64,000 bases of DNA from positions 1,736,001 through 1,800,000 of the forward strand of contig NZ_AP019827.1 in the NCBI RefSeq assembly GCF_008327825.1, written 5' to 3'. Source of the DNA: Leptotrichia shahii. Its GTDB lineage: Bacteria > Fusobacteriota > Fusobacteriia > Fusobacteriales > Leptotrichiaceae. Every line of letters begins with the position of its first letter. The first letter of the stretch is position 1. Both the position numbers and the translations under genes were made by a program. Shown here piece after piece: positions 1-64,000 of this stretch. Below the pieces are notes generated by a model. That model did no database searches, had not been told where the DNA came from, and saw only the letters and a list, made by a program, of their open reading frames with translations.

Positions 1-17
1 ATTTTGAGAAAAAAATA

Positions 18-350
18 ATGGCTAATGAATGGACACTTGTGAATATTGCAGGGTTTGAACTTAAAAACAGTAAAATTTCAATAAAACTTGATAAAGGAAA
101 TGTTGTCATAACGGGAAAAAATGGAAAAAAATATTCGGGAAAATATTCCCTGAAAAATCACAGGATTTCTTTTGAAATAGATAATTTGAATAACCTGCTG
201 AAAAAAGGGAGTGAACTGAGTGACAGTGATAAAGATTTTTTATACGCTTTAAGTAATGCCGATGTAATAACGCTTATGGATAATGAACAAACTCTTTATA
301 TCGAAGTTCCTGAAAGCAATCTTATATTTAAAAAAATAAATAAAAAGTAA
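18..350 (+). CDS. META/HslJ-like domain protein, possibly 5'-truncated by the window edge
   Basis: The first visible ATG gives 110 residues. The order of short strands fits a META (HslJ-like) domain: an initial W-T-L-V-N-I, a K-N-G-K-K-Y-S-G-K-Y stretch, a D-K-D-F-L-Y-A-L helix and a final L-Y-I-E-V. Family members are usually exported or lipid-anchored, but no signal peptide is present here. The frame is open to base 3 without a stop, so the real start and a signal peptide may lie outside the window. There is only a weak ribosome binding site before the ATG. It heads a run of exported-protein genes on the same strand. Domain call is by eye; function unknown. Confidence 0.55.
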   Translation: MANEWTLVNIAGFELKNSKISIKLDKGNVVITGKNGKKYSGKYSLKNHRISFEIDNLNNLLKKGSELSDSDKDFLYALSNADVITLMDNEQTLYIEVPESNLIFKKINKK

Positions 351-440
351 AAAGCTCTAATGTTCTTTTAATCTAAAAAATATACAGTATAATTAAATAA
401 TAGAAATCATAAAAAAATAAAATTTTTAGGAGGAATAATT

Positions 441-1217
441 ATGAAAATAAATTTGAAAAAACTATTTGTTATAGCAGTTATTGGGACAGGTTTATTTATA
501 TCACAGCCTGCACAGGCATTTTATTATGATATGTCAGACAGTTTTAACTATACAAACAATGTGATAAATAGTACAAGAAATTATTTACTTGGTAGTGAAG
601 TAATAAGCCACATTAAAAAAGGAGATTATTCTTCAAAGAAAAAATCAAATTCTAAAAAAACAACTACAAAAACAACGGGAAGTTCAGCAACTTCAACTAC
701 AGCCCCAAAAACAACAAAAGCAAATATTACTTTTAAATCGGACGGAAATACAAGAGGACTTGATTATTTTGTTAATAACTATCCGTCAAAACAGAGAGGG
801 GAAGCAAGAACATATCTGAAAAAAATTCAGGATTCTTTCCCGCAGGTAGCACGTTCTGTAGGAATACCTACAAATGACCTGTCTTCAGGAATGGCAGCTG
901 CAATAGCAGGAGCATATATGGCATATAACAATGTCAGTCTGAATGACAGTTATATGAAACCTCTGCAAAATCAGTTAAAAACAGTGCTTCAAGGTGTAGA
1001 TGACTTTGATAAAATGAGTAACAGCGATAAAAAATATATTTACGATCAATTGGTAATAATAGGAATGACTTTGGCTGTAAATCAGTCCCAAAATCAGCAA
1101 AATCCAAATGCAAAAGTTACCGCTCAGTTAAGAAATGCAGGAAAACAGGTGCTTGAGGGACTTCTCGGAGTAAGTGCAAGTGAAGTAAGAATAACATCAT
1201 CAGGACTTTCTTTTTAA
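441..1217 (+). CDS. Secreted DUF6683-like protein, paralogue 1
   Basis: The 258-residue product starts with a signal peptide (MKINLKKL, hydrophobic core, cleavage near AQA-F). A Lys/Ser/Thr-rich linker at about residues 65-95 leads into a helical C-terminal domain of about 160 residues. That domain contains SVGIPTNDLSSGMAA, GAYMAYNNVSLND and a final VRITSSGLSF. Its pattern resembles DUF6683, whose function is unknown. A strong AGGAGGA site precedes the ATG. Paralogues lie at 1315-2097 and 3855-4517. The signal peptide and C-terminal domain are nearly the same as in paralogue 2, while the middle is different. The location is probably the periplasm or cell surface. Confidence 0.75.
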   Translation: MKINLKKLFVIAVIGTGLFISQPAQAFYYDMSDSFNYTNNVINSTRNYLLGSEVISHIKKGDYSSKKKSNSKKTTTKTTGSSATSTTAPKTTKANITFKSDGNTRGLDYFVNNYPSKQRGEARTYLKKIQDSFPQVARSVGIPTNDLSSGMAAAIAGAYMAYNNVSLNDSYMKPLQNQLKTVLQGVDDFDKMSNSDKKYIYDQLVIIGMTLAVNQSQNQQNPNAKVTAQLRNAGKQVLEGLLGVSASEVRITSSGLSF

Positions 1218-1314
1218 AATAAATAATTACAAAATAAGAAGTTTTATTATAGTATATGGTGACAATAAAAAACAAAAAAATGAAAATATATAATTCAATC
1301 TGGGAGGAATAATT

Positions 1315-2097
1315 ATGAAAATAAATTTAAAAAAATTATTTGTTACAACAGTTATTGGAGCAGGATTATTTGTATCGCAGCCTGCACATGCATTTATGGG
1401 ATACTGGTATGATTATAACAGTGACTGGATTCAGCAGGATATAATGAGAAGAACTTTTGAGAATCATAATAGAGTTTTTGGTAATAATACAAATAACAAC
1501 AGTTCAAGTGGAAAAAGTTCAAGTTCTAAGAGTACAGGAAGCAGTAAAAGTAAATCATCATCATCCCAAACATCGTCTAAACCAAAACCAGCAAAAAAAG
1601 CCAAAATAACTTTTAAATCAGATGGAAGCACAAGAGGACTTGATTATCTTGTTAACAAATATCCTTCAAAACAACGAGGAGAAGCAAGAACATATTTGAA
1701 AAAGATGTATGATTCATTCCCTCAAGTAGCACGTTCAGTGGGAATACCTACAAATGACCTGTCTTCAGGAATGGTTGCTATATTAGCTGGAGCATATATG
1801 GCTTATAACAATGTCAGTTTAAATGACAGTTATATGAAACCTATGGCAAAACAATTTAAGGAAGCTCTAGAAAGTGTAACTGAGTTTGATAAAATGAGTG
1901 ACAGTGATAAAAAGTATATTTATGACCAAATGGTAATAATAGGAATGACTTTGGCTGTAAATCAGTCCCAAAATCAGCAAAATCCAAATGCAAAAGTTAC
2001 CGCTCAATTAAGAAGAGCGGGAAAAGAAGTACTTGAGGGAGTTCTTAAAGTAAATGCAAGCAAAGTAAAAATAACATCATCAGGGCTTGTTTATTAA
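1315..2097 (+). CDS. Secreted DUF6683-like protein, paralogue 2
   Basis: The 260-residue product has a signal peptide ending near AHA-F. A Tyr/Trp/Asn-rich segment and a Ser/Lys/Pro linker (about residues 60-95) follow, then the same C-terminal domain as the gene upstream (SVGIPTNDLSSGM, IIGMTLAVNQSQNQQNPNAK). DNA around the start codon and long stretches of the 3' half match 441-1217 almost exactly, which points to a recent tandem duplication. A GGGAGGA ribosome binding site is present. A hairpin follows at 2130-2160. No biochemical function can be assigned. Confidence 0.75.
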   Translation: MKINLKKLFVTTVIGAGLFVSQPAHAFMGYWYDYNSDWIQQDIMRRTFENHNRVFGNNTNNNSSSGKSSSSKSTGSSKSKSSSSQTSSKPKPAKKAKITFKSDGSTRGLDYLVNKYPSKQRGEARTYLKKMYDSFPQVARSVGIPTNDLSSGMVAILAGAYMAYNNVSLNDSYMKPMAKQFKEALESVTEFDKMSDSDKKYIYDQMVIIGMTLAVNQSQNQQNPNAKVTAQLRRAGKEVLEGVLKVNASKVKITSSGLVY

Positions 2098-2129
2098 ATA
2101 AAAAGAATAGTTTTATATTCACAAAATGC

Positions 2130-2160
2130 AATAAGGGGTTCAGTTCATTTACCCCTTATT
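2130..2160 (+). terminator. GC-stemmed hairpin after the DUF6683-like pair
   Basis: AATAAGGGG at 2130-2138 pairs perfectly with CCCCTTATT at 2152-2160 around a 13-base loop. No long T-run follows, so termination may be partial and allow read-through into the TraX-family gene that begins 28 bases later. Confidence 0.5.
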
Positions 2161-2188
2161 AACAGAAAAGAAAAAATTAGGAGTGAAA

Positions 2189-3001
2189 ATGGATAAAAAA
2201 GTTATATTTTCTAAAGGGATAAATTCTTTTACACTGCATATTCTGGCAATGGCATTTATGGTGGCAGATCATTTATGGAATATATTTTTCCCTAATCAAA
2301 TATGGTTAAATATGCTTGGAAGACTTACCTTTCCAATTTTTGCCTTTATGCTCGTGGAAGGATTTTTTAGGACTAAAAACAGAAAAAAATATTTAATACG
2401 TATCTTTATTTTTGCAGCTATTTCGGAAATTCCGTTCAATCTTTTTGCAAGTCTGGCATTAAGAGGAGAAATAATGGTATTTTATCCATATAACAATGTA
2501 TTATGGACTTTCGGAATTGCCTTATGTGGAATGAATTTACTGGAAAAAACGGAAAAATCAGAAAATCTGAATAAAATAATAAAATTTTTTGCAAAAGCTG
2601 CCATAAGCATTTTAACTGTCGCAATTGCACATTTTGCAAGAAGTGATTATTTAGGATATGGAATTGCAATTATTCTGATATTCTATTTTTTCAGGGGGAA
2701 AAATTACAAAAACATAATATTTCAGGCTGTATTAATGGTGTTTCTAAACGTATTTATTATGCCTGGACTTGAATTTCCGCTTAACTTTTTTGGAAATGAA
2801 ATATTTATAAAAACACAGATATTTGCGATATTTTCACTGCCGATAATATGGCTTTATAATGGGAAACAAGGTATTCATAACAAATTTACAAAATATATGT
2901 TTTATTTCTTTTATCCATTACACCTTTTACTGATAGTGGCGATTTATGTTTCTTTTATGATATATCTGATTTCTTTGATAAGTAAGAATTATGGAAATTA
3001 A
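2189..3001 (+). CDS. TraX-family integral membrane protein
   Basis: A membrane protein of about 270 residues with seven or eight hydrophobic segments. The N-terminal HILAMAFMVADHLWN, the GRLTFPIFAFMLVEGFF segment and FAAISEIPFNL are typical of the TraX family. Plasmid TraX acetylates pilin; chromosomal members in fermentative bacteria have unknown roles. A GTG at 2183 is in frame but lies inside the AGGAG site (2179-2183), so the ATG at 2189, spaced 5 bases from it, is preferred. No conjugation genes are nearby; its neighbours encode exported proteins. Confidence 0.8.
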   Translation: MDKKVIFSKGINSFTLHILAMAFMVADHLWNIFFPNQIWLNMLGRLTFPIFAFMLVEGFFRTKNRKKYLIRIFIFAAISEIPFNLFASLALRGEIMVFYPYNNVLWTFGIALCGMNLLEKTEKSENLNKIIKFFAKAAISILTVAIAHFARSDYLGYGIAIILIFYFFRGKNYKNIIFQAVLMVFLNVFIMPGLEFPLNFFGNEIFIKTQIFAIFSLPIIWLYNGKQGIHNKFTKYMFYFFYPLHLLLIVAIYVSFMIYLISLISKNYGN

Positions 3002-3095
3002 GTGAAGCCAATATTTACAAAGCAAAAGTTTAAGAAGGACTGTTAAGAAAATAAAAAACATAAAAAATTCTGTATTCATTGGGGAAGTGATAAAA

Positions 3096-3821
3096 TTGAA
3101 AAAAATTTTAATAATAGCTATGATAGTTTTTCTTGTTTTTAGCTGCAATAAGAAACAGGAACAAAATAAAACAAAAAAAGATAATAATATTGATATAAGC
3201 CAGAGTGATAAAAACAAAAATGAAGAAAATGAAAAAAATTCAGAAAAAGACAGCTCTGAAATAGAAAAACAGAAGGAAATTTCATCAGAAAAAGCTATAA
3301 AAAAAGCGGAAGAAGAATTTTTAAAGGACAGCAAAAATCTTGAGAAATACCGTAATTATGTAACTGTGGCATTTTATCAAAACCGTGAATTTAAAAGAAC
3401 AAAGGAAATTACAGAAATATTTTTAAAAAATGCTCCTGATTATTCTTATGGTTACAGAGTGATGGCAGATATTCTCTTTTATGAAAAAAAATATAAGGAA
3501 AGTGCTGAATATTATGAAAAAGCAATAGGTATTTTAAAACATGGTAAACAGAGTTATGCAGAATACAAGGATATTAAAGTATTAAATAATGCACTTTCAG
3601 AAATAATTGAAAAAAATTTGATACAGGCTTACAGATTATCAGGAAATAATAAAAAAGCAGTAGAAACTTTTATAATTAACCAAAAATTTCTAAAAGAAAA
3701 CTATAATCCCCTTTTGTATAACATAGCTTTAGAAAATGCCAAAAAGGATAATGAAATGTTAAAATCTACTAATAGTAAAAAATATGAGGAAAACAAGAAA
3801 AAATTATCTAATTTAAATTAA
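3096..3821 (+). CDS. TPR-like lipoprotein
   Basis: The product has a lipoprotein signal with lipobox VFSC close to the N-terminus. A strongly charged Lys/Glu/Asn linker of about 60 residues follows, then helical repeats of TPR character (YGYRVMADILFYEKKYKESA and EYYEKAIGIL). It probably sits in an outer or inner membrane leaflet facing the periplasm. A GTG at 3087 also opens the frame but overlaps the GGGGAAG site, so the TTG at 3096 is the better start. The C-terminal repeats recall those of the lipoprotein at 5861-6976. Specific function unknown. Confidence 0.65.
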   Translation: MKKILIIAMIVFLVFSCNKKQEQNKTKKDNNIDISQSDKNKNEENEKNSEKDSSEIEKQKEISSEKAIKKAEEEFLKDSKNLEKYRNYVTVAFYQNREFKRTKEITEIFLKNAPDYSYGYRVMADILFYEKKYKESAEYYEKAIGILKHGKQSYAEYKDIKVLNNALSEIIEKNLIQAYRLSGNNKKAVETFIINQKFLKENYNPLLYNIALENAKKDNEMLKSTNSKKYEENKKKLSNLN

Positions 3822-3854
3822 CAGTAAAATAAAAAAATTACAGGAGGAACAGTT

Positions 3855-4517
3855 ATGAAAGTAAAATTTATGAAAAAAATATTTCTTTTAAGTATTTTAG
3901 CACTGGGACTTGGAATTTCAGGACAAACTCATGCTGATTACAGCGATATGTTTAAAAATGAAATAATGCAGGAACTTTTAAATACAACTTCATCTTCACA
4001 AGGTAAATCTTACGGAAAATCATCACTTACTTTCACACAGGACGGAAGTACTGATGGACTGGAAACATTGGTTGCAACTTATCCAAAAAGTCAGCAAAAG
4101 GAAATAAGGGCATCATTAAAACAGCTGTATGATTCTTTCCCACAGGTAGCCCATTCTGTAGGAATACCGACAAATGATTTGTCTTCAGCAGTAGCGGCTG
4201 TAATAGCAGGAGCATACATGGCATATAACAATGTCAGTCTTAATGACGACTATGTGAAACCTATGGCAAATCAGTTCAAGGTTCATCTTGAAAACAGTGG
4301 ATTTTTTGACGGAATGAGCAACAGGGAGAAAAAAAGTATGTACGACCAGATGGTTATGGTTGGAATGACTTTAGCTGTGGGACAGTCCTTAAATCAGAGC
4401 AATCCTAATTCACAGACTACAGCTCAATTAAGGGAGGCAGGAAAACAAATACTTGAAGCTATTTTAAAAGTGGATGCTGATAGAGTCCGTATAACAGCTC
4501 AAGGAATATCTTATTAA
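3855..4517 (+). CDS. Secreted DUF6683-like protein, paralogue 3
   Basis: The 220-residue product is the shortest and most diverged of the three paralogues. It has a signal peptide (cleavage near THA-D), a short Ser-rich linker instead of a long Lys/Ser tract, and the same C-terminal domain (HSVGIPTNDLSSAVAA, AYMAYNNVSLNDDY, final VRITAQGISY). An AGGAGGA site precedes the ATG. It is separated from the other two copies by the TraX and TPR lipoprotein genes, so the duplication is older or rearranged. Only 16 bases separate its stop from the next gene, suggesting co-transcription. Function unknown. Confidence 0.75.
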   Translation: MKVKFMKKIFLLSILALGLGISGQTHADYSDMFKNEIMQELLNTTSSSQGKSYGKSSLTFTQDGSTDGLETLVATYPKSQQKEIRASLKQLYDSFPQVAHSVGIPTNDLSSAVAAVIAGAYMAYNNVSLNDDYVKPMANQFKVHLENSGFFDGMSNREKKSMYDQMVMVGMTLAVGQSLNQSNPNSQTTAQLREAGKQILEAILKVDADRVRITAQGISY

Positions 4518-4533
4518 TACGGAGGAGACTGAA

Positions 4534-5301
4534 ATGGATTCAATTATTGCATTAGTGTATTTTTCAGTTGCTGTCATATTAATCGTTTTTGGTATGAAAC
4601 AAATAAAAAACAGAAAAAATCTTCGTAAAATTAATCAAAAACAAGAAGATGAAGTTAAAGAGAAAATAAAACTTGGAATTTTATCAGCTGATACAGTTTA
4701 CCGTGAAAGAACAGAAACAGGAAGAGTATTTTATGAAGTGCCGAAGGATTTGAAAAAAGCAGTTATTCTAAATCTTATTTGCTTTGCCATAATGCTAATA
4801 TTAATATTTCTGGGAATAAAAATTGGAATATTGCTTTTAATAGTCTGTGCTGTAATAAGTATGATATACGGATATAAATATTATTATTCAAAAGAAAAAA
4901 CAAAAAATACACTTGAAATAATAAATGAAGACTTTTACTTAAATGGAAAATTATTGGATATAAAGGGCTATAACTGGGGTACTGAATTATTTCCCCTGTT
5001 TGGCTCTCGAATAATCAGACTTAAATCCCATATTTATCTTCTTGATGGCAAAAAGGAAATCTGCTTTGTACCTGAAAGACAGTTAAAAAGATCTCAAATA
5101 GATATAATAATAGAAGATGACAGAATTTCTAAAATTATAGATGATATTATTGATGTAATCCAGAAAAGACAGATCCCAAAAGTAAAATTCAGACTTTTTA
5201 AAATGAAAAAAATGCAGAGCATACTTCTTTTTTTACTTTTTATATCAATTGTGATACTTGTTTCTTTGTATAAAAGCAAAGCATATATGTATTTATTTTA
5301 A
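4534..5301 (+). CDS. Membrane protein of unknown function
   Basis: A 255-residue protein. Hydrophobic segments lie at about residues 3-20, 70-110 (two passes, AVILNLICFAIMLILIFLGI onward) and 228-250. A soluble stretch of about 110 residues sits between the middle pair and the C-terminal anchor and looks like a PH-like beta fold (INEDFYLNGKLLDIKGYNW); that fold is an inference only. A GGAGGAG site lies 16 bases after the upstream gene, so the two are probably translated from one message. No family was recognised. Confidence 0.65.
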   Translation: MDSIIALVYFSVAVILIVFGMKQIKNRKNLRKINQKQEDEVKEKIKLGILSADTVYRERTETGRVFYEVPKDLKKAVILNLICFAIMLILIFLGIKIGILLLIVCAVISMIYGYKYYYSKEKTKNTLEIINEDFYLNGKLLDIKGYNWGTELFPLFGSRIIRLKSHIYLLDGKKEICFVPERQLKRSQIDIIIEDDRISKIIDDIIDVIQKRQIPKVKFRLFKMKKMQSILLFLLFISIVILVSLYKSKAYMYLF

Positions 5302-5359
5302 TAGGATAAGAAATAGCTGATGAAATTTTGAATAGTTAAATACAGACAGAGGTGAAAAA

Positions 5360-5785
5360 ATGAAAAATAAAAAAATAAATCTAGCTATGATGGCAGGAAT
5401 GATTTTAATGAGTATGGGATGTGAAGCAAAGGGGAAAGCTTCCCAAAACAGCATTTCAGGAAAATATAATGTGGAAACGCTGACTACAAAAGGGCAGACT
5501 GTAAAGGTGGCAGGGCAGAAATGCTTTGAAGATTCATATTTTGAAATAAAAGGAAACATTGCCTATATAAGCCTTAACAATGTAGTTAATGGGAACTGTA
5601 TAACAAAGGCAGGAACTTATGATATGCAAAGTAAGGGCAACGGGAGATACATTCTTGTAGGAAATGGCAAGGAATCAGATGAAATTATTGTAAAAAATGG
5701 AAAAGTGCAGTATAATCAGGATACAGGAATTTCAATGACATTTTCCAAAGATGTGGCATCTACTCTAGAAAATATAAAAAAATAG
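5360..5785 (+). CDS. Small lipoprotein of unknown function
   Basis: The 141-residue product has a lipoprotein signal with lipobox MSMGC at about residues 18-22. The mature part is beta-rich, with SGKYNVETLTTKGQTV and later GTYDMQSKGNGRYILVG, and has a pair of Cys residues (QKCFED and GNCITK) that could form a disulfide. The layout resembles small periplasmic META- or lipocalin-like lipoproteins, but no family is confidently recognised. A GAGGTG site precedes the ATG by 7 bases. Confidence 0.65.
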   Translation: MKNKKINLAMMAGMILMSMGCEAKGKASQNSISGKYNVETLTTKGQTVKVAGQKCFEDSYFEIKGNIAYISLNNVVNGNCITKAGTYDMQSKGNGRYILVGNGKESDEIIVKNGKVQYNQDTGISMTFSKDVASTLENIKK

Positions 5786-5860
5786 TTTACTTTTTGATTA
5801 AAATATAGTATTTTTTAGTACAAGTAAGAAAACTTATTATTAGAAAAATCAGGAGGAATC

Positions 5861-6976
5861 ATGAAAAGATTTATATCATTTATTTTACTGGCAATGATGT
5901 TTATAACAAGCTGTGGAATTAGCGAGAGTTCTGAAAATGATGATAAAAAGGCAGTAGCATCGGCTTTTGAAGATTATATCAATGCAGCAAAAAATGAAGA
6001 TACAAAAAAAGTTAGTGAATATCATTTAATGTGGTTTAATATCTGGCGTACTTCACAAGAAAGTTATAAATATCTTACATATAAAATAAATAAAATTGAA
6101 CTAACAAAGCAGAAAAATGCAAACGGAAGGGATATAAAACTGGCTTACGTAAATGTTTCATTAAAATATCCCGATTTAAACTATACAATGTCTAAATTTT
6201 ATAAAAACAAAGACTTTAATTCGTTGGTAAGAGGAAAAAGCAGATCTACACAGCTAGAAATAATAGAACAGGAAATCTCTTCTTTTTTGAAAAATGAATT
6301 AAAGAAAAATGACACAAAATATATCGAAAAAGAAATGATTGTAAAATTTGAGTACTTCTATCCGCTTAAAAAATGGAAAATTCCTTATGATGAGAATATA
6401 GAGTTTATAAATATTCTTTCACTTGACAGCTATAAAATAAAAGGAATGGATAAAACCATAGGAGAAATTGTAAGAACGCCGGGAAATGATGATGATAGAA
6501 AACTTTTAATCAGTGAAAAAGAGGAAAAAATAAGAAATAAAACAGCAAAAATTGATGATTATAAACTGCTTCTAATGCTTTACTCGCCGGTAAAAAATCC
6601 TGATAACATTAACTTTAAAAGAATATCGCAAAAATTAATAGAAAATTTCCCTGATTATCCAGAAGGATATCTCATTATGACAGATTTTATTTATCATAAT
6701 TATCCTGATAAATATTCAGAAATATTAAATTATGCACAAAAAGGAATTGAAGCATATAAAAATGTCGATACAAAAAAATATCCGGAATTTGTTTATGAAA
6801 ATAGCAGAAATCATCCGATGAATGAACTGTTCAGAATTATAATAGATGTTTATCTGAAAAAAGGCGAAAAAGAAAAAGCACTGGATGTATTCAATAAAAA
6901 CAAAAAAATTATTAAATACTGGATGCCTCCTGCAAATTATGTACAACTTGCAGAAAGGCTGGGAGTAATATGGTAG
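5861..6976 (+). CDS. Lipoprotein with C-terminal TPR-like repeats
   Basis: A 371-residue product with lipobox ITSC at about residues 15-18. The N-terminal half (FEDYINAAKNEDTKKVSEYH) looks like a small NTF2-like or DUF-type domain. The C-terminal part (about 220-371) has helical pairs such as LIENFPDYPEGYLIMTDFI and KKGEKEKALDVFNKN, typical of TPR units. An AGGAGGA site precedes the ATG. Together with the lipoprotein at 3096-3821 it suggests a family of membrane-anchored scaffold proteins in this locus. Function unknown. Confidence 0.65.
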   Translation: MKRFISFILLAMMFITSCGISESSENDDKKAVASAFEDYINAAKNEDTKKVSEYHLMWFNIWRTSQESYKYLTYKINKIELTKQKNANGRDIKLAYVNVSLKYPDLNYTMSKFYKNKDFNSLVRGKSRSTQLEIIEQEISSFLKNELKKNDTKYIEKEMIVKFEYFYPLKKWKIPYDENIEFINILSLDSYKIKGMDKTIGEIVRTPGNDDDRKLLISEKEEKIRNKTAKIDDYKLLLMLYSPVKNPDNINFKRISQKLIENFPDYPEGYLIMTDFIYHNYPDKYSEILNYAQKGIEAYKNVDTKKYPEFVYENSRNHPMNELFRIIIDVYLKKGEKEKALDVFNKNKKIIKYWMPPANYVQLAERLGVIW

Positions 6977-7031
6977 AATTTATAAATTTTCACAAATAAC
7001 TAAAAATTACAATGATAGGAGTTGATTTGTT

Positions 7032-7319
7032 ATGAAAAAAATTATTTTTACATTTTTAATATTAGGAAGTGCTTACAATTTTGCAGCACAAAAAACTTTA
7101 AGAACAGTAGAAAAATGTCGTGTAACTTCAAGAGGTATAACAAAAGATGGTAAAAAATTCGCAAACTGCATTAGCCTTCAGTCAGGAAAAACATTTAATT
7201 TTACAGGACTTGTTGACCAGACTTATTATAAATTCTCAAAAGGAACAATATTTAAAGTGTATTTTTATGGAAGCGGGAACAGAAATTTGACTTTGGAAAC
7301 TTTTGACTACATTCAGTAA
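7032..7319 (+). CDS. Small exported protein of unknown function
   Basis: A 95-residue product with a signal peptide (MKKIIFTFLILGSAYNFAAQ). The short mature domain is beta-rich with two Cys residues (EKCRVT and ANCISL). It is the last gene of the exported-protein run; a strong terminator follows at 7381-7420. An AGGAG site lies 10 bases before the ATG. No family recognised. Confidence 0.6.
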   Translation: MKKIIFTFLILGSAYNFAAQKTLRTVEKCRVTSRGITKDGKKFANCISLQSGKTFNFTGLVDQTYYKFSKGTIFKVYFYGSGNRNLTLETFDYIQ

Positions 7320-7380
7320 TTGGTTTATAAAAATAAATTTTTTTACATTTTAAATTGATAAATAAAAAAATATTACTATG

Positions 7381-7420
7381 CCTTCAATCTCAAATACGGG
7401 ATTGAAGGTATATTTTTTGT
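7381..7420 (+). terminator. Intrinsic terminator ending the exported-protein gene run
   Basis: CCTTCAATC (7381-7389) and GATTGAAGG (7400-7408) form a perfect 9-bp stem with a 10-base loop, followed by a T-rich tail. Confidence 0.85.
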
Positions 7421-7464
7421 TTTCCAGTTTGTTTCGCAAAGTCTTTTTATATCTCTAGTTTTTA

Positions 7465-7480
7465 ACATTTACGTAAATGT
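7465..7480. promoter_or_regulatory. 16-bp perfect palindrome just before the glgP promoter
   Basis: ACATTTACGTAAATGT is a perfect inverted repeat with a central CG. It ends one base before the -35 box of the glgP promoter (7482). This is the size and symmetry of an operator for a LacI-type or similar dimeric regulator. No regulator gene is adjacent, so the binding protein is unknown. Confidence 0.6.
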
Positions 7481-7481
7481 C

Positions 7482-7510
7482 TTGACAAATTAAAAAAATA
7501 GTTATATAAT
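7482..7510 (+). promoter_or_regulatory. Consensus sigma-70 promoter of glgP
   Basis: TTGACA at 7482-7487 and TATAAT at 7505-7510 are both perfect consensus with 17 bases between them. Transcription would start near 7517, giving a leader of about 145 bases before the GTG of glgP. Confidence 0.85.
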
Positions 7511-7530
7511 ATCCTCGCATAGTAAAACAA

Positions 7531-7620
7531 CTTTAAAATTGGATACCAAAAATTAAAATTATTCTATTCAAGCTATTAAGTTTAATACTTTTAGTATTCC
7601 AATTTTGAAGTAGCTTAATA
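7531..7620 (+). other. Structured 5' leader of glgP
   Basis: CTTTAAAATTGGA (7531-7543) can pair with TCCAATTTTGAAG (7598-7610), with one G-U pair. A small hairpin AATACT-TTT-AGTATT (7584-7598) lies inside it. Two further pairings, AAGCTA/TAGCTT (7570-7575 with 7611-7616) and TATTAAG/CTTAATA (7574-7580 with 7614-7620), use overlapping bases, so the folds compete with each other. This suggests a regulated leader, but no known riboswitch motif is recognised. Confidence 0.45.
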
Positions 7621-7662
7621 ACGAAAATTATAAAACAAATTTGAAAGGAAACAATTAAAATA

Positions 7663-9927
7663 GTGAACTACAATTTTACAGATTTTTTACAAAAAAGAAA
7701 CGAAAAACAAATAAGTGAAATGACAAATCAAGAAATTTATTACAAATTACTTGAGTATATTAAAGAAAGAGCAGATGAAAAAACTGCAAACAAATCTAAA
7801 AAGAAAATATATTATATTTCTGCAGAATTTCTGATTGGTAAATTATTGTCAAATAATTTGATTAATTTGGGAATTTATAAGGAAGTAAGAGAAGAATTGA
7901 AAGCAGCAGGAAAAAACTTAAGCCATATTGAAGAAATAGAAGTTGAACCTTCATTAGGAAACGGTGGACTTGGAAGACTTGCTTCATGTTTTGTTGATTC
8001 AATGTCAACTTTAGGAATCAATGGAGAAGGGGTCGGACTTAACTATCACTGCGGACTGTTTAAGCAAGTTTTCAAGAACAATGAGCAAAAAGCTGAACCA
8101 AACTACTGGATAGAAGACCAAAGCTGGTTAAGAGATACAAATATTGGATATGAAGTGAAATTCAAAAACTTCAGTTTACATTCAAAATTAAAAAGAATTG
8201 ATATTTTAGGATACGAAAAAGATACAAAAAATTACTTGAATTTATTTGATATTAAAAGCATTGACTACAACTTGATAGAAAATGGAATATCATTCGATGA
8301 AGAAAATATTGAAGAAAATCTGACATTATTCCTATATCCTGATGACAGTACAAAAAAAGGGGAATTATTACGTATTTATCAGCAATATTTCATGGTATCA
8401 AATGCAGCAAGATTGATTATTGCTGAGGCAACTGAAAAAGGAAGCAACATTCACGATTTAGCAGATTATGCTTTCGTTCAAATTAATGATACGCATCCAA
8501 GTATGGTAATTCCTGAATTAATCCGTATTATGACAGAAGAGCATAATATTTCTTTTGAAGAAGCAACAGAAATCGTAACAAAAATGACAGGATACACAAA
8601 TCACACAATTTTGGCAGAAGCATTGGAAAAATGGCCTTTAGACTACTTGGAAGAAGTTGTGCCGAATATTGTTGAAATTATAAAAAAATTGGATAAAGTT
8701 ATAAAAGCTAAATATTCAGATGAAAAAGTACAAATTATAGATGAGCAAAACAGAGTTCACATGGCAAATATGGATATTCATTTTTCTTCAAGTGTAAACG
8801 GAGTTGCTTATCTGCATACTGAAATCTTGAAAAATAGTGAACTTAAAGAATTTTATGAAATTTACCCAAATAAATTTAATAATAAAACAAATGGGATTAC
8901 ATTTAGAAGATGGCTTGAAAGCTGTAACGAAGACTTGGCAGATTACTTTAAAGAATTAATTGGCACAGGATATTTAAAAGATGCTGAACAATTAAATGAA
9001 CTTTTAAAATTTGCAGATGACAAAAATGTGTATGAAAAATTAGCACAAATTAAGCACGAAAATAAAATTAAATTGAAAAAATATTTACAACATACACAAG
9101 GAATCGTTATTGATGAAAACAGCATTATTGATACTCAAATTAAGAGATTCCACGAATATAAACGTCAACAAATGAATGCTTTGTATGTAATTAAAAAATA
9201 TTTAGACATTAAAAATGGAAAATTACCAGAAAGAAAGATAACAGTATTATTCGGTGGAAAAGCTGCACCAGCTTACATCATTGCTCAAGACATAATCCAC
9301 TTGATACTTTGTCTATCAGAAATTATAAACAACGATCCAGAAGTAAATAAATACTTAAATGTTTACCTAGTTGAAAACTATAATGTAGGATTAGCTGAAA
9401 AAATTATTCCAGCAACAGATATTTCTGAACAAATTTCACTTGCTTCAAAAGAAGCCAGCGGAACTGGAAATATGAAATTCATGCTAAATGGAGCATTAAC
9501 TCTTGGAACAATGGATGGAGCAAATGTGGAAATTCATGACCTTGTAGGCGATGACAATATCTATATTTTTGGAAAACAAAGTGATGAAATAATAAAATTA
9601 TATGAAACTTCAGGTTATGTTTCAAAAGATTATTATAAACAAGATGGAATAAAAGAAGCAGTTGATTTTATAACTTCAGATGAGTTAATAAAAGTAGGAA
9701 ACAAGGAAAGACTGGAAAGACTTCAAAATGAGCTTATAAACAAAGACTGGTTTATGACTTTAATTGATTTTGCAGATTACTACAATACAAAAGAAAGAAT
9801 GTTTAAAGATTATGAAAACAAAGATTTGTGGTATAAAAAAGTAATAAATAACATGGCAAAAGCAGGATTCTTCTCATCAGACAGAACAATTGCACAATAT
9901 GAAGATGAAATTTGGAAAACTAAATAA
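7663..9927 (+). CDS. glgP: Glycogen/starch/alpha-glucan phosphorylase
   Basis: The 754-residue enzyme releases glucose 1-phosphate from stored or imported alpha-1,4-glucans using phosphate and pyridoxal phosphate. [16 protein letters not shown] near residue 90 and the C-terminal [20 protein letters not shown], which carries the cofactor lysine, are hallmarks of the family. The length is near that of compact bacterial phosphorylases. The start is a GTG preceded by AAAGGAA; no upstream ATG exists. It is a single-gene unit between its own promoter and the terminator at 9943-9990. No other glycogen genes are in the window. Confidence 0.96.
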
Positions 9928-9942
9928 TTAATTTAAACAGGA

Positions 9943-9990
9943 AGGCTGTCTTTAAATGGTAACTTTTTAAAGACTAGCCTCTTATTTTTA
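9943..9990 (+). terminator. glgP terminator
   Basis: AGGCTGTCTTTAAA (9943-9956) pairs with TTTAAAGACTAGCCT (9966-9980), with a single bulged base, and is followed by a T-rich stretch. Confidence 0.8.
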
Positions 9991-10034
9991 GTTTTTTTAA
10001 TAATAATTAATCAAATTTAGACTTTTTGAAATAT

Positions 10035-10063
10035 TTGACAAAAGCAAAATTATATTTTATAAT
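10035..10063 (+). promoter_or_regulatory. Consensus promoter of the SGNH hydrolase gene
   Basis: TTGACA at 10035-10040 and TATAAT at 10058-10063 are separated by 17 bases and lie about 40 bases before the ATG at 10100. Confidence 0.85.
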
Positions 10064-10099
10064 AACTTATAATTTAAAATAGAAAAAGGGAGAAATTTT

Positions 10100-10783
10100 A
10101 TGAAAAAAATTTTATTTATGCTAGTTGTATTAATTTTTGGTTCTGGAATTATTATTGCTGGCGAAGTTCCAGAAGATATCGTGTTTGTGGGAGATTCAAT
10201 AATGGATAGCAGTAAGCAGTATATTGCTCCTAATTTTAAAAACCCATATTTTGACACAAAAATTTCACGTCAATTTTCAACACTTCCGGGAATTGTTACA
10301 AAATTAGTTGAAAATGGAAAATTAAAAACTATATTGGTTGTTCACCTTGGAACAAATGGAAAATTTACAGATAACGATTTTGACTATGTTATGAAAATGG
10401 CAAATGGGAAAGATGTATTCTTTATGAATACTGCACATAAAGATCCATGGGAACAAGAAGTAAATAAAAAACTTAAGGAAAAAGTCGCTCAATATCCAAA
10501 TGCCTATCTTATAGACTGGTATTCTTATGCAAAAGGTAAAAATCAATATTTTTACAAGGACAGAACTCATCCAAATGATAAAGGACAAAGATATTATGCA
10601 GACTTTTTAACAAATGAAATTAAAAAACATTATCTTGAAGAAAATAAAGCAGAAGAAAATAAGAATATAAAAAATGATGATACCTTGAAAAATAATTCTT
10701 CAAATTCACAAAATAATGACGAAAATAGTAAAAAAATAATAGATTTAAAAAATTTAAAAAAAGATACAGAACAAAACTATTAA
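10100..10783 (+). CDS. Secreted SGNH/GDSL hydrolase
   Basis: A 227-residue protein with a signal peptide (cleavage near IIAGE). It carries the SGNH blocks in order: FVGDSIMD with the nucleophile Ser, LGTNGKF, and a C-terminal DRTHPND with the catalytic Asp and His. A charged Asn/Lys/Glu tail of about 45 residues follows. The domain is a paralogue of the C-terminal domain of the acyltransferase at 11106-12986 (both have RQF, LGTNG, DWYSY and FYKD.THP). It likely acts outside the cytoplasm on acetylated cell-wall or surface glycans, as an esterase or transferase; substrate unknown. Confidence 0.85.
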   Translation: MKKILFMLVVLIFGSGIIIAGEVPEDIVFVGDSIMDSSKQYIAPNFKNPYFDTKISRQFSTLPGIVTKLVENGKLKTILVVHLGTNGKFTDNDFDYVMKMANGKDVFFMNTAHKDPWEQEVNKKLKEKVAQYPNAYLIDWYSYAKGKNQYFYKDRTHPNDKGQRYYADFLTNEIKKHYLEENKAEENKNIKNDDTLKNNSSNSQNNDENSKKIIDLKNLKKDTEQNY

Positions 10784-10827
10784 TTTCATAATTTCAAAAC
10801 ATTCATAGTTTATTTACAAAATTTCAG

Positions 10828-10900
10828 AAACTACTTTAATTTCAAACTTAAATAGTTGAGCATTTAACAACTCATAATGTTTGTTTAAAGTAGTTTTTTC
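10828..10900 (+). terminator. Terminator of the SGNH hydrolase gene
   Basis: AAACTACTTTAA (10828-10839) pairs with TTAAAGTAGTTT (10885-10896); the T-run completes an intrinsic terminator. The inner part can pair further (CAAAC/GTTTG and AGTTG/CAACT). Confidence 0.75.
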
Positions 10901-10919
10901 AATATTATTTTTATATTTT

Positions 10920-11021
10920 ATACTAAATCTCATTTAAAAATAAAAGTTATATCTTATTTGTTAACAGAGATCAAGACTTCTTGCAAAGAATTTCATAACC
11001 ATTTTAAATGGGAAATAGTAT
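10920..11021. repeat. 102-bp MITE-like element with imperfect inverted ends
   Basis: The left end ATACTAAATCTCATTTAAAA (10920-10939) matches the reverse complement of the right end (11002-11021) at 17 of 20 positions. The same end sequence bounds the larger element at 39217-39566, and a lone copy lies at 54553-54568. No open reading frame is inside. The -35 box of the next gene starts 8 bases after its right end. Confidence 0.5.
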
Positions 11022-11028
11022 TAATTTT

Positions 11029-11057
11029 TTTACAATAATAAATTTTAATGCTATATA
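11029..11057 (+). promoter_or_regulatory. Probable promoter of the OatA-like gene
   Basis: TTTACA at 11029-11034 and TATATA at 11052-11057 have 17-base spacing and lie about 50 bases before the ATG at 11106. Confidence 0.55.
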
Positions 11058-11105
11058 AATCAAATAAATTATATCTAAAGAAAAAAGAAAGGAATTTTTT
11101 TACTT

Positions 11106-12986
11106 ATGAAAAAACAAAGGATACAAAGTCTTGATATATTAAGAGCTGTTGCTCTTGTTCTTATTTGCGTCTATCACTGGTTTTCCTACAAGGGAACTTA
11201 TATTGGAGTTGTTATATTTTTTGCATTAAGTGGGTATCTGATGACAGGTGGTCTACTTTCAAGAGATTTTTCAATATTCTCTGTAATTAACCGTAGGTTA
11301 AAAAAAGTTTACCCAAGCCTTTTAATCGTTATTCTAGTCTCAACTATCGCATTATATTTTATAAATAATGGGCTTGAAGATAAATATAAATATAGTGCAT
11401 TATTTTCGATATTAGGATTAAATAATATTTATCAAATTTTTTCAAAAATGTCCTATTTTGATAATTTTGGGATTATTTTACCGCTTACTCACATTTGGGC
11501 ATTATCTTTTTTGATTCAAATGTACATATTTTTCCCAATTTTAATTCAAGGATTGAAAAAGATTAAGTTAAAAAACAATATAATTGGTATTATTCTTTTG
11601 GGAATTGGGATAGTTTCGGCTCTAATAATGGCTTACATATTTTATAAAACTTCAAATTCTCCAGAAGGAGCAGATTTTTCAAGAATATATTATGGAACTG
11701 ACACTCGTGCATTTGCATTTTTTATTCCAGCTGGAATAGCCTGTTTCTATGTAAATAGAGAAATTAAAAATCATATTGAGAAAAAAATTATATTTATTTT
11801 GGGAATACTTGGTTTAGTATCACTTGTTTTCTTTTCTTTTGGAATAGACTATAGAAATGCTTATAACTATTATGGATTAATGTTTTTATCTAGCATTTTA
11901 ATTGGATTTACAATTGTGCTATTCTCAAAGTCAGAATTACAAAAGTTCAATCTTTCAAAATATCCAAAAATCTTCAGTCCAATTATAAGATTAGGACAAC
12001 ATCAGTATCAATACTATTTGTGGCAATATCCTATTATGATATTTACACGTGAATATTTTAAATGGGCAAAACTTACAAATATTCAAAAATTTTTCTTTCA
12101 AATTATTATTTTAATTACAATTTCAGAGTTATGTTATATTTTACTTGAAAAAAATAGCAAAAAATATGAAAAAGCTATAAATTACGTAAATTATCCAGTT
12201 TTAGCTTCTATTCTTGCAATCTTAGTGTTTTCTCCAATTTATAAAAATAAAGATCTGGAAGAAATGAAAGAAGTGCAAAAAGCTTTGGATACACCATCTA
12301 CTGAAGAAAACAAAAAAGTAAATCCAACAAATACTCCTCCTGCAGCAACACAAAATTCCCAAAATGGAAAATTGACAATGGACGAATTGCTGGCAGCTTT
12401 AAATACACCTTCAAAAGGTATTGAAGCAGAATCTAAAATTCAAGATGAAATTCTGAAAAAATATCCAAATGATGAGAGAGAAATTCTATTTATTGGAGAT
12501 TCGGTACTTCATATGACAAAAATTGATTTGAAGAAAAAATATCCAAATGCCATCATAGAGACAAAGGTTGGACGTCAATTTTATGAATTGCCAAACATGC
12601 TAAAGAATTATACTCAAAATGGAAAATTAAAAAAAATAATCGTTATCGCTCTTGGTACAAATGGTACTATTTTTGAAAAAGATATGAAGTCTGTTTTACA
12701 AACGTTGCAAGGGCATGATATTTATTTTATAAATACAGTTATGCCTGATCCTTGGCAAGATAGCGTTAATGCAGAAATTAAAAAGGTAAGTTCTAAAAAC
12801 CCGAATATAAAAGTAATTGATTGGTATTCATATTCAAAAGGAAAACAAGAATACTTTTACAAGGATGGAACACATCCAAAACCTCACGCAGCCAAAAGAT
12901 ATGTAAATCTTTTATATTCTGTTTTAAGTAAAGACATTTTAAATTCTAATAATTCAAATTCAAGTAATTCAAATAATGGTAATTAA
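11106..12986 (+). CDS. OatA-like acyltransferase with C-terminal SGNH domain
   Basis: The 626-residue protein has two parts. The N-terminal 370 residues form a multi-pass acyltransferase_3 domain (MKKQRIQSLDILRAVALVLI, YHWFSYKGTYIGVVIFFALSGYL split by loops). After a Pro/Asn/Thr linker, residues about 445-615 form an SGNH domain: FIGDSVLH, ALGTNGT and DGTHPKP. This layout is that of peptidoglycan or polysaccharide O-acetyltransferases such as OatA: the membrane domain passes acetyl groups outward and the SGNH domain attaches them. It ends in an Asn/Ser repeat tail. The upstream secreted SGNH protein is a likely functional partner. Confidence 0.88.
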   Translation: MKKQRIQSLDILRAVALVLICVYHWFSYKGTYIGVVIFFALSGYLMTGGLLSRDFSIFSVINRRLKKVYPSLLIVILVSTIALYFINNGLEDKYKYSALFSILGLNNIYQIFSKMSYFDNFGIILPLTHIWALSFLIQMYIFFPILIQGLKKIKLKNNIIGIILLGIGIVSALIMAYIFYKTSNSPEGADFSRIYYGTDTRAFAFFIPAGIACFYVNREIKNHIEKKIIFILGILGLVSLVFFSFGIDYRNAYNYYGLMFLSSILIGFTIVLFSKSELQKFNLSKYPKIFSPIIRLGQHQYQYYLWQYPIMIFTREYFKWAKLTNIQKFFFQIIILITISELCYILLEKNSKKYEKAINYVNYPVLASILAILVFSPIYKNKDLEEMKEVQKALDTPSTEENKKVNPTNTPPAATQNSQNGKLTMDELLAALNTPSKGIEAESKIQDEILKKYPNDEREILFIGDSVLHMTKIDLKKKYPNAIIETKVGRQFYELPNMLKNYTQNGKLKKIIVIALGTNGTIFEKDMKSVLQTLQGHDIYFINTVMPDPWQDSVNAEIKKVSSKNPNIKVIDWYSYSKGKQEYFYKDGTHPKPHAAKRYVNLLYSVLSKDILNSNNSNSSNSNNGN

Positions 12987-13012
12987 TAAGTAAGAATTAA
13001 CAAAAAAGCAAA

Positions 13013-13038
13013 AGTCGGGGCTTCCCGACTATTTTTTT
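13013..13038. terminator. Bidirectional terminator between the OatA-like gene and msrA
   Basis: AGTCGGG (13013-13019) and CCCGACT (13024-13030) pair around a 4-base loop, with a T7 run on the plus strand and a T-rich tail on the minus strand. It separates two convergent genes. Confidence 0.85.
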
Positions 13039-13051
13039 ATATTCTTAAATT

Positions 13052-13555
13052 TTATTTCTTTGAAAAAATTTTTACAGCATTTTCAAGATCTAGATGACAG
13101 TATCCATTAGGATTTTTATCCAAATAATTCTGATGATACTCTTCAGCTAGAATAAAATGTTTCAATGGTCTAACCTCCACTTGAATTTCTCTTGAATACC
13201 TCTTCTGTTCATCCTCTACCTTTATTCTTATTGTATCTAATTCCTCTTTATCTACATAATAAATTCCAGTTCGATATTGACGTCCTTCATCAAGTCCCTG
13301 TCTATTAATACTTGTTGGATCAATTATTGAAAAATAATAATTGAGAAGTTGATTTAGAGATACTATATTTGCATCATACGTTATATGCACAGTTTCAACA
13401 TGGTCAGTCATTCTTAAAATATCATAATTAGTATCGAGAGTCTGTCCATTTGCATAACCAACTGATGTTTTTATAACGCCTGGAGCCATTTCAAAAAACT
13501 TTTCTACTCCCCAGAAACAGCCTCCAGCCAAATAAATTTCCTTAATATTTTCCAT
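13052..13555 (-). CDS. msrA: Peptide methionine sulfoxide reductase A
   Basis: A 167-residue MsrA that reduces the S epimer of methionine sulfoxide in oxidised proteins. It has YLAGGCFWGVEKFFE with the catalytic Cys, YANG, and the conserved YDILRMTDHVE and GRQYRTGIYY segments. The frame can open at a TTG (13564), but that lies only 3 bases after AAGGAGG; the ATG at 13555 is preferred, about 12 bases downstream of it. No MsrB domain or gene is attached. It is a single-gene unit convergent with the OatA-like gene. Confidence 0.94.
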   Translation of the reverse strand: MENIKEIYLAGGCFWGVEKFFEMAPGVIKTSVGYANGQTLDTNYDILRMTDHVETVHITYDANIVSLNQLLNYYFSIIDPTSINRQGLDEGRQYRTGIYYVDKEELDTIRIKVEDEQKRYSREIQVEVRPLKHFILAEEYHQNYLDKNPNGYCHLDLENAVKIFSKK

Positions 13556-13845
13556 AAATTGCAAGCACCTCCTTCAATTCAATTTAAAAGTTGCAATAAT
13601 TACGAAATTACCTACATATTTATCTTTCTGTTTTTATTTTATCATAACAATCAGTTTTAAAATAATTTTATGTATTATCATAATTGTATGTTGTCATTAT
13701 ACAGTCTAATAAATAGAAATTACTTATTTATTTCTTTAAATATACTTATCTAAATATGAATGTATATAAATAATTGAATCGTTTTAATATTTAACTAATA
13801 AAATTAAATTGAATAAATATTAATATTTCACTTAAAATATTGATT

Positions 13846-15042
13846 TTATTTTTTATTTTCATTTGAAATTGCATCTTTTACTTGATTTAATGCTTTTTCC
13901 AAAATCGCCCTAGGACAAGCTGTATTTAATCTCATAAATCCTTCCAATCCCTTCTGATACACACGTCCTTCATTTAATCCTAGTTTCGCCTTTGTCAACA
14001 TAAATTTTTCAAGTTGTTCCTGATTAAATCCAAATTTTTCACATAATTTTCTGCAATCTAGCCATACTAAATATGTTGCTTGTGGAATATTTGGAATAAT
14101 TTCTGGAATGTGTTCTTTAAAGAAATTATTTAAGAATAAAATATTATTTTCTAAATATTCTTTTAATTGTTTTACATATTCTTCTCCACCGTCAGAATAA
14201 GCCGCAATTGTAGCAACCAAATTAAATGGATTATTTCTATGAACTTCTAAATCCTTCCAAAATCTGTCAAATTTTTCTTTTATTTCTAAATTATTGAAAA
14301 CTATTGTTGCACTTTGAAGACCAGCAAGATTAAAGGCTTTTCCTGTCGAAGTGCAAGTTATCGTATTTTGTCTAATTTCTTCAGAAACACTTGCCATTGG
14401 AATGTGCTTATTATCCCATAATGTCAAATCGGCATGAATTTCATCTGAAATTACAGGAACTTTATATTTTATACACAAATTTCCAATTGCTTCTAATTCT
14501 TCATGTGTCCACACATGTCCTAGTGGATTGTGAGGGTTACATAAAATAAATAATTTGGGATTTTCCTTTAATTTATTTTCCAAGTCTTCCAAGTCAAGTG
14601 AATATTTTCCGTTTTTTTCAATAAATCTATTTTCAATAACAACTCTGGCATTATCTTCGTTAATATCATAAAATTCTGAATAAACAGGTGTTTGAATTAA
14701 AATTTTATCACCTTTTTCAGAAAAAAGTTGCACTAACGATCCTAATGTTGGTACAATTCCGATACTAAAGCTAAGCAGTTCCTTTTTTGGCTCCCAGCCG
14801 AATCTTTTCTTTTGCCAATTTATAAATGACTCAAAATATTCATCAGGACGATACACGTATCCAAAAATTCCATGTTGAACTTTTTTTTCAAGAGCGTCAA
14901 TTATAGGCTGTGCTGTCCTAAAGTCCATATCTGCAATCCAAAGAGGAATTACATCATCTACCCCAAATTTTCTCATAAGTTCATTGTATTTTACAGAATG
15001 ATTGCTCTTTCTGTCAATTATTTCGTCAAAATTGTATTTCAT
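13846..15042 (-). CDS. patB: PatB/MalY-type cystathionine beta-lyase
   Basis: A 398-residue fold-type I aminotransferase-like enzyme. Motifs include PLWIADMDFRTA, FSIGIVPTLGSLVQ, LCNPHNPLGHVWT, SDEIHADLTL and STGKAFNLAGLQ with the cofactor lysine. The MalY/PatB subfamily cleaves cystathionine or cysteine-type C-S bonds and may release hydrogen sulfide. It diverges from a TetR-family regulator at 15147, which is the obvious candidate regulator. An AAGGA site precedes the ATG. The true substrate cannot be read from the sequence. Confidence 0.88.
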   Translation of the reverse strand: MKYNFDEIIDRKSNHSVKYNELMRKFGVDDVIPLWIADMDFRTAQPIIDALEKKVQHGIFGYVYRPDEYFESFINWQKKRFGWEPKKELLSFSIGIVPTLGSLVQLFSEKGDKILIQTPVYSEFYDINEDNARVVIENRFIEKNGKYSLDLEDLENKLKENPKLFILCNPHNPLGHVWTHEELEAIGNLCIKYKVPVISDEIHADLTLWDNKHIPMASVSEEIRQNTITCTSTGKAFNLAGLQSATIVFNNLEIKEKFDRFWKDLEVHRNNPFNLVATIAAYSDGGEEYVKQLKEYLENNILFLNNFFKEHIPEIIPNIPQATYLVWLDCRKLCEKFGFNQEQLEKFMLTKAKLGLNEGRVYQKGLEGFMRLNTACPRAILEKALNQVKDAISNENKK

Positions 15043-15086
15043 AAAATCACATCCTTTTATTTATTTATAGTTTTTAATTATTTTTA

Positions 15087-15115
15087 TTGACAATCCTCAA
15101 ATTAAATTATAAAAT
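15087..15115 (+). promoter_or_regulatory. Promoter of the TetR-family gene
   Basis: TTGACA at 15087-15092 and TAAAAT at 15110-15115 are spaced by 17 bases. The -35 box coincides with a TTG that could otherwise be read as an early start of the TetR frame, so translation must begin further downstream. Confidence 0.75.
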
Positions 15116-15146
15116 ATATACAAAATACTGTAAAGAGGTAAATTTA

Positions 15147-16022
15147 ATGACTAAAAAATATAATAAAAATTTTATAATACAACAAAGTGCAAAACTTTTT
15201 TATTATAAAGGTTACAAAAATACGGAATTAACCGATATTTTTAAGGCTTGTGAAATGCCTAATGATATTTTCTATAAGTTTTTTTCCAGTAAAGAGGAAC
15301 TTCTTATTGCTGTTATAAAATATCATACTGAAAATCTTATAAATTTTTTCAACAATAATGTAGATGACTTGTCAATTCAAAAATTTCACTATTTTTTTGA
15401 AAAATATTTTGAAAACATTGAAAATAACAAATTTCATGGTGGAAGCCCACTTGGAAATCTGGCTCTTGAACTATCTGATATTAATAAAAATATCCGTGAA
15501 GAACTTGTAAAGTCATACAAAAAAATCGAACTTAGATTTTCATTTTTTATAACAACGTTAAAGTATGCTTTTCCCGAAAAATATGATAAAATTATTCCCG
15601 AAACAACTGCAAGAATCTTAATTGCTATGTTAGAAGGTACTATTCTTATATTAAAGACAGAAAAGGAAAGTTCTGCAATTAATGACTTCTTTGTAATTTT
15701 TAATTCTATTTTCATAATTAACGAAATTGATGAAAATAATGAACAAAAAAATGATGAAGAAAAAAAATCTCAAAATTATATTCCTGATATTCAAAATGAA
15801 AAAAATGATGACAGTCTTCCTCAAAATATTTTAGATAATGCAGCAAAAAACGATAACATTGATCAGGAAATTGGAGAAATTGGAAATTCAAATATAGAAG
15901 AAAATAATCATTTTGATGAAAATATTTATTATGATATTGATTCAGACAGTTTAATTAATGTCTTTAACAATTTAGATACTACTCCAAAAAATGATAACAA
16001 CAATGAAAATAATAAAAAATGA
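15147..16022 (+). CDS. TetR-family regulator with a long acidic Asn-rich tail
   Basis: The N-terminal 50 residues form a TetR helix-turn-helix: NFIIQQSAKLFYYKGYKNTE, then IFKACEMPNDIFYKFFSSKE. A ligand or dimer domain follows to about residue 195. The remaining 95 residues are low-complexity, rich in Asn, Asp, Glu and Ile (for example NIEENNHFDENIYYDIDSDS), unlike a normal TetR protein of about 190-200 residues. The ATG at 15147 has an AGAGGT site 7 bases upstream; the in-frame TTG at 15087 is inside the promoter. It is divergent from patB and likely controls it. Confidence 0.82.
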   Translation: MTKKYNKNFIIQQSAKLFYYKGYKNTELTDIFKACEMPNDIFYKFFSSKEELLIAVIKYHTENLINFFNNNVDDLSIQKFHYFFEKYFENIENNKFHGGSPLGNLALELSDINKNIREELVKSYKKIELRFSFFITTLKYAFPEKYDKIIPETTARILIAMLEGTILILKTEKESSAINDFFVIFNSIFIINEIDENNEQKNDEEKKSQNYIPDIQNEKNDDSLPQNILDNAAKNDNIDQEIGEIGNSNIEENNHFDENIYYDIDSDSLINVFNNLDTTPKNDNNNENNKK

Positions 16023-16039
16023 AACTTGAAATAAAAATT

Positions 16040-16070
16040 TAGGGAGAATACAAACTCCCTATTTATTATT
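16040..16070 (+). terminator. Probable terminator of the TetR-family gene
   Basis: TAGGGAG (16040-16046) pairs with CTCCCTA (16055-16061), followed by a T/A-rich tail. Confidence 0.6.
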
Positions 16071-16173
16071 AATCTACTTTTAAAACTGAATTTTCAATTT
16101 CTGAATCAAAATAATTCAAATATAATTAATTTAAAATTTGCTAAAAATTGAAATAATATTTACTATATAAATA

Positions 16174-16476
16174 TTATTTATATTCAAATCTTTCACTAGA
16201 AACAATTTTACCATCTTCTGTCACAAATACTTGATAATATGCCTGTTTACCATATAAAATTACCTTCCAGTTTCTAAATCCTTTTTTATAAAGTCCTACA
16301 TCTTCTGATTTTACATCTTCACTAAATTTTTGTTTTATTTCAGCAATACTATTATTTACAACCACATCTCTAGAAACGACCGCTGAATCTGGAACTGTTC
16401 TTTTACCAACAGATGAACAGCTTATCAATATTCCAAACCATAAAACCATTACTATTTTTTTTATTTTATTTTTCAT
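16174..16476 (-). CDS. Small lipoprotein
   Basis: A 100-residue product with lipobox LISC near residues 17-20. The mature domain ends in GKQAYYQVFVTEDGKIVSSE, a beta-hairpin-rich stretch. Its ATG overlaps the stop of the upstream gene by one base (TAATG), so the two are translationally coupled. No family recognised. Confidence 0.65.
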   Translation of the reverse strand: MKNKIKKIVMVLWFGILISCSSVGKRTVPDSAVVSRDVVVNNSIAEIKQKFSEDVKSEDVGLYKKGFRNWKVILYGKQAYYQVFVTEDGKIVSSERFEYK

Positions 16477-16694
16477 TATTTATCCACAACCTCTATTTTA
16501 ATTTCAAATTGTAATTGTTTTTTTTCTTTATCTAAATATTTATATTCTATTTTTTTCAAAACAGCATCTGGATTATTTTCCAAAATTTCGTTAATATTTT
16601 GATTTGCTTGTTCAATTTCCTGAAAATTTGCTGCAAGCTGATTATTTGAGAATCCTTTTATTTTTAAATAATTAAACATATTAAAATCAAACAT
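16476..16694 (-). CDS. Small hypothetical protein
   Basis: A 72-residue product. The first half is likely helical (NQLAANFQEIEQANQNINEI) and the second half is two charged beta strands (LQFEIKIEVVDK). An AAAGGAG site precedes the ATG. It overlaps the downstream lipoprotein gene by one base and lies 43 bases after the nrnA stop. Function unknown. Confidence 0.6.
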   Translation of the reverse strand: MFDFNMFNYLKIKGFSNNQLAANFQEIEQANQNINEILENNPDAVLKKIEYKYLDKEKKQLQFEIKIEVVDK

Positions 16695-16737
16695 TAAATT
16701 CTCCTTTCCTTAAATTAAAAAATATTTTCATTCAAAA

Positions 16738-17754
16738 TTATTTTTCTAATTCCCTATATGTCTTTTTCAAAATTTCCTCAAAAGATAAATCTGTTTTAAA
16801 TCCAGCAGCTTTTATATGTCCTCCACCACCAAAAATTGAAGCTATCTTATTTACATCATATTTATCATTAGTACGAAAACTTCCCTTTAGAGAGCCATCA
16901 ATATTTTCTCTTACAAAAAGAGAGATTTCCATTCCTTCTATTCTTAACAGCATTTCCGCCGTACCATCTGTATCATCTTTTTCAATTCCCAGTTCCTTCA
17001 TTTTTTCCTGTGTCAAATAATAACTGACAAACTTATATTTTTCGTTAATTTTTTTATTTTTATAAACTTCACCAATTAATTCAACTTTTTTTTCACTAAC
17101 TTGAAAAATAATATTGGCAATTTCATGATTATTTACACCTGCTCCAATTAATTTTGAACAAACAAGAAAAGTTTTTTCTGTAACATTATCATGTCTAAAG
17201 TTTCCAGTATCATTAATTATTCCAAGATACATATACTCAGCAATTTTTTTTGTCAATTCAATACCAAAAATTTCTAAAAATTGATACAAAAGCTCACCTG
17301 TGCTGCAAATATCTTCCACATAGTTAAAATCAGCATGTTCAGTATTACTTATATGATGATCAATATTTATCGACTTCTCACTTAATTTTTTTATTTCCAC
17401 AGCTCTTCCATATCTTTCCTCATTTGCACAATCCAAACTTATGAACAAATCAAATTTTTCATCATTTTGAAAATTTTTATTAAATTCATCATAAAATTTT
17501 TCATAGTTCCAAATTAACTTTGCGTCTTCAAAATATCGCATATATTTAGGCAATTTGTCATCAACAATGATTTTTATATCTTTTTCAATATTATTTTTTT
17601 TACAATACTCGTTTATCATAAAATAAAATGCTAAAACTGAACCAAGTGCATCTCCATCAGGATTAACGTGTACTGTCAAAATGATGCTTTTAGCTGTTTT
17701 TATTTCATTTTCGATTTCTTTTGGTGTAATATTTCCTTTATAATTTTTACTCAT
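16738..17754 (-). CDS. nrnA: DHH-family phosphoesterase, NrnA type
   Basis: A DHH/DHHA1 protein of about 338 residues. HVNPDGDALGS, SLDCAN, NIDHHISN and the C-terminal FGGGGHIKAAGF are the metal-binding and nucleic-acid-binding motifs. NrnA enzymes degrade short RNAs (nano-RNA) and can hydrolyse 3'-phosphoadenosine 5'-phosphate. A TTG at 17781 extends the frame by 9 residues but has no ribosome binding site; the ATG at 17754 matches the usual family N-terminus. It follows the SPOR-domain gene closely, probably in one transcript. Confidence 0.92.
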   Translation of the reverse strand: MSKNYKGNITPKEIENEIKTAKSIILTVHVNPDGDALGSVLAFYFMINEYCKKNNIEKDIKIIVDDKLPKYMRYFEDAKLIWNYEKFYDEFNKNFQNDEKFDLFISLDCANEERYGRAVEIKKLSEKSINIDHHISNTEHADFNYVEDICSTGELLYQFLEIFGIELTKKIAEYMYLGIINDTGNFRHDNVTEKTFLVCSKLIGAGVNNHEIANIIFQVSEKKVELIGEVYKNKKINEKYKFVSYYLTQEKMKELGIEKDDTDGTAEMLLRIEGMEISLFVRENIDGSLKGSFRTNDKYDVNKIASIFGGGGHIKAAGFKTDLSFEEILKKTYRELEK

Positions 17755-17805
17755 AAAATTTATTTTATTCCTATTCTTCAATTTTTTATAATTTTTTCAT
17801 TGCTC

Positions 17806-18627
17806 CTATTTCCCAACTGAACGGATCATATAACCACTGCCTGCTCTTTTAGCTTGATTTTCCATCGCTTTTAGTGTATTAGGATTATCTGTCATATTCG
17901 ACATTACTACATAGGCTGTTTTACCATTTACAGTTGTTTTTTTATAATAAAAGTTTCCACCAAGTTTCTTGGCTATTCCTCTTGCTGAAGCTTCTGTCGT
18001 TACTGAAGCTACTTGAATGTATTTTTTAGATCCTTGATGCTTTTTGGCATTTTCTCTAGCTCGTTTTGCTGCTTCCTCTCTTGCTTTTTTATTTTCTTCT
18101 TCTCTTGCCTGCTGTCTAGCCGCCTCTGCCCTTGCTTGTGCTGCCGCTTGTTCTTTTCTTGCCGCTTCTAACTGTTGCTGTTTTTTTAGTTCAGCTTGTT
18201 TTGCTGCAATTTTTGATTTTTCCTGTTGTTTTTGTTCAGCTAGCTTTTGTTGAGCCTGTTTTTGCATTTCTAATTTTACCTGTTCTTCCTTTTTTTTATT
18301 TTTATCTGCCACTTTGCTATCAGTTTGCTGCTTACTGGTATCTGAATCTTTTTGTAGATCTACAGTTTCTGCGGGTTTAGTTTGCTCTAACTCCTTTGCA
18401 ACCGCTTCATTATTATTTTCTACAACTTGATTTGGTAAAGTCAGATTATTTTTATAATCTTTTGATTTATAAAAATCTTTATTCCGTATTTTCATATCTT
18501 TTGTAACACTTTCAGTTGTAGTTACCTTTGATTTCTTATATCCTGTAACAAGTACTACGCCGTAAACTACAATTGCAACAATTCCTACAGCTCTCATCAC
18601 TTTAAACGGATTTAATCGAAAACTCAT
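17806..18627 (-). CDS. SPOR-domain cell-envelope protein
   Basis: A 273-residue protein. A transmembrane helix at about residues 10-28 (VGIVAIVVYGVVLVTGY) is followed by a charged linker and an Ala/Gln/Lys/Glu-rich coiled-coil segment (about 90-195). The C-terminal 70 residues form a SPOR domain (KKYIQVASVTTEASARGIAK, AYVVMSNM, GYMIRS). SPOR domains bind denuded septal peptidoglycan, so a role at the division site or in wall remodelling is likely. A GAAGGGAG site precedes the ATG. Confidence 0.85.
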   Translation of the reverse strand: MSFRLNPFKVMRAVGIVAIVVYGVVLVTGYKKSKVTTTESVTKDMKIRNKDFYKSKDYKNNLTLPNQVVENNNEAVAKELEQTKPAETVDLQKDSDTSKQQTDSKVADKNKKKEEQVKLEMQKQAQQKLAEQKQQEKSKIAAKQAELKKQQQLEAARKEQAAAQARAEAARQQAREEENKKAREEAAKRARENAKKHQGSKKYIQVASVTTEASARGIAKKLGGNFYYKKTTVNGKTAYVVMSNMTDNPNTLKAMENQAKRAGSGYMIRSVGK

Positions 18628-18704
18628 ATTTTTCTCCCTTCATTTCCTAATTTTTTATATCATAAATTACAATATTATTCTATTTTTCACTAAACTTAGT
18701 ATTA

Positions 18705-19379
18705 TTAAATTATATTTTCCAATATTTTTGTAGAATTTTTTGCTGCTAATTTTACAAAAGTTTCATACTCCATACCAGATTCATCTGTGATTGAATCAGA
18801 AATTGAACGAATTATTAAAAATTTCACACCTAATCTTGTACAGACTTGAGCTACAGCTCCACTTTCCATATCCACGCAAAGTGCTTCAAAATCCTTCCCA
18901 AGCTGAATCTTCAAATCCTTTTTACTCACAAACTGATCTCCAGTCAAAATTCTTCCATAAAATATATGATGATCAAAATCAGATATATTTCCAGTCTTTT
19001 CAATCAGTTCCTTATCCGATTCAAAAGCCCATTCTTTCATTTGTGGAATCTGTCCCATTTTATACCCAAATGCTGTAGCATCAACATCATGCTGAACAAT
19101 ATCACACCCTATAACAACATCTCCAACTTTCAATTTTTCATCCAATGATCCAGCTACCCCAGAAAAAATAACTTCATTTACTTCAAATTTTTCTATTAAT
19201 AAAGTCGCTGTAATTGCGGCATTCACCTTCCCAATTCCAGATTGTACAAAAACAACATCTTTATCATTAAATTTCCCAGTAAAAAAAGATATTCCATTTA
19301 TTACGTTTGACTTAATGTCCTTAATTTCCTTTTTTATTGCTTCAGCTTCTTCAATCACTGCCCCAATAATTCCTATCAT
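18705..19379 (-). CDS. mtnN: 5'-methylthioadenosine/S-adenosylhomocysteine nucleosidase
   Basis: A 224-residue nucleosidase that splits methylthioadenosine and S-adenosylhomocysteine to adenine plus the thio-ribose. It shows MIGIIGAVIEEAEAI, VFVQSGIGKVNAA, FSGVAGSLDE, VDMESGAVAQVC with the substrate-binding Met-Glu, and RSISDSITDE with the catalytic Asp. The start follows a GGAGGAA site. It feeds methionine and purine salvage and, in quorum-sensing species, precursor supply for autoinducer-2; no luxS is in the window. Confidence 0.95.
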   Translation of the reverse strand: MIGIIGAVIEEAEAIKKEIKDIKSNVINGISFFTGKFNDKDVVFVQSGIGKVNAAITATLLIEKFEVNEVIFSGVAGSLDEKLKVGDVVIGCDIVQHDVDATAFGYKMGQIPQMKEWAFESDKELIEKTGNISDFDHHIFYGRILTGDQFVSKKDLKIQLGKDFEALCVDMESGAVAQVCTRLGVKFLIIRSISDSITDESGMEYETFVKLAAKNSTKILENII

Positions 19380-19611
19380 TAACTACTTCCTCCAATTTTT
19401 ATTTTTTCCCAATTTATACTAAATACTCTTGAAATCAAACTCAAAAACTATGACTATCTTACTTAAATCCTAAGTTTATATGATTTTTAATAGTTCAATT
19501 TTAAATAGGTTTGAATATAATTTTAAAGAAATCATATTTTTATAAAATCCAATATATTATATAATATTTGATTATAAAACATAATTAGTATAATATTAGA
19601 ATAACATATTC

Positions 19612-19674
19612 CTACTAAAAAAACAAGGCAAATCATCTAATTTTTGACTAAAAACAAACTAGAATCCTTGCCTT
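19612..19674 (-). terminator. manA terminator
   Basis: On the minus strand AAGGCAA (from 19668-19674) and TTGCCTT (from 19625-19631) enclose a long, partly paired loop and are followed by a T7 run (19617-19623). It lies just after the manA stop. The rest of the 302-base gap (19380-19681) shows no gene. Confidence 0.75.
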
Positions 19675-19681
19675 TATTTAC

Positions 19682-20659
19682 TTAAATTATTGTTCTTAAA
19701 ATTTCAAAATTCCCAACAGTTTTTGTCTTAATTCCAACAGGAATTAAAACTGTTTCACCCTTTTTAACAGAAAGTTCTCCATTGTCTTCCCACACAATTT
19801 TCCCTTCTCCTTCAAGAAACGAGTAAATCGTCATACTTTCAGCATTTGTATCTTCAAAACAACTATTAAATCTTATTTTCTCAATTGAATAATATTCTTT
19901 TTCTATAATATTCTTTCTCAAAATATCTTTTCTATTTTCAGATTCATCAAAATCAGTATTCTTAATTTCTACTTCTTTTCCAAAATCAATCACATCAGCC
20001 GAATCCTGCAAATGCAGTTCCCTTTTCTTCCCATTTTTATCAATTCTGTCAAAATCATAAATTCTATAAGTAACATCTGAATTTTGCTGAATTTCTGCAA
20101 AAATTACACTCCCTTTTAATGAAGCGTGAACTGTACCTGGCGTAATATCAATAAAATCCCCTTTTTTTACAGACTTTTCTTCAAATAATCCATCAAAATC
20201 ATTTTTTTCTACTTTTTCCAAAAATTTTTCCTTTGTAATACCAGGCTTCATTCCCATAATTAAAGTCGCATCATCACTCGCCTCCATTATGTACCAAGAT
20301 TCGCTTTTCCCAAATTCATTATGTTTTTTTAAGGCAGTTTCATCACTTGGATGGACTTGAATAGAAAGTCTGTCATTTACATCCAGATATTTTATAAGAA
20401 GCGGAAATTTATTTGGATATTTTTCATAAACCTTTTTTCCCGTAAGTTCTCCTCTATACTCCTTGTAAATATCATCCAGTCTTTGTCCAGCCAAAGCACC
20501 ATTTTCTACAATACCCATTCCATTAGGATGTGCCGATACTTCCCAAGACTCTCCAATTTTTTTACCTTCAGGCAGCTTCATTCCTAATTTTGTTTCAAAT
20601 TCACGTCCACCCCACACTTTTTCCACAAAAAATTTTTTAAACTTCATCGGATATAACAT
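19682..20659 (-). CDS. manA: Mannose-6-phosphate isomerase, class I
   Basis: A 325-residue cupin enzyme interconverting mannose 6-phosphate and fructose 6-phosphate. It has KVWGGREFE, GESWEVSAHPNG, the metal-binding LSIQVHPSDE, ESWYIM, and DITPGTVHA followed by FAEIQQNSDVTYR. The length equals the short Firmicute-type ManA. AAGGAG lies 9 bases before the ATG at 20659. It is monocistronic, with its own terminator. No PTS genes are adjacent. Confidence 0.95.
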   Translation of the reverse strand: MLYPMKFKKFFVEKVWGGREFETKLGMKLPEGKKIGESWEVSAHPNGMGIVENGALAGQRLDDIYKEYRGELTGKKVYEKYPNKFPLLIKYLDVNDRLSIQVHPSDETALKKHNEFGKSESWYIMEASDDATLIMGMKPGITKEKFLEKVEKNDFDGLFEEKSVKKGDFIDITPGTVHASLKGSVIFAEIQQNSDVTYRIYDFDRIDKNGKKRELHLQDSADVIDFGKEVEIKNTDFDESENRKDILRKNIIEKEYYSIEKIRFNSCFEDTNAESMTIYSFLEGEGKIVWEDNGELSVKKGETVLIPVGIKTKTVGNFEILRTII

Positions 20660-20874
20660 AAAAAATCTCTCCTTATTTATAAATTTCTTTACATTTCTTT
20701 ATTTTATGATAACATTTTGAATTAAATTTTACAATAATATAATAAAAAATTTTACAAAAAAAAACTGTAAATGATATCTGTAAGGAAAAAAGATTTTTTT
20801 ATTTTTGGTGTGTTATCCTCGACTTAAAAAATAATAGACAACTACAATTTGAATTATGATATAAATCATTAATA

Positions 20875-20904
20875 TAAAAACTGCCCTATATTTTAAGGCA
20901 GTTT
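20875..20904 (-). terminator. Terminator of the ECF transporter operon
   Basis: AAACTGCC (20878-20885) and GGCAGTTT (20897-20904) form an 8-bp stem; on the minus strand it is followed by TTTTTATATT. It lies about 85 bases past the last gene of the operon. The remaining gap (20660-20874) holds nothing recognised apart from a weak manA promoter candidate. Confidence 0.75.
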
Positions 20905-20988
20905 AACCAATTTTTCTATCTACAAATGTCTGTTTCTTTACAATTTTATACTATAAAAAAATCTTTACCTATTAATTTGAGAAAATTT

Positions 20989-21786
20989 TTAATAATTTTC
21001 CACAAATTCTGTAACATTTAAAACTTTCTCATCTAATTCCAATTCCCTAGCCAAATCACTAATATACGGCTGTTTCACCATACTTTTCTTCAACGTATCA
21101 AATTGCCAAAAAATATCACATTTATCTCCATCAGCGATAACTTCTCCATTTGTCATTACAATTACCCTGTCAAAATTCTTTACTACAAATTCCATGTCAT
21201 GAGTTATTGTTATAATCGTTTTCCCTTGCTTTTGAAGTTCGTCAATCAAATTATGCAAAACTCTCATTCCTCTAAAATCTTGCCCTGCTGTCGGCTCATC
21301 CATCACAATAACGTCTGAACCCATCCCAATCACTGCGGCTATTGTAACAAATTTTCTCAATGAATATGGCAAGTTATATGGATTTTCTCTTTGGTATTTT
21401 TCAAGTTCTGTTAATTTTATGGCATTTTCTACCATCTTTTTTATTTCATTAGGAGAATATTTTAATTTTTTTGCTCCAAAGGCTATTTCATCATAAACAT
21501 TGTTATGAAATATCTGATCCATTGGATTTTGAAAGACATATCCGACTTTTCGGCTCATTTTGGCAACGGTATACTTCTTTGTATTCCAATCATCTACAAC
21601 AACATCTCCACTTACTGGCTTTAACAACCCATTCAACATTTTTACCATCGTTGTTTTCCCAGCGCCATTTTGCCCAATAATCGCAACTTTCTCCCCTTTT
21701 TTAACTTCAAGAGAAACGTCATTAAGTACATTTTCCGTACCATTAGGATATTTAAAATTCAAATTTTTCATAGTAATAAAACTCAT
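20989..21786 (-). CDS. ECF transporter ATPase with degenerate signature motif
   Basis: A 265-residue ABC ATPase of the energy-coupling factor type. Walker A GQNGAGKT is at 38-45, the Q-loop YVFQNPMDQIF at about 83-93 and Walker B VIVMDEP at 159-165, followed by TAGQD and the switch THDMEF. The ABC signature, normally LSGGQ, reads LPYSLRK at 139-145. The partner ATPase at 22438-23277 has a canonical signature, so the pair has one standard and one altered ATP site. An AAAGGAG site precedes the ATG. It is the last gene of the operon, after the macro-domain gene. Confidence 0.9.
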   Translation of the reverse strand: MSFITMKNLNFKYPNGTENVLNDVSLEVKKGEKVAIIGQNGAGKTTMVKMLNGLLKPVSGDVVVDDWNTKKYTVAKMSRKVGYVFQNPMDQIFHNNVYDEIAFGAKKLKYSPNEIKKMVENAIKLTELEKYQRENPYNLPYSLRKFVTIAAVIGMGSDVIVMDEPTAGQDFRGMRVLHNLIDELQKQGKTIITITHDMEFVVKNFDRVIVMTNGEVIADGDKCDIFWQFDTLKKSMVKQPYISDLARELELDEKVLNVTEFVENY

Positions 21787-21812
21787 AATTATAGCTCCTT
21801 TTAAAATTTTAT

Positions 21813-22376
21813 TTATAAAATCCCTTTCTCTTCCAATAACTTTCTATAAATCTCAAAATTTTCATTTTCAAAACATACAAAATTTACTTTTTCTATAAAA
21901 TCGCTTTTCTCCAAATATTCTACCACAGCGTTAATAGCCGTTTTTGCAGCTAAATCTTTTGGAAATCTATACACTCCAGTCGAGATATTTGGAAAGGAAA
22001 TATTTTTCAGTTTATTTTTTTCAGCCAATTCTAAACTTGAGATATAGGCTTTTTTTAACAGTCTTTCTGCAAACAATTTTGTTTCATTATTTTTTCCTGA
22101 CTGCCAGACAGGTCCAACTGTATGAATTACATTTTTAAATGGCATATTTCCTGCTCTTGTAATAACAGCTTCCCCAACGTTGCATTTCCCTTGAGAATCA
22201 CGTATTTTCATACAATCTTCTGTTATTTCTCTTCCGCCTTTTCTATGAATTGCACCATCAACACCACTGCCTCCAAGCAAGGAAGAATTTGCGGCATTAA
22301 CAATCACATCAGCAGGATATTCGGTAATATCGCCTTTTACAAGAACGATTCTATTTTTTAAATCTTTTGGTTTCAT
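21813..22376 (-). CDS. Macro-domain protein, O-acetyl-ADP-ribose deacetylase type
   Basis: A 187-residue single macro domain: [54 protein letters not shown] and [12 protein letters not shown]. These motifs match the YmdB/MacroD class that hydrolyses O-acetyl-ADP-ribose or mono-ADP-ribose on proteins. It is inserted between the two ATPase genes of an ECF transporter, in the same direction with short gaps (26 and 61 bases), so it is co-transcribed. A link with the imported vitamin or nucleotide metabolism is possible but unproven. Confidence 0.92.
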
Positions 22377-22437
22377 AATTTTTCCTTTTAAATAAATATT
22401 TTTAAGATTTGCTTAACAATTTTTATTTTTTATTACT

Positions 22438-23277
22438 TTATTTTTTCAATAACTCCACTGTTTTTTCCTTTGTTATAGGAATTTCTTCAAGCTCAACTTT
22501 TCCTGTTTTTTCAAGTTCATAGGCAAGTATCGAATACTGTGTCATACCAATTTCCTTTTCCAGCAAGATTTTATTATTTAAAACTTCCTTAGCTTTTCCG
22601 CTCAAAATTATTTCCCCTTCATCAAGAACAAGGATATTTTGGGCATATTCTGCAATAAGTTCAAGTTTATGTTCAACCAGAATTATTGTTTTTCCCTCAT
22701 TTGCCATTAAATTTATAATTTTAAAAATATCTTCTGTTCCTTTTGGATCAAGCTGTGAAGTTGGCTCATCAATGACTAGAACATCAGGATTCATTGCGAT
22801 AATTGAGGCAAGTGCCACTCTTTGCTTTTGTCCGCCAGACAAATCATAAGGATTTCTGTCACGCAGCTTTTCAATTTCAAGCAGTTTCAATATTTCTTCA
22901 ACCCTAGAAATTATTTCTTCTTTCTCTAATCCTAAATTTTCGAGCCCATAAGCAATTTCCTCAAAAACGGTATCTTTTACTCCGCTAATTTGCGTAAACG
23001 GATTCTGAAATACAAATCCAATCTTCTGCACAAGTTCCTTTTGAGAATAATTTTTCAGCTCTTTATCTTCCAGCGTTATTTTTCCTGTCAGTTCCCCTTT
23101 GTAGAAATCAGGCACGAACCGCCTTAACATATTACAAAATGTCGTTTTCCCACTCCCATTTTTTCCAATTACAGCCCAAAATTCGCCTTTTTTTATCTCG
23201 ATATTAATATTTTTCAAGGCTTGTTTGTCTTCAAGCGGATATTTGTAGTTCACATTTTCTATTTTGAAATAACCCAT
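22438..23277 (-). CDS. ECF transporter ATPase with canonical signature motif
   Basis: An ABC ATPase of about 279 residues. It has Walker A GKNGSGKTT, Q-loop GFVFQNPFTQ, the signature LSGGQKQRV, Walker B VLVIDEPTSQLD and the switch VEHKLE. It powers the ECF module with EcfT (23259-24014) and the second ATPase. The frame extends to a GTG at 23298, but GGAGG lies 5 bases before the ATG at 23277, which is preferred; the gene then overlaps ecfT by 19 bases, so translation is coupled. Confidence 0.92.
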   Translation of the reverse strand: MGYFKIENVNYKYPLEDKQALKNINIEIKKGEFWAVIGKNGSGKTTFCNMLRRFVPDFYKGELTGKITLEDKELKNYSQKELVQKIGFVFQNPFTQISGVKDTVFEEIAYGLENLGLEKEEIISRVEEILKLLEIEKLRDRNPYDLSGGQKQRVALASIIAMNPDVLVIDEPTSQLDPKGTEDIFKIINLMANEGKTIILVEHKLELIAEYAQNILVLDEGEIILSGKAKEVLNNKILLEKEIGMTQYSILAYELEKTGKVELEEIPITKEKTVELLKK

Positions 23278-24014
23278 AACACCCTCCATACAATACACAG
23301 CACTATAAAAATGGCCAGCATAATTTTCATAATTTTATCATTTTTTGTTTCTTTAATATCGTATAATATTGTTCTCTTTTCTCCAACAGAAAATCCACGT
23401 GATTCTAATGTAATTGCCCGCTCTTCTGTATTTGCAATGGAAGAAAGTACAAGCGGAATAAATATGGGAATTAGCGCTTTTGCCCTGACAAGGATATTTC
23501 CTTCAGTTTCAATTCCCCTCGCCTTTTGCGAATCCATAATGACATTTGCTTGCTTTTTCATTTCGGGTATCGTTTGCAAAGTAAGCATTAAAATAAATGC
23601 AGCTTTCGGATTTAATCCTTTTTTTTCAAGTGCAAGAGTAAAGTCTTTTATTGGAGTTATTAAAGTCAGCATTGTTAAAGCGCTTACAATTGCCGTTAAT
23701 TTAGATGTCAAACCTACAGCTTTCATTACTCCTTCCTTATAAACTGAAATAAATCCAAATTTTACCCATACCTCACCTGCTGGTATAAAAAGGCTTTGAA
23801 TAATAAATATCGCTGTAAAAAGCCAAAATAAACTTAAAAATATTCTTTTACTATAAACTTTCAATTTATTTTCAAAAGAAACTATAATTCCACAAATTAT
23901 TATCATTGAATAATCATAAATGTGACTTGGAGCAATAAATGCTGATATTATCAATGTTAAAGCCAAATATAGTTTTGTCAGCGGGTAAAGCTTTTTAAAA
24001 AAATCTTTTTTCAT
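23259..24014 (-). CDS. ecfT: ECF transporter transmembrane protein EcfT
   Basis: A 251-residue integral membrane scaffold with about five helices. The cytoplasmic coupling helices carry the two Ala/Ser-Arg-Gly signatures, SQKARGIETEG and TLESRGFSVGE, that bind the two ATPases. It overlaps the ATPase gene downstream and lies 26 bases after the S component. Together these make a group with a dedicated S component. Confidence 0.92.
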   Translation of the reverse strand: MKKDFFKKLYPLTKLYLALTLIISAFIAPSHIYDYSMIIICGIIVSFENKLKVYSKRIFLSLFWLFTAIFIIQSLFIPAGEVWVKFGFISVYKEGVMKAVGLTSKLTAIVSALTMLTLITPIKDFTLALEKKGLNPKAAFILMLTLQTIPEMKKQANVIMDSQKARGIETEGNILVRAKALIPIFIPLVLSSIANTEERAITLESRGFSVGEKRTILYDIKETKNDKIMKIMLAIFIVLCIVWRVLWVISK

Positions 24015-24040
24015 AATTTATTTATTTTCCTTGTTTTTAT

Positions 24041-24643
24041 TTATATTCTATCCTTTTGATTATTTATATAATTTTCTCCATATTTGAATTTTATCAAATA
24101 TCTAGGCGACATTGCTTTAATTATTGCCATTGCAACTATTGCTGTTATAATTTTGTCGGTTGTTTCTGTAATAAAATTCGTACTAAAAACAGCTGTCCAA
24201 ATATTTTGACCTGTTGCTAGGAAAAATGCAGTTACTCCAAATGTGGAATTTCCAGTATTTCCACCATAAACCATTACTATTATTGGTGCAGATACAACTA
24301 TTGCAATAAATACAAGGCAAAATGCACATACTAATGTTTTTATTACAATATTTTTCATTCTAAATCTTGCTAAAAATCCCATAGCAAGTGCCATAATTAC
24401 TGCCACTGGTATAAATGCAAAATATTCAGGAGAAAAACTTCCTGTAATTAAACTTGTAATAACAGCGGTTACAATTCCAACCCAAGGTCCTGCTATAAGG
24501 CTGATAAATACTGTTCCAATTGAATCTAGAAATATTGGAACTTGTAGTAATTTAATAAGTCCAAAACCTGTAAAATTAATAGCTACTGCTACTGGTATCA
24601 ACAAACTTGACATTAAAGAAAAATCCTCTTTTAAACTTTTCAT
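24041..24643 (-). CDS. ECF transporter substrate-specificity (S) component
   Basis: A 200-residue hydrophobic protein with about six helices: LLIPVAVAINFTGFGL, FLDSIGTVFISLIAGPWVGI, SLITGSFSPEYFAFIPVAV and later segments. The first position in the operon, size and topology match ECF S components. It lacks recognised signatures for riboflavin, biotin, thiamin or cobalt binding, so the substrate is unknown. No riboswitch is visible upstream. An AAGGAGG site precedes the ATG. Confidence 0.8.
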   Translation of the reverse strand: MKSLKEDFSLMSSLLIPVAVAINFTGFGLIKLLQVPIFLDSIGTVFISLIAGPWVGIVTAVITSLITGSFSPEYFAFIPVAVIMALAMGFLARFRMKNIVIKTLVCAFCLVFIAIVVSAPIIVMVYGGNTGNSTFGVTAFFLATGQNIWTAVFSTNFITETTDKIITAIVAMAIIKAMSPRYLIKFKYGENYINNQKDRI

Positions 24644-24673
24644 TTTTCTGCCTCCTTAAAATTTATTTATTAT

Positions 24674-24702
24674 ATTTTAAAACATATTTGTTAATATTTC
24701 AA
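24674..24702 (-). promoter_or_regulatory. Promoter of the ECF transporter operon
   Basis: On the minus strand TTGAAA (24697-24702) and TAAAAT (24674-24679) are spaced by 17 bases, about 30 bases before the S-component ATG. Confidence 0.6.
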
Positions 24703-24767
24703 CCTTTAAGAAGAATTTTTTTTACTTTTTTAACAATTATTTTAATTTTTATTAGATTTATTTTATG

Positions 24768-25430
24768 CTAAAAATACATTTTCTTAAACAAAACTGGGCA
24801 AACTTCCTTCATACTGCTTGGAAATTGTGTACACCAGTGAAATGTTATTTTTGGATATTTTTTATTTATGTAGCCTATTTTTCTTTTATATTCATTTAAT
24901 TTTTTATTATAACTGTCAATAAAATCATCTCTAAAAATGGTTTTACCGTTAATTTTAATAATTTCTTTATTTAAAATATTATGTGAATTATTTTTTCTAG
25001 CAAAGGCATAAGCTGAAATGAAAGCAAAATTTTCATTTTCAAAATAATTCGTCATAAATTTTGTCTCAAATGATATATTGATATATTCTGACAAATTATC
25101 CTGATTTTTCATAATTGAATAAAATATCTTTTCCCCTTGTGAAATAAGCCAAAGTCTGAAAAAATCAAAACTCCAGCTCGCAGTATCACCATTTACAAGA
25201 TACGAAGCACACCATAATTTTTCATTATAGCTTTCCCGCATTAACTCAAAAGTGATTATTTCAAAATCAAAAATTTCTTCATCTGTTTTTTTAGATAGAA
25301 TATCTATCAAATAATCTATAAATTCATTATTATTTTTAGCCTTTTCATGCGAAATAAAAATATATTTCCAAAAGTCTTCCCTTTTCATTTTAAGTTTTAT
25401 TTCATCAGTTTTTTTTATTTTTATAAGCAT
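24768..25430 (-). CDS. DUF4240 domain protein
   Basis: A 220-residue protein. MKREDFWKYIFISHEKAK starts a DUF4240 domain that continues through LWCASYLVNGDTASWSFD, FRLWLISQGEKIFYSI and NLSEYI. DUF4240 proteins are widespread in bacteria and have no known function; some are linked to WGR-domain proteins. The C-terminal 70 residues are extra and unassigned. A GGGGAG site lies 11 bases before the ATG at 25430; an internal ATG at 25388 would start directly at the domain. It follows the DUF2278 gene by 20 bases, so they are co-transcribed. Confidence 0.82.
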   Translation of the reverse strand: MLIKIKKTDEIKLKMKREDFWKYIFISHEKAKNNNEFIDYLIDILSKKTDEEIFDFEIITFELMRESYNEKLWCASYLVNGDTASWSFDFFRLWLISQGEKIFYSIMKNQDNLSEYINISFETKFMTNYFENENFAFISAYAFARKNNSHNILNKEIIKINGKTIFRDDFIDSYNKKLNEYKRKIGYINKKYPKITFHWCTQFPSSMKEVCPVLFKKMYF

Positions 25431-25450
25431 TTTTTATCACACTCCCCTTT

Positions 25451-26053
25451 TTAAAAACTTTCATCTAGACTTTGAGTAATAAATGCAATAAATATGGCTG
25501 TAATCCTATTGCTTTTTCTATTTCTAAAAAATAATCCACCATCTGAATATTTGGCATCATTTTTTCTAAATTTGTCTGTACTCCCCTGATTTAAATGAAT
25601 ATCATGTAACCCTTTCCCATTAGCATAAAGCCTCCCAAATGCAAATACCTCATAATTTTCATTATTTTTAGCCTTTTCAACATATTTTTCAATAATTCCT
25701 GTCAAATATACATGCTTTTCATCAAATCCCTTCATCTGAATCATTTTATTATGTGAAAATAATTTCATTCTGACATAATCCAAGCACAAATTCTCATTAC
25801 ACTCTGTAATTCCAGATTTTTGTAATAACATCTTAGAAATTACACTTTCTTCACAAAAATAATTTTTCCTGTAATATACCTTCAAATTTGAAGAAATAAT
25901 CTCATTTTTCTTCTCATAAATGCTCCCAATATTAATCGCCAAATCATACTTCTTCCCATTTTTATCTACAGCTACAATATGATAATGAGCCCTTTTGTCA
26001 AAATCATACCATTTATCAACAATCTTCCCTCTAAACATAACATATTTTTCCAT
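25451..26053 (-). CDS. DUF2278 (YukJ-like) protein
   Basis: A 200-residue protein. It starts YVMFRGKIVDKWYDFDKRAH, has HYHIVAVDKNG, YDLAINIGS, and near the C-terminus GLHDIHLNQGS, DGGLFF and AIFIAFITQSLDE. These are the conserved positions of the YukJ/DUF2278 family, which has an unknown function; family members often carry a C-terminal extension absent here. GAGGA precedes the ATG. It heads a two-gene unit with the DUF4240 protein. Confidence 0.82.
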   Translation of the reverse strand: MEKYVMFRGKIVDKWYDFDKRAHYHIVAVDKNGKKYDLAINIGSIYEKKNEIISSNLKVYYRKNYFCEESVISKMLLQKSGITECNENLCLDYVRMKLFSHNKMIQMKGFDEKHVYLTGIIEKYVEKAKNNENYEVFAFGRLYANGKGLHDIHLNQGSTDKFRKNDAKYSDGGLFFRNRKSNRITAIFIAFITQSLDESF

Positions 26054-26237
26054 ATTTTCCTCTTTTTTAACTCATAGTCAATTCTTTTTAGCAAAACTAT
26101 TACCAAAAATTTCTGTTTTTTCTAATAGAACTTAGTATTATATAAACTTTTATTATCAAAATAGATTTTCCCTATTATAAGTATAACATATTTTTTCAAA
26201 AATAAAAGAGAGATAATATTTTTATTAATTTAAATAA

Positions 26238-26330
26238 AAAGGGACATTAGCCCCTTATTAAACAATCTTTATCTTATTAAATTTTAAATATGTACGATTT
26301 CTAAACAGATCTATTATAAAAACAAATTCT
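26238..26330 (-). repeat. 3' module copy R1 with terminator hairpin, after folC
   Basis: On the minus strand the segment starts with TATAATAGATCTGTTT at the folC stop and ends in a hairpin AAGGGG/TCCCTT (26251-26256 with 26239-26244) followed by TTTATTT, which would end folC transcription. A diverged copy of the whole segment occurs at 28408-28490 (R2). Confidence 0.6.
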
Positions 26331-27627
26331 TAAACTTCGCAATTTCATAAAAAGATCCACAAACTACAATCGCCTTATATGAATTATCTTTTTTTAAAAC
26401 CATTTCCTTTACCTTGTTATAAGCCTCTAAAATATCATCTTCAAAAATAATATTTTTTGTAGAAATATTTGAATCTTCTAGATTTTTCTTTATTTCATCA
26501 GCAGAAAGTCCGTAAGTTACCTCTTTTAGTGAAGTTATAAAAATTTTATAATTTTTTCCCAAAATCTTTTCAAAAATAGTTACAATATTCTTTGTTCCAA
26601 GTATTGAGAGAATAAAAATCACTTCATCATCTTTAAAAAGTTCATTCAAATTTTCCGTCAGAACCTTTACGGAATCTTCATTATGAGCAACATCCAAAAT
26701 TGTAGTTGGATCTTGTGAAAAAATCTCAAATCGTCCAGCCAATGAAATTTGACTAACTCCATTTTGAATAGCTTTGTCACCAATCTCATAAATCTTAGCG
26801 ATCTCGTAGGCAATCAAAAAATTATTTGCCTGAAATTTTCCAAAAAGTGGCAACACAAATGTTTTTTCCAAATTCTTATTTTCAGTAATTTTCACAACTG
26901 TCTTATAATTTCGATTATCCAATTCAACCTGCAAATTTTTATATTTTTTCAAAACATTTACTGAATTATCAGTTTCCCTTTTCACAGCCTCTTCCAGTTC
27001 ACCCAAATTCTGAGCATAGATACAAAGCTCTCCATCCTTTATAATCCCAGCTTTCCTGTCTGCAATTTCATAAAGCGAATTTCCCAAAAGGGCGACATGG
27101 TCAAAACTTACATTTGTTATAGCCGCTATTGTTGATTTTACAATATTTGTGGCATCGTATCTTCCACCTAGTCCAGTTTCTAGAAATATAAAATCAGGAT
27201 TTTTTTCTTTGAAATAAAGTAAAGCTACGAAAGTTGTTATTTCAAAAAAATTTATTTGCAATCTATTTTTTTCTAAAACATTCATAACAGCCTCACAATA
27301 CTTCACGACATCCTCATCTGAAATCATCTCTTTATTTACCAAGATTCTCTCATTAAATTGCAAAATATGCGGTGAAGTAAATTTAGCAACTGAATATCCA
27401 GCCGCAAAAAAAATATTTTCCAAAAATGTCGCTGTTGAACCTTTCCCATTTGTTCCTGCAATATGAATGATTTTCTTATTTTCACAAGGCTTTTCCAATA
27501 ATTCGTAAATTTTTTTCAGTTTTTCATTATTCTGATTTAAAGATTCCTTTGTTATTCTCTTATTAATTGTTCTCATATTAAAAATTTTTTCTAAAATTTC
27601 ATCTATTTTTGTTTTATATTTTTCCAT
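26314..27627 (-). CDS. folC: Folylpolyglutamate synthase / dihydrofolate synthase
   Basis: A Mur-ligase-type enzyme of about 437 residues that adds glutamate to folates. It has HIAGTNGKGSTATFLEN (P-loop), FTSPHILQFNERI, LETGLGGRYDATNI, TNVSFDHVALLGN and the C-terminal DVAHNEDSVKVL. A GTG at 27636 is in frame but inside the AAAGGTG site; the ATG at 27627 is correctly spaced. The stop is immediately followed by repeat module R1. No other folate genes are adjacent. Confidence 0.93.
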   Translation of the reverse strand: MEKYKTKIDEILEKIFNMRTINKRITKESLNQNNEKLKKIYELLEKPCENKKIIHIAGTNGKGSTATFLENIFFAAGYSVAKFTSPHILQFNERILVNKEMISDEDVVKYCEAVMNVLEKNRLQINFFEITTFVALLYFKEKNPDFIFLETGLGGRYDATNIVKSTIAAITNVSFDHVALLGNSLYEIADRKAGIIKDGELCIYAQNLGELEEAVKRETDNSVNVLKKYKNLQVELDNRNYKTVVKITENKNLEKTFVLPLFGKFQANNFLIAYEIAKIYEIGDKAIQNGVSQISLAGRFEIFSQDPTTILDVAHNEDSVKVLTENLNELFKDDEVIFILSILGTKNIVTIFEKILGKNYKIFITSLKEVTYGLSADEIKKNLEDSNISTKNIIFEDDILEAYNKVKEMVLKKDNSYKAIVVCGSFYEIAKFKNLFL

Positions 27628-27761
27628 TACATTCACCTTTTATTTATTCTTTTGTCAATATTTTATAAATTCTATTTTTATCTCTTATTTCAAATACACC
27701 TTTTTGCTTATTGTATTTTATTCCAAAGCTGTCCATTTTTATCTTTCAAGTCAATAAAAAA

Positions 27762-27791
27762 TTTGCCCTAATTTTTAACTTTTAGGACAAA
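27762..27791 (-). terminator. rpsP terminator
   Basis: On the minus strand TTTGTCCTAA pairs with TTAGGGCAAA (one G-U pair), followed by TTTTTTATT. It lies about 50 bases past the rpsP stop. Confidence 0.75.
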
Positions 27792-27838
27792 TACTATGGC
27801 AATTATAAAATATAATTCTATAAAGTGCATGTTTATAA

Positions 27839-28108
27839 CTATTTTTTCTTAGTTTCTTGGAATTTTGCCCATACTCCTGCTTTTGTTAAAATACTTTTAA
27901 CAGTTTCAGTTGGCTGAGCACCATTTGACAAGTATTTCAAGATTTCTTCCTCTTTCAATACTACTTGCTTGTCATCTTCAACAAGCGGATTAAAAGTTCC
28001 AAGATAAGCAACAGCTTTTCCATCTCTTCTAGATAAAGCCTCCATAGCTACTATTCTATAAAAAGGAACTTTCTTTCTTCCCAATCTAGTCAATCTTAAT
28101 TTTAACAT
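27839..28108 (-). CDS. rpsP: 30S ribosomal protein S16
   Basis: An 89-residue S16, the full family length: MLKLRLTRLGRKKVPFYRIV, SRRDGKAVAYLGTFNP, LKYLSNGAQPTETV and a basic tail. GGAGGT precedes the ATG by 9 bases. It stands alone, with its own consensus promoter and terminator; the usual rimM-trmD-rplS neighbours are not here. Confidence 0.97.
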   Translation of the reverse strand: MLKLRLTRLGRKKVPFYRIVAMEALSRRDGKAVAYLGTFNPLVEDDKQVVLKEEEILKYLSNGAQPTETVKSILTKAGVWAKFQETKKK

Positions 28109-28167
28109 TAAATGTTACCTCCATACTATTTAATAATTTTAAAATTTATTATTTTAAATGTACTATG

Positions 28168-28196
28168 ATTATACAAAAATTTTGACAAGTTGTCAA
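28168..28196 (-). promoter_or_regulatory. Consensus rpsP promoter embedded in a palindrome
   Basis: On the minus strand TTGACA (28191-28196) and TATAAT (28168-28173) have 17-base spacing. The -35 box is half of a 15-base palindrome, TTGACAACTTGTCAA (28182-28196), which could be an operator. Confidence 0.8.
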
Positions 28197-28407
28197 GTTT
28201 TTTTTCTTTACATTTTTTTATTTTACAGCTTTTATTACATTTTTTACTAAAACTATTTAATAAAAAATTATTGTCAATTAAAAAAATATAATATAATAAA
28301 AATTGAGATCTAACACTATTCCCTATTAATGTTTAGTATAAAAGCTAGAAAAATCTAGTTTTTTTATTATTAGATATGTTTGATAACCTAAGTTTTTTTA
28401 TCTATAC

Positions 28408-28490
28408 AAGGGGTCAAGACCCTTTGCTTCAAGATATTTATTTTATTAAATTCTAAGTTTGTATAGTTATCGAACAGGTCTATTATATAT
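28408..28490 (-). repeat. 3' module copy R2, after the antitoxin-like gene
   Basis: A diverged copy of R1. On the minus strand it begins TATAATAGACCTGTTC, passes AGAATTTAATAAAATAAA and ends in a hairpin AAGGG/CCCTT (28408-28425), here without a T-run. About three quarters of positions match R1 by eye. The rest of the gap 28197-28407 is AT-rich with no gene; a small inverted pair CTAGAAAAATCTAG sits at about 28346-28359. Confidence 0.55.
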
Positions 28491-28529
28491 TCATTCCTTG
28501 ACAAGAAATTAAAATGTAATTTTATTTTG

Positions 28530-28754
28530 CTATAATTCTAATCTTTTAAAAACATCTTCAACAGAAATTGTTTTTTCCAGTCTTTTCAATATTTGTTTTT
28601 CATCTTTTTCAGTTATTTCGTCATCTATTTTATCTAAAATTAAGTTACGAACAAAAGATGACATCTCAATTTTATTCTCTTTTGAATATTTTTTAAAAAA
28701 TTCTAGATTTTCTTTTTCTATTTTAAGAGTAACATTTTTTATTTTTTTTGTCAT
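28530..28754 (-). CDS. Ribbon-helix-helix antitoxin-like protein without a toxin
   Basis: A 74-residue protein. VTLKIEKENLEFFKKYSKEN is the strand and first helix, and MSSFVRNLILDKIDDE the second helix, of a ribbon-helix-helix DNA-binding fold. The C-terminal VEDVFKRLEL resembles the toxin-binding tail of DUF6290/RelB-like antitoxins. No RelE-like frame follows; downstream DNA is non-coding up to rpsP. There is no clear ribosome binding site before the ATG. Either an orphan antitoxin or a solitary regulator. Confidence 0.6.
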   Translation of the reverse strand: MTKKIKNVTLKIEKENLEFFKKYSKENKIEMSSFVRNLILDKIDDEITEKDEKQILKRLEKTISVEDVFKRLEL

Positions 28755-28814
28755 AGATTATTCAATAACTTAATTTTGTTTATGCTTCTAAAAAATATTT
28801 TTTACAACCAATCC

Positions 28815-29807
28815 CTATTCCACAATAACTTCCACAATCTCATCCACAGTAAATTTAGAAAAATATTCTCCAATGTCAATTGATTCCAATTTTTCCTTAA
28901 CATCTTCTGCCGTATATTTCACATTTTTCAAAAGATTTTCAATTTCATTCAAATCCTCATTTTTCCCAAAGAAATCCCCATAAAATTTAATATTTTTAAT
29001 TCTAGAATTTTCAACTGTGGCAAAGATCTGAATTTTTCCATTTTTAAATCTTTTCCCTCTAGTTATATTAAATTCTGGCGACTCTCCGTAGTTCCATTCC
29101 CAGCTTCTCTTGACTTCAGCCCTTTTAGCAATATAGTCGAGCTCTTCCTTGCTAAAAACATATTCCTTCATATCTGGATACTGCTTTTTCATATATTCCA
29201 TAATTTTATCGCCAAATTCTTCAACTGTAATCGGAGTTTTCAAATGAGGCAATATATTCGTAACTCTGCTTCTAACAGATTTTACACCTTTTGATTCTAT
29301 TTTATCTTTAGAAACTTTCAGAGCATCTCCCAAAGCACTAAAATCAACATTGAATAAAAGGCAGCCATGATGCATTACTCTGTCTTTTATGTAAGCCTGT
29401 GCATTTCCGCAAAATTTTTGACCATCTATTTCCAGGTCATTTCTTCCTGTAAATTCGGCTTTCACTCCTAATTCTGCCAATGTTTCAATTATAGGCTTTG
29501 AAAACTCTTTAAAATTGAAACCTTCCTGTCCTTTATCTCTATTAGAAATAATTGTATAGTTCAAATTATTTAAATCGTGATAAACTGCTCCTCCACCAGA
29601 AATTCTACGAATCACATGAATCCCTTTTTCTCTAGTATATTCTGTATTAATCTCTTCAATTGTATTCTGATATTTTCCAACAATTATTGAAGGTTCATTT
29701 ATCCACAACAGAAATATTTCATCTTCATCCTTTAATTTTTTAAAGCAATATTCTTCCAAAGCAATATTAAACGCAGTATCATGAGTTTTACTAATATAAT
29801 AAATCAT
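28815..29807 (-). CDS. lplA: Lipoate-protein ligase A
   Basis: A 330-residue LplA that adenylates free lipoate and attaches it to lipoyl domains. It has IALEEYCFKK, VGKYQNTIEEIN, VIRRISGGGAVYHDLNNLNY, FTGRNDLEIDGQKFCGNAQA and the C-terminal accessory domain (WNYGESPEFN). An AGAGGG site precedes the ATG. It lies 21 bases after the E3 gene, so the operon supplies both the dehydrogenase and its cofactor attachment. No lipA or lipB is in the window, which fits lipoate scavenging. Confidence 0.95.
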   Translation of the reverse strand: MIYYISKTHDTAFNIALEEYCFKKLKDEDEIFLLWINEPSIIVGKYQNTIEEINTEYTREKGIHVIRRISGGGAVYHDLNNLNYTIISNRDKGQEGFNFKEFSKPIIETLAELGVKAEFTGRNDLEIDGQKFCGNAQAYIKDRVMHHGCLLFNVDFSALGDALKVSKDKIESKGVKSVRSRVTNILPHLKTPITVEEFGDKIMEYMKKQYPDMKEYVFSKEELDYIAKRAEVKRSWEWNYGESPEFNITRGKRFKNGKIQIFATVENSRIKNIKFYGDFFGKNEDLNEIENLLKNVKYTAEDVKEKLESIDIGEYFSKFTVDEIVEVIVE

Positions 29808-29828
29808 AACAAATAGCCCTCTTTCATT

Positions 29829-31601
29829 CTATTTTCTTTTTTTAGGTAAATGAACAGCTTCCCCTAAAACATCTGCACATGCTTCAAACAATGCTTCTGA
29901 ATAAGTAGGGTGTCCGTGTATCGTTTTGATTACTTCATCAACTGTAATTTCCATTTTCATTAATGTTGAAGCTTCGTTAATGATTTCAGCAGCTGAAGGC
30001 CCTACGATATGAACTCCTAAAATTTCTCCATATTTTTTATCTGCAATAACTTTTACAAATCCAGCTGATTCTCCTGATGCCAATGCTCTTCCATTTCCTG
30101 AAAATGCAAATTTACCTACACTTACATCATATTTTTCTTTAGCTTGTTCTTCTGTCAATCCAACCATTGCTACTTCTGGTACAGTATAAATTGCTGATGG
30201 TATAGTATAAATTGAAGCTGAAGAATTTGTTTCCAGTCTTGTTGCCCTGTGGTTTCCTTGAATTGCATTCTCTGCCGCAATTTCTCCCATTCTGAACGCT
30301 GCATGTGCCAGCATTCTAGTTCCATTAATATCTCCAGGTGCATAAATGCCTTTCACGCTAGTTTCCATATATTTATCTACTTTAACTTTGCCATTTTCCA
30401 ATTCCAAGTCAATTTCCCCAATTCCTTCTAAATCAGGCACTCTTCCAATTGACAATAACGCTTTTTCAGCCACAATATCATCTTTACCATCAACTTTAAT
30501 TGTCAATGTATCTCCATTATCAACGATCTCTTTAATTGCAGTCGAAGTAAAGATTTTCATTCCTTTTTTCTCTAATTCTTTTCTCAATGTTTCAGAAGAT
30601 TCTCTATCCACACCAGGAATAATTCTATCCATCATTTCCACAACAGTTACTTCCGAACCAAATGAATTAAATACTTGTCCCAACTCAATTCCAACTACTC
30701 CTCCACCAATTACAGCTAATGATTTAGGAATTTGCTGAATATCTAAAATATCATCACTTGTCAATACTTTTGGACTGTCAATTCCTGAAATATTGATTCT
30801 TCCTACTTTTGAACCACCTGCTAAAATGATTTTATCAGTTCTCAACACAGTTTCACCTTTATCATTTGTAACAACAACATCTTTATCGACATTTATTTTC
30901 CCAATACCGTTATAAATCTTAACATCATTACTCTTCAATAATCCTTGAACTCCATTTGTCAATGTTTTTACGATATCATTTTTCAATTTAACAACTTTTG
31001 GCATATCAATTGTGAATTTATCATTTTCCAAGATAATTCCTCTTCTTCCTGCCATTTCAATTCCTTCGATAATTTCAGCATTTTTCAAGAATGTTTTCGT
31101 AGGGATACATCCTTTATTCAAGCAAGTTCCTCCAAAATGAACTTTTTCCACAATCGCTACTTTTCCACCTAATTGTGCCGCCTTAATTGCTGCTACATAT
31201 CCTGCAGGTCCTCCACCGATTACAACTACATCAAATTCATCGTCACCTTTTGGTGCTTTTGGTTCATTTGAAGCTGAAGCTGCTGATTGAGCTGCTGCCA
31301 CTGGTTCTGCTGCTTTTGGTTCTGATGTTGCTTGAGATGCCGCTCCTGTTGGTGCTTCTTCTCCTTCAGCTCCAATGTACCCAATAACTTCTGTAACTGG
31401 CACAGTTTCTCCATCTTGTTTCAACACTTTAATCAAGTATCCTGAAGCCTCTGCCTCTAATTCCATACTTGTTTTATCTGTCATTATTTCAAGTAAAATT
31501 TCTCCCTCTTCTACTTTTTCCCCTTCTTTTTTGTTCCATTTCACGATTTGCCCTTCTGTCATATCTATTCCAGCTTTAGGCATAATTACTTCTACTGCCA
31601 T
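29829..31601 (-). CDS. lpdA: Dihydrolipoamide dehydrogenase (E3) with N-terminal lipoyl domain
   Basis: A 590-residue flavoenzyme. Residues 1-75 form a lipoyl domain with the modified lysine in IMTDKTSMELEA (K43). An Ala/Pro/Glu-rich swinging linker follows to about 118. The E3 core has VVIGGGPAGYVAAIKAAQLG split by the FAD site, redox pair GGTCLNKGCIPTK, NAD site VIGGGVVGIELG and the dimer-domain HGHPTYSEAL with catalytic His-Glu. Typical E3 is about 460 residues, so the lipoyl domain explains the extra length. It likely serves the E2 encoded next to it, which has no lipoyl domain. Confidence 0.95.
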   Translation of the reverse strand: MAVEVIMPKAGIDMTEGQIVKWNKKEGEKVEEGEILLEIMTDKTSMELEAEASGYLIKVLKQDGETVPVTEVIGYIGAEGEEAPTGAASQATSEPKAAEPVAAAQSAASASNEPKAPKGDDEFDVVVIGGGPAGYVAAIKAAQLGGKVAIVEKVHFGGTCLNKGCIPTKTFLKNAEIIEGIEMAGRRGIILENDKFTIDMPKVVKLKNDIVKTLTNGVQGLLKSNDVKIYNGIGKINVDKDVVVTNDKGETVLRTDKIILAGGSKVGRINISGIDSPKVLTSDDILDIQQIPKSLAVIGGGVVGIELGQVFNSFGSEVTVVEMMDRIIPGVDRESSETLRKELEKKGMKIFTSTAIKEIVDNGDTLTIKVDGKDDIVAEKALLSIGRVPDLEGIGEIDLELENGKVKVDKYMETSVKGIYAPGDINGTRMLAHAAFRMGEIAAENAIQGNHRATRLETNSSASIYTIPSAIYTVPEVAMVGLTEEQAKEKYDVSVGKFAFSGNGRALASGESAGFVKVIADKKYGEILGVHIVGPSAAEIINEASTLMKMEITVDEVIKTIHGHPTYSEALFEACADVLGEAVHLPKKRK

Positions 31602-31653
31602 TTATTTCACTTCCTTTATTTTATTTAATGGTATTTATAGTATTTCAAATTTT

Positions 31654-32688
31654 CTAAATTAACATTGCCAATGGATTTTCCAATAATTTTTTCAAATCTT
31701 GCATAAATTTAGCTCCAGCAAGCCCATCCACAACTCTATGGTCAATTGTTAAACACATTGTCATTATTGGTCTAATTACAATCTCTCCATCTACAACTAC
31801 TGGTTTCTCAACTGTCGCAGCAACTCCTAAAATCGCTGAATTAGGCTGATTTATAATCGGATTGAAGCTTTGTGTCCCAAACATTCCCAAATTACTAATT
31901 GTAAACGTACTTCCACTTTGTTCAGAAGGACTCAATTTCATCGCTAATGCCTTTTTAATAATATCTTTAGACGCAACTACCAATTCGCTTAATGACATTT
32001 TATCCGCACCTTTAATTACTGGTACTAAAAGTCCGTCATCCATTCCAACAGCAATTGATAAATTTACATAATTATGCAATGTAATTTGTGTTCCATCTGC
32101 AGACAACTCTGAGTTCACGTATTTATGTTTCATCAGTGTTTTAACTACAGCAAATGAAATTAAATCTGTTACAGTTATCTTTTTACCTGTATTTTCCATA
32201 ATTGTATCCATAACTTTTTTTCTCAATAAAATCAATTCTGTCATATCAACTTCATAGTTTAACGTAAACGTAGGTGCTGTAAAGTAACTGTCTGACATTC
32301 TTTTAGCTATTACTTTTCTCATTGGCGACATTGGAATAACTTCAATATCAGCTTCTTCCACTTGTTCTTTTTCAGCCAATATCGCTTTTTCATGTCTTGC
32401 CAATTCTTCAGTTTCTTTCGGTTTAGCAATGATATTCAAAATATCTTCTTTCATTATCTTTCCATTATGCCCACTACCTTCTACTGTACTCAAATCAATA
32501 TTGTATTCTTGTGCTATTTTATTAGCCAGCGGAGTAATTCTCACTTTTTTCTCAAAATTAAATTCTTCCACATCTTCTTTATGAATTCTGCCTTTAGCCC
32601 CACTGCCTCTGACATTTAACAAATCTATTCCCATCATTTTAGCTAAATCTCTCGCAGCAGGCGTAGCTCTCAATTTGCTATTTTCCAT
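31654..32688 (-). CDS. pdhC: Dihydrolipoamide acyltransferase (E2) without lipoyl domain
   Basis: An E2 of about 344 residues. It begins with two peripheral-subunit-binding domains in tandem, RATPAARDLAKMMGIDLLN.VRGSG and RITPLANKIAQEYNIDLST.VEGSG. The catalytic domain follows, with SPMRKVIAKRMSDSYFTAPT, FTISNLGMFGTQSF and the active-site DHRVVDGLAGAKF. No lipoyl domain precedes them; that is on the E3 protein. The GTG at 32700 overlaps the AAGGTG site, so the ATG at 32688 is preferred. The acyl group (acetyl in pyruvate or acetoin dehydrogenase) goes to CoA. Confidence 0.92.
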   Translation of the reverse strand: MENSKLRATPAARDLAKMMGIDLLNVRGSGAKGRIHKEDVEEFNFEKKVRITPLANKIAQEYNIDLSTVEGSGHNGKIMKEDILNIIAKPKETEELARHEKAILAEKEQVEEADIEVIPMSPMRKVIAKRMSDSYFTAPTFTLNYEVDMTELILLRKKVMDTIMENTGKKITVTDLISFAVVKTLMKHKYVNSELSADGTQITLHNYVNLSIAVGMDDGLLVPVIKGADKMSLSELVVASKDIIKKALAMKLSPSEQSGSTFTISNLGMFGTQSFNPIINQPNSAILGVAATVEKPVVVDGEIVIRPIMTMCLTIDHRVVDGLAGAKFMQDLKKLLENPLAMLI

Positions 32689-32706
32689 CTTATTTTTCAC
32701 CTTCTA

Positions 32707-33699
32707 CTATTGTTTATTTTTTACTTTTCTTATTGCCTCAACAATTTTTTCCACACTCGGAATCATTGCTGTTTCTAAAGTATGATTATATGGTATAGGA
32801 ACATCTTCCCCAGCCAATCTCACAATTGGATGATCCAAATAATCAAATGCATCACTTTCTGAAATAATCGCCGAAATTTCTCCAATAAATCCACTTGTTT
32901 TGTGAGCATCATTCACCAAAATAACTCTCCCTGTCTTCTTGACAGAATCTAAAATTATCTCCTTATCCAACGGTATCAATGTTCTAGGATCTACAACTTC
33001 TATACTAATCCCTTCTTTTTCCACAATTTCTGCCGCCTTCATCACTCGTTCCAGCATTCTTCCATAAGTTACAATCGTAATATCTTTCCCTTCTTTTTTT
33101 ATTTCTCCCTTTCCTAGAGGAATAATAAATTCAGGATCTGTTGGAACTTCCCCCTTCATATTATATTGTGCCTTATATTCAAGAAAAATTACTGGATTAT
33201 TATCACGAATTGCCGATTTTAAAAGCCCTTTTACATCTGCAGGTGTTCCTGGTGCAATAACTTTTACTCCTGGAATATGAGTAAACCATGCTTCAAGTGA
33301 CTGTGAATGCTGTGCTGCCGATCCCACTCCAGAACCCGCCGCACATCTAAAAGTTACAGGTACTTGACCTTTACCTCCAAACATATATCTTGTCTTTGCT
33401 GCTTGATTCACAATATTATCCATCATATAAACAATAAAATCCATAAATGTGACATCAACTATCGGACGAAGTCCAGTCATTGCAGCTCCAATCGCAGTTC
33501 CAGAAATTGCAGATTCTGAAATTGGAGTATCTTTTATTCGTTCTTCCCCAAATTCCTCCAACATTCCAACAGATGTTCCAAAATCTCCACCAAAAATTCC
33601 AACATCTTCTCCCATTAAAAATACATTTTCATCTCTTCTCATTTCCTCTGACATCGCCGTAATAATTGCCTCTTTTACAGACATCAACTTTGTTTCCAT
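32707..33699 (-). CDS. pdhB: 2-oxoacid (pyruvate/acetoin) dehydrogenase E1 beta subunit
   Basis: A 330-residue E1 beta: AIITAMSEEMRRDENVFLMG, EDVGIFGGDFGTS, ESAISGTAIGAAMTGLRPIV, RCAAGSGVGSAAQHSQSLEA and a C-terminal transketolase domain with LAGEDVPIPYNHTLE. It forms the thiamin diphosphate site with E1 alpha. Sequence resembles both acetoin dehydrogenase AcoB and Firmicute-type PdhB; these cannot be separated by eye. A GGGAG site precedes the ATG; the stop is 18 bases before the E2 ATG. Confidence 0.92.
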   Translation of the reverse strand: METKLMSVKEAIITAMSEEMRRDENVFLMGEDVGIFGGDFGTSVGMLEEFGEERIKDTPISESAISGTAIGAAMTGLRPIVDVTFMDFIVYMMDNIVNQAAKTRYMFGGKGQVPVTFRCAAGSGVGSAAQHSQSLEAWFTHIPGVKVIAPGTPADVKGLLKSAIRDNNPVIFLEYKAQYNMKGEVPTDPEFIIPLGKGEIKKEGKDITIVTYGRMLERVMKAAEIVEKEGISIEVVDPRTLIPLDKEIILDSVKKTGRVILVNDAHKTSGFIGEISAIISESDAFDYLDHPIVRLAGEDVPIPYNHTLETAMIPSVEKIVEAIRKVKNKQ

Positions 33700-33891
33700 T
33701 CTTTATCTCCCTTTTTTCTAATTTTTTTAGCCACTTGTAAAATTTAAAACTTGATTAATACTACATTTTACAATTTTAATTTTTGATATTTTTCTCTATT
33801 TTTTACTGTTTCCATAACTTCTGTTTTTACAATTACTAGATTAATTCAAATTTTATAATCTTTCATTTTATATTCACTTATAATTTAATCT

Positions 33892-34857
33892 TTAATCTGC
33901 AAATACATCTTCAAATGCAGACTCTAGCGTAGGTTCTGGACTATTTTTGGCAAATTCCACTGCATCTTCAATTTGTTTTTTCGATTTTTGCTCAAGTTCT
34001 GTCAATTCTTCCTCTGTCGCAATATTGTTTTCAAGTAAATAATTTCTCAATTTTACATTAGGATCTTTCAGCTTCCATCCGTCAACTTCCTCTTTTGTTC
34101 TGTATTTACCTGGATCAGAACTAGAATGCCCAAACCATCTGTAAGTTACGCTTTCGACAAAAACGGGTCCGTTTCCTTCCCTTACATATTCCACAGCCTT
34201 TTCAAAAGTTTCATAAACTGAAAGTACATCATTTCCATCTTCAATAAAATATCCCGGCATTCCATAAGCAGCAGCCCTTTGATAAAGATGTTCTACATTC
34301 GTAACCTTTTTAATTGAAGTGCTAATTCCATAACCATTATTAATCGAATAAAAAATTACAGGCACTTTCCAAATCGAAGCCAAGTTCATAGCCTCATGAA
34401 AACTCCCTTCATTTGTAGCCCCATCTCCAAAAAAGCAAACTACAATTTTTCCAGTTTTTTTCACTTTTTGGCTATAAGCCGCACCAACTGCCATTCCGTG
34501 TCCACCTCCTACAATTCCGTTAGCTCCCAAATTTCCACTTTCCAGATTTGCAATATGCATTGAACCACCTTTTCCCTTACAAGTTCCAGTAGCTTTTCCC
34601 ATAATTTCAGCCATCATTCCATTCAAGTCAATCCCTTTCGCAATAACTTGTCCATGTCCTCTATGATTAGACGTAATCAGATCATCAGCATTTAAAGCCT
34701 CAATTGCCCCAACATTCGCAGCTTCTTCTCCCACTGACAAATGTGTCATTCCAGGCACCATTCCTCTTTTTACAAGCTGATTCACTTTCAAATCAAAATC
34801 TCTAATATTTAGCATTCGCTCATAAATATTTAACAATTTTCCCTTTGATAATCCCAT
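33892..34857 (-). CDS. pdhA: 2-oxoacid (pyruvate/acetoin) dehydrogenase E1 alpha subunit
   Basis: A 321-residue E1 alpha that binds thiamin diphosphate through FFGDGATNEGSFHEAMNLAS and later SINNGYG. It also has THLSVGEEAANVG, ITSNHRGHGQ, GKGGSMHI and RWFGHSSSDPGKYR. The GSMHIANLESGNLGANGIVGG-type region is like acetoin dehydrogenase AcoA, but PDH use is also possible. A GGAGGAG site precedes the ATG. It is the first gene of the operon; a 192-base AT-rich gap with no gene separates it from E1 beta. Confidence 0.92.
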   Translation of the reverse strand: MGLSKGKLLNIYERMLNIRDFDLKVNQLVKRGMVPGMTHLSVGEEAANVGAIEALNADDLITSNHRGHGQVIAKGIDLNGMMAEIMGKATGTCKGKGGSMHIANLESGNLGANGIVGGGHGMAVGAAYSQKVKKTGKIVVCFFGDGATNEGSFHEAMNLASIWKVPVIFYSINNGYGISTSIKKVTNVEHLYQRAAAYGMPGYFIEDGNDVLSVYETFEKAVEYVREGNGPVFVESVTYRWFGHSSSDPGKYRTKEEVDGWKLKDPNVKLRNYLLENNIATEEELTELEQKSKKQIEDAVEFAKNSPEPTLESAFEDVFAD

Positions 34858-35245
34858 AATTCTCCTCCATTTTTATATTTTAACTTTTTAGTTTCATTTT
34901 AAAATAATTTTGCTATAATTCTAAATACGCATAATTTTATGTATAATCCATTAATAATTTATTATTCAGAATTCTTTATTTAATTTTATCATAATTTTAT
35001 AATCATTACAATATTTATTTATAACTTACTAATCTCAGCATTAAAATAATAAAATTTCTAGGAAACTGTTGCAAATAATGATTTTTATCTTTTTCATAAA
35101 AATTTACTATAAAATGGGGCAAAAAAAGAATTATTTCTTATAAAATCTGTATTAAATAGAATAAATTTAAAAAAATTTGACAATAAATAATAATTTTGAT
35201 AACATCTAAAGGTAGAATAAAAAAATTGAGAAAGAAGGAGAGTAT
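34858..35245. promoter_or_regulatory. Divergent intergenic region between the dehydrogenase operon and asnA
   Basis: A probable asnA promoter is TTGACA (35177-35182) and TAACAT (35200-35205), 17 bases apart. No clear promoter was identified for the dehydrogenase operon. No palindromic operator or known riboswitch was recognised in the 388 bases. Confidence 0.5.
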
Positions 35246-36262
35246 ATGTCAAAAACTATAATTCCAAAAAATTATGATCCAAAATATGGAATCATGGAAA
35301 CAGAAATTGCTATAAAAGCAACAAAAGATTGCTTTGAAAAAGAACTTGCAAAAGCATTGGATTTAACGAGAATTTCAGCACCGATGTTTGTTAGAAGGGC
35401 TGCTGGGATAAATGATAATTTAAATGGTATTGAACGACCTGTGGCTTTTGAAATGAAAGAAATGCCAGATGTGACATTGGAAATTGTACATTCACTTGCA
35501 AAATGGAAAAGAATCGCATTAAAGCAGTATGGTGTTGAAAATGGAAAAGGCATTTATACGGATATGAATGCCATCAGAAGAGATGAAGATTTGGATAATA
35601 CACATTCAATTTATGTTGACCAATGGGATTGGGAAAAAGTTATTTCAAAAAAAGACAGAAATGTTGACTTTTTAAAAGCAACTGTTAAAAAAATATATCA
35701 AGCCTTTTTAAATACAGAAAAAGAATTGACTGAAAAATTTGAAAAATTTGAAAAATTCTTGCCAAAAGAAGTTACTTTTATTACTTCACAAGAACTAGAA
35801 AATTTATATCCTGATTCAACTCCAACCGAAAGAGAGGATAAATTTGCAAAAGAACATAAAGCAATCTTCATTATGCAAATTGGAAAAGTGTTAAATTCTG
35901 GAAAAAGACACGATGGACGTGCTCCAGATTATGATGACTGGGAATTAAATGGAGATCTAATTATGTGGAATCCAGTTTTAGACAGATCATTAGAACTATC
36001 TTCAATGGGAATCCGTGTTGACAAAGTCGCATTAGAACGTCAATTAAAAGAATTAAACCTAGAAGAAAGAAAAAATCTTGATTTCCATAAAATGCTTCTA
36101 AACGATGAATTACCATTGACAATTGGTGGAGGAATCGGACAATCGAGAATCTGTATGTTTCTATTACAAAAGGCTCATATTGGAGAAGTTCAAGCTTCGG
36201 TATGGACACCTGAAATTGTAAAAATATGTAAGGAAAACGGGATTAATCTTTTATGGTATTAA
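35246..36262 (+). CDS. asnA: Aspartate-ammonia ligase
   Basis: A 338-residue class II-synthetase-like asparagine synthetase using ammonia and ATP. It shows ISAPMFVRRAAGINDNLNG, ERPVAFEMK, SLAKWKRIAL, YTDMNAIRRDEDLDN.THS and VDQWDWEKVI, with C-terminal PLTIGGGIGQSRICM. Length matches the family (about 330). AAGGAG lies 7 bases before the ATG. It is monocistronic with a hairpin after the stop. Confidence 0.96.
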   Translation: MSKTIIPKNYDPKYGIMETEIAIKATKDCFEKELAKALDLTRISAPMFVRRAAGINDNLNGIERPVAFEMKEMPDVTLEIVHSLAKWKRIALKQYGVENGKGIYTDMNAIRRDEDLDNTHSIYVDQWDWEKVISKKDRNVDFLKATVKKIYQAFLNTEKELTEKFEKFEKFLPKEVTFITSQELENLYPDSTPTEREDKFAKEHKAIFIMQIGKVLNSGKRHDGRAPDYDDWELNGDLIMWNPVLDRSLELSSMGIRVDKVALERQLKELNLEERKNLDFHKMLLNDELPLTIGGGIGQSRICMFLLQKAHIGEVQASVWTPEIVKICKENGINLLWY

Positions 36263-36275
36263 ATAAAGATAATAA

Positions 36276-36305
36276 AGAGAGATGATTTTTAATAACCATC
36301 TCTCT
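36276..36305 (+). terminator. asnA terminator
   Basis: AGAGAGAT (36276-36283) pairs with ATCTCTCT (36298-36305); the tail is only weakly T-rich. Confidence 0.55.
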
Positions 36306-36582
36306 CCCAAATTTTACATCACTATTTAATTTCCCAGTAACTTTACTTTCTTGTCCATTTTTAATTATCGTTCAAATTTCATTTAAATTACTATTTTCCC
36401 CCTTCTTTCAATTTTATTGTACTCCTAATTTTATTCAATTACAAGTTTTTTTTAAAATAAAAAAAATAAGTTTATGATGAGAATATTTCAACATTAATTT
36501 GAAATTTATAATAAATCTTTTATTTAAATTGAGAATAATATTATTTAATTTTGAAATAGCTAAAGTGTCTTTTACTAAAAAT

Positions 36583-36612
36583 AAGGCTGTCAATTTTAAA
36601 ACAGCCTTTTTA
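36583..36612. terminator. Hairpin terminator, usable in both directions
   Basis: AAGGCTGT (36583-36590) pairs with ACAGCCTT (36601-36608), followed by TTTT on the plus strand and TATTTTTAG on the minus strand. On the minus strand it would end the decayed gene at 36616-36790. The stretch 36306-36582 shows nothing else convincing. Confidence 0.65.
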
Positions 36613-36615
36613 ATT

Positions 36616-36790
36616 TTAACTATACAATCTTTGATTTGATTCATTTGGAAAATCGTAAACCTTAACATAACCTGCTACATCTACAACTTATAGTTACTAT
36701 TCTTTCTGAACGTTTTGAGCTTTCAGTAATACATATCTTGTATTTTCATCGTAATATATTGCTTTATACTCACTATCTAATATAATCTTT
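36616..36790 (-). pseudogene. Degenerate coding remnant
   Basis: One minus-strand frame reads ILDSEYKAIYYDENTRYVLL, then KAQNVQKE, then three stops close together, then VVDVAGYVKVYDFPNESNQR and a final stop. The composition on both sides of the stops looks like a real protein. No start with a ribosome binding site is present. It is probably the 3' end of a small exported-protein gene like its neighbours. Confidence 0.45.
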
Positions 36791-36831
36791 TATAAAAGAA
36801 TCACTCCTAGCTTTTGTCTATTTCCCATAAT

Positions 36832-37403
36832 TTAATTAGCATGCAACTTATCATACATTCTTATCGTTCTTTCTTTTGTCATTTCAATATTCATTGCTCT
36901 TGAAGCATGTCCACAACCTGTTCCACAGCCTACCAATTCTCCATTTTCATCTCTTCCCATCGCCATTTCTTCCGCTGCTTTATCCATTTCTTTATCTTTT
37001 CTTTTTAACCAAGCTCTTTCTTCATTTCGTAGTTTTATTTTTTGGCTTTCTGGTAATTCAAACATAATAAGTTTATAAATTTTATTCAATTCTTTATCCC
37101 AAGCCTCAAATACTTCACCTGCAGTTATCATATTATTTTCTGGAACGGAGCTCATTCTATCCATTAACTCAGCCTTTTTTTAGCAGCCGCTGGTGTCAAG
37201 GTTTCCAGTGAAGTTGTTACTTATGCCATTTGTTGTTGTTCGTTCTGACTTTTTATCATTTCCTGTTTTGTCTTTTCTTGTTCTAGCTTCACTTTCGCTT
37301 GCAATTCCTGCGTTTTTATATACGAACTGTACACTAAAAAAGCTCCGCCTAGAAAAAATGCAAATACTGCAACACAGGCTAAAATCAGTATTTTATTTTT
37401 CAT
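36832..37403 (-). pseudogene. Broken gene: membrane-anchored LprI/DUF1311-like protein
   Basis: Two frames look like one ancestral gene. The first (37403-37221) encodes a membrane anchor, ILILACVAVFAFFLGGAFLV, and a helical Gln/Lys/Glu linker ending QQQMA-stop. The second (37164-36832) encodes an LprI-like domain: EAWDKELNKIYKLIMFELPE and LRNEERAWLKRKDKE. The DNA between the two still reads VTTSLETLTPAAAKK in the first frame and AELMDRMSS in the second. The shift falls in a run of seven A (minus strand; 37175-37181). One in-frame stop plus one lost base would restore a single protein of about 190 residues. Confidence 0.65.
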
Positions 37404-37436
37404 AGGTAATCTCCCTTTTATTTTTTATTACTACTA

Positions 37437-37868
37437 TTAATAAATTTCACTATTATCAATACCATATAACCCATCTTCATCATCATAAGTTCTTCCATTC
37501 TCATCAATATATCTTACTAAAACTTCATCTTCATTGTAGTAAAATCTTTCTTTGGAAGTACTCTTTGCTGGATATACATATTGTGTACGATATTTAAAAT
37601 ATGTTTTTCCATTTTTTAAATAATATTCCGTTATAATATTTCCCCAACCTGTATACATTTCAGTAACAACTTTTCTTAAATCACCATTTCTATAATATCT
37701 TTTTTCAACTGCTCCTTCACTCATATCAAACTCATCTGTTTCAACACGATAATTTTTATAACTATTAGTCTCATTATAATCTCTTCTTATCTGTGCAACT
37801 GTTTCATTTACACTTCTTGCAAATGACAAAGTGGCTACCAAAAACAATGATAGTAGTATTTTTCTCAT
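37437..37868 (-). CDS. Exported protein with repeated Tyr-rich strands (MORN-like)
   Basis: A 143-residue protein with a signal peptide (cleavage near SFA-R). The mature part has repeated short strands with a Tyr/Gly/Asn pattern, such as EKRYYRNGDLRKVVTEMYTG, TEYYLKNGKTYFKYRTQ and RYIDENGRTYDDEDG, which resembles MORN/toxin-antitoxin YwqK-type repeats. An AAGGAG site precedes the ATG. No function assigned. It is intact, unlike the gene downstream. Confidence 0.65.
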   Translation of the reverse strand: MRKILLSLFLVATLSFARSVNETVAQIRRDYNETNSYKNYRVETDEFDMSEGAVEKRYYRNGDLRKVVTEMYTGWGNIITEYYLKNGKTYFKYRTQYVYPAKSTSKERFYYNEDEVLVRYIDENGRTYDDEDGLYGIDNSEIY

Positions 37869-37936
37869 TTCAAATCTCCTTTTAAAAATATTTTTTATAC
37901 TTAACTCTGCAATCGAATTCTTAAATTACAACTTAA

Positions 37937-38281
37937 CTAATTCCATATTCTTAAATAAAGAATTCTTTTATCGTAATCTACTGTCGTTGGACTGTCAACT
38001 ATTTGAATATAATTTCTCAATTCTGAATTTTGAAAATCATCTCTTCCTTCTAATTCAGCAATAATATTTCTATATCTTAATCCATCCAGTACGCAAACTT
38101 CATATTTTACTCTCGCTTTTGTTATCGGTGAAAAATCTCCTCTTTCAATTTCCCATTTCTTTAAAATAACACCATTCTGACAATACCCGTTTGTTTCCCC
38201 AATATCCTTTTTCCCAACTTCTCCAGAACGACCAAATACAATTATCCCTAATAAAAATATTCCTAGTACTAATTTTTTCAT
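37937..38281 (-). CDS. Small exported protein
   Basis: A 114-residue product with a signal peptide (KLVLGIFLLGIIVFGRSG). Two Cys residues in the mature part (GYCQNG and YEVCVLDG) may pair. No family recognised. AAGGAG lies 9 bases before the ATG. Its 5' leader contains a strong hairpin (38335-38400). Confidence 0.6.
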   Translation of the reverse strand: MKKLVLGIFLLGIIVFGRSGEVGKKDIGETNGYCQNGVILKKWEIERGDFSPITKARVKYEVCVLDGLRYRNIIAELEGRDDFQNSELRNYIQIVDSPTTVDYDKRILYLRIWN

Positions 38282-38334
38282 AAATTAATTACTCCTTCAT
38301 AAATTTTCAAATAAAAACATTCAATAATTCTAAT

Positions 38335-38416
38335 TTTTCGATTAATTTTTATCAAAAATCATAAAAAACAAATTTTCTTCACAATTTTTGATATCGAAAA
38401 TCTAATATACATTATA
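38335..38416 (-). promoter_or_regulatory. Promoter and leader hairpin of the small exported-protein gene
   Basis: On the minus strand TATAAT (38411-38416) with TTGTAA 16 bases upstream forms a promoter. Downstream, TTTTCGAT/ATCGAAAA (38335-38342 with 38393-38400) and the inner ATCAAAAAT/ATTTTTGAT (38351-38359 with 38384-38392) make a long hairpin in the leader. The remaining gap 38417-38766 is AT-rich with nothing else recognised. Confidence 0.45.
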
Positions 38417-38766
38417 TCTTATTTTGATTTGATTACAATTTTAAACGAATTAAAAAGTTGTTAATATTATAAATGTCTGTTATTCGCTACTTATTATATA
38501 CGAAAACTAAATCTTAATATACCTCCTAACCTTCTAAATCCCTAAAATTCTAAACCAGCAAACCTAAATGAAGTTAAAGAAATTTTCCTATAAAAATTTT
38601 TTCAATAATATTGAAATTTTTTTGTTTATCTCCTTAAAACAGTTAATGTATATTCTATTTATTAAATTTTAATTTTTTAAACTCAAAAAAAAAAGGAAAA
38701 TCTTAGTTTAGTATGATAAAATTTAGCGAAAAATATTACAACTAAGAAAGGAATTTATTAATTTTT

Positions 38767-39048
38767 ATGAAAAAAGTATTACTAGTATTGTTAATTCTCG
38801 TAATGGGAACATTAAGTTTTGCAAAAGGAAAAACAAGAAAAAGTGGAGGACATAAAGCTAAGGCTTGTACATCAGATAAGATAATCCATGATGTCAATAA
38901 AGAAACTGTTACTTATTGTAAAAATGGCAAAAAAATAGTTGAAAAAACAGAAGGAACTGGAATTGATGGAGATGACTGGCAGTTAGAAGAAGTGGATGGG
39001 GTAAGTCTGTTTGACGAGAGCAATCCAAGGCTTATAAAAATAAGATAA
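38767..39048 (+). CDS. Small exported basic protein
   Basis: A 93-residue product with a signal peptide (MKKVLLVLLILVMGTLSFAK). The mature part has a Lys/Arg/Gly patch and two Cys (KACTSDK and TYCKNGKK), ending DESNPRLIKIR. It is similar in style to the exported protein at 37937-38281. An AAGGAA site lies about 14 bases before the ATG. Function unknown. Confidence 0.6.
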   Translation: MKKVLLVLLILVMGTLSFAKGKTRKSGGHKAKACTSDKIIHDVNKETVTYCKNGKKIVEKTEGTGIDGDDWQLEEVDGVSLFDESNPRLIKIR

Positions 39049-39087
39049 ATTTACAAATAATAAAATTTTTAAGAAAAGGAATAGTTT

Positions 39088-39216
39088 ATGAAGAAATGGA
39101 TTTTACTTTTAACATTAAATTGGAGGTTCGATAGTTTTTGCTGGTTATAGAACTGATATGATTGACAGGATGGACAGCAGATAGAGCTATAGAATTAGCA
39201 AGAAGATACGATAATC
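39088..39216 (+). pseudogene. Frameshifted remnant of a small exported-protein gene
   Basis: AAAAGGA and an ATG at 39088 open MKKWILLLTL, but the frame then reads NWRFDSFCWL-stop (39150). In another frame the same DNA reads IGGSIVFAGYRTDMIDRMDS, which continues the signal peptide naturally, and a third reads TADRAIELARRYDNLI. At least two frameshifts have destroyed a signal-peptide protein. The left end of the 350-bp element starts directly after it. Confidence 0.6.
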
Positions 39217-39566
39217 TTATACTAAACTCCATTTAAATAACGAATTTATTACAAACTTTTCTAGGAAAGGATAAAAACCTAATATTTTCAAATAATTAAA
39301 ATATAATTTTTACTTTTTAAACAGAATCTAATATAAACTGATCCGTCGGAGCATTTTTCTGTGCTGGCAAAACTGTTTGAGTATAGCGAGTTTTTTATCA
39401 ATGCAGAAAAATGTCGTAGACTAGCCATAGGTTGTAGGATTTGCGGCGATGAGCAATCCTACAAAAATAAAAAAAAACATAGTAATTAGTTGAATGATTA
39501 TGAAATAGCTATCAAATAACCCTATTATAAAAATTTATTCCTATTTTCAAATGGGGTTTAGTATAA
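39217..39566. mobile_element. 350-bp MITE-like element with 18-bp terminal inverted repeats
   Basis: TTATACTAAACTCCATTT (39217-39234) and the reverse complement of 39549-39566 (TTATACTAAACCCCATTT) match at 17 of 18 bases. No protein-coding frame is inside. The element contains the two-hairpin structure at 39345-39475. The same ends, more diverged, bound a 102-bp element at 10920-11021. A target duplication could not be fixed with certainty. A transposase source in trans is unknown. Confidence 0.6.
39345..39475 (+). ncRNA. Two-hairpin structured element, copy A
   Basis: Hairpin 1: CATTTTTCTG (39352-39361) pairs with CAGAAAAATG (39404-39413) and encloses ACTGTTTGAG. A linker TAGACTAGCCATAGGTTG follows. 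Hairpin 2: GTAGGATT and GC pair with GC and AATCCTAC (39434-39444 with 39453-39462) around an 8-base loop GGCGATGA. Copy B at 51001-51123 has the same order, loop and linker with different stem bases. A plus-strand terminator lies at 39580-39622. Whether it is transcribed is not known; it could equally be a DNA-level element. Confidence 0.5.
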
Positions 39567-39579
39567 ATAACTTTTTTAT

Positions 39580-39622
39580 AGAGAAATAATTTTAAAAAAT
39601 TAGAATTATTTCTCTTTTTTTA
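39580..39622 (+). terminator. Strong plus-strand terminator after the MITE-like element
   Basis: AGAGAAATAATT (39580-39591) and AATTATTTCTCT (39604-39615) form a perfect 12-bp stem followed by T7. No intact plus-strand gene lies just upstream, so it may end a transcript crossing the two-hairpin element. Confidence 0.75.
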
Positions 39623-39628
39623 TAAAAA

Positions 39629-39676
39629 AATACACCTGAAAACTTTTAATTTTTATCATTAAATTTAAGGTGTATT
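39629..39676 (-). terminator. Terminator of the DUF1304 remnant
   Basis: On the minus strand AATACACC and GGTGTATT pair around a long loop and are followed by TTTTTTTA; it sits 25 bases past the stop at 39701. Confidence 0.65.
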
Positions 39677-39700
39677 GGAAAATTTTATTTAAAGTATTTT

Positions 39701-39940
39701 TTACCAGAATAATAATGGTAGCAATAGCGACGTAATCGCTAGTAAAGCAGGTATTCCCTGCAGTAAAAATATTTTTTTTGAAACTGTTTCAGAACCATAA
39801 ATAGCTGCACAAACAATACAAATCAGGAAGAAAATTGCAATCTGAAATTGAAATTCTCCAGTTTCGGTTAAACTCCACATTAATCCTGAAGCAAGAAAAC
39901 CATTGTATAGTCCTTGATTTGACATCATTTTTTTTACACA
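39701..39940 (-). pseudogene. 5'-truncated DUF1304 membrane protein
   Basis: NQGLYNGFLASGLMWSL, AAIYGSETVSKKIF and LQGIPALLAITSLLL match the C-terminal two thirds of DUF1304, a small membrane protein normally of about 115 residues. The N-terminal helix is absent. The open frame continues upstream to 40000, but those codons cross a terminator-like hairpin (CAGGATG/CATCCTG, 39971-39994) and are not homologous, so the gene seems cut by insertion of mobile DNA. IS-related DNA begins just upstream. Confidence 0.65.
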
Positions 39941-39959
39941 CCCATTTATTTTGAAGGAA

Positions 39960-40042
39960 GACTTTAAAAACAGGATGATAAAACTACCATCCTGTACCAT
40001 ATATTATATTTTGAGTTTACACAAAATTCTGTACACTCTCTA
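39960..40042. mobile_element. Remnant end of an IS256-like element
   Basis: TTTACACAAAATTCTGTACA (40016-40035) followed by CTCTC resembles the terminal repeats of IS256-family elements. A hairpin typical of an IS end lies at 39971-39994. No matching transposase is present. It abuts the truncated DUF1304 gene on one side and the IS1182-like element on the other. Family assignment is from memory of the end sequence only. Confidence 0.4.
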
Positions 40043-40052
40043 GTATTTAACA

Positions 40053-41890
40053 AAAGGGGCTGTCTCAAAATGGTTAAAATTTTGAGTTCAGCTTCTTTTT
40101 TTTTCTCCAAATTAAAAGCTCTCTAAATTTTTTACAGTTATCTGATTAGAATTTTTTCTAATCAAAGAAAAACTGCACTAAAAAATTAGAGAACCTTCTC
40201 TCTCTTAAAACTTAGTTAACAGTTAATTTATGAAGTTTCATGCCTTCACGTCCCTGCACTTTTTTATGAAAATATTTTCTTAAATTATATCCAATAGCAA
40301 ATAGTAAAGCTTCAACTTTAGTTTTAGATCTTTCACGGTATTTAAAGCGTTTAAAGTTCATGTTCTGCTTTAACACTCCGAATGCCCCTTCTACCTGAAT
40401 ACTCCTGTTCATCCTAAGCATTATTCCTTTTTCTGTCGCTATATTTTCCTGTGACTGCTTTCTAAACCTTAAAAAATTATCTGCTACATAAAGTTTTTTG
40501 TTATGAGATGTATTTTTACATTTTACTGCAAAAGGGCATCCTTCACAGTTGTTACATTCATATACTTTCTTTTCCGATATATCCGCTTCTATTTTTTTGT
40601 TTTGACGTATACCTGAATTCAAGTTTCTGATTATTTGCACATGTATATGTATCGGTTTCTTCATTAAATGACATATTTTCTACCCTTGAAATATCCTGTT
40701 TAAATTTTCTGCTTTTCTGCTTTTCATAATTTTGTGGCTTTATATATGGAGTATAGTTATTGTTAAAGAGATACTCATAGTTCTCTTCACTTTCATATCC
40801 TGCATCTGCAACAATATTTCTAAATTTTAAGTTTTTATTTTCCAATCCTGATAAAAATGGAATAAGCGTTCTTACATCTGTAGGATTAGGAAACAAATCC
40901 AGACCTACAATGTATTCAGAATTTACACCTATCTGTAAATTGTATGCCGGTTTCAGCTGACCATTTCTCATGTAGTCTTCCTTCATTCTCATAAACGTTG
41001 CATCCTTGTCTGTTTTAGAGTAACTGTTTCTATTACCACAAATTTTAAGGTGCATATTATACTCATTTTCTTTTGCTATGTAGGAAGTTACAGTTTCATA
41101 ATCTCTCTGCTGTTGAGTTTTACGGACTCCTTTTCCATAAACAAATTCAATATTCCTATCTAAGATTTCTTTTTCCAGATACTTTTCTATTTCATAAATA
41201 TCATTAAATTCAGTATTGTTATTTTCATTAAATGAATGCAAGAAATCATTTACCTTAATTTTTAATTTTTCATAAAATTTATTAACTGCTTTCTTTCATA
41301 CAAATGTATATTTATTTGCATTGGATTCAATTTTTGTACCGTCAATAAATACATTTTCCAAATCAATTTCATTTAATTCGATTAATTTATTTATCAGCTG
41401 ATAGAACAGATCTTCAATTTGAATTTTATAGTTGTCAATAAATCTGGCAACTGTGTTATGATCAGGGGCAGAGCTTCGCCTTAAGATCCACATGTAATTA
41501 ATATTTTCCCTACAATTTTTCTCTACAGCTCTAGTAGTATTAACACCGTCAAACATAGCATATGCAATGATAAAAAACATCTTATTAGCTTCAATTTTAT
41601 GCCCACGACCTTTATTTTTAGAGTATGCTTGCATTAAATATCTATAGTCCAATCCCTCCAATAATTTGCTAATTACTCTAACAGGTACTGATTTGGAGAT
41701 ATTAACTCCAATATCCATAGGAAAAAACAATTGATAATTTGGAAAAAATGTAGTACAATTAGTTGAATGGTTATTTTTGTCTGTCATAATTCAATTATAC
41801 CATTTTGCCGAGATTTTATCTCGGTTTTTTCTTTTTTCAGAAAAAAAGAAGCTGAACTCAAAATTTTAAACGTTTTGAGACAGCCCCTTT
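40053..41890 (-). mobile_element. IS1182-like insertion sequence with inverted ends
   Basis: The left end AAAGGGGCTGTCTCAAAA (40053-40070) is repeated inverted at the right end (41873-41890). The match continues inward for about 50 bases with small differences (AAATTTTGAGTTCAGCTTCT). It contains one broken transposase. No clear target duplication was found. Confidence 0.85.
40212..41787 (-). pseudogene. IS1182-family transposase with a nonsense mutation and a frameshift
   Basis: Three segments together give a full transposase. Segment 1 (41787-41296): MDIGVNISKSVPVRVISKLL, SAPDHNTVARFIDNY and FIDGTKIESNANKYTFV, then TGA. Segment 2 continues in the same frame (KKAVNKFYEKLKIKV... VADAGYESEENYEYLFNN). 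Segment 3 (40664-40212), in another frame, has ECNNCEGCPF and the C-terminal GVLKQNMNFKRFKYRERSKT. The TGA (41296-41298) replaces a likely Trp codon. The shift falls in a run of seven A near 40600. The copy is probably inactive. Confidence 0.85.
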
Positions 41891-41952
41891 AAAATTATCA
41901 AATATATCAGTAAATATCTAAAAATATAAATTTAATTTCCTTATAAATAAAT

Positions 41953-42006
41953 AAAAAAATACACCTTCAATACTTTTTTCTAGTATTCTCAGTGTATTTT
42001 TATTTT
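41953..42006 (-). terminator. ilvE terminator
   Basis: AAAAATACAC (41955-41964) pairs with GTGTATTTTT (41992-42001), with an inner AATACT/AGTATT; on the minus strand a T-run follows. Confidence 0.75.
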
Positions 42007-42080
42007 GTTAAAGAGATAAAATCTCTTATTTTAGAATATTTATATTGTTATAATCATCTAATTTTGAAAGAACTATAAAT

Positions 42081-43022
42081 TTATTCAACAACAAATAACC
42101 ATTCTTTAGATAATTCATGATCTCCATTAATTACTTTTTCATATTCACCTTTTAACAATTCATAGAATTTACCAGGTTTTGGTGCTGCATTAAAGTCCAA
42201 TTGTCCGATTGGTCTTTGGTCTAATGATTCAGCATAAGTAATTTTCATTGCTGTTCCTGTTACTAGCAGCTCATCTGCTGTGAATACCATTGAACGGTCA
42301 ATTTTTCCACGATTAACTTTATATCCGTTATATTCCAGTAATTCTAATGCTGATCTTACTGTAATTCCTTCAAGAGCTGCATTTCCTGTATCAGGGATAA
42401 TTACTTGGTCTCTGTAAATTAATACGATATTCGCAACAGAAACTTCCACCACATTTCCTGTATCATCAAACATTAACGCATCATCATAGCCATTTCTTTG
42501 TGCATCACTTGTTGCTAGGAATGAGTTAACATAAGATCCGCCTGCTTTTGCTTTAGTTGGGATAGATGAATCGTTATATTTTCTATAAGTTGAACTCATT
42601 AATTTTAATCCACCTTTTGTACTTACATAATCTGCAAGTGGCAACATATAAATTGCTAAATCAAAATCGAGTCCTGCTTTTTTAGGTGATAATCTTGGTT
42701 CTTTACAGAAAATAAACGGTCTCATATAAAAATCTTCTTTTATGTCATTCTTTTTAACCAATTCTGTCACGATATTTTTAAATTCATCCCATTCCATAAA
42801 AAATTCATAACCTAGCATTTTTGAAGCTGTCATAAGTCTTATATAATGGTCTTTTAGTCTAAAAATTGATACTTTTCCATTTCTGTAATATCCTCTGACA
42901 CCTCCAAAACAAGTTGTTCCATATTGTAAACTGTGAGTTGCAATACTTACTGTCGCTTTCTCAAATTCCACTATTTCTTTATCGAAATATGCGTATTTCA
43001 TAAATTCAGTTTTACCTGCCAT
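42081..43022 (-). CDS. ilvE: Branched-chain amino acid aminotransferase
   Basis: A fold-type IV aminotransferase of about 313 residues that interconverts Leu, Ile and Val with their 2-oxoacids. It shows YAYFDKEIVEFEKATVSIAT, HSLQYGTTCFGGVRGYY, RPFIFCKEPRL, KAKAGGSYVNSFLA with the cofactor lysine, DALMFDDTGNVVEVSVANIV and ALEGITVRSALELL. The frame extends to 43037, but GGAGGT sits there as the ribosome binding site of the ATG at 43022. It is monocistronic with its own terminator, next to the insertion sequence. Confidence 0.93.
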   Translation of the reverse strand: MAGKTEFMKYAYFDKEIVEFEKATVSIATHSLQYGTTCFGGVRGYYRNGKVSIFRLKDHYIRLMTASKMLGYEFFMEWDEFKNIVTELVKKNDIKEDFYMRPFIFCKEPRLSPKKAGLDFDLAIYMLPLADYVSTKGGLKLMSSTYRKYNDSSIPTKAKAGGSYVNSFLATSDAQRNGYDDALMFDDTGNVVEVSVANIVLIYRDQVIIPDTGNAALEGITVRSALELLEYNGYKVNRGKIDRSMVFTADELLVTGTAMKITYAESLDQRPIGQLDFNAAPKPGKFYELLKGEYEKVINGDHELSKEWLFVVE

Positions 43023-43208
43023 TAAATTTACCTCCATATAATTTCAACATTGTATATTTACTATTATATTTTAGCACTTTTTTTTAATTATGTAAAATTT
43101 ATTTTTTATACATAACTATATATTCAATATATGCTTTACAAATAATATGAAATCTTTATCCCTTTCAAACAGCATTTTTCTGACTATTGTTAAATTTATT
43201 TTATAAAA

Positions 43209-45011
43209 TTAAACTCCGTAAACTTTCATAAGTTCATCCATCTCTTTTTTTTCTTCCATTTCCTGAACTTTTTTTACAGATAATGCAATAGATTTTCTCT
43301 TTTCATTAATATCCGTGATTACAGCTTCAACTTTATCTCCAATTGAGAATTTTTCAGAAATATCCTTCAAAAATTCCTCTGTCAATTCTCTTTTTGGTAT
43401 AATTCCATTAAATCTGTCTGTTAATTTAACAAGTGCAAAATTTTCCTGAATTTCCACAATTTCAGTATTTACAATATTTCCCTTTTTATATTTTTCAGTG
43501 ACTTCCTTCCAAGGTGATTTTTCCAGCTGTTTAATACTTCCAGACAATTTTTTCTCAATTTTGTCAATTACTATTACTTTAAATTCAACTTCATCGCCAA
43601 CTTTATATTCCTTATGTTCTCTTCTATCCCAAGAAAATTCATTTTTGTGAATAAATACTTCTATTCCCTTTTCAAGCTCAACAAAAATTCCATAATCTTG
43701 AACATTCATAACTTTTCCCTTATATGATTTATCAAAGTCATAAGTTTCTTCAAGAACATCCCATTTATCATCAAGTAACGCTTTTGCACTTAAAGTAACT
43801 CTATTTTTCTCATCATTAAAGTCAACTACTTTAAATTTAATCAAATCTCCAGCTTTATATTTTGAAGTCAAATTAGATTCTCTCTTATATGATAAGTCAG
43901 AAACATGTAAAAGTCCATCAATATCTTTTTCAAGCGAGATTAGTAATCCAAAATCAAACACTTCTGTTATTGGCTTTTCAATAATATCTCCTACATGGTA
44001 TTTTTCCTTTACCGTATCCCAAGGATTTTCTGAAAGCTGTTTTACACTTAATTTAACATTTTTCTTTTCATTTTCAATTTGAATAATTTTTGCTGAAAAT
44101 TTATCTCCCACCTTATAATTTTTAAATTCTTTAGATCCATTATGCCAAGCAAGTTCCGAAACATGCACAAACCCAGAATTTCTATTAACAGTTACAACTA
44201 CTCCAAAATCAAGCACGTCCTTAACAACAGCCTCAACTACATCTCCAACATTATGACTATTTTCAAATTCAACCCAAGGATCCTCCGATAATTGTTTTAT
44301 ACTTAATTTTAATCTATTTTTTTCAACATCTTTCTCAATAATTTTAGCAGTTACTTCATCTCCAATTTTATATTTTTCATGTAAACTATCCACTTGATCC
44401 CAAGAAATTTCAGAAATATGAATAAATCCGCTCGTAACCCCTAAATCCAAAATAATTCCAAAGTCAAATATTTCCTTAACTTTTCCTACAACTACATCTC
44501 CAACATTAACACTTTCAAAGTATTTTTCCTCTTCAATTTTTATCAAATCAATTCTTGAAATAGTTATATTACTTTTATTTTTTTCTTTTATAATAAATTT
44601 AAATTTTTGTCCTGCATAATCTTTATCCTTTTCAAATCTAGCAAGAGAAAATGGTAAAAATGCCTCATTTTTTCCAATTCTTACAGTATATCCCCCTTTG
44701 ATTTTCTTAACAATTTCTCCTGTTACAATGTCATCAACATTAAATGATGCCAATTCTTTAGCCCTATCTAGCACAAATTTTGAAACAATGATATTATCCT
44801 CATCTTCTCTCAAAACTTTTACTTCAATTTTATCTCCAATTTCAAAGTCTTTAACTTCGCTAGCATAAATTCTTCCTTCTTTTTTTGCATTTAAATCAAG
44901 AAATCCGTAATCCATCTCTTTTCTTGTAATAATTCCTTCAACTACATCTCCAGATTTCTTTTCTTCAGGTAAATAATCCTCTAATAATGTCTCAAATTCT
45001 TTTTCGTTCAT
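43209..45011 (-). CDS. rpsA: 30S ribosomal protein S1 with seven S1 domains
   Basis: A protein of about 600 residues made of seven S1 RNA-binding repeats. Domains 3-6 are the most regular (VGDVVVGKVKEIFDFGIILD, VGDVVEAVVKDVLDFGVVVT) and end in similar linkers (SEDPWVEF, SENPWDTV, DDKWDVLEE, EKSPWKEV). It recruits mRNA to the ribosome. The frame extends to a TTG at 45035; the ATG at 45011 gives the usual MNEKEFETLLEDY start. A hairpin AGAACTG/CAGTTCT lies just before the ATG, so the start is less certain than the identity. Confidence 0.9.
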   Translation of the reverse strand: MNEKEFETLLEDYLPEEKKSGDVVEGIITRKEMDYGFLDLNAKKEGRIYASEVKDFEIGDKIEVKVLREDEDNIIVSKFVLDRAKELASFNVDDIVTGEIVKKIKGGYTVRIGKNEAFLPFSLARFEKDKDYAGQKFKFIIKEKNKSNITISRIDLIKIEEEKYFESVNVGDVVVGKVKEIFDFGIILDLGVTSGFIHISEISWDQVDSLHEKYKIGDEVTAKIIEKDVEKNRLKLSIKQLSEDPWVEFENSHNVGDVVEAVVKDVLDFGVVVTVNRNSGFVHVSELAWHNGSKEFKNYKVGDKFSAKIIQIENEKKNVKLSVKQLSENPWDTVKEKYHVGDIIEKPITEVFDFGLLISLEKDIDGLLHVSDLSYKRESNLTSKYKAGDLIKFKVVDFNDEKNRVTLSAKALLDDKWDVLEETYDFDKSYKGKVMNVQDYGIFVELEKGIEVFIHKNEFSWDRREHKEYKVGDEVEFKVIVIDKIEKKLSGSIKQLEKSPWKEVTEKYKKGNIVNTEIVEIQENFALVKLTDRFNGIIPKRELTEEFLKDISEKFSIGDKVEAVITDINEKRKSIALSVKKVQEMEEKKEMDELMKVYGV

Positions 45012-45062
45012 TTTGTACTTCAGAACTGCCTGCAAAAGCCAGTTCTTCTCCCTTCTTTATAT

Positions 45063-45383
45063 TTATTCAAAAAATTTATTAACTTCTATTAATTGTCTTA
45101 ATTCTTCCAGCAACTTCTCCTCTTCTTCTGGATTTTCTCCATTTTCTGCAATTGCCCTAAGTTTTAATTTTTCTCCTTTTTCAGCTCCAAGCATCATAAC
45201 TCCAAATACATTTTTACCATCAATTTTTTCATTTTCTTCCTTGTTATCTTTTGTTTGCTTATTTTCCAAAACTTTTTCTATTTCCAAAGCCACATTATAC
45301 TTTTTTGCAATATTGACAATCTGTCCTGATGGTCGTGCATGGACTCCCTGTTCGTTTTTTATCTCTACAATGATTTCCTTCAT
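45063..45383 (-). CDS. HPr-like phosphocarrier protein lacking the regulatory serine
   Basis: A 106-residue HPr-fold protein. GVHARPSGQ holds the phosphorylatable His15. The region equal to Ser46 of HPr reads GKNVFGVMMLGAEKGEKL, with Asn58 in place of the serine. About 15 extra charged residues (ENKQTKDNKEENEKI) are inserted before it; HPr is usually about 88 residues. It can probably take phosphate from enzyme I but not from HPr kinase. It lies 52 bases before the rpsA ATG and likely shares its transcript. An AAAGGAA site precedes the ATG. Confidence 0.8.
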   Translation of the reverse strand: MKEIIVEIKNEQGVHARPSGQIVNIAKKYNVALEIEKVLENKQTKDNKEENEKIDGKNVFGVMMLGAEKGEKLKLRAIAENGENPEEEEKLLEELRQLIEVNKFFE

Positions 45384-45404
45384 AGCTTTCCTTTCCTGAT
45401 TTTT

Positions 45405-45842
45405 CTAGTTTTTATTTGTTTTGTAAATCCCTTCTGCACGTCTTCTAGTAGCAGTTTTAGAATGCCAGGTGTCTTCCAAAATAAGTGAATCTCTAAATGG
45501 AGTTTTAGAAACTTGCTGTTTCATATAATTTAAAAACATACATCTGGAAGAATGATGATTGTCAAGCGTAATACAAGAAGCAAAGTGTATAGCCACTTCT
45601 TCAGGCGTAATCTTCCCTTCTTTTTTCAAACATTTATTTACATTTGACAAAAGAGAATTAACTCCTTTCCCATTACATCCTCCACACTGAAACATCAAAA
45701 CTCTCATATCCTGCTCCATTGGATATTTTAAAAATCCACCACTTCTCTCGTAAAATGACTGGCTGCAATGATATCCGCTGCAACGTCTTTTTGCAATTTC
45801 ACATTGAATTATTACAACCAGTTTAATTTTTGATAAATCCAT
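45405..45842 (-). CDS. CGGC domain protein
   Basis: A 145-residue protein with cysteines in QCEIAKRRCSGYHC, the diagnostic FQCGGCNGKG, and FASCITLDNHHSSRC. These are the putative metal-binding positions of the CGGC domain, whose function is unknown. GAGGTGG precedes the ATG. It is followed by the HPr-like gene after a 21-base gap, so the two probably form an operon with rpsA. Confidence 0.85.
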   Translation of the reverse strand: MDLSKIKLVVIIQCEIAKRRCSGYHCSQSFYERSGGFLKYPMEQDMRVLMFQCGGCNGKGVNSLLSNVNKCLKKEGKITPEEVAIHFASCITLDNHHSSRCMFLNYMKQQVSKTPFRDSLILEDTWHSKTATRRRAEGIYKTNKN

Positions 45843-45984
45843 AACACCACCTCAAAATATATTTGAAACTCTTAAAACCTATTTAAATAATATCATTTAT
45901 TAGATTAAAAATCAATATTTATCTAATTTTTTTCTGTAAAAATAAAAATTAAATATTAAGTCTATTTAGTAATTTTTTTATATA

Positions 45985-46016
45985 GTAAAAAAGAGAGACA
46001 TAACTAAATGTCTCCC
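45985..46016 (-). terminator. Terminator of the OmpA-family gene
   Basis: GAGACAT and ATGTCTC (45995-46001 with 46008-46014) form the stem; on the minus strand TCTCTTTTTTAC follows. Confidence 0.75.
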
Positions 46017-46051
46017 CCAAAATTTATATTTTAAACCTTTTATTTTAAAGA

Positions 46052-47146
46052 TTATTGATTAATGAATTTTACGTTAGTGAAGTCAACGTTTTGGAAGAAT
46101 AATTCAACTCTTCTGTTGTTGTATCTTCCTTCAACTGTATCATTAGTGTCAGCTGGGTTGCTTTCTCCTTGACCAGTAATTGTTCCGTAAGAAATAGAGT
46201 TTTTCAATCCATAGTCTCTTAATAATCTAGCTACGTTTTGTGCTCTTGCTACTGATAATTTTTGGTTATAAGCATCTGATCCAGTTGAATCTGTATGTCC
46301 AACGAAATCAATTGATCCACCATCAGCAAATTGGTTAATTACACCTGCAATAGTTCTCAAGTCAGCAGCTTCACCTTCGTTAGGTACTCTACCGTCTACT
46401 TTAAATCCTCTAATTACACATTTTTTTGTATCAGTTTCACAACTAAATGGTAATACTGCAGTATTTGGTTTAACAATTGGTGCTGGTTCTGGAGCTGGCA
46501 CTGGAGTTGGTACAGGTACTGTAACAGTTTGAGTTATGATTTTAGGTGATCTGTCATTTTTCAATTGTCCAAATCTATATCCTACTCTAACTCCTACTGC
46601 ATCATTATAATTTCTTGATCTTTCAGTATTTCCTAAAGCATCAGATGTTTTAACTTTAACTCCTGATCTTTCGTAAATAGCTTCTAATGAAACTGGTCCA
46701 AATTCAGTACCAATTCCTGCTGCAGTATATAATCCACCTTTAACTTTACCATCTACATTTTTAGTTTCGTGAGCAAAGTTATATCCTGCTCTTCCTAATA
46801 CGTATAAAGCATCATTACCATTGTTAGTTGTGATTAAGTTAAATTTACCTAATGCATAAACTGGAACACTTCTCATTAATTTAGCTTTATCATCTTTTCT
46901 TATTAATTTTCCAGAATGAGATGATAATTTATATTCTGTTCCTAATCCCCATTCAAATTCACCTTGGTTATCAACAATATATTCTAAACCAAGAGTTGGT
47001 CCATTCTTAAGTTTGTAATCATTACTAAATTCGCTTGATCCTGCTTTAAATTTTCTGTAGAAATCATATCCACTTTTAATTTGTATTTCAGATGCTACTG
47101 CATTTAAAGCCAATAAAGCTGTTCCTAAAATAATTAACTTTTTCAT
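46052..47146 (-). CDS. OmpA-family outer membrane protein
   Basis: A 364-residue protein. After a signal peptide (MKKLIILGTALLALNAVAS), about 180 residues form an eight-stranded barrel-like domain rich in alternating aromatic residues (EWGLGTEYKLSS, YVLGRAGYNFAH, DAVGVRVGYRFG). A Pro/Val linker (VPVPTPVPAPEPAP) leads to an OmpA peptidoglycan-binding domain: FVGHTDSTGSDAYNQKLS, ARAQNVARLL, GQGESNP and NNRRVEL. It anchors the outer membrane to peptidoglycan. A strong promoter and a GGGAGGA site suggest high expression. Confidence 0.92.
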   Translation of the reverse strand: MKKLIILGTALLALNAVASEIQIKSGYDFYRKFKAGSSEFSNDYKLKNGPTLGLEYIVDNQGEFEWGLGTEYKLSSHSGKLIRKDDKAKLMRSVPVYALGKFNLITTNNGNDALYVLGRAGYNFAHETKNVDGKVKGGLYTAAGIGTEFGPVSLEAIYERSGVKVKTSDALGNTERSRNYNDAVGVRVGYRFGQLKNDRSPKIITQTVTVPVPTPVPAPEPAPIVKPNTAVLPFSCETDTKKCVIRGFKVDGRVPNEGEAADLRTIAGVINQFADGGSIDFVGHTDSTGSDAYNQKLSVARAQNVARLLRDYGLKNSISYGTITGQGESNPADTNDTVEGRYNNRRVELFFQNVDFTNVKFINQ

Positions 47147-47217
47147 TTTAATTCCTCCCGAAATTTTATTTTCTAAATTTTTTAAATTAGCACTTCTTTC
47201 TCCTAATCCTCTCTTAG

Positions 47218-47246
47218 ATTATACAACATTTTAAAAGAAAAATCAA
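47218..47246 (-). promoter_or_regulatory. Promoter of the OmpA-family gene
   Basis: On the minus strand TTGATT (47241-47246) and TATAAT (47218-47223) are 17 bases apart; the leader is about 65 bases. The rest of 47247-47502 shows no gene. Confidence 0.75.
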
Positions 47247-47502
47247 TGCTTTAGCTAAAATTAAATCTTCTAACTAAATTTTTATTTACAATTTATGATA
47301 TCATTTTTTTAATAAAAAGTCAATAAAAAAATCAATAATATTTTCCTTCAGCCTTTATATTTAGTACATCTCTTCACTACAAAACACTAATTTATCCTGA
47401 CTTATTAGTCATTTAGAATTTTAAACTCTCTGACGATAAAACAATCGAAACTAAACAATTTCTAGCATTTTTAATATTTTATATAGGAATCGAAAATTCA
47501 AA

Positions 47503-49539
47503 TTATAAATTTATCATTTTATCAATAGAATTTTCTAGTTTTTTCAATAATGCGATACGATTATTTTTTAATTTTTCATCATCAGCATTAATAATTACAT
47601 TATCAAAAAATTGATTAATTGTATCGGCATTATTTAACAATGTTTCAATATAACTTGAAAAATCTTTATTTTCCATACTTTCCAATTGATTCGCAAAATT
47701 ATACAATGCCTTTTCTTCATCCAATTCAAATAATGTACTGTCAATATTTAGATTTTCATTTTTTTCATCTTTAACAATATTTTTTACACGTTTCAAAAGA
47801 TTAATTAAAATCTCAAAGTTTTCAGTTTGTGATAATTTTAGAAGTTCAGACAATTTTTTATCAAGTTCCACAATATTGCTTTCAAGATTTATCTCATAGT
47901 TTATAAGATCTTTTTTATATTTTTCAGAAAGTACATTAATTATTCTTTGCTTAAAGAATTCTGTCACGTCTTTTACAACATCTTTTTCCAGCACTTTTTT
48001 ATCACTCGAAAAAATTTCATAAGACTTCTCAATTAATTCTTTATAGTCAAAGGATAATTTTGAATTTAATACAACTTGGATAATTCCTTGCGTTGCACGT
48101 CTTAATGCATAAGGATCTTTAGAACTTGTCGGTTTTAATCCAACTGAAAAACATCCAATTATTGTATCCATCTTATCAGCTATTCCAGCAATGGCACCTT
48201 CCATAGTTGTAGGTAGTTCATCTCCTTGATAACGTGGCAAATAATGTTCAAAAATTCCAAGTACTACATCTTTCTCTTCGCCTTGCTCTTCAGCGTAAAC
48301 TGAACCCATAAATCCTTGTAATTTTGTAAATTCCTTTTCTCCAATTACATTTGAAACAAGATCCGCTTTTGCTAAATCCACAGTTCTTATGATATTTTCC
48401 TTCTTATCACTCAAATTTAACTCTGAAATCAGATATTCAGCAATTTTCTCACTTCTTTTAACTTTTTCAAAAATTGTTCCCATATCCTTCTGGAAAGTAA
48501 CTTCCTTCAATTTTTCCACATTATCTGCAAATTTATTTTTCAAATCCTCATCAAAGAAGAATTTCGCGTCAGCAAGTCTTGGCTCTACAACCTTTTCATT
48601 CCCTTTTTTCACAGTTTCCGAATATTCAGGCGCATTTCTTATAACAATAAATTTATTAGATAATCTATCATCTTTATCTTTTACTGGAAAATATCTTTGA
48701 TGAGTTTCCAATGTAATCGTGATAATATCTTCAGGAAGCTGCAAATAATCCCTGCTAAATTCACCTTTTATTGCATAAGGATATTCTACCACATTAACCA
48801 CTTCATCCAATAAATATTTATTGATTATAGCAGTATCTCCATCCTTTTCACCATTTTCCCTTATGCTTTTCAAAATTTCCTCTCTTCTTTTTTCACCATC
48901 TACAACAACAAAATTTTCAAGCAATATTTTCTCATAGTCAAGCGGATTGTTAATTTCAATGTCCTGAGAAGCAAAATATCTCATTCCACGAGTCTTATTC
49001 CCACCTTTTAGACCTTCAAACTCAAAAGGCAAAATTTCTCCATTATCAAACAAAGTTACAAACCATTTAATCGGTCTTACAAATCTAAATGTTCTGTCCG
49101 CCCATTTCATTGACTTTTCAAACTCTATTTTCTTTATCGCATTTTTCAATATTTCAGGCAAAATCTCCTTAGTATTCTTTCCTGCAATAAATTTTTCAAT
49201 CGAAATATATTTTCCTTTTTCATTTTCAATAATCTTTATATCATCAATCGTAGCACCTTGCGATTTCACAAAACCTTCTCCAGCTTTTGTAAGTTGACCC
49301 TCCTTATAAGCAATCTCAACCGAAGGCCCTACGCTTTTTTTATCCAAATCATCCTGTTTTTCAGCCAAATCCTTTATAATCGCAGTAACTCTTCTAGGCG
49401 TACTAAACGATTCAATTTCTGAAAACTTGATTCTTTCAGCCTTTAACTCATTTTCTATTATTTTTTTCAGATCTTTCTCCGCCTTATCCACATATCGTGC
49501 AGGCAATTCTTCCAATCCTATTTCAAAAAGAAAATTCAT
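47503..49539 (-). CDS. glyS: Glycyl-tRNA synthetase beta subunit
   Basis: A 678-residue subunit, normal family length. NFLFEIGLEELPARY, FSTPRRVTAII, GPSVEIAYKEG, IKWFVTLFDNG, RGMRYFA, RNAPEYSETVKKGNEKVVEP and ALRRATQGIIQ are characteristic. The C-terminal part has the anticodon-binding helices. It pairs with GlyQ to form the tetrameric synthetase. AAAGGAGAG precedes the ATG. It follows glyQ on the same strand with a 134-base gap. Confidence 0.96.
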   Translation of the reverse strand: MNFLFEIGLEELPARYVDKAEKDLKKIIENELKAERIKFSEIESFSTPRRVTAIIKDLAEKQDDLDKKSVGPSVEIAYKEGQLTKAGEGFVKSQGATIDDIKIIENEKGKYISIEKFIAGKNTKEILPEILKNAIKKIEFEKSMKWADRTFRFVRPIKWFVTLFDNGEILPFEFEGLKGGNKTRGMRYFASQDIEINNPLDYEKILLENFVVVDGEKRREEILKSIRENGEKDGDTAIINKYLLDEVVNVVEYPYAIKGEFSRDYLQLPEDIITITLETHQRYFPVKDKDDRLSNKFIVIRNAPEYSETVKKGNEKVVEPRLADAKFFFDEDLKNKFADNVEKLKEVTFQKDMGTIFEKVKRSEKIAEYLISELNLSDKKENIIRTVDLAKADLVSNVIGEKEFTKLQGFMGSVYAEEQGEEKDVVLGIFEHYLPRYQGDELPTTMEGAIAGIADKMDTIIGCFSVGLKPTSSKDPYALRRATQGIIQVVLNSKLSFDYKELIEKSYEIFSSDKKVLEKDVVKDVTEFFKQRIINVLSEKYKKDLINYEINLESNIVELDKKLSELLKLSQTENFEILINLLKRVKNIVKDEKNENLNIDSTLFELDEEKALYNFANQLESMENKDFSSYIETLLNNADTINQFFDNVIINADDEKLKNNRIALLKKLENSIDKMINL

Positions 49540-49673
49540 AATTAATTCTCTCCTTTACAAATTTACATTTTTTTTAACTATTTTTTCTCTAAATAATATC
49601 TATAATATTATATTTTTTAAGAAATTTTTCTTTAGTAATTAAATATTTGTTTTACTGAAAAAATATTTCCCAT

Positions 49674-50546
49674 TTACTTTTTATTCAGCAATGGGAATCC
49701 CAATTTCTCCCTTGCCTCCACAAATTTCTCTGCACACTTCTTAGCCAAATCTCTAATTCTTAAAATATAGGACATTCTTTCTGTGGTACTGATTGCTCCT
49801 CTTGCGTCAAGGTTATTGAATGTGTGTGAGCATTTTAGAACATATTCGTAGGCTGGGAATACTAAGTCGTTGTTTAGGCAGTTTTGGGCTTCCTTTTCGT
49901 ACATATCAAAAAGTTGGAAGTGCATTGGAACGTCTGCTACTTCAAAGCTGTATTTTGACAATTCATACTCAAACTGAAATCTTCTTTCTCCGTATTTTAC
50001 ACCTTTTGTCCATTCTAAATCTTTTACATCGTCCTTATTTTGCAAATAAAGTGCGATTCTTTCAAGTCCGTAAGTTATTTCAGATGGAACAATGTCAACT
50101 TCCAGTCCTCCAACTTGCTGGAAATATGTAAACTGTGTAATTTCCATTCCATCCAGCCAAACTTCCCATCCTAATCCCCACGCTCCAAGTGTAGGGCTTT
50201 CCCAGTTATCTTCCACAAATCTTATGTCATGTTCCTTAGGATTAATTCCTAATGCCACCAAACTTTCTAAGTAAAGTTCCTGAATATTTTCTGGCGATGG
50301 TTTCATAATTACCTGAAACTGATGATGTTGATACACTCTGTTGGGATTTTCACCGTATCTTCCATCTTTTGGACGACGTGATGGCTCAACATAGGCAACA
50401 TTCCAAGGTTCAGGACCCAGTGACATTAAAAAAGTGTCTGGATTAAACGTTCCCGCACCTGTTTCAATATCGTACGGATTTGATATTATACATCCTTTAT
50501 CTCCCCAAAACTTTTGAAGAGTTAATATAATTTCCTGAAAAGTCAT
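49674..50546 (-). CDS. glyQ: Glycyl-tRNA synthetase alpha subunit
   Basis: A 290-residue class II synthetase subunit with [57 protein letters not shown] and [20 protein letters not shown]. It carries the catalytic core; glyS follows. AAAGGATAG precedes the ATG. No T-box motif is visible upstream, although 650 bases of non-coding DNA lie there. Confidence 0.97.
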
Positions 50547-50704
50547 TTCTCTCTATCCTTTCTCTATTTTTCCTATTTTTCTATCTAAAATATCTTTACT
50601 AAATTAAATCTGCTCATAATACATTAATCTTACTAAATTTTCATTTTAGATTATTTTGATTAATAATTATTACTCTTATTTTATTTATTTTAGTTTTTTG
50701 ACGC

Positions 50705-50728
50705 AGAGGTATCAAACGCCATACCTCC
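50705..50728 (-). repeat. Hairpin related to hairpin 2 of the two-hairpin element, copy C
   Basis: On the minus strand GAGGTAT and ATACCTC form a 7-bp stem (50721-50727 with 50706-50712) around an 8-base loop GGCGTTTG, one base different from the GGCGATTG loop of copy B. The upstream linker of copies A and B is not present. Confidence 0.4.
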
Positions 50729-51000
50729 CTTTTCGCAATAACAATTATTTTAACATCTTTAACTGATTATCACTTAAAAGTTATGGCGAAAGTTCTACGA
50801 ACTACTCCCGCTTTACGCAAAACTTTCTTATAAAAGAAAAATAGAACTCGCTTTTGAATAAAAGTTATTTTAATCTAAATAACTTTATTTAATTTAAAGT
50901 GTTTTCCAAAAGCTCAAATAACTATTTTTCTTCTAACAAAATTTTGCTTGGAAATTCATTTAACCAAATTGCCTTTGTATAATTAAATAAAAATTGTCGT

Positions 51001-51123
51001 GATTTTTTGGAAATGAAAACGACTGTTTGAGCGAAGTTTTACGTAGCAAGTTTCGTTTTTGTTTTCAAAAAATGCTTAGACAAGCCAGGGTTGCAAGGGA
51101 AATGGCGATTGATTTCCCTTGCT
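51001..51123 (+). ncRNA. Two-hairpin structured element, copy B
   Basis: Hairpin 1: ATTTTTTG and AAAACGA (51002-51021) pair with TCGTTTTTG and CAAAAAAT (51053-51072), enclosing ACTGTTTGAG. Linker: TAGACAAGCCAGGGTTG. Hairpin 2: GCAAGGGAAAT (51093-51103) and ATTTCCCTTGC (51112-51122) form a perfect 11-bp stem around GGCGATTG. It shares loops and linker, but not stem bases, with copy A at 39345-39475. Lies between lspA and glyQ on the strand opposite to both. Confidence 0.5.
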
Positions 51124-51195
51124 TTCAAAAAAATAAAAAATATAAAAATACAGGGATAACATTTATTAACAAAATTCATTTTATAAAATTACTTT

Positions 51196-51654
51196 TTATT
51201 TTTTAAAATATTTTCTCGCCAAATAATCAATTATAATAATATAAATTCCAATATGCACATACATATCTGCTACATTGAATACGAAAACCCAAATTCCTCG
51301 AAAATCTATCATGTCAATCACATATCCCCGAAAAATTCTGTCAATCATATTTCCCATAGCTCCTGCGGCAACTACTGCTGCTCCTATTTTTGTCCATTTG
51401 CTATAGTTCTTAAAATTTTTGTATTCTGCAGCAATTACGTATACAATTAAAACTGCACTTGCTATTGTAAATAAATTGATTTTTCCTTGCAATAGACCAA
51501 AAACTCCGCCATGATTTTCAACATAAGTCAAATGAAAAAATCTTTTTATTAATGGTATTGAAAAACCTTGCGTTCCACCTGCTATGTTGTACATTAACTG
51601 CTTTGTAATCTGATCTAATGCAGCTAAAACCAAAATAATAATTATATAAGGCAT
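51196..51654 (-). CDS. lspA: Lipoprotein signal peptidase
   Basis: A protein of about 152 residues with four membrane helices that cleaves prolipoproteins at the lipobox. The catalytic aspartates lie in AMGNMIDRIFRGYVIDMID and FNVADMYVHIG; the N-terminal ALDQITKQ and HLTYVENHGGVFGLL are also conserved. The frame runs back to 51714 inside ileS, but GAGGAGA lies 5 bases before the ATG at 51654, so that is the start. It follows ileS by 20 bases. It serves the many lipoproteins in this window. Confidence 0.94.
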   Translation of the reverse strand: MPYIIIILVLAALDQITKQLMYNIAGGTQGFSIPLIKRFFHLTYVENHGGVFGLLQGKINLFTIASAVLIVYVIAAEYKNFKNYSKWTKIGAAVVAAGAMGNMIDRIFRGYVIDMIDFRGIWVFVFNVADMYVHIGIYIIIIDYLARKYFKK

Positions 51655-51674
51655 TCTTTTCTCCTCACATTTTT

Positions 51675-54467
51675 TTATTGCATTTTTTCCAGAACATTTG
51701 CACATCTTGGACATACATCTGGATGATTGTGGTTGTGTCCAACTTCCTCATCGTATTTCCAGCATCTTTCACATTTTTCTCCAGACGCTTTTTCCACAGC
51801 GATGTTTATTCCTTCGATTTCACTTTCTGCTAAATTATCATTTACAAATTTAACTTGAGATACGATAAACAAGTCAGAAACTTCATTTTCTGTATAATCT
51901 TTTATAAATGAATATTCATCATTGGCAATGTTTAAAAGAACTCTTGCATCAAGAGAATGTCCTATTAATCCAGTCTGTCTTTCTGCTTCCAGCTTTTTGT
52001 TCACTTCTCTTCTTAGACGTGCGATTTTATCCCATTTTTGTGCTAATTCTTCATTCAAATATTCAGGTCTTGCTTCAATCCATTTTGATAAATGCACACT
52101 TTCTTCTTCTTTTAACGTTTCTGGTATTCTTTCCCAAATTTCATCAGCCGTAAACGACAATACTGGGGCAATTATTCTTACCAGCACTTTCAGAACTTCT
52201 GTCAATACAGTTTGTGCACTTCTTCTTTCAATTGAAGTTGTGCCTTCACAGTAAAGCCTGTCTTTTACTATGTCCAGATAGAATGAAGACATTTCCATTG
52301 AGCAGAAATATGTAATTTCCTGAAATAGACTGTAAAATTCATATTTATCATAAAAGTCTGTTGTTTTAGCCTTTAATTCTTCCAGTTTGTGCATTGCCCA
52401 CTTGTCAATTTCAAACATATCATTGTAGTCAACTTTATCATTTGCATAATCAAAATCATTTAAGTTACCCATCAAAAATCTGGCTGTATTTCTGATTCTT
52501 CTATATGCGTCAGACATTTGCTGCAAAATATTTTCTGAAATTCTAACATCTTCTCTGTAATCTACTGAAGATACCCACAATCTTAAAATATCTGCTCCAT
52601 ATTTTTCTGTAATATCCTTTGGAAGTATTGTGTTTCCAAGTGATTTAGACATTTTTCTTCCTTGCCCATCCATTGTAAATCCGTGAGTTAGGATTCTTTT
52701 GTAAGGAGCATCTTTTGTACTTGCAATCGATGTCAACAATGAAGATTGGAACCACCCTCTATGCTGGTCACTTCCTTCAAGGTACAAGTCTGCTGGTCTT
52801 GGCAAATTTCTTGGCACTAGCACACTTCTATGTGAAACTCCTGAGTCAAACCAGACGTCCATTATACTTCTTTCTTTTCTAATATCCACATCTTTCAAGT
52901 TATATTTTTCTAAAAGTTCATCCCCAATAATTTCTTTGGCTTCATATTTCCACCAAATGTCAGTTCCTTCTTTTTTTACCATTTCAATTACTCTGTCCAT
53001 AATTTCTGGCTCATAGATAACTTCATCAGTCGCTCTGTTGTAGAACAATGGTATTGGTACTCCCCATACTCTTTGTCTTGAAATAGTCCAGTCTGGACGA
53101 GTTTCTAACATTGAACCAATTCTATTTTTACCCCAAGATGGTACAAATTCCACATCATCCAATGCTTTTATCGCATTTTCCCTAATATCGCTTTCATCAA
53201 CACTAATGAACCATTGCTCAGTTGCTCTGAAAATTACAGGTTTTTTACTTCTCCAGTCATGCGGATACGAGTGAACAAATTTGCTGTGATGCAGTAAATG
53301 TCCGCTTTCCGTCAAGTCCTGTACAATTACATTGCTTGCTTTTGCATAAAACATTCCTTCGTATTTTCCAGCTTCCTTTGTCATATGCCCTCTGTCATCA
53401 ACTGGCGATAATACTCCAAGTTCATATTTTCGTGAATAATTGTAATCGTCCGCTCCGTGTCCAGGTGCCGAATGTACTGCTCCAGTCCCTGCATCAACTG
53501 TAACATAATCTCCAAGCATTACTAACCCTTCTCTATTCAAGAACGGATGTCTGTAATGAGTCTTCTCAAGTTCAGTCCCTTTAAATTCCTTCAATAATTC
53601 ATAAGAAATTCCAAGTGTCTTAAATACAGTTTCAGCCAGTTCTTTTGCAACTACAATATTGCCTTTTTCTGTTTTGTATAATCCATAGTCAAATTCAGGA
53701 TGTAAAAATACTCCCAAGTTTGCAGGCAATGTCCAAGGTGTTGTTGTCCAAATAAGAATACTTGCCTCCTCTACTCCTAATTTATCTAATAAATCCTGTG
53801 TTCCTTCAAATTTTACATAAATTGAATGAGATTCTACATCTTTGTATTCAATTTCCGCTTCAGCCAAAGCTGTTTCAGTCGTAGGCGACCAGTAAACAGG
53901 TTTTAGCCCTTTATAAACATAACCATTTTCGTAAATTTCCTTAAATACTTTTAACTGTTCTGCTTCGTACTCAGGCATTAAAGTGATATAAGGATTTTCC
54001 CAGTTTCCTAAAATTCCAAGTCTTTTAAATCCTTCTTTTTGTTTTTCTATCCATTTTAATGCATATTTTTTACATTCCTGTCTAATTTGCAATGGAGTCA
54101 TATTTTTTGCTTTTTCTCCAAGTTCTTCCATTATTTTCCACTCGATAGGAAGCCCATGTGTATCCCATCCTGGAATATATGGTGCGTTGTATCCTCTAAG
54201 TCTTTTGTATTTTAAGATAATATCCTTCAATATTTTATTTAATGCATGTCCAATGTGAATATCTCCATTCGCATAAGGCGGTCCATCGTGCAGTACAAAA
54301 AATGGCGCCCCTTCATTCAATGATTTTTCATAAATTTCAGCTTTTTTCCAGTCCCTTAATGTCAAAGGTTCTTTTTGAGCCAAATTAGCTTTCATTTTAA
54401 AACTTGTTTTTGGCAAATTAAGCGTTTTTGCATAATCCATTTTTTCTGGATTGTTGTTTTCTGACAT
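51675..54467 (-). CDS. ileS: Isoleucyl-tRNA synthetase
   Basis: A 930-residue class I synthetase. [20 protein letters not shown] contains the HIGH motif and [10 protein letters not shown] the KMSKS loop. The editing domain ([13 protein letters not shown]) and [11 protein letters not shown] are present, and the C-terminal zinc site reads CERCWKY...CPRCANV. The full-length domain set indicates a bacterial type 1 enzyme. AGGAGGAA precedes the ATG. It is co-transcribed with lspA. Confidence 0.97.
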
Positions 54468-54552
54468 TACTTCCTCCTATTTTTTTTATTATTTTTTTTG
54501 CTGTTTTTATGTCTTTTATTATATCACAATTTTATATATTTTTAAATAACCC

Positions 54553-54568
54553 ATACTAAATCCCATCT
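54553..54568. repeat. Lone copy of the MITE-like terminal sequence
   Basis: ATACTAAATCCCATCT matches the terminal repeats of the elements at 10920-11021 and 39217-39566, but no inverted partner is seen nearby. Confidence 0.35.
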
Positions 54569-54614
54569 AAAAAATAAAATAATATTTTATTTGGCAACAA
54601 AATTTAATTTTTTA

Positions 54615-54664
54615 AATAAATAAGGAGATACCAAAATTTTTATAACTTCAGTATTCTCCTTTTT
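54615..54664 (-). terminator. lctP terminator
   Basis: AAGGAGATAC (54622-54631) pairs with GTATTCTCCTT (54651-54661) with one bulged base; on the minus strand a T/A-rich tail follows. Confidence 0.65.
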
Positions 54665-54717
54665 ATTAACTATTATATTTACTTTTTTAAAACTCTATAA
54701 TTCTTAGTTTCAAATCT

Positions 54718-56295
54718 TTAATGAAGCATTCCTGCTCCAACAAATGTCAAAATACCTAATACAAGTCCATACATTACAGAATATTTAATAGTTTTTCCTA
54801 AAAGTTCTCCGTCTTTTCCATTCAATGCTGCAGAAACTGATGTTACAATTGCGATATTTTGTGGTGAAATCATTTTACCACCTGTTGCTCCAGCTGTATT
54901 GGCTGCAATTAACAATGATTGCAATGCTGGATTTTGTGATAATCCTTTCGCTACTCCTACTTGAATTCCACCAAATAACAAGTTAGATGATAAATCACTT
55001 CCTGTAACAAATGTTCCAATTGTACCTAAGAACGGTGCAATGAATGGGAATCCTGATCCAGTCAATGTTTTAAGACCACCAGCAATACTTGCTGTCATTC
55101 CGCTGTGTTTCATAACTACTGAAAGTGCTACAATTCCCATGATTACTAACATTTTATCTAATTTATGATAAATTGTATGACCTAGTACTTCAACCATATC
55201 TTTTACTTTTACTTTTTGAATAAATCCTGCGATAACTGTTGCTGCAAATAAAGGTGCGGCTGGTGCCAAAATCCATTTAAACGCAACTCCAGCTTCTTTT
55301 GCACTTTTTGCATCTCTAAACCAAGTTGCCCAATGTCCAAATGAAAAATCAATTGTTGAAATTGTATGCTCGTGTAAAGGCTCATTTATAACTTTAACAA
55401 CTGGACTTGTTCCTACAATTAAAACTACCATTAAAATATACGGAAGCCAAGCTAAAATTGCATCTTTAGTAGAAACTGCCACAGTTTTGAATCCTTCTTC
55501 CGCCTTAACAAACATTTTTGTTGCAATAATCATTAAAATCATTGCTAATAAACTTGAAATAATTGTAGGAAGTTCAGCTCCAGTTGCCATAGCTATTAAT
55601 GGCTGTACCATATACCCAATAATTGATGCGATAATTACTGGTAAAATTCCTTTTCCAAAAGCTGGATTTTTTCCGCCATCCATTTCTTTATTTGCAAAAA
55701 TTACTAAAATAAAAGGAATAATACAAGTTAATAGTAACAATAGCAATGATGTAAATAATGCTGTCTGTTGAGCATTTAATCCAAAGTTTGAAATCATTGT
55801 TGTAACTGGAAGCCCTACTGTTCCAAATGCTGTCGGTGTCGAATTTGCAAGTAAACAAATCATCGCTGCTGCCATAGGAGAAAATCCTAAAGAAATCATA
55901 ATTGCCGCTGGAATTGCAACTGCTGTCCCATATCCTGCAATACCTTCTATAAATCCACCAAATCCCCAGGCAAGTATTAAAGCTTGTGCACGTCTATCTG
56001 ATGTAATATTTCCTAGCATTGTTTTGATAATTTCAATTTTACCATTTTTTACTGATAAATCATAAGCAAAAATGGCCGCTATTATTACAAATCCAATTGG
56101 CATCCAAGCCACTGCGAATCCTTCAAAAAGTGAAGCAATAATCCCTTGAACTGGAATTCGCCAGCTTGACATGACAAAGTTCAAAATAATCGCTACAATC
56201 AAGCTCGCATAAGTACTAAACAACGCAGATTTTTTTAAAACTGCTAACAAAATTAAAAATAAAATTATTGGTATTAAACCTACTAAAAATTCCAT
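54718..56295 (-). CDS. lctP: L-lactate permease
   Basis: An integral membrane protein of about 525 residues with a dozen or more helices. PVQGIIASLFEGFAVAWMPI, GFGGFIEGIAGYGTAVAIPA, LANSTPTAFGTVGLPV and GTFVTGSDLSSNLLFGG are typical of the LctP family. It moves lactate (and glycolate) with protons. In a lactate-producing fermenter it could export lactate. The frame opens at 56337, but GAAGG lies before the ATG at 56295. It is a single-gene unit. Confidence 0.94.
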   Translation of the reverse strand: MEFLVGLIPIILFLILLAVLKKSALFSTYASLIVAIILNFVMSSWRIPVQGIIASLFEGFAVAWMPIGFVIIAAIFAYDLSVKNGKIEIIKTMLGNITSDRRAQALILAWGFGGFIEGIAGYGTAVAIPAAIMISLGFSPMAAAMICLLANSTPTAFGTVGLPVTTMISNFGLNAQQTALFTSLLLLLLTCIIPFILVIFANKEMDGGKNPAFGKGILPVIIASIIGYMVQPLIAMATGAELPTIISSLLAMILMIIATKMFVKAEEGFKTVAVSTKDAILAWLPYILMVVLIVGTSPVVKVINEPLHEHTISTIDFSFGHWATWFRDAKSAKEAGVAFKWILAPAAPLFAATVIAGFIQKVKVKDMVEVLGHTIYHKLDKMLVIMGIVALSVVMKHSGMTASIAGGLKTLTGSGFPFIAPFLGTIGTFVTGSDLSSNLLFGGIQVGVAKGLSQNPALQSLLIAANTAGATGGKMISPQNIAIVTSVSAALNGKDGELLGKTIKYSVMYGLVLGILTFVGAGMLH

Positions 56296-56429
56296 TTTTC
56301 TAACCTTCTTTCTATAATTTATTAAAATAATTAACATCTTATACTATATATTATCAAATTTTTTACAAAAGTACAAACGTTTTTCTATATTTTTATTCTT
56401 ATTTTGCTAATTTTTATATTTTTTTAATG

Positions 56430-58595
56430 TTAAATTCCTTTTCTAGTAAGTCCCACCCTTCCTCTTTCCTTATCCAGCGACAATATTTTAACTTTAATAA
56501 TTTGCCCCACAGAAAGTTCCTTTGTAGGATCTGAAACAAATTTTTCTGCTATTTCAGAAATATGAAGCAGTGCATCACCTTTTAATCCAATATCCACAAA
56601 AGCTCCAAATTTGGCTACATTTCTTACAGTTCCTTCAAGTACCATCCCCTCTTGCAAATCATCCATATTCAAAATATCTGATCTCAGAAGCGGCTTCTCA
56701 AACTCATCTCTTGGATCCCTCCTGTCTTTTAACAATGCTTCATAAACATCTTTTGCAGTTTCATTTCCAAAATTATTTTCTTTTATAATTTTTTCTAGTT
56801 TTATAGCTTTTAGCTTTTGTCTAACTTCATTCAAATCAAACTTCAGATCATCAACTTTACAATTTGCTTCCTTCAAGATTGTTTCAGCGATGTGATACGA
56901 TTCTGGATGGATAATCGTATTGTCTAGAGGATTTTTACTGTCTGGTACTACAACAAATCCCGCCATCTGCTCAAATGCCTTCGCTCCCAAACCTTTTACT
57001 TTCATAAGCTCTTTTCTGTCCTTAAAATCTCCATTTTCGTGCCTATAATCCACAAGATTTTTAGCTACATTTTTCTTAATTCCAGACACAAAACTAAGTA
57101 ATGCCCACGAAGCCGTATTAATATTGACTCCAACATTATTTACAACATGTTCAATCGTCTGTTCCAAAGTTTCATTCAATTTTTTTTGATTCACATCGTG
57201 CTGATACATTCCGACTCCAATTGACTTTGGATCTATCTTCACAAGCTCAGCCATCGGATCCTGAATTCTTCTAGCAATCGAAATCGCTCCTCTCGCCGTT
57301 ACATCCAAATCAGGAAACTCCTCAATCGCAATTTTTGAAGCTGAATAAACTGAAGCTCCTGCTTCACTTACAATCAAATATGACACAGGTTTTGATGCTT
57401 CTTTTATAACATCTGCCACAAAACTTTCAGTTTCACGAGAAGCCGTTCCATTCCCAATTGCAATAATATCAACATCATATTTTTTTATGTAATCCAATAT
57501 TTTTTTCTTTGCAGTTTCAAGCTGTTTAGGATTATGCATTTCTTCAACTAGAAAAAGCACATCATTTGTTTCATAAAAGCCATCTTTGTTGATAATTACC
57601 AATTTACATCCAGTTCTGTAACCGGGATCAAGCCCCATTAATGTTTTTTTTGTTAAAGGTGGCTGCAGTAGGAGTTTTTCTAAATTTTCAGAAAAAATGT
57701 TAATCGCTTCCTCCTCAGCTTTTTCAGTATAAATATTTCTCACTTCGTTTTTTATCGACGGATAAGCCAATCTATCCAGTGAATCTTTTATAACTTTGCT
57801 CAAAAATTCAACTAAATTTTTATTTTTAAAAGTATTCAAAATAAAGTCCATTATAAATTTTTCAGTTTTTTCGTCAATTTCAATGTCAACTTTTAATATT
57901 TTTTCTTTTTCACCACGATTTATCGCTAAAATTCTATTAGAAGCAGCTTTTTTAATAAGTTCTGAATACTCATAATAATCTTGATAAACCCCTTTTTCAT
58001 CATTTTCCTTATTTTTTTCCACAACTTTAGAAGTCAAAATTCCAAATTCTGAAATTTTATCCCTCAAAAATTCCCTTATTTTCACATTTTCCGAAATATT
58101 TTGAGCAATAATCAAATGCACTCCATTAATCGCATCTTCAGCTGACTTAACTTCTTCACTCAAATATTTTTCTGCCTCTTTTTGCATCATCTCAAAAGTA
58201 TTTGTTGGCATCAATGCAAATTCTGTCAAAGGTTCTAAACCTTGCTCTTTTGCAATATCTGCCTTCGTTTTTTTCTTTTTCTTGTAAGGCAAATAAAGAT
58301 CTTCCACTTCCTGAAGTTTTGTTGCACAAGTTATGCTATTTTTCAGCTCATCAGTTAATTTTCCCTGCTCTTCTATAAGTCTTAAAACTTCCTCTTTCCT
58401 ATTCTCCAAATTTCTGTAATAAGTAACTTTCTCAATTACATCCCTAATTTGCTCCTCATCTAGATTTCCCGTAACTTCTTTTCTATAACGAGCAATAAAT
58501 GGCACAGTCGCTCCTTCATCAAAAAGTTTTATTGTATTTTCCACTTGTGACTCGCCAAATTTTAGCTCACTTGCCACATTTTTTAAAATATCCAA
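56430..58595 (-). CDS. tex: Tex-family RNA-binding transcription accessory protein
   Basis: A 721-residue Tex/YhgF protein. An N-terminal helical region (TVPFIARYRKEVTGNLDEEQ) is followed by a YqgF-like domain (MGLDPGYRTGCKLVII, AIGNGTASRETE), helix-hairpin-helix segments (SWALLSFVSGIKKNVAKNLV, LMKVKGLGAKAFEQ) and a C-terminal S1 domain (LEGTVRNVAKFGAFVDIGLK). The start is a TTG placed 8 bases after GGAGGAA; no ATG competes. Role in transcription or toxin expression is general to the family. Confidence 0.93.
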   Translation of the reverse strand: MDILKNVASELKFGESQVENTIKLFDEGATVPFIARYRKEVTGNLDEEQIRDVIEKVTYYRNLENRKEEVLRLIEEQGKLTDELKNSITCATKLQEVEDLYLPYKKKKKTKADIAKEQGLEPLTEFALMPTNTFEMMQKEAEKYLSEEVKSAEDAINGVHLIIAQNISENVKIREFLRDKISEFGILTSKVVEKNKENDEKGVYQDYYEYSELIKKAASNRILAINRGEKEKILKVDIEIDEKTEKFIMDFILNTFKNKNLVEFLSKVIKDSLDRLAYPSIKNEVRNIYTEKAEEEAINIFSENLEKLLLQPPLTKKTLMGLDPGYRTGCKLVIINKDGFYETNDVLFLVEEMHNPKQLETAKKKILDYIKKYDVDIIAIGNGTASRETESFVADVIKEASKPVSYLIVSEAGASVYSASKIAIEEFPDLDVTARGAISIARRIQDPMAELVKIDPKSIGVGMYQHDVNQKKLNETLEQTIEHVVNNVGVNINTASWALLSFVSGIKKNVAKNLVDYRHENGDFKDRKELMKVKGLGAKAFEQMAGFVVVPDSKNPLDNTIIHPESYHIAETILKEANCKVDDLKFDLNEVRQKLKAIKLEKIIKENNFGNETAKDVYEALLKDRRDPRDEFEKPLLRSDILNMDDLQEGMVLEGTVRNVAKFGAFVDIGLKGDALLHISEIAEKFVSDPTKELSVGQIIKVKILSLDKERGRVGLTRKGI

Positions 58596-58733
58596 TGCCT
58601 TTCCTCCATTTACAATTTAATTTTTTATTTTAAATTTACCAAAACTATTTTAGCATAATTTATAAAAAATAACCAGTTGAATAATTTTATGAGATGAGTT
58701 GAAAATTTTAAAGGGTAAATATTTGCAAAAAAA

Positions 58734-58761
58734 AATATCAACCTTTAGAAGTGCTGATATT
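58734..58761 (-). terminator. Terminator of the tRNA operon
   Basis: On the minus strand AATATCA and TGATATT pair around a 14-base loop and are followed by T-run at 58728-58735. It lies about 35 bases past tRNA-Leu. Confidence 0.75.
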
Positions 58762-58795
58762 ACTGAACTAATCCACTATTTTGTGTGGGTTTTTA

Positions 58796-58879
58796 TGGTG
58801 CGAAAGGTGGGACTCGAACCCACATGTCGAAGACGCTAGATCCTAAGTCTAGTGCGTATACCAATTTCGCCACTCTCGC
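58796..58879 (-). tRNA. tRNA-Leu (anticodon TAG)
   Basis: The minus strand folds as a long-variable-arm tRNA: acceptor GCGAGAG/CTTTCGC, anticodon stem CTAGA/TCTAG with loop CTTAGGA, T arm GTGGGTTCGAGTCCCAC. CCA is encoded. Confidence 0.93.
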
Positions 58880-58901
58880 AAATATTATTTAATTTAATAA
58901 A

Positions 58902-58977
58902 TGGTGAGCCATACTGGGATCGAACCAGTGACACCTTGATTAAAAGTCAAGTGCTCTACCGACTGAGCTAATGGCTC
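58902..58977 (-). tRNA. tRNA-Lys (anticodon TTT)
   Basis: Acceptor GAGCCAT/ATGGCTC, anticodon stem CTTGA/TCAAG with loop CTTTTAA, T arm ACTGGTTCGATCCCAGT, encoded CCA. Confidence 0.94.
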
Positions 58978-58983
58978 ATATTA

Positions 58984-59060
58984 TGGGGTGATCGACGGGA
59001 CTTGAACCCGCGACAACCAGTGCCACAAACTGGCGCTCTACCAACTGAACTACGATCACC
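58984..59060 (-). tRNA. tRNA-His (anticodon GTG)
   Basis: The 5' end has the extra G-1 paired with C73, acceptor GTGATCG/CGATCAC, anticodon stem CCAGT/ACTGG with loop TTGTGGC, encoded CCA. Confidence 0.94.
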
Positions 59061-59090
59061 ATATATATGAATTTTCCTTTATAAATAAAA

Positions 59091-59166
59091 TGGAGCGGGA
59101 GACGAGGGTCGAACTCGCGACATTCAGCTTGGAAGGCTGACGCTCTACCAACTGAGCTACTCCCGC
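59091..59166 (-). tRNA. tRNA-Gly (anticodon TCC)
   Basis: Acceptor GCGGGAG/CTCCCGC, anticodon stem TCAGC/GCTGA with loop CTTCCAA, T arm GCGAGTTCGACCCTCGT, encoded CCA. Confidence 0.94.
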
Positions 59167-59178
59167 AAAATCATAACA

Positions 59179-59255
59179 TGGTCGGTGTAGTAGGATTTGA
59201 ACCTACGACCCCCTGCTCCCAAGGCAGGTGCGCTACCGAGCTGCGCTATACACCG
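59179..59255 (-). tRNA. tRNA-Pro (anticodon TGG)
   Basis: Acceptor CGGTGTA/TACACCG, anticodon stem CCTGC/GCAGG with loop CTTGGGA, T arm GTAGGTTCAAATCCTAC, encoded CCA. First tRNA of the five-gene operon. Confidence 0.94.
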
Positions 59256-59309
59256 TTCCTTTAGTAAGTGATTTTTTCATATCTTCTTAATCACTCTTGG
59301 ACAAGAAAT

Positions 59310-59338
59310 ATAATATCATAATTTCAAATAAATGTCAA
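59310..59338 (-). promoter_or_regulatory. Promoter of the tRNA operon
   Basis: On the minus strand TTGACA (59333-59338) and TATTAT (59310-59315) are 17 bases apart, about 55 bases before tRNA-Pro. Confidence 0.8.
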
Positions 59339-59523
59339 CAACTTTTTACAATTTTTTTACTTTTACTCAAATATAATTTTAAAAAAAATTCTAAACTGCA
59401 CTCAAACCCCTATAAAATATAAAAATTGTGTATTTATATTTTTTACTTTGTCGGAGTTTGAGTAACATAATTAAATTACAAAAATTTTCAAAACTAATTT
59501 ATTTTAATTTTAAAAATAGATTT

Positions 59524-60717
59524 TTAAAAAATAACTGCTGTCTTTTCTCTTTCAAAAATTAATCCCTTTTCAATTTTTTCATCAGCATCTTCTGCAAAAT
59601 CAATAAAATATTTTTGATTTAGCATTTTCAACTTATCTTTAGTTTCAGAGCTAAGATGATTATCTTCCTTCAAAATATTCCGCACATCCTGATTTAACAC
59701 AAGTATTTCATTTATTGAAATTCTTCCGCTATATCCACTAGAACACTCATCACATCCTTTTCCCATACACTTCTGGCATTTTTTACCAACTAATCGCTGC
59801 CCAATTACTCCAATTAATGAATCTAATATTAAATATTTCGGGATTCCCATATCTACTAGCCTAATTAATGTAGAAACTGCATCATTTGTATGGATTGTAG
59901 AAATTACAAGATGTCCTGTTAATGCGGCTCTTACAGCTATTTCTGCTGTAACTTCGTCCCTAATTTCAGAAATTACAATAATATCAGGATCATTTCTTAA
60001 TGTAGCTTTTAAAACTTCAGAAAATGTTACTCCAATTTCTTGATTTACCTGTATTTGAATGGTTCCATCAATTTTGCTTTCAACTGGATCTTCCACAGTT
60101 ATGATTTTTTTTCTTCCGTTATTCAACATATTTATTAAAGATTTTAATGTTGTAGATTTTCCAGAACCTGTAGGTCCGCTTACTAAAATCATTCCGTATT
60201 TCCTATCTAAAATTCCATTTAACATTTCAATACTTTGCTTTGAAAATCCCAATGTTTCAAGTCTTATATCTTTTAGATAATTTTCCAAAATACGTAAAAC
60301 CATACTTTCCCCACCAGCTGTTGGCATATAGGCAGCCCTTATATCATAACGTTTGTTGACATTTTTTGAATTTAATAAAAAAGAAAAGCTGCCGTCTTGC
60401 GGCTTTCTTTTCTCTGCAACATTCATTCCAGCCAAAATTTTCATTCTGGCAATAATTTCTTTAATATTTTTTTCAAGAACTTTTTTATTTACAGCTTCAT
60501 ATAATTTCTGACTTTCTTTAAGATAACCGTCAATCCGATATTTTATTTCCATTCCTTCCAGCAAGTCAAATTTTACATGAATATCGCTGGCTCGCTCCTT
60601 AAACCCAGCCTTTACAATTTCATTTAAATATGAAACAGTATCTTTTGATAAAAAACTATTTTTTTTATTATCGGCAACGTCCTTTAATTTTGCCTTTTCA
60701 ATTATTTTTTCATTCAT
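59524..60717 (-). CDS. GspE/PilB-type secretion or pilus assembly ATPase
   Basis: An ATPase of about 397 residues. ASDIHVKFDLLEGMEIKYRI is the N2 domain. The motor has SGPTGSGKSTTL (Walker A), ITVEDPVE (Asp box), LKATLRNDPDIIVISEIRDE (Walker B) and TGHLVISTIHTNDA (His box). A zinc-binding CQKC...CDEC follows. PilB/GspE proteins are usually over 500 residues; the N1 domain is missing here. The start is uncertain: TTG 60726 or ATG 60717. No pilin, platform or secretin gene is next to it in the window, so the machine it drives is unknown. Confidence 0.88.
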   Translation of the reverse strand: MNEKIIEKAKLKDVADNKKNSFLSKDTVSYLNEIVKAGFKERASDIHVKFDLLEGMEIKYRIDGYLKESQKLYEAVNKKVLEKNIKEIIARMKILAGMNVAEKRKPQDGSFSFLLNSKNVNKRYDIRAAYMPTAGGESMVLRILENYLKDIRLETLGFSKQSIEMLNGILDRKYGMILVSGPTGSGKSTTLKSLINMLNNGRKKIITVEDPVESKIDGTIQIQVNQEIGVTFSEVLKATLRNDPDIIVISEIRDEVTAEIAVRAALTGHLVISTIHTNDAVSTLIRLVDMGIPKYLILDSLIGVIGQRLVGKKCQKCMGKGCDECSSGYSGRISINEILVLNQDVRNILKEDNHLSSETKDKLKMLNQKYFIDFAEDADEKIEKGLIFEREKTAVIF

Positions 60718-60754
60718 TGTCCTCAATTTTCCCTTCCCGCTTTTATATTTTCAA

Positions 60755-61228
60755 TTATTTCTTTTTCACACTTCCGCTGTTAAATTCTTCCAACACTAAT
60801 TCTGTCTGTTTTTTCAGTGTTTTGAACAATCCTTTTTTAATAAAATTGTACCATTTCAAAGTCGCACGTTGAGCTTCAATCCCCTTTAATGTCTCTTTTA
60901 GCTGCAATTTAAAAAAGTCAACTTCTTCGTAAGATAATTTTACATTTTTAGTTTTTTCTTTTTTATTTGCCTTTGTAATTTTAACTTCATTTTCCAAATA
61001 TTTAAAGAAACCAAACACATTCGGCAGCTGTTTTTCATATTGGCTCATCATTTTTCTCATTTCCTCAATCATTTTTGCCAAATAACTTCTTGAAATTTTT
61101 GAAAATGTAACATTGACCTTTCTTTTACTCTTTCCAATTTTTTGCACAAGCTGTTGCATTTTAGCCTGTGATTTCGCATTTATTAAATCCATATTGCTAA
61201 CTGTATTTGGATTTACCATTTTTGCCAT
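60755..61228 (-). CDS. Conserved-looking helical hypothetical protein
   Basis: A 157-residue, very basic and almost entirely helical protein (SYLAKMIEEMRKMMSQYEKQ, FFKLQLKETLKGIEAQ, KKGLFKTLKKQTELVLEEF). No signal peptide or membrane segment is seen. AAAGGAG precedes the ATG. It lies 37 bases before the ATPase gene and 27 bases after tsaC, so it is co-transcribed with both. It may be an accessory of the ATPase, but no family is recognised. Confidence 0.6.
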   Translation of the reverse strand: MAKMVNPNTVSNMDLINAKSQAKMQQLVQKIGKSKRKVNVTFSKISRSYLAKMIEEMRKMMSQYEKQLPNVFGFFKYLENEVKITKANKKEKTKNVKLSYEEVDFFKLQLKETLKGIEAQRATLKWYNFIKKGLFKTLKKQTELVLEEFNSGSVKKK

Positions 61229-61255
61229 AAATTCTCCTTTCTTCTTTTTTATTTA

Positions 61256-61882
61256 TTATTTTAATTTTCTTAATATTTCCTCAAATAAAATATTACCTTC
61301 CCTTAATAAAACAAGTTCTCCATTTTCATATTTTACAATTGTCGATGGCTTTCCTGTCAATTCTGATTCCTCATTTGAGATAACGACATCTACATTTTTT
61401 AGTAATTCTTCACTTAAATCCTCAATTCTTTTAACTGCACTTTCCCCTGAAATATTCGCACTTGAAGTCAATAATATTCCACCAGATTTTTTTATTACTT
61501 CCAAAGCAATCTTATTTTTTGGAATTCGAATTCCAACAGTTTCCATATTCTCATCAAATCTCTGTGTAAAATTACAATTTGCACGAAAAATCACTGTCAG
61601 TTCCCCTGGCCAATACTCATTGAGAATTTTAGAAATTTTTTTCATATTTTCTTCAGTTTCATTTATTAAATCCTTCAAAATTTCTTTGTCGCTAATTAAC
61701 GCAATTATTTTTTTAGAAATATCACGTTTTTTTATTTTATAGATTTTTTTGACATCTTCTTTTTTAGGAAGAGAGCCGATTCCATAGACGGTATCTGTAG
61801 GAAATACGGCAACCCCTCCATTTTTTAAAATTTTTATAGCTTTTTCAATTTTACTTTTTTTATCTTTATCAATCTTAGTCAT
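61256..61882 (-). CDS. tsaC: L-threonylcarbamoyladenylate synthase (YrdC/Sua5 family)
   Basis: A protein of about 208 residues that makes threonylcarbamoyl-AMP for t6A modification of tRNA position 37. It has AIKILKNGGVAVFPTDTVYG, KIYKIKKRD, YWPGELTVIF, VGIRIPKN, LLTSSANISGESA and GKPSTIVKYENG. It lacks the long Sua5 C-terminal domain. The frame opens at 61909, inside prs; the ATG at 61882 overlaps the prs stop by 8 bases, indicating translational coupling. Confidence 0.92.
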   Translation of the reverse strand: MTKIDKDKKSKIEKAIKILKNGGVAVFPTDTVYGIGSLPKKEDVKKIYKIKKRDISKKIIALISDKEILKDLINETEENMKKISKILNEYWPGELTVIFRANCNFTQRFDENMETVGIRIPKNKIALEVIKKSGGILLTSSANISGESAVKRIEDLSEELLKNVDVVISNEESELTGKPSTIVKYENGELVLLREGNILFEEILRKLK

Positions 61883-62867
61883 CATTTCCATCATCAACTG
61901 GCATTTCAAATAAACCGCTTATTGGGTTATTTGTAGCTATTCTAGTTATTATTTCTGCAAACATTTTACTTGTTGTCAATATTTTTAATTTATCAAATTT
62001 TTTATCTTCAGGCAATTGAATAGTATCTGTTACTACAATTTCAGTAAATGCTGAATTTTTTAATCTTTCGACTGCAGGATCAGAAAAGACAGCATGTGTC
62101 GCACATCCATAAACTTCCAATGCACCCTTGTCAATTAGAGCTTGTGCGGCATTGCAAATTGTTCCAGCTGTATCAATCATATCATCTATCAAAATAGCCT
62201 TTTTACCTTTTACATCACCAATAATATTCATAACTTCTGAAACATTTGCCTTAGCACGTCTTTTATCAATTATTGCAAGTGGCGTATGCAGCCAGTTTGC
62301 AAGTCCTCTAGCTCTTTTTACTCCACCAACGTCAGGCGATACAACAACTGCATCTTCTGGACTAAATCCATATTTTATAAAGTGTTTAGCCAAAATTGGC
62401 AATGCTTCCATATGATCTACTGGAATATCAAAAAATCCTTGAATTTGTCTTGCATGCAAGTCCATTGTAATTACTCTTGTAGCTCCTGCAACTGTCAATA
62501 AGTTTGCAACAAGTTTTGATGTAATTGGCTCTCTTGGACTTGCCTTTCTATCTTGTCTTGCATATCCGTAATAAGGAATTACAGCGATAATTTCCTTAGC
62601 TGAAGATCTTTTAATTGCATCGATAAAGACTAAAAGTTCCATAAGGCTTTCATTTACAGGCTTTGAGGTAGACTGAACAATAAATACTTTACAACCACGT
62701 ACACTTTGTTTCGCCTTTGCAAAAGTTTCTCCATCAGCAAATTTTACGATTTCAGCAGCTGATAAATCCATATCTAGATATTTTACAATCTTTTCTGCCA
62801 ATTTTTCACTTGATGTTCCTGCAAATACTCTAATTTTGTCTTTGTCTTCTTTGGTTAATGTTATCAT
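61875..62867 (-). CDS. prs: Ribose-phosphate pyrophosphokinase
   Basis: A protein of about 330 residues that makes phosphoribosyl pyrophosphate for nucleotide, His and Trp synthesis. FAGTSSEKLAEKIVKYLDMD, FADGETFAKAKQSVRG, YGYARQDRKASPREPITSKL, TMDLHARQIQGFFDIPVDHM and the PRPP loop AILIDDMIDTAGT are clear. The frame opens at 62924; the ATG at 62867 has AAAGGGA upstream and fits the family N-terminus. It lies between glmU and tsaC, a common arrangement. Confidence 0.95.
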   Translation of the reverse strand: MITLTKEDKDKIRVFAGTSSEKLAEKIVKYLDMDLSAAEIVKFADGETFAKAKQSVRGCKVFIVQSTSKPVNESLMELLVFIDAIKRSSAKEIIAVIPYYGYARQDRKASPREPITSKLVANLLTVAGATRVITMDLHARQIQGFFDIPVDHMEALPILAKHFIKYGFSPEDAVVVSPDVGGVKRARGLANWLHTPLAIIDKRRAKANVSEVMNIIGDVKGKKAILIDDMIDTAGTICNAAQALIDKGALEVYGCATHAVFSDPAVERLKNSAFTEIVVTDTIQLPEDKKFDKLKILTTSKMFAEIITRIATNNPISGLFEMPVDDGNDD

Positions 62868-62924
62868 TTTATTTCCCTTTCTCTCATTAATATTTTTATT
62901 TTTTTGAGATTTCCCTATTTCCAA

Positions 62925-64000
62925 CTATTTATTTTTTCTCTCTTTATTTACCTGTTTTGCCCTTCCAAAAGCAAGTGCTTCATCAGGAATATCCTTTGTA
63001 ATTACTGAACCTGCAGCTGTAAGGACTTTATCTCCTATTTCTACAGGTGCTACAATTATTGAATTACTTCCAATAAATGCATTTTTTCCAATTTTTGTCT
63101 TATGCTTATTTTTTCCATCATAGTTACAAGTAATAGTTCCTGCCCCAACATTTGTATCTTGCCCAATCTCAGCATCTCCAATATAAGTTAAATGTCCTGT
63201 TTTTACACCTTTTTCAAGAGTAGCATTTTTTATTTCTACAAAGTTTCCAACGTGTACAGTTTCTTTTAAATACGCTTTTGGACGTAGATGCGCAAATGGA
63301 CCAACAGTTACTCCTTGTTCAAGAATAGACTGCTCAACAACAGAGGCTTCTATTTTTACATTGTCTGCAATTACCGAATTTTCAATTCTAGTATTTCCCA
63401 AGATTTCACAGTTTTTTCCAATTTTAGTGTTTCCTTGAATTGTAACATTTGGATAAATTACAGTATCTTGCCCAATTTGAACATTATCTTCAATGTAAGT
63501 AGCATCTGGATCAATCAAAATTACACCACTATCCATTAGTTCAATATTTTTTCTATTTCTCAAAATTTTCTCTGCCTGTGCCAACTGAACTTTAGAATTT
63601 ACTCCCAAAATTTCATCTTCATCTTCAATTTGAAAACTGTCAACATTGTAGCCTTCACTTGTTAAAATCTTTATGGCATCAGTTAAATAATATTCACCTT
63701 TTGAATTATTATTGTCAATTTTCTCTATCGCATAAAGCAAACTTTCATTTTTAAAAATATAGACTCCTGTATTAATTTCATCTATTTTTTTCTCATTTTC
63801 ATCTGCTTCCTTTTCTTCAACAATATTTGAAATTTTTCCACTTTCCTTAACAATCCGTCCATATCCAAACGGATTCTTAACTTTACAGGAAAGTACAATA
63901 CAGTCAAGTTTTTTCTTATCAAAAGCATCTTTTAAGTTTCTTAATGTTTCTTCCTTTAAAAGAGGTGTATCTCCACAAGTGATAAGCACATCTTCACCAT
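62925..64000 (-). CDS. glmU: Bifunctional UDP-GlcNAc pyrophosphorylase/GlcN-1-P acetyltransferase, 5' end outside window
   Basis: About 358 codons are visible; the frame stays open through the right edge ([14 protein letters not shown]), so the N-terminal catalytic start lies beyond it. [20 protein letters not shown] and EINTGVYIF belong to the nucleotidyltransferase. The rest is a left-handed beta-helix of hexapeptides with [41 protein letters not shown] and [12 protein letters not shown], typical of GlmU acetyltransferase. It supplies UDP-GlcNAc for the cell wall and lipopolysaccharide. Confidence 0.95.

Follow-up and report, generated by a model that had tools for sequence, protein, structure and literature searches.

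A new, unusually modular family of Leptotrichia MITEs with a two-hairpin core

Introduction

A 64-kb stretch of the Leptotrichia shahii genome (C1:1736001-1800000, hereafter the window) holds two copies, A and B, of what had been described from the letters alone as one element of two hairpins with conserved loops and different stems, and the question is whether such an element is a structured RNA, a piece of mobile DNA, or a mobile DNA that is also kept as RNA. The usual view of structured MITEs is one of debris, with hairpins formed by the terminal repeats; in the present case the hairpins are internal modules that fall into three stem classes, with constant loops and strand-specific wobble, in two MITE backbones with unrelated ends. 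We describe a new, unusually modular MITE family, and find it probable that non-autonomous MITEs of Leptotrichia, moved in trans as DNA, have this two-hairpin module as their structured core and would preserve it as an RNA that can fold.

Copies A and B share their order and loops but differ in their stems

Both copies lie where the original prediction had placed them and follow one order, hairpin 1 with its conserved internal loop, a linker (TAGCCATAGG in copy A) and hairpin 2 with its 8-base loop (Table 1). The stem bases differ between A and B, and pairing is kept in each. Folding stability exceeds that of 200 of 200 dinucleotide shuffles for either copy (z = -3.3 for A, -3.7 for B), and the spaced pattern CTGTTTGAG..GAGTTT does not occur in 100 shuffles, so that chance is not expected to produce it. 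The predicted shared order with differing, paired stems is thus borne out, and both copies are real, but a pair understates the element: a third unit lies on the minus strand directly left of copy B, which is the right half of a divergent module pair, and the 2.16-Mb genome as a whole yields about 32 covariance-model matches at E<1e-3.

Table 1. Features of the module and its MITE vehicle in the window
Feature	Position	Strand	Description	Basis
Type-3 MITE with copy A as core	39218..39565	+	348 bp, non-coding	Common clean boundaries in alignment
Left terminal inverted repeat (TIR)	39219..39248	+	ATACTAAACTCCATTTAAATAACGAAT..	80-86% identical to both ends of the L242 IS630-family element
Right terminal inverted repeat	39533..39564	-	ATACTAAACCCCATTTGAAAATAGGAATAAAT	81% identity over 32 bp to right end of IS630 element, E 9e-5
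Copy A hairpin 1	39345..39421	+	Closing GTC/GAC clamp, long stem, ACT/AGT with 3' TT bulge, internal loop GTTTGA/G, apical loop	Fold; class statistics
Copy A linker	39422..39433	+	TAGCCATAGGTT	In all classes kept as (T)AGNC..AGC..GGG
Copy A hairpin 2	39434..39462	+	Stem GTAGGATTTGC/GCAATCCTAC; loop GGCGATGA at 39445-39452	Folds; covariance-model match
Copy B hairpin 1 (type 1)	50995..51082	+		Folds; nhmmer match
Copy B linker	51083..51092	+	AAGCCAGGGT	Read in sequence; class consensus
Copy B hairpin 2	51093..51122	+	Stem GCAAGGGAAAT/ATTTCCCTTGC; loop GGCGATTG at 51104-51111	Folds; covariance-model match
Inverted partner of B (type-2 unit)	about 50703..50949	-	Hairpin 1 = 50911-50949 + 50805-50852 with apical insert	nhmmer matches; homologues
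Hairpin 2 of type-2 partner	50703..50730	-	Loop GGCGTTTG	
Secondary module in type-2 unit	50733..50804	-	Between linker and hairpin 2; AGTTCGTAGAACT hairpin and TTTCGCC..GCGAAA hairpin	Seen directly in sequence; homologous inserts L017, L210
Composite element (type-2 minus / type-1 plus)	50645..51180, approximate	.		Like arrangement with IS630-type TIRs in L210 (734 bp), L234

Three stem classes are built on constant loops

Comparison of the copies resolves three classes with mutually unrelated hairpin-1 stem sequences: copy B belongs to type 1, its inverted neighbour to type 2 and copy A to type 3. Shared across all three are the internal-loop motif ACT-GTTTGAGC...GCG-AGT, in which two bases, TT, bulge out on the 3' side (the segment ACTGTTTGAGC..GCGAGT-TT), a linker with AGC and GGG, and the hairpin-2 loop, with the variants GGCGATTG/GGCGTTTG/GGCRATGA. 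The apex of hairpin 1 takes inserts of discrete sizes, about 2, 11 or 58 nt, and a second small module, a short hairpin followed by TTTCGCC..GCGAAA, is seen as an insert either within hairpin 1 or ahead of hairpin 2 (in L210, L017 and the window), the L017 and L210 inserts being at the same and another site. Units occur singly or as inverted pairs. At locus L103 the module and the end of a coding sequence overlap. Pairing of linker AGCC with loop GGC as a pseudoknot was considered and dropped, as the linker varies between AGCC and AGCG with no matching change in the loop.

Distribution of the module

Further copies in the L. shahii genome were located first by pattern scan and DNA similarity and then with a covariance model of linker and hairpin 2. 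The same model detects the module in 13 of 13 genomes of the genus Leptotrichia, giving the further copies that the original prediction expected of such a search. In this oral genus the number of copies may differ more than hundredfold between species, with one match in G006, 11 in G004 (8 at a stricter cut-off), at least 79-95 in the richest species and at least 114 in G012, all of these counts being lower bounds. In 20 other genera of the family or order (Fusobacteriales) the model finds nothing beyond one weak match (E 0.005), and an exact pattern scan of about 85,000 GTDB species, one genome each, matches only Leptotrichia records (L. hongkongensis and Leptotrichia sp. oral taxon 879). Among the genomes searched the module is therefore confined to Leptotrichia, the one weak outside match aside. 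A pattern scan of viral contigs yields four matches, all of them due to chance and lacking the hairpins.

Pairing is conserved by compensatory change in hairpin 2 and type-1 hairpin 1

Two sequences cannot prove covariation, and we used dozens of copies. For hairpin 2 (50 unique rows, 9 pairs) the share of paired cells is 88.9%, compared with a mean of 65.6% and a maximum of 69.8% after shuffling and a maximum of 61% in a slid control, and two-sided change is seen in 113 cells against at most 45 in 500 shuffles. Type-1 hairpin 1 (54 unique rows, 20 pairs) is 96.7% paired versus 88.8% when shuffled, with 82 two-sided cells against at most 40. The copies are related and the shuffles therefore overstate significance, but the slid control, which preserves relatedness, agrees with them; covariation is statistically significant in both hairpin 2 and type-1 hairpin 1. 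The predicted covariation holds for these stems; type-3 hairpin 1, the class of copy A, has sequences too uniform for such a comparison and shows no excess (5 two-sided cells against up to 7 in shuffles).

The module rides in MITEs with IS630-type ends

Twenty further copies from 7 genomes align along the whole copy-A MITE and diverge exactly at its ends, and BLAST across the genus recovers many copies of about 355 bp. The window copy contains no ORF of 80 aa or more, and among 68 loci the midpoint of the unit falls within an ORF of at least 70 aa in 13; the element is thus short (348 bp), non-coding, multicopy and mostly intergenic. Its TIRs (28-32 bp, 81-86% identity) match both ends of L242, an element of 1115 bp whose two ORFs encode an HTH protein (HTH_33) and a DDE_3 endonuclease, i.e., an IS630-family transposase, which makes this an IS630-family MITE. 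A transposon of this family with matching ends of about 30 bp is present in two sister genomes, and copy-A-type TIRs are also found on further elements in L260 and L344. Nearly all copies end in A-TA-CTAAAC...GTTTAG-TA-T, a candidate TA target-site duplication; for those of IS630 type no empty sites were recovered. It is well supported, from the identity of the ends, that an IS630-family (Tc1/mariner-like) transposase acting on these ends in trans would mobilise most copies.

The suggested link to a mobile system is supported, the module being carried by MITEs with IS630-type TIRs. The copies are not, as the original prediction had allowed, only inactive fragments of a known insertion sequence, because the MITE core has no significant similarity to the interior of the IS630 element beyond the ends of about 30 bp. 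Type-2/type-1 inverted pairs in the arrangement of copy B have IS630-type ends at two other loci (Table 1); around copy B itself such TIRs are not recognisable, and the outer TIRs of the window composite element are eroded or lost. That composite repeat lies within 50546-51196, between glyQ and lspA, where seven sister genomes (L174-L180) have instead a stretch of about 700 bp, apparently a membrane-protein gene, a replacement rather than a simple insertion, so that locus B gives no clean empty site. At L189 the remnant of an IS630 transposase gene has a copy-A-type MITE attached to its 5' end, which indicates that these MITEs also land in their presumed helper.

The original prediction also named a REP-like DNA element, and inverted hairpin pairs, extragenic position and high copy number are indeed what a REP/BIME-type element moved by a RAYT (Y1 HUH transposase) would have. 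We consider this very improbable. The Y1 transposase domain, PF01797, is undetected in G007, G009 and G010, each with at least 82-84 copies, whereas G006 has 4 PF01797 matches and 1 copy of the module; RAYT/IS200 genes and module copies show no correlation in their co-occurrence; and IS630-type TIRs together with target duplications of about 10 bp point to DDE transposases.

A second MITE backbone carries the same module

These duplications are seen in G012, where a type-1/type-3 pair lies inside an element of 462-482 bp with ends GATGGTTTAAAA.../GACAGAGTAAAAT..., unlike the IS630-type ends. Matching 10-bp direct repeats stand on both sides of it at L310, L319, L323, L328 and L329, and the elements of about 470 bp (L307-L329) are read as a recent burst of DNA transposition with target duplications of about 10 bp. 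Only MITE-sized copies, and no autonomous element, were found with this TIR. We propose that a second transposase, one that makes target duplications of this length, would move the G012 backbone in trans. One structured module is thus found in two MITE backbones, those with IS630-type ends and the G012 MITE with unrelated ends.

Wobble pairs point to an RNA of one strand

Read along the strand from hairpin 1 to hairpin 2, hairpin 1 has G-U and A-C cells in ratios of 86:8, 9:1 and 52:7 for types 1, 2 and 3, a total of 147:16 that comes from about 10 stem positions in copies related to one another; G-U is common at about 10 positions and A-C at none. This bias points to an RNA of the hairpin1-to-hairpin2 strand. 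For each of the 142 units the plus strand also gives a better fold than the complementary strand, an advantage that is partly due to base composition, the z-scores of A and B being similar on both strands. Taken together, constant loops and linker, compensatory exchange in the stems and tolerance of wobble on one strand suggest that the module within the MITE is maintained as an RNA able to fold, its direction running from hairpin 1 through the linker to hairpin 2, and selection at the RNA level is moderately supported by these sequence patterns.

The pairing could instead be a property of the DNA, with MITE quasi-palindromes kept perfect by template switching or palindrome correction in replication and no RNA function, an explanation that we regard as possible but unlikely. 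It suits hairpin 2, which is nearly all Watson-Crick with little G-U excess (13:4 and 2:2); single positions can show any of the four pair types, G-U intermediates are few, and a DNA-level cause such as palindrome correction or template switching would there explain the data as well as RNA would. In two locus groups (L103/L011/L104, and L105) the core of hairpin 1 is inverted relative to the stem arms, which means that the palindromes rearrange, or flip, as DNA, again in line with such an origin. What it leaves unexplained is that loops and linker stay constant while the stems change, that hairpin 1 tolerates G-U on one strand, and that a strand-asymmetric 3' TT bulge is common to three classes.

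The module could also be a small RNA gene, trans-acting or protein-binding, with a promoter in the spacer, an RNA read outward, and MITEs as its vehicles; this too has a low probability in our estimate. The plus-strand RNA bias and the presence of one module in two unrelated backbones fit it, as does a TATAAT-like block that most type-1 copies have about 14-20 nt before hairpin 1, with differing sequence farther upstream. However, a promoter scan (-35/-10) of both regions finds nothing above shuffles at the right place upstream of hairpin 1, neither region has an intrinsic terminator (a GC-rich hairpin and then a T run; the tail after hairpin 2 is A-rich), the copy number ranges from 1 to at least 114 between species, and there is no known target. 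Of the RNA roles in the original prediction, a small RNA family would fit the strand-specific wobble, with transcription itself a candidate feature; a guide or processing RNA is not supported, as an unsystematic look saw no associated effector gene.

Orientation to host genes gives no support for a function inside host mRNAs, as there is no bias towards sense: of 55 copy-A-type loci with callable neighbours, 14 are sense and 26 antisense where the genes run co-directionally (p=0.08), 13 are flanked by convergent genes and 2 by divergent ones. Divergent promoters thus rarely have an insertion nearby, which says nothing about an RNA role.

On the reading that we favour, a structured MITE core kept as RNA, the IS630-family transposase would move the DNA of most copies and a second transposase that of the G012 copies, as TIR identity and target duplications indicate. 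The module might be transcribed by read-through or from the AT-rich, TATAAT-like upstream spacer; its two stable arms might then act on their own RNA or locus by protection, processing or insulation, an effect through which intergenic insertions could be tolerated and the element persist. If the RNA reading is true, these elements clearly invite the question of whether MITE RNA is under selection for a function. We also entertain, as a rather doubtful extension, that these are genus-wide mobile small RNA genes, a covarying two-hairpin RNA with interchangeable stems that at least two unrelated transposon backbones took up because the RNA helps the element or the host, such that a functional RNA would spread by DNA transposition.

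Relation to known repeat families

The element combines features of four known families without belonging to any of them. RUP (repeat unit of pneumococcus) is likewise a high-copy intergenic MITE, with ends that match IS630-Spn1 and a proposed movement in trans (PMC3049150, PMC2229807), but is a simple 107-bp element with no other signature of structure or function (PMC2229807), whereas the core of ours is modular, with two hairpins, three stem classes and units that stand alone or in inverted pairs. The BOX elements of pneumococcus are also modular, length-variable and highly structured; they are built as boxA-boxB(n)-boxC, are transcribed, and have ends that have been compared with ISSpn2 (PMC3049150), and by description their sequence is unrelated. 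CIR elements of Caulobacter and Brucella share the shape of two long hairpin arms and a linker with a conserved terminal loop, in which a GANTC methylation site is exposed, and their mobilisation is unclear (PMC2229807); the Leptotrichia TIRs are clear, and its loops, GGCGATTG-like and GTTTGAG, are different, GANTC being absent from GGCGATTG, GGCGATGA and GTTTGAG. RNA hairpins of the Correia/NEMIS MITEs of Neisseria can affect host transcripts through RNase III processing, and in NEMIS the TIRs themselves form the processed stem (PMC2229807, PMC10969869), whereas the Leptotrichia hairpins are internal modules distinct from the TIRs. In line with the original failure to recognise a known family, Rfam at gathering threshold matches only tRNAs in the window, a scan of copy A at E<=10 gives chance matches far below gathering scores, and four loci give nothing at E<=1; a literature search, thin on subscription journals, found no paper on Leptotrichia MITEs of this kind.

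Other mobile sequences in the window

Just downstream of the copy-A MITE, at 40212-41241 on the minus strand, two overlapping ORFs with DDE_Tnp_1/DDE_Tnp_1_6 domains form an apparently frameshifted IS with GGGGCTGTCTCAAAA at one end. At 10919-11022 we observe a candidate mini-MITE of about 100 bp that has IS630-type ends (TACTAAATCTCATTTAAA ... TTTAAATGGGAAATAGTA) and no hairpin module, and similar pieces of about 115 bp are found at L241, L249, L250 and L251.
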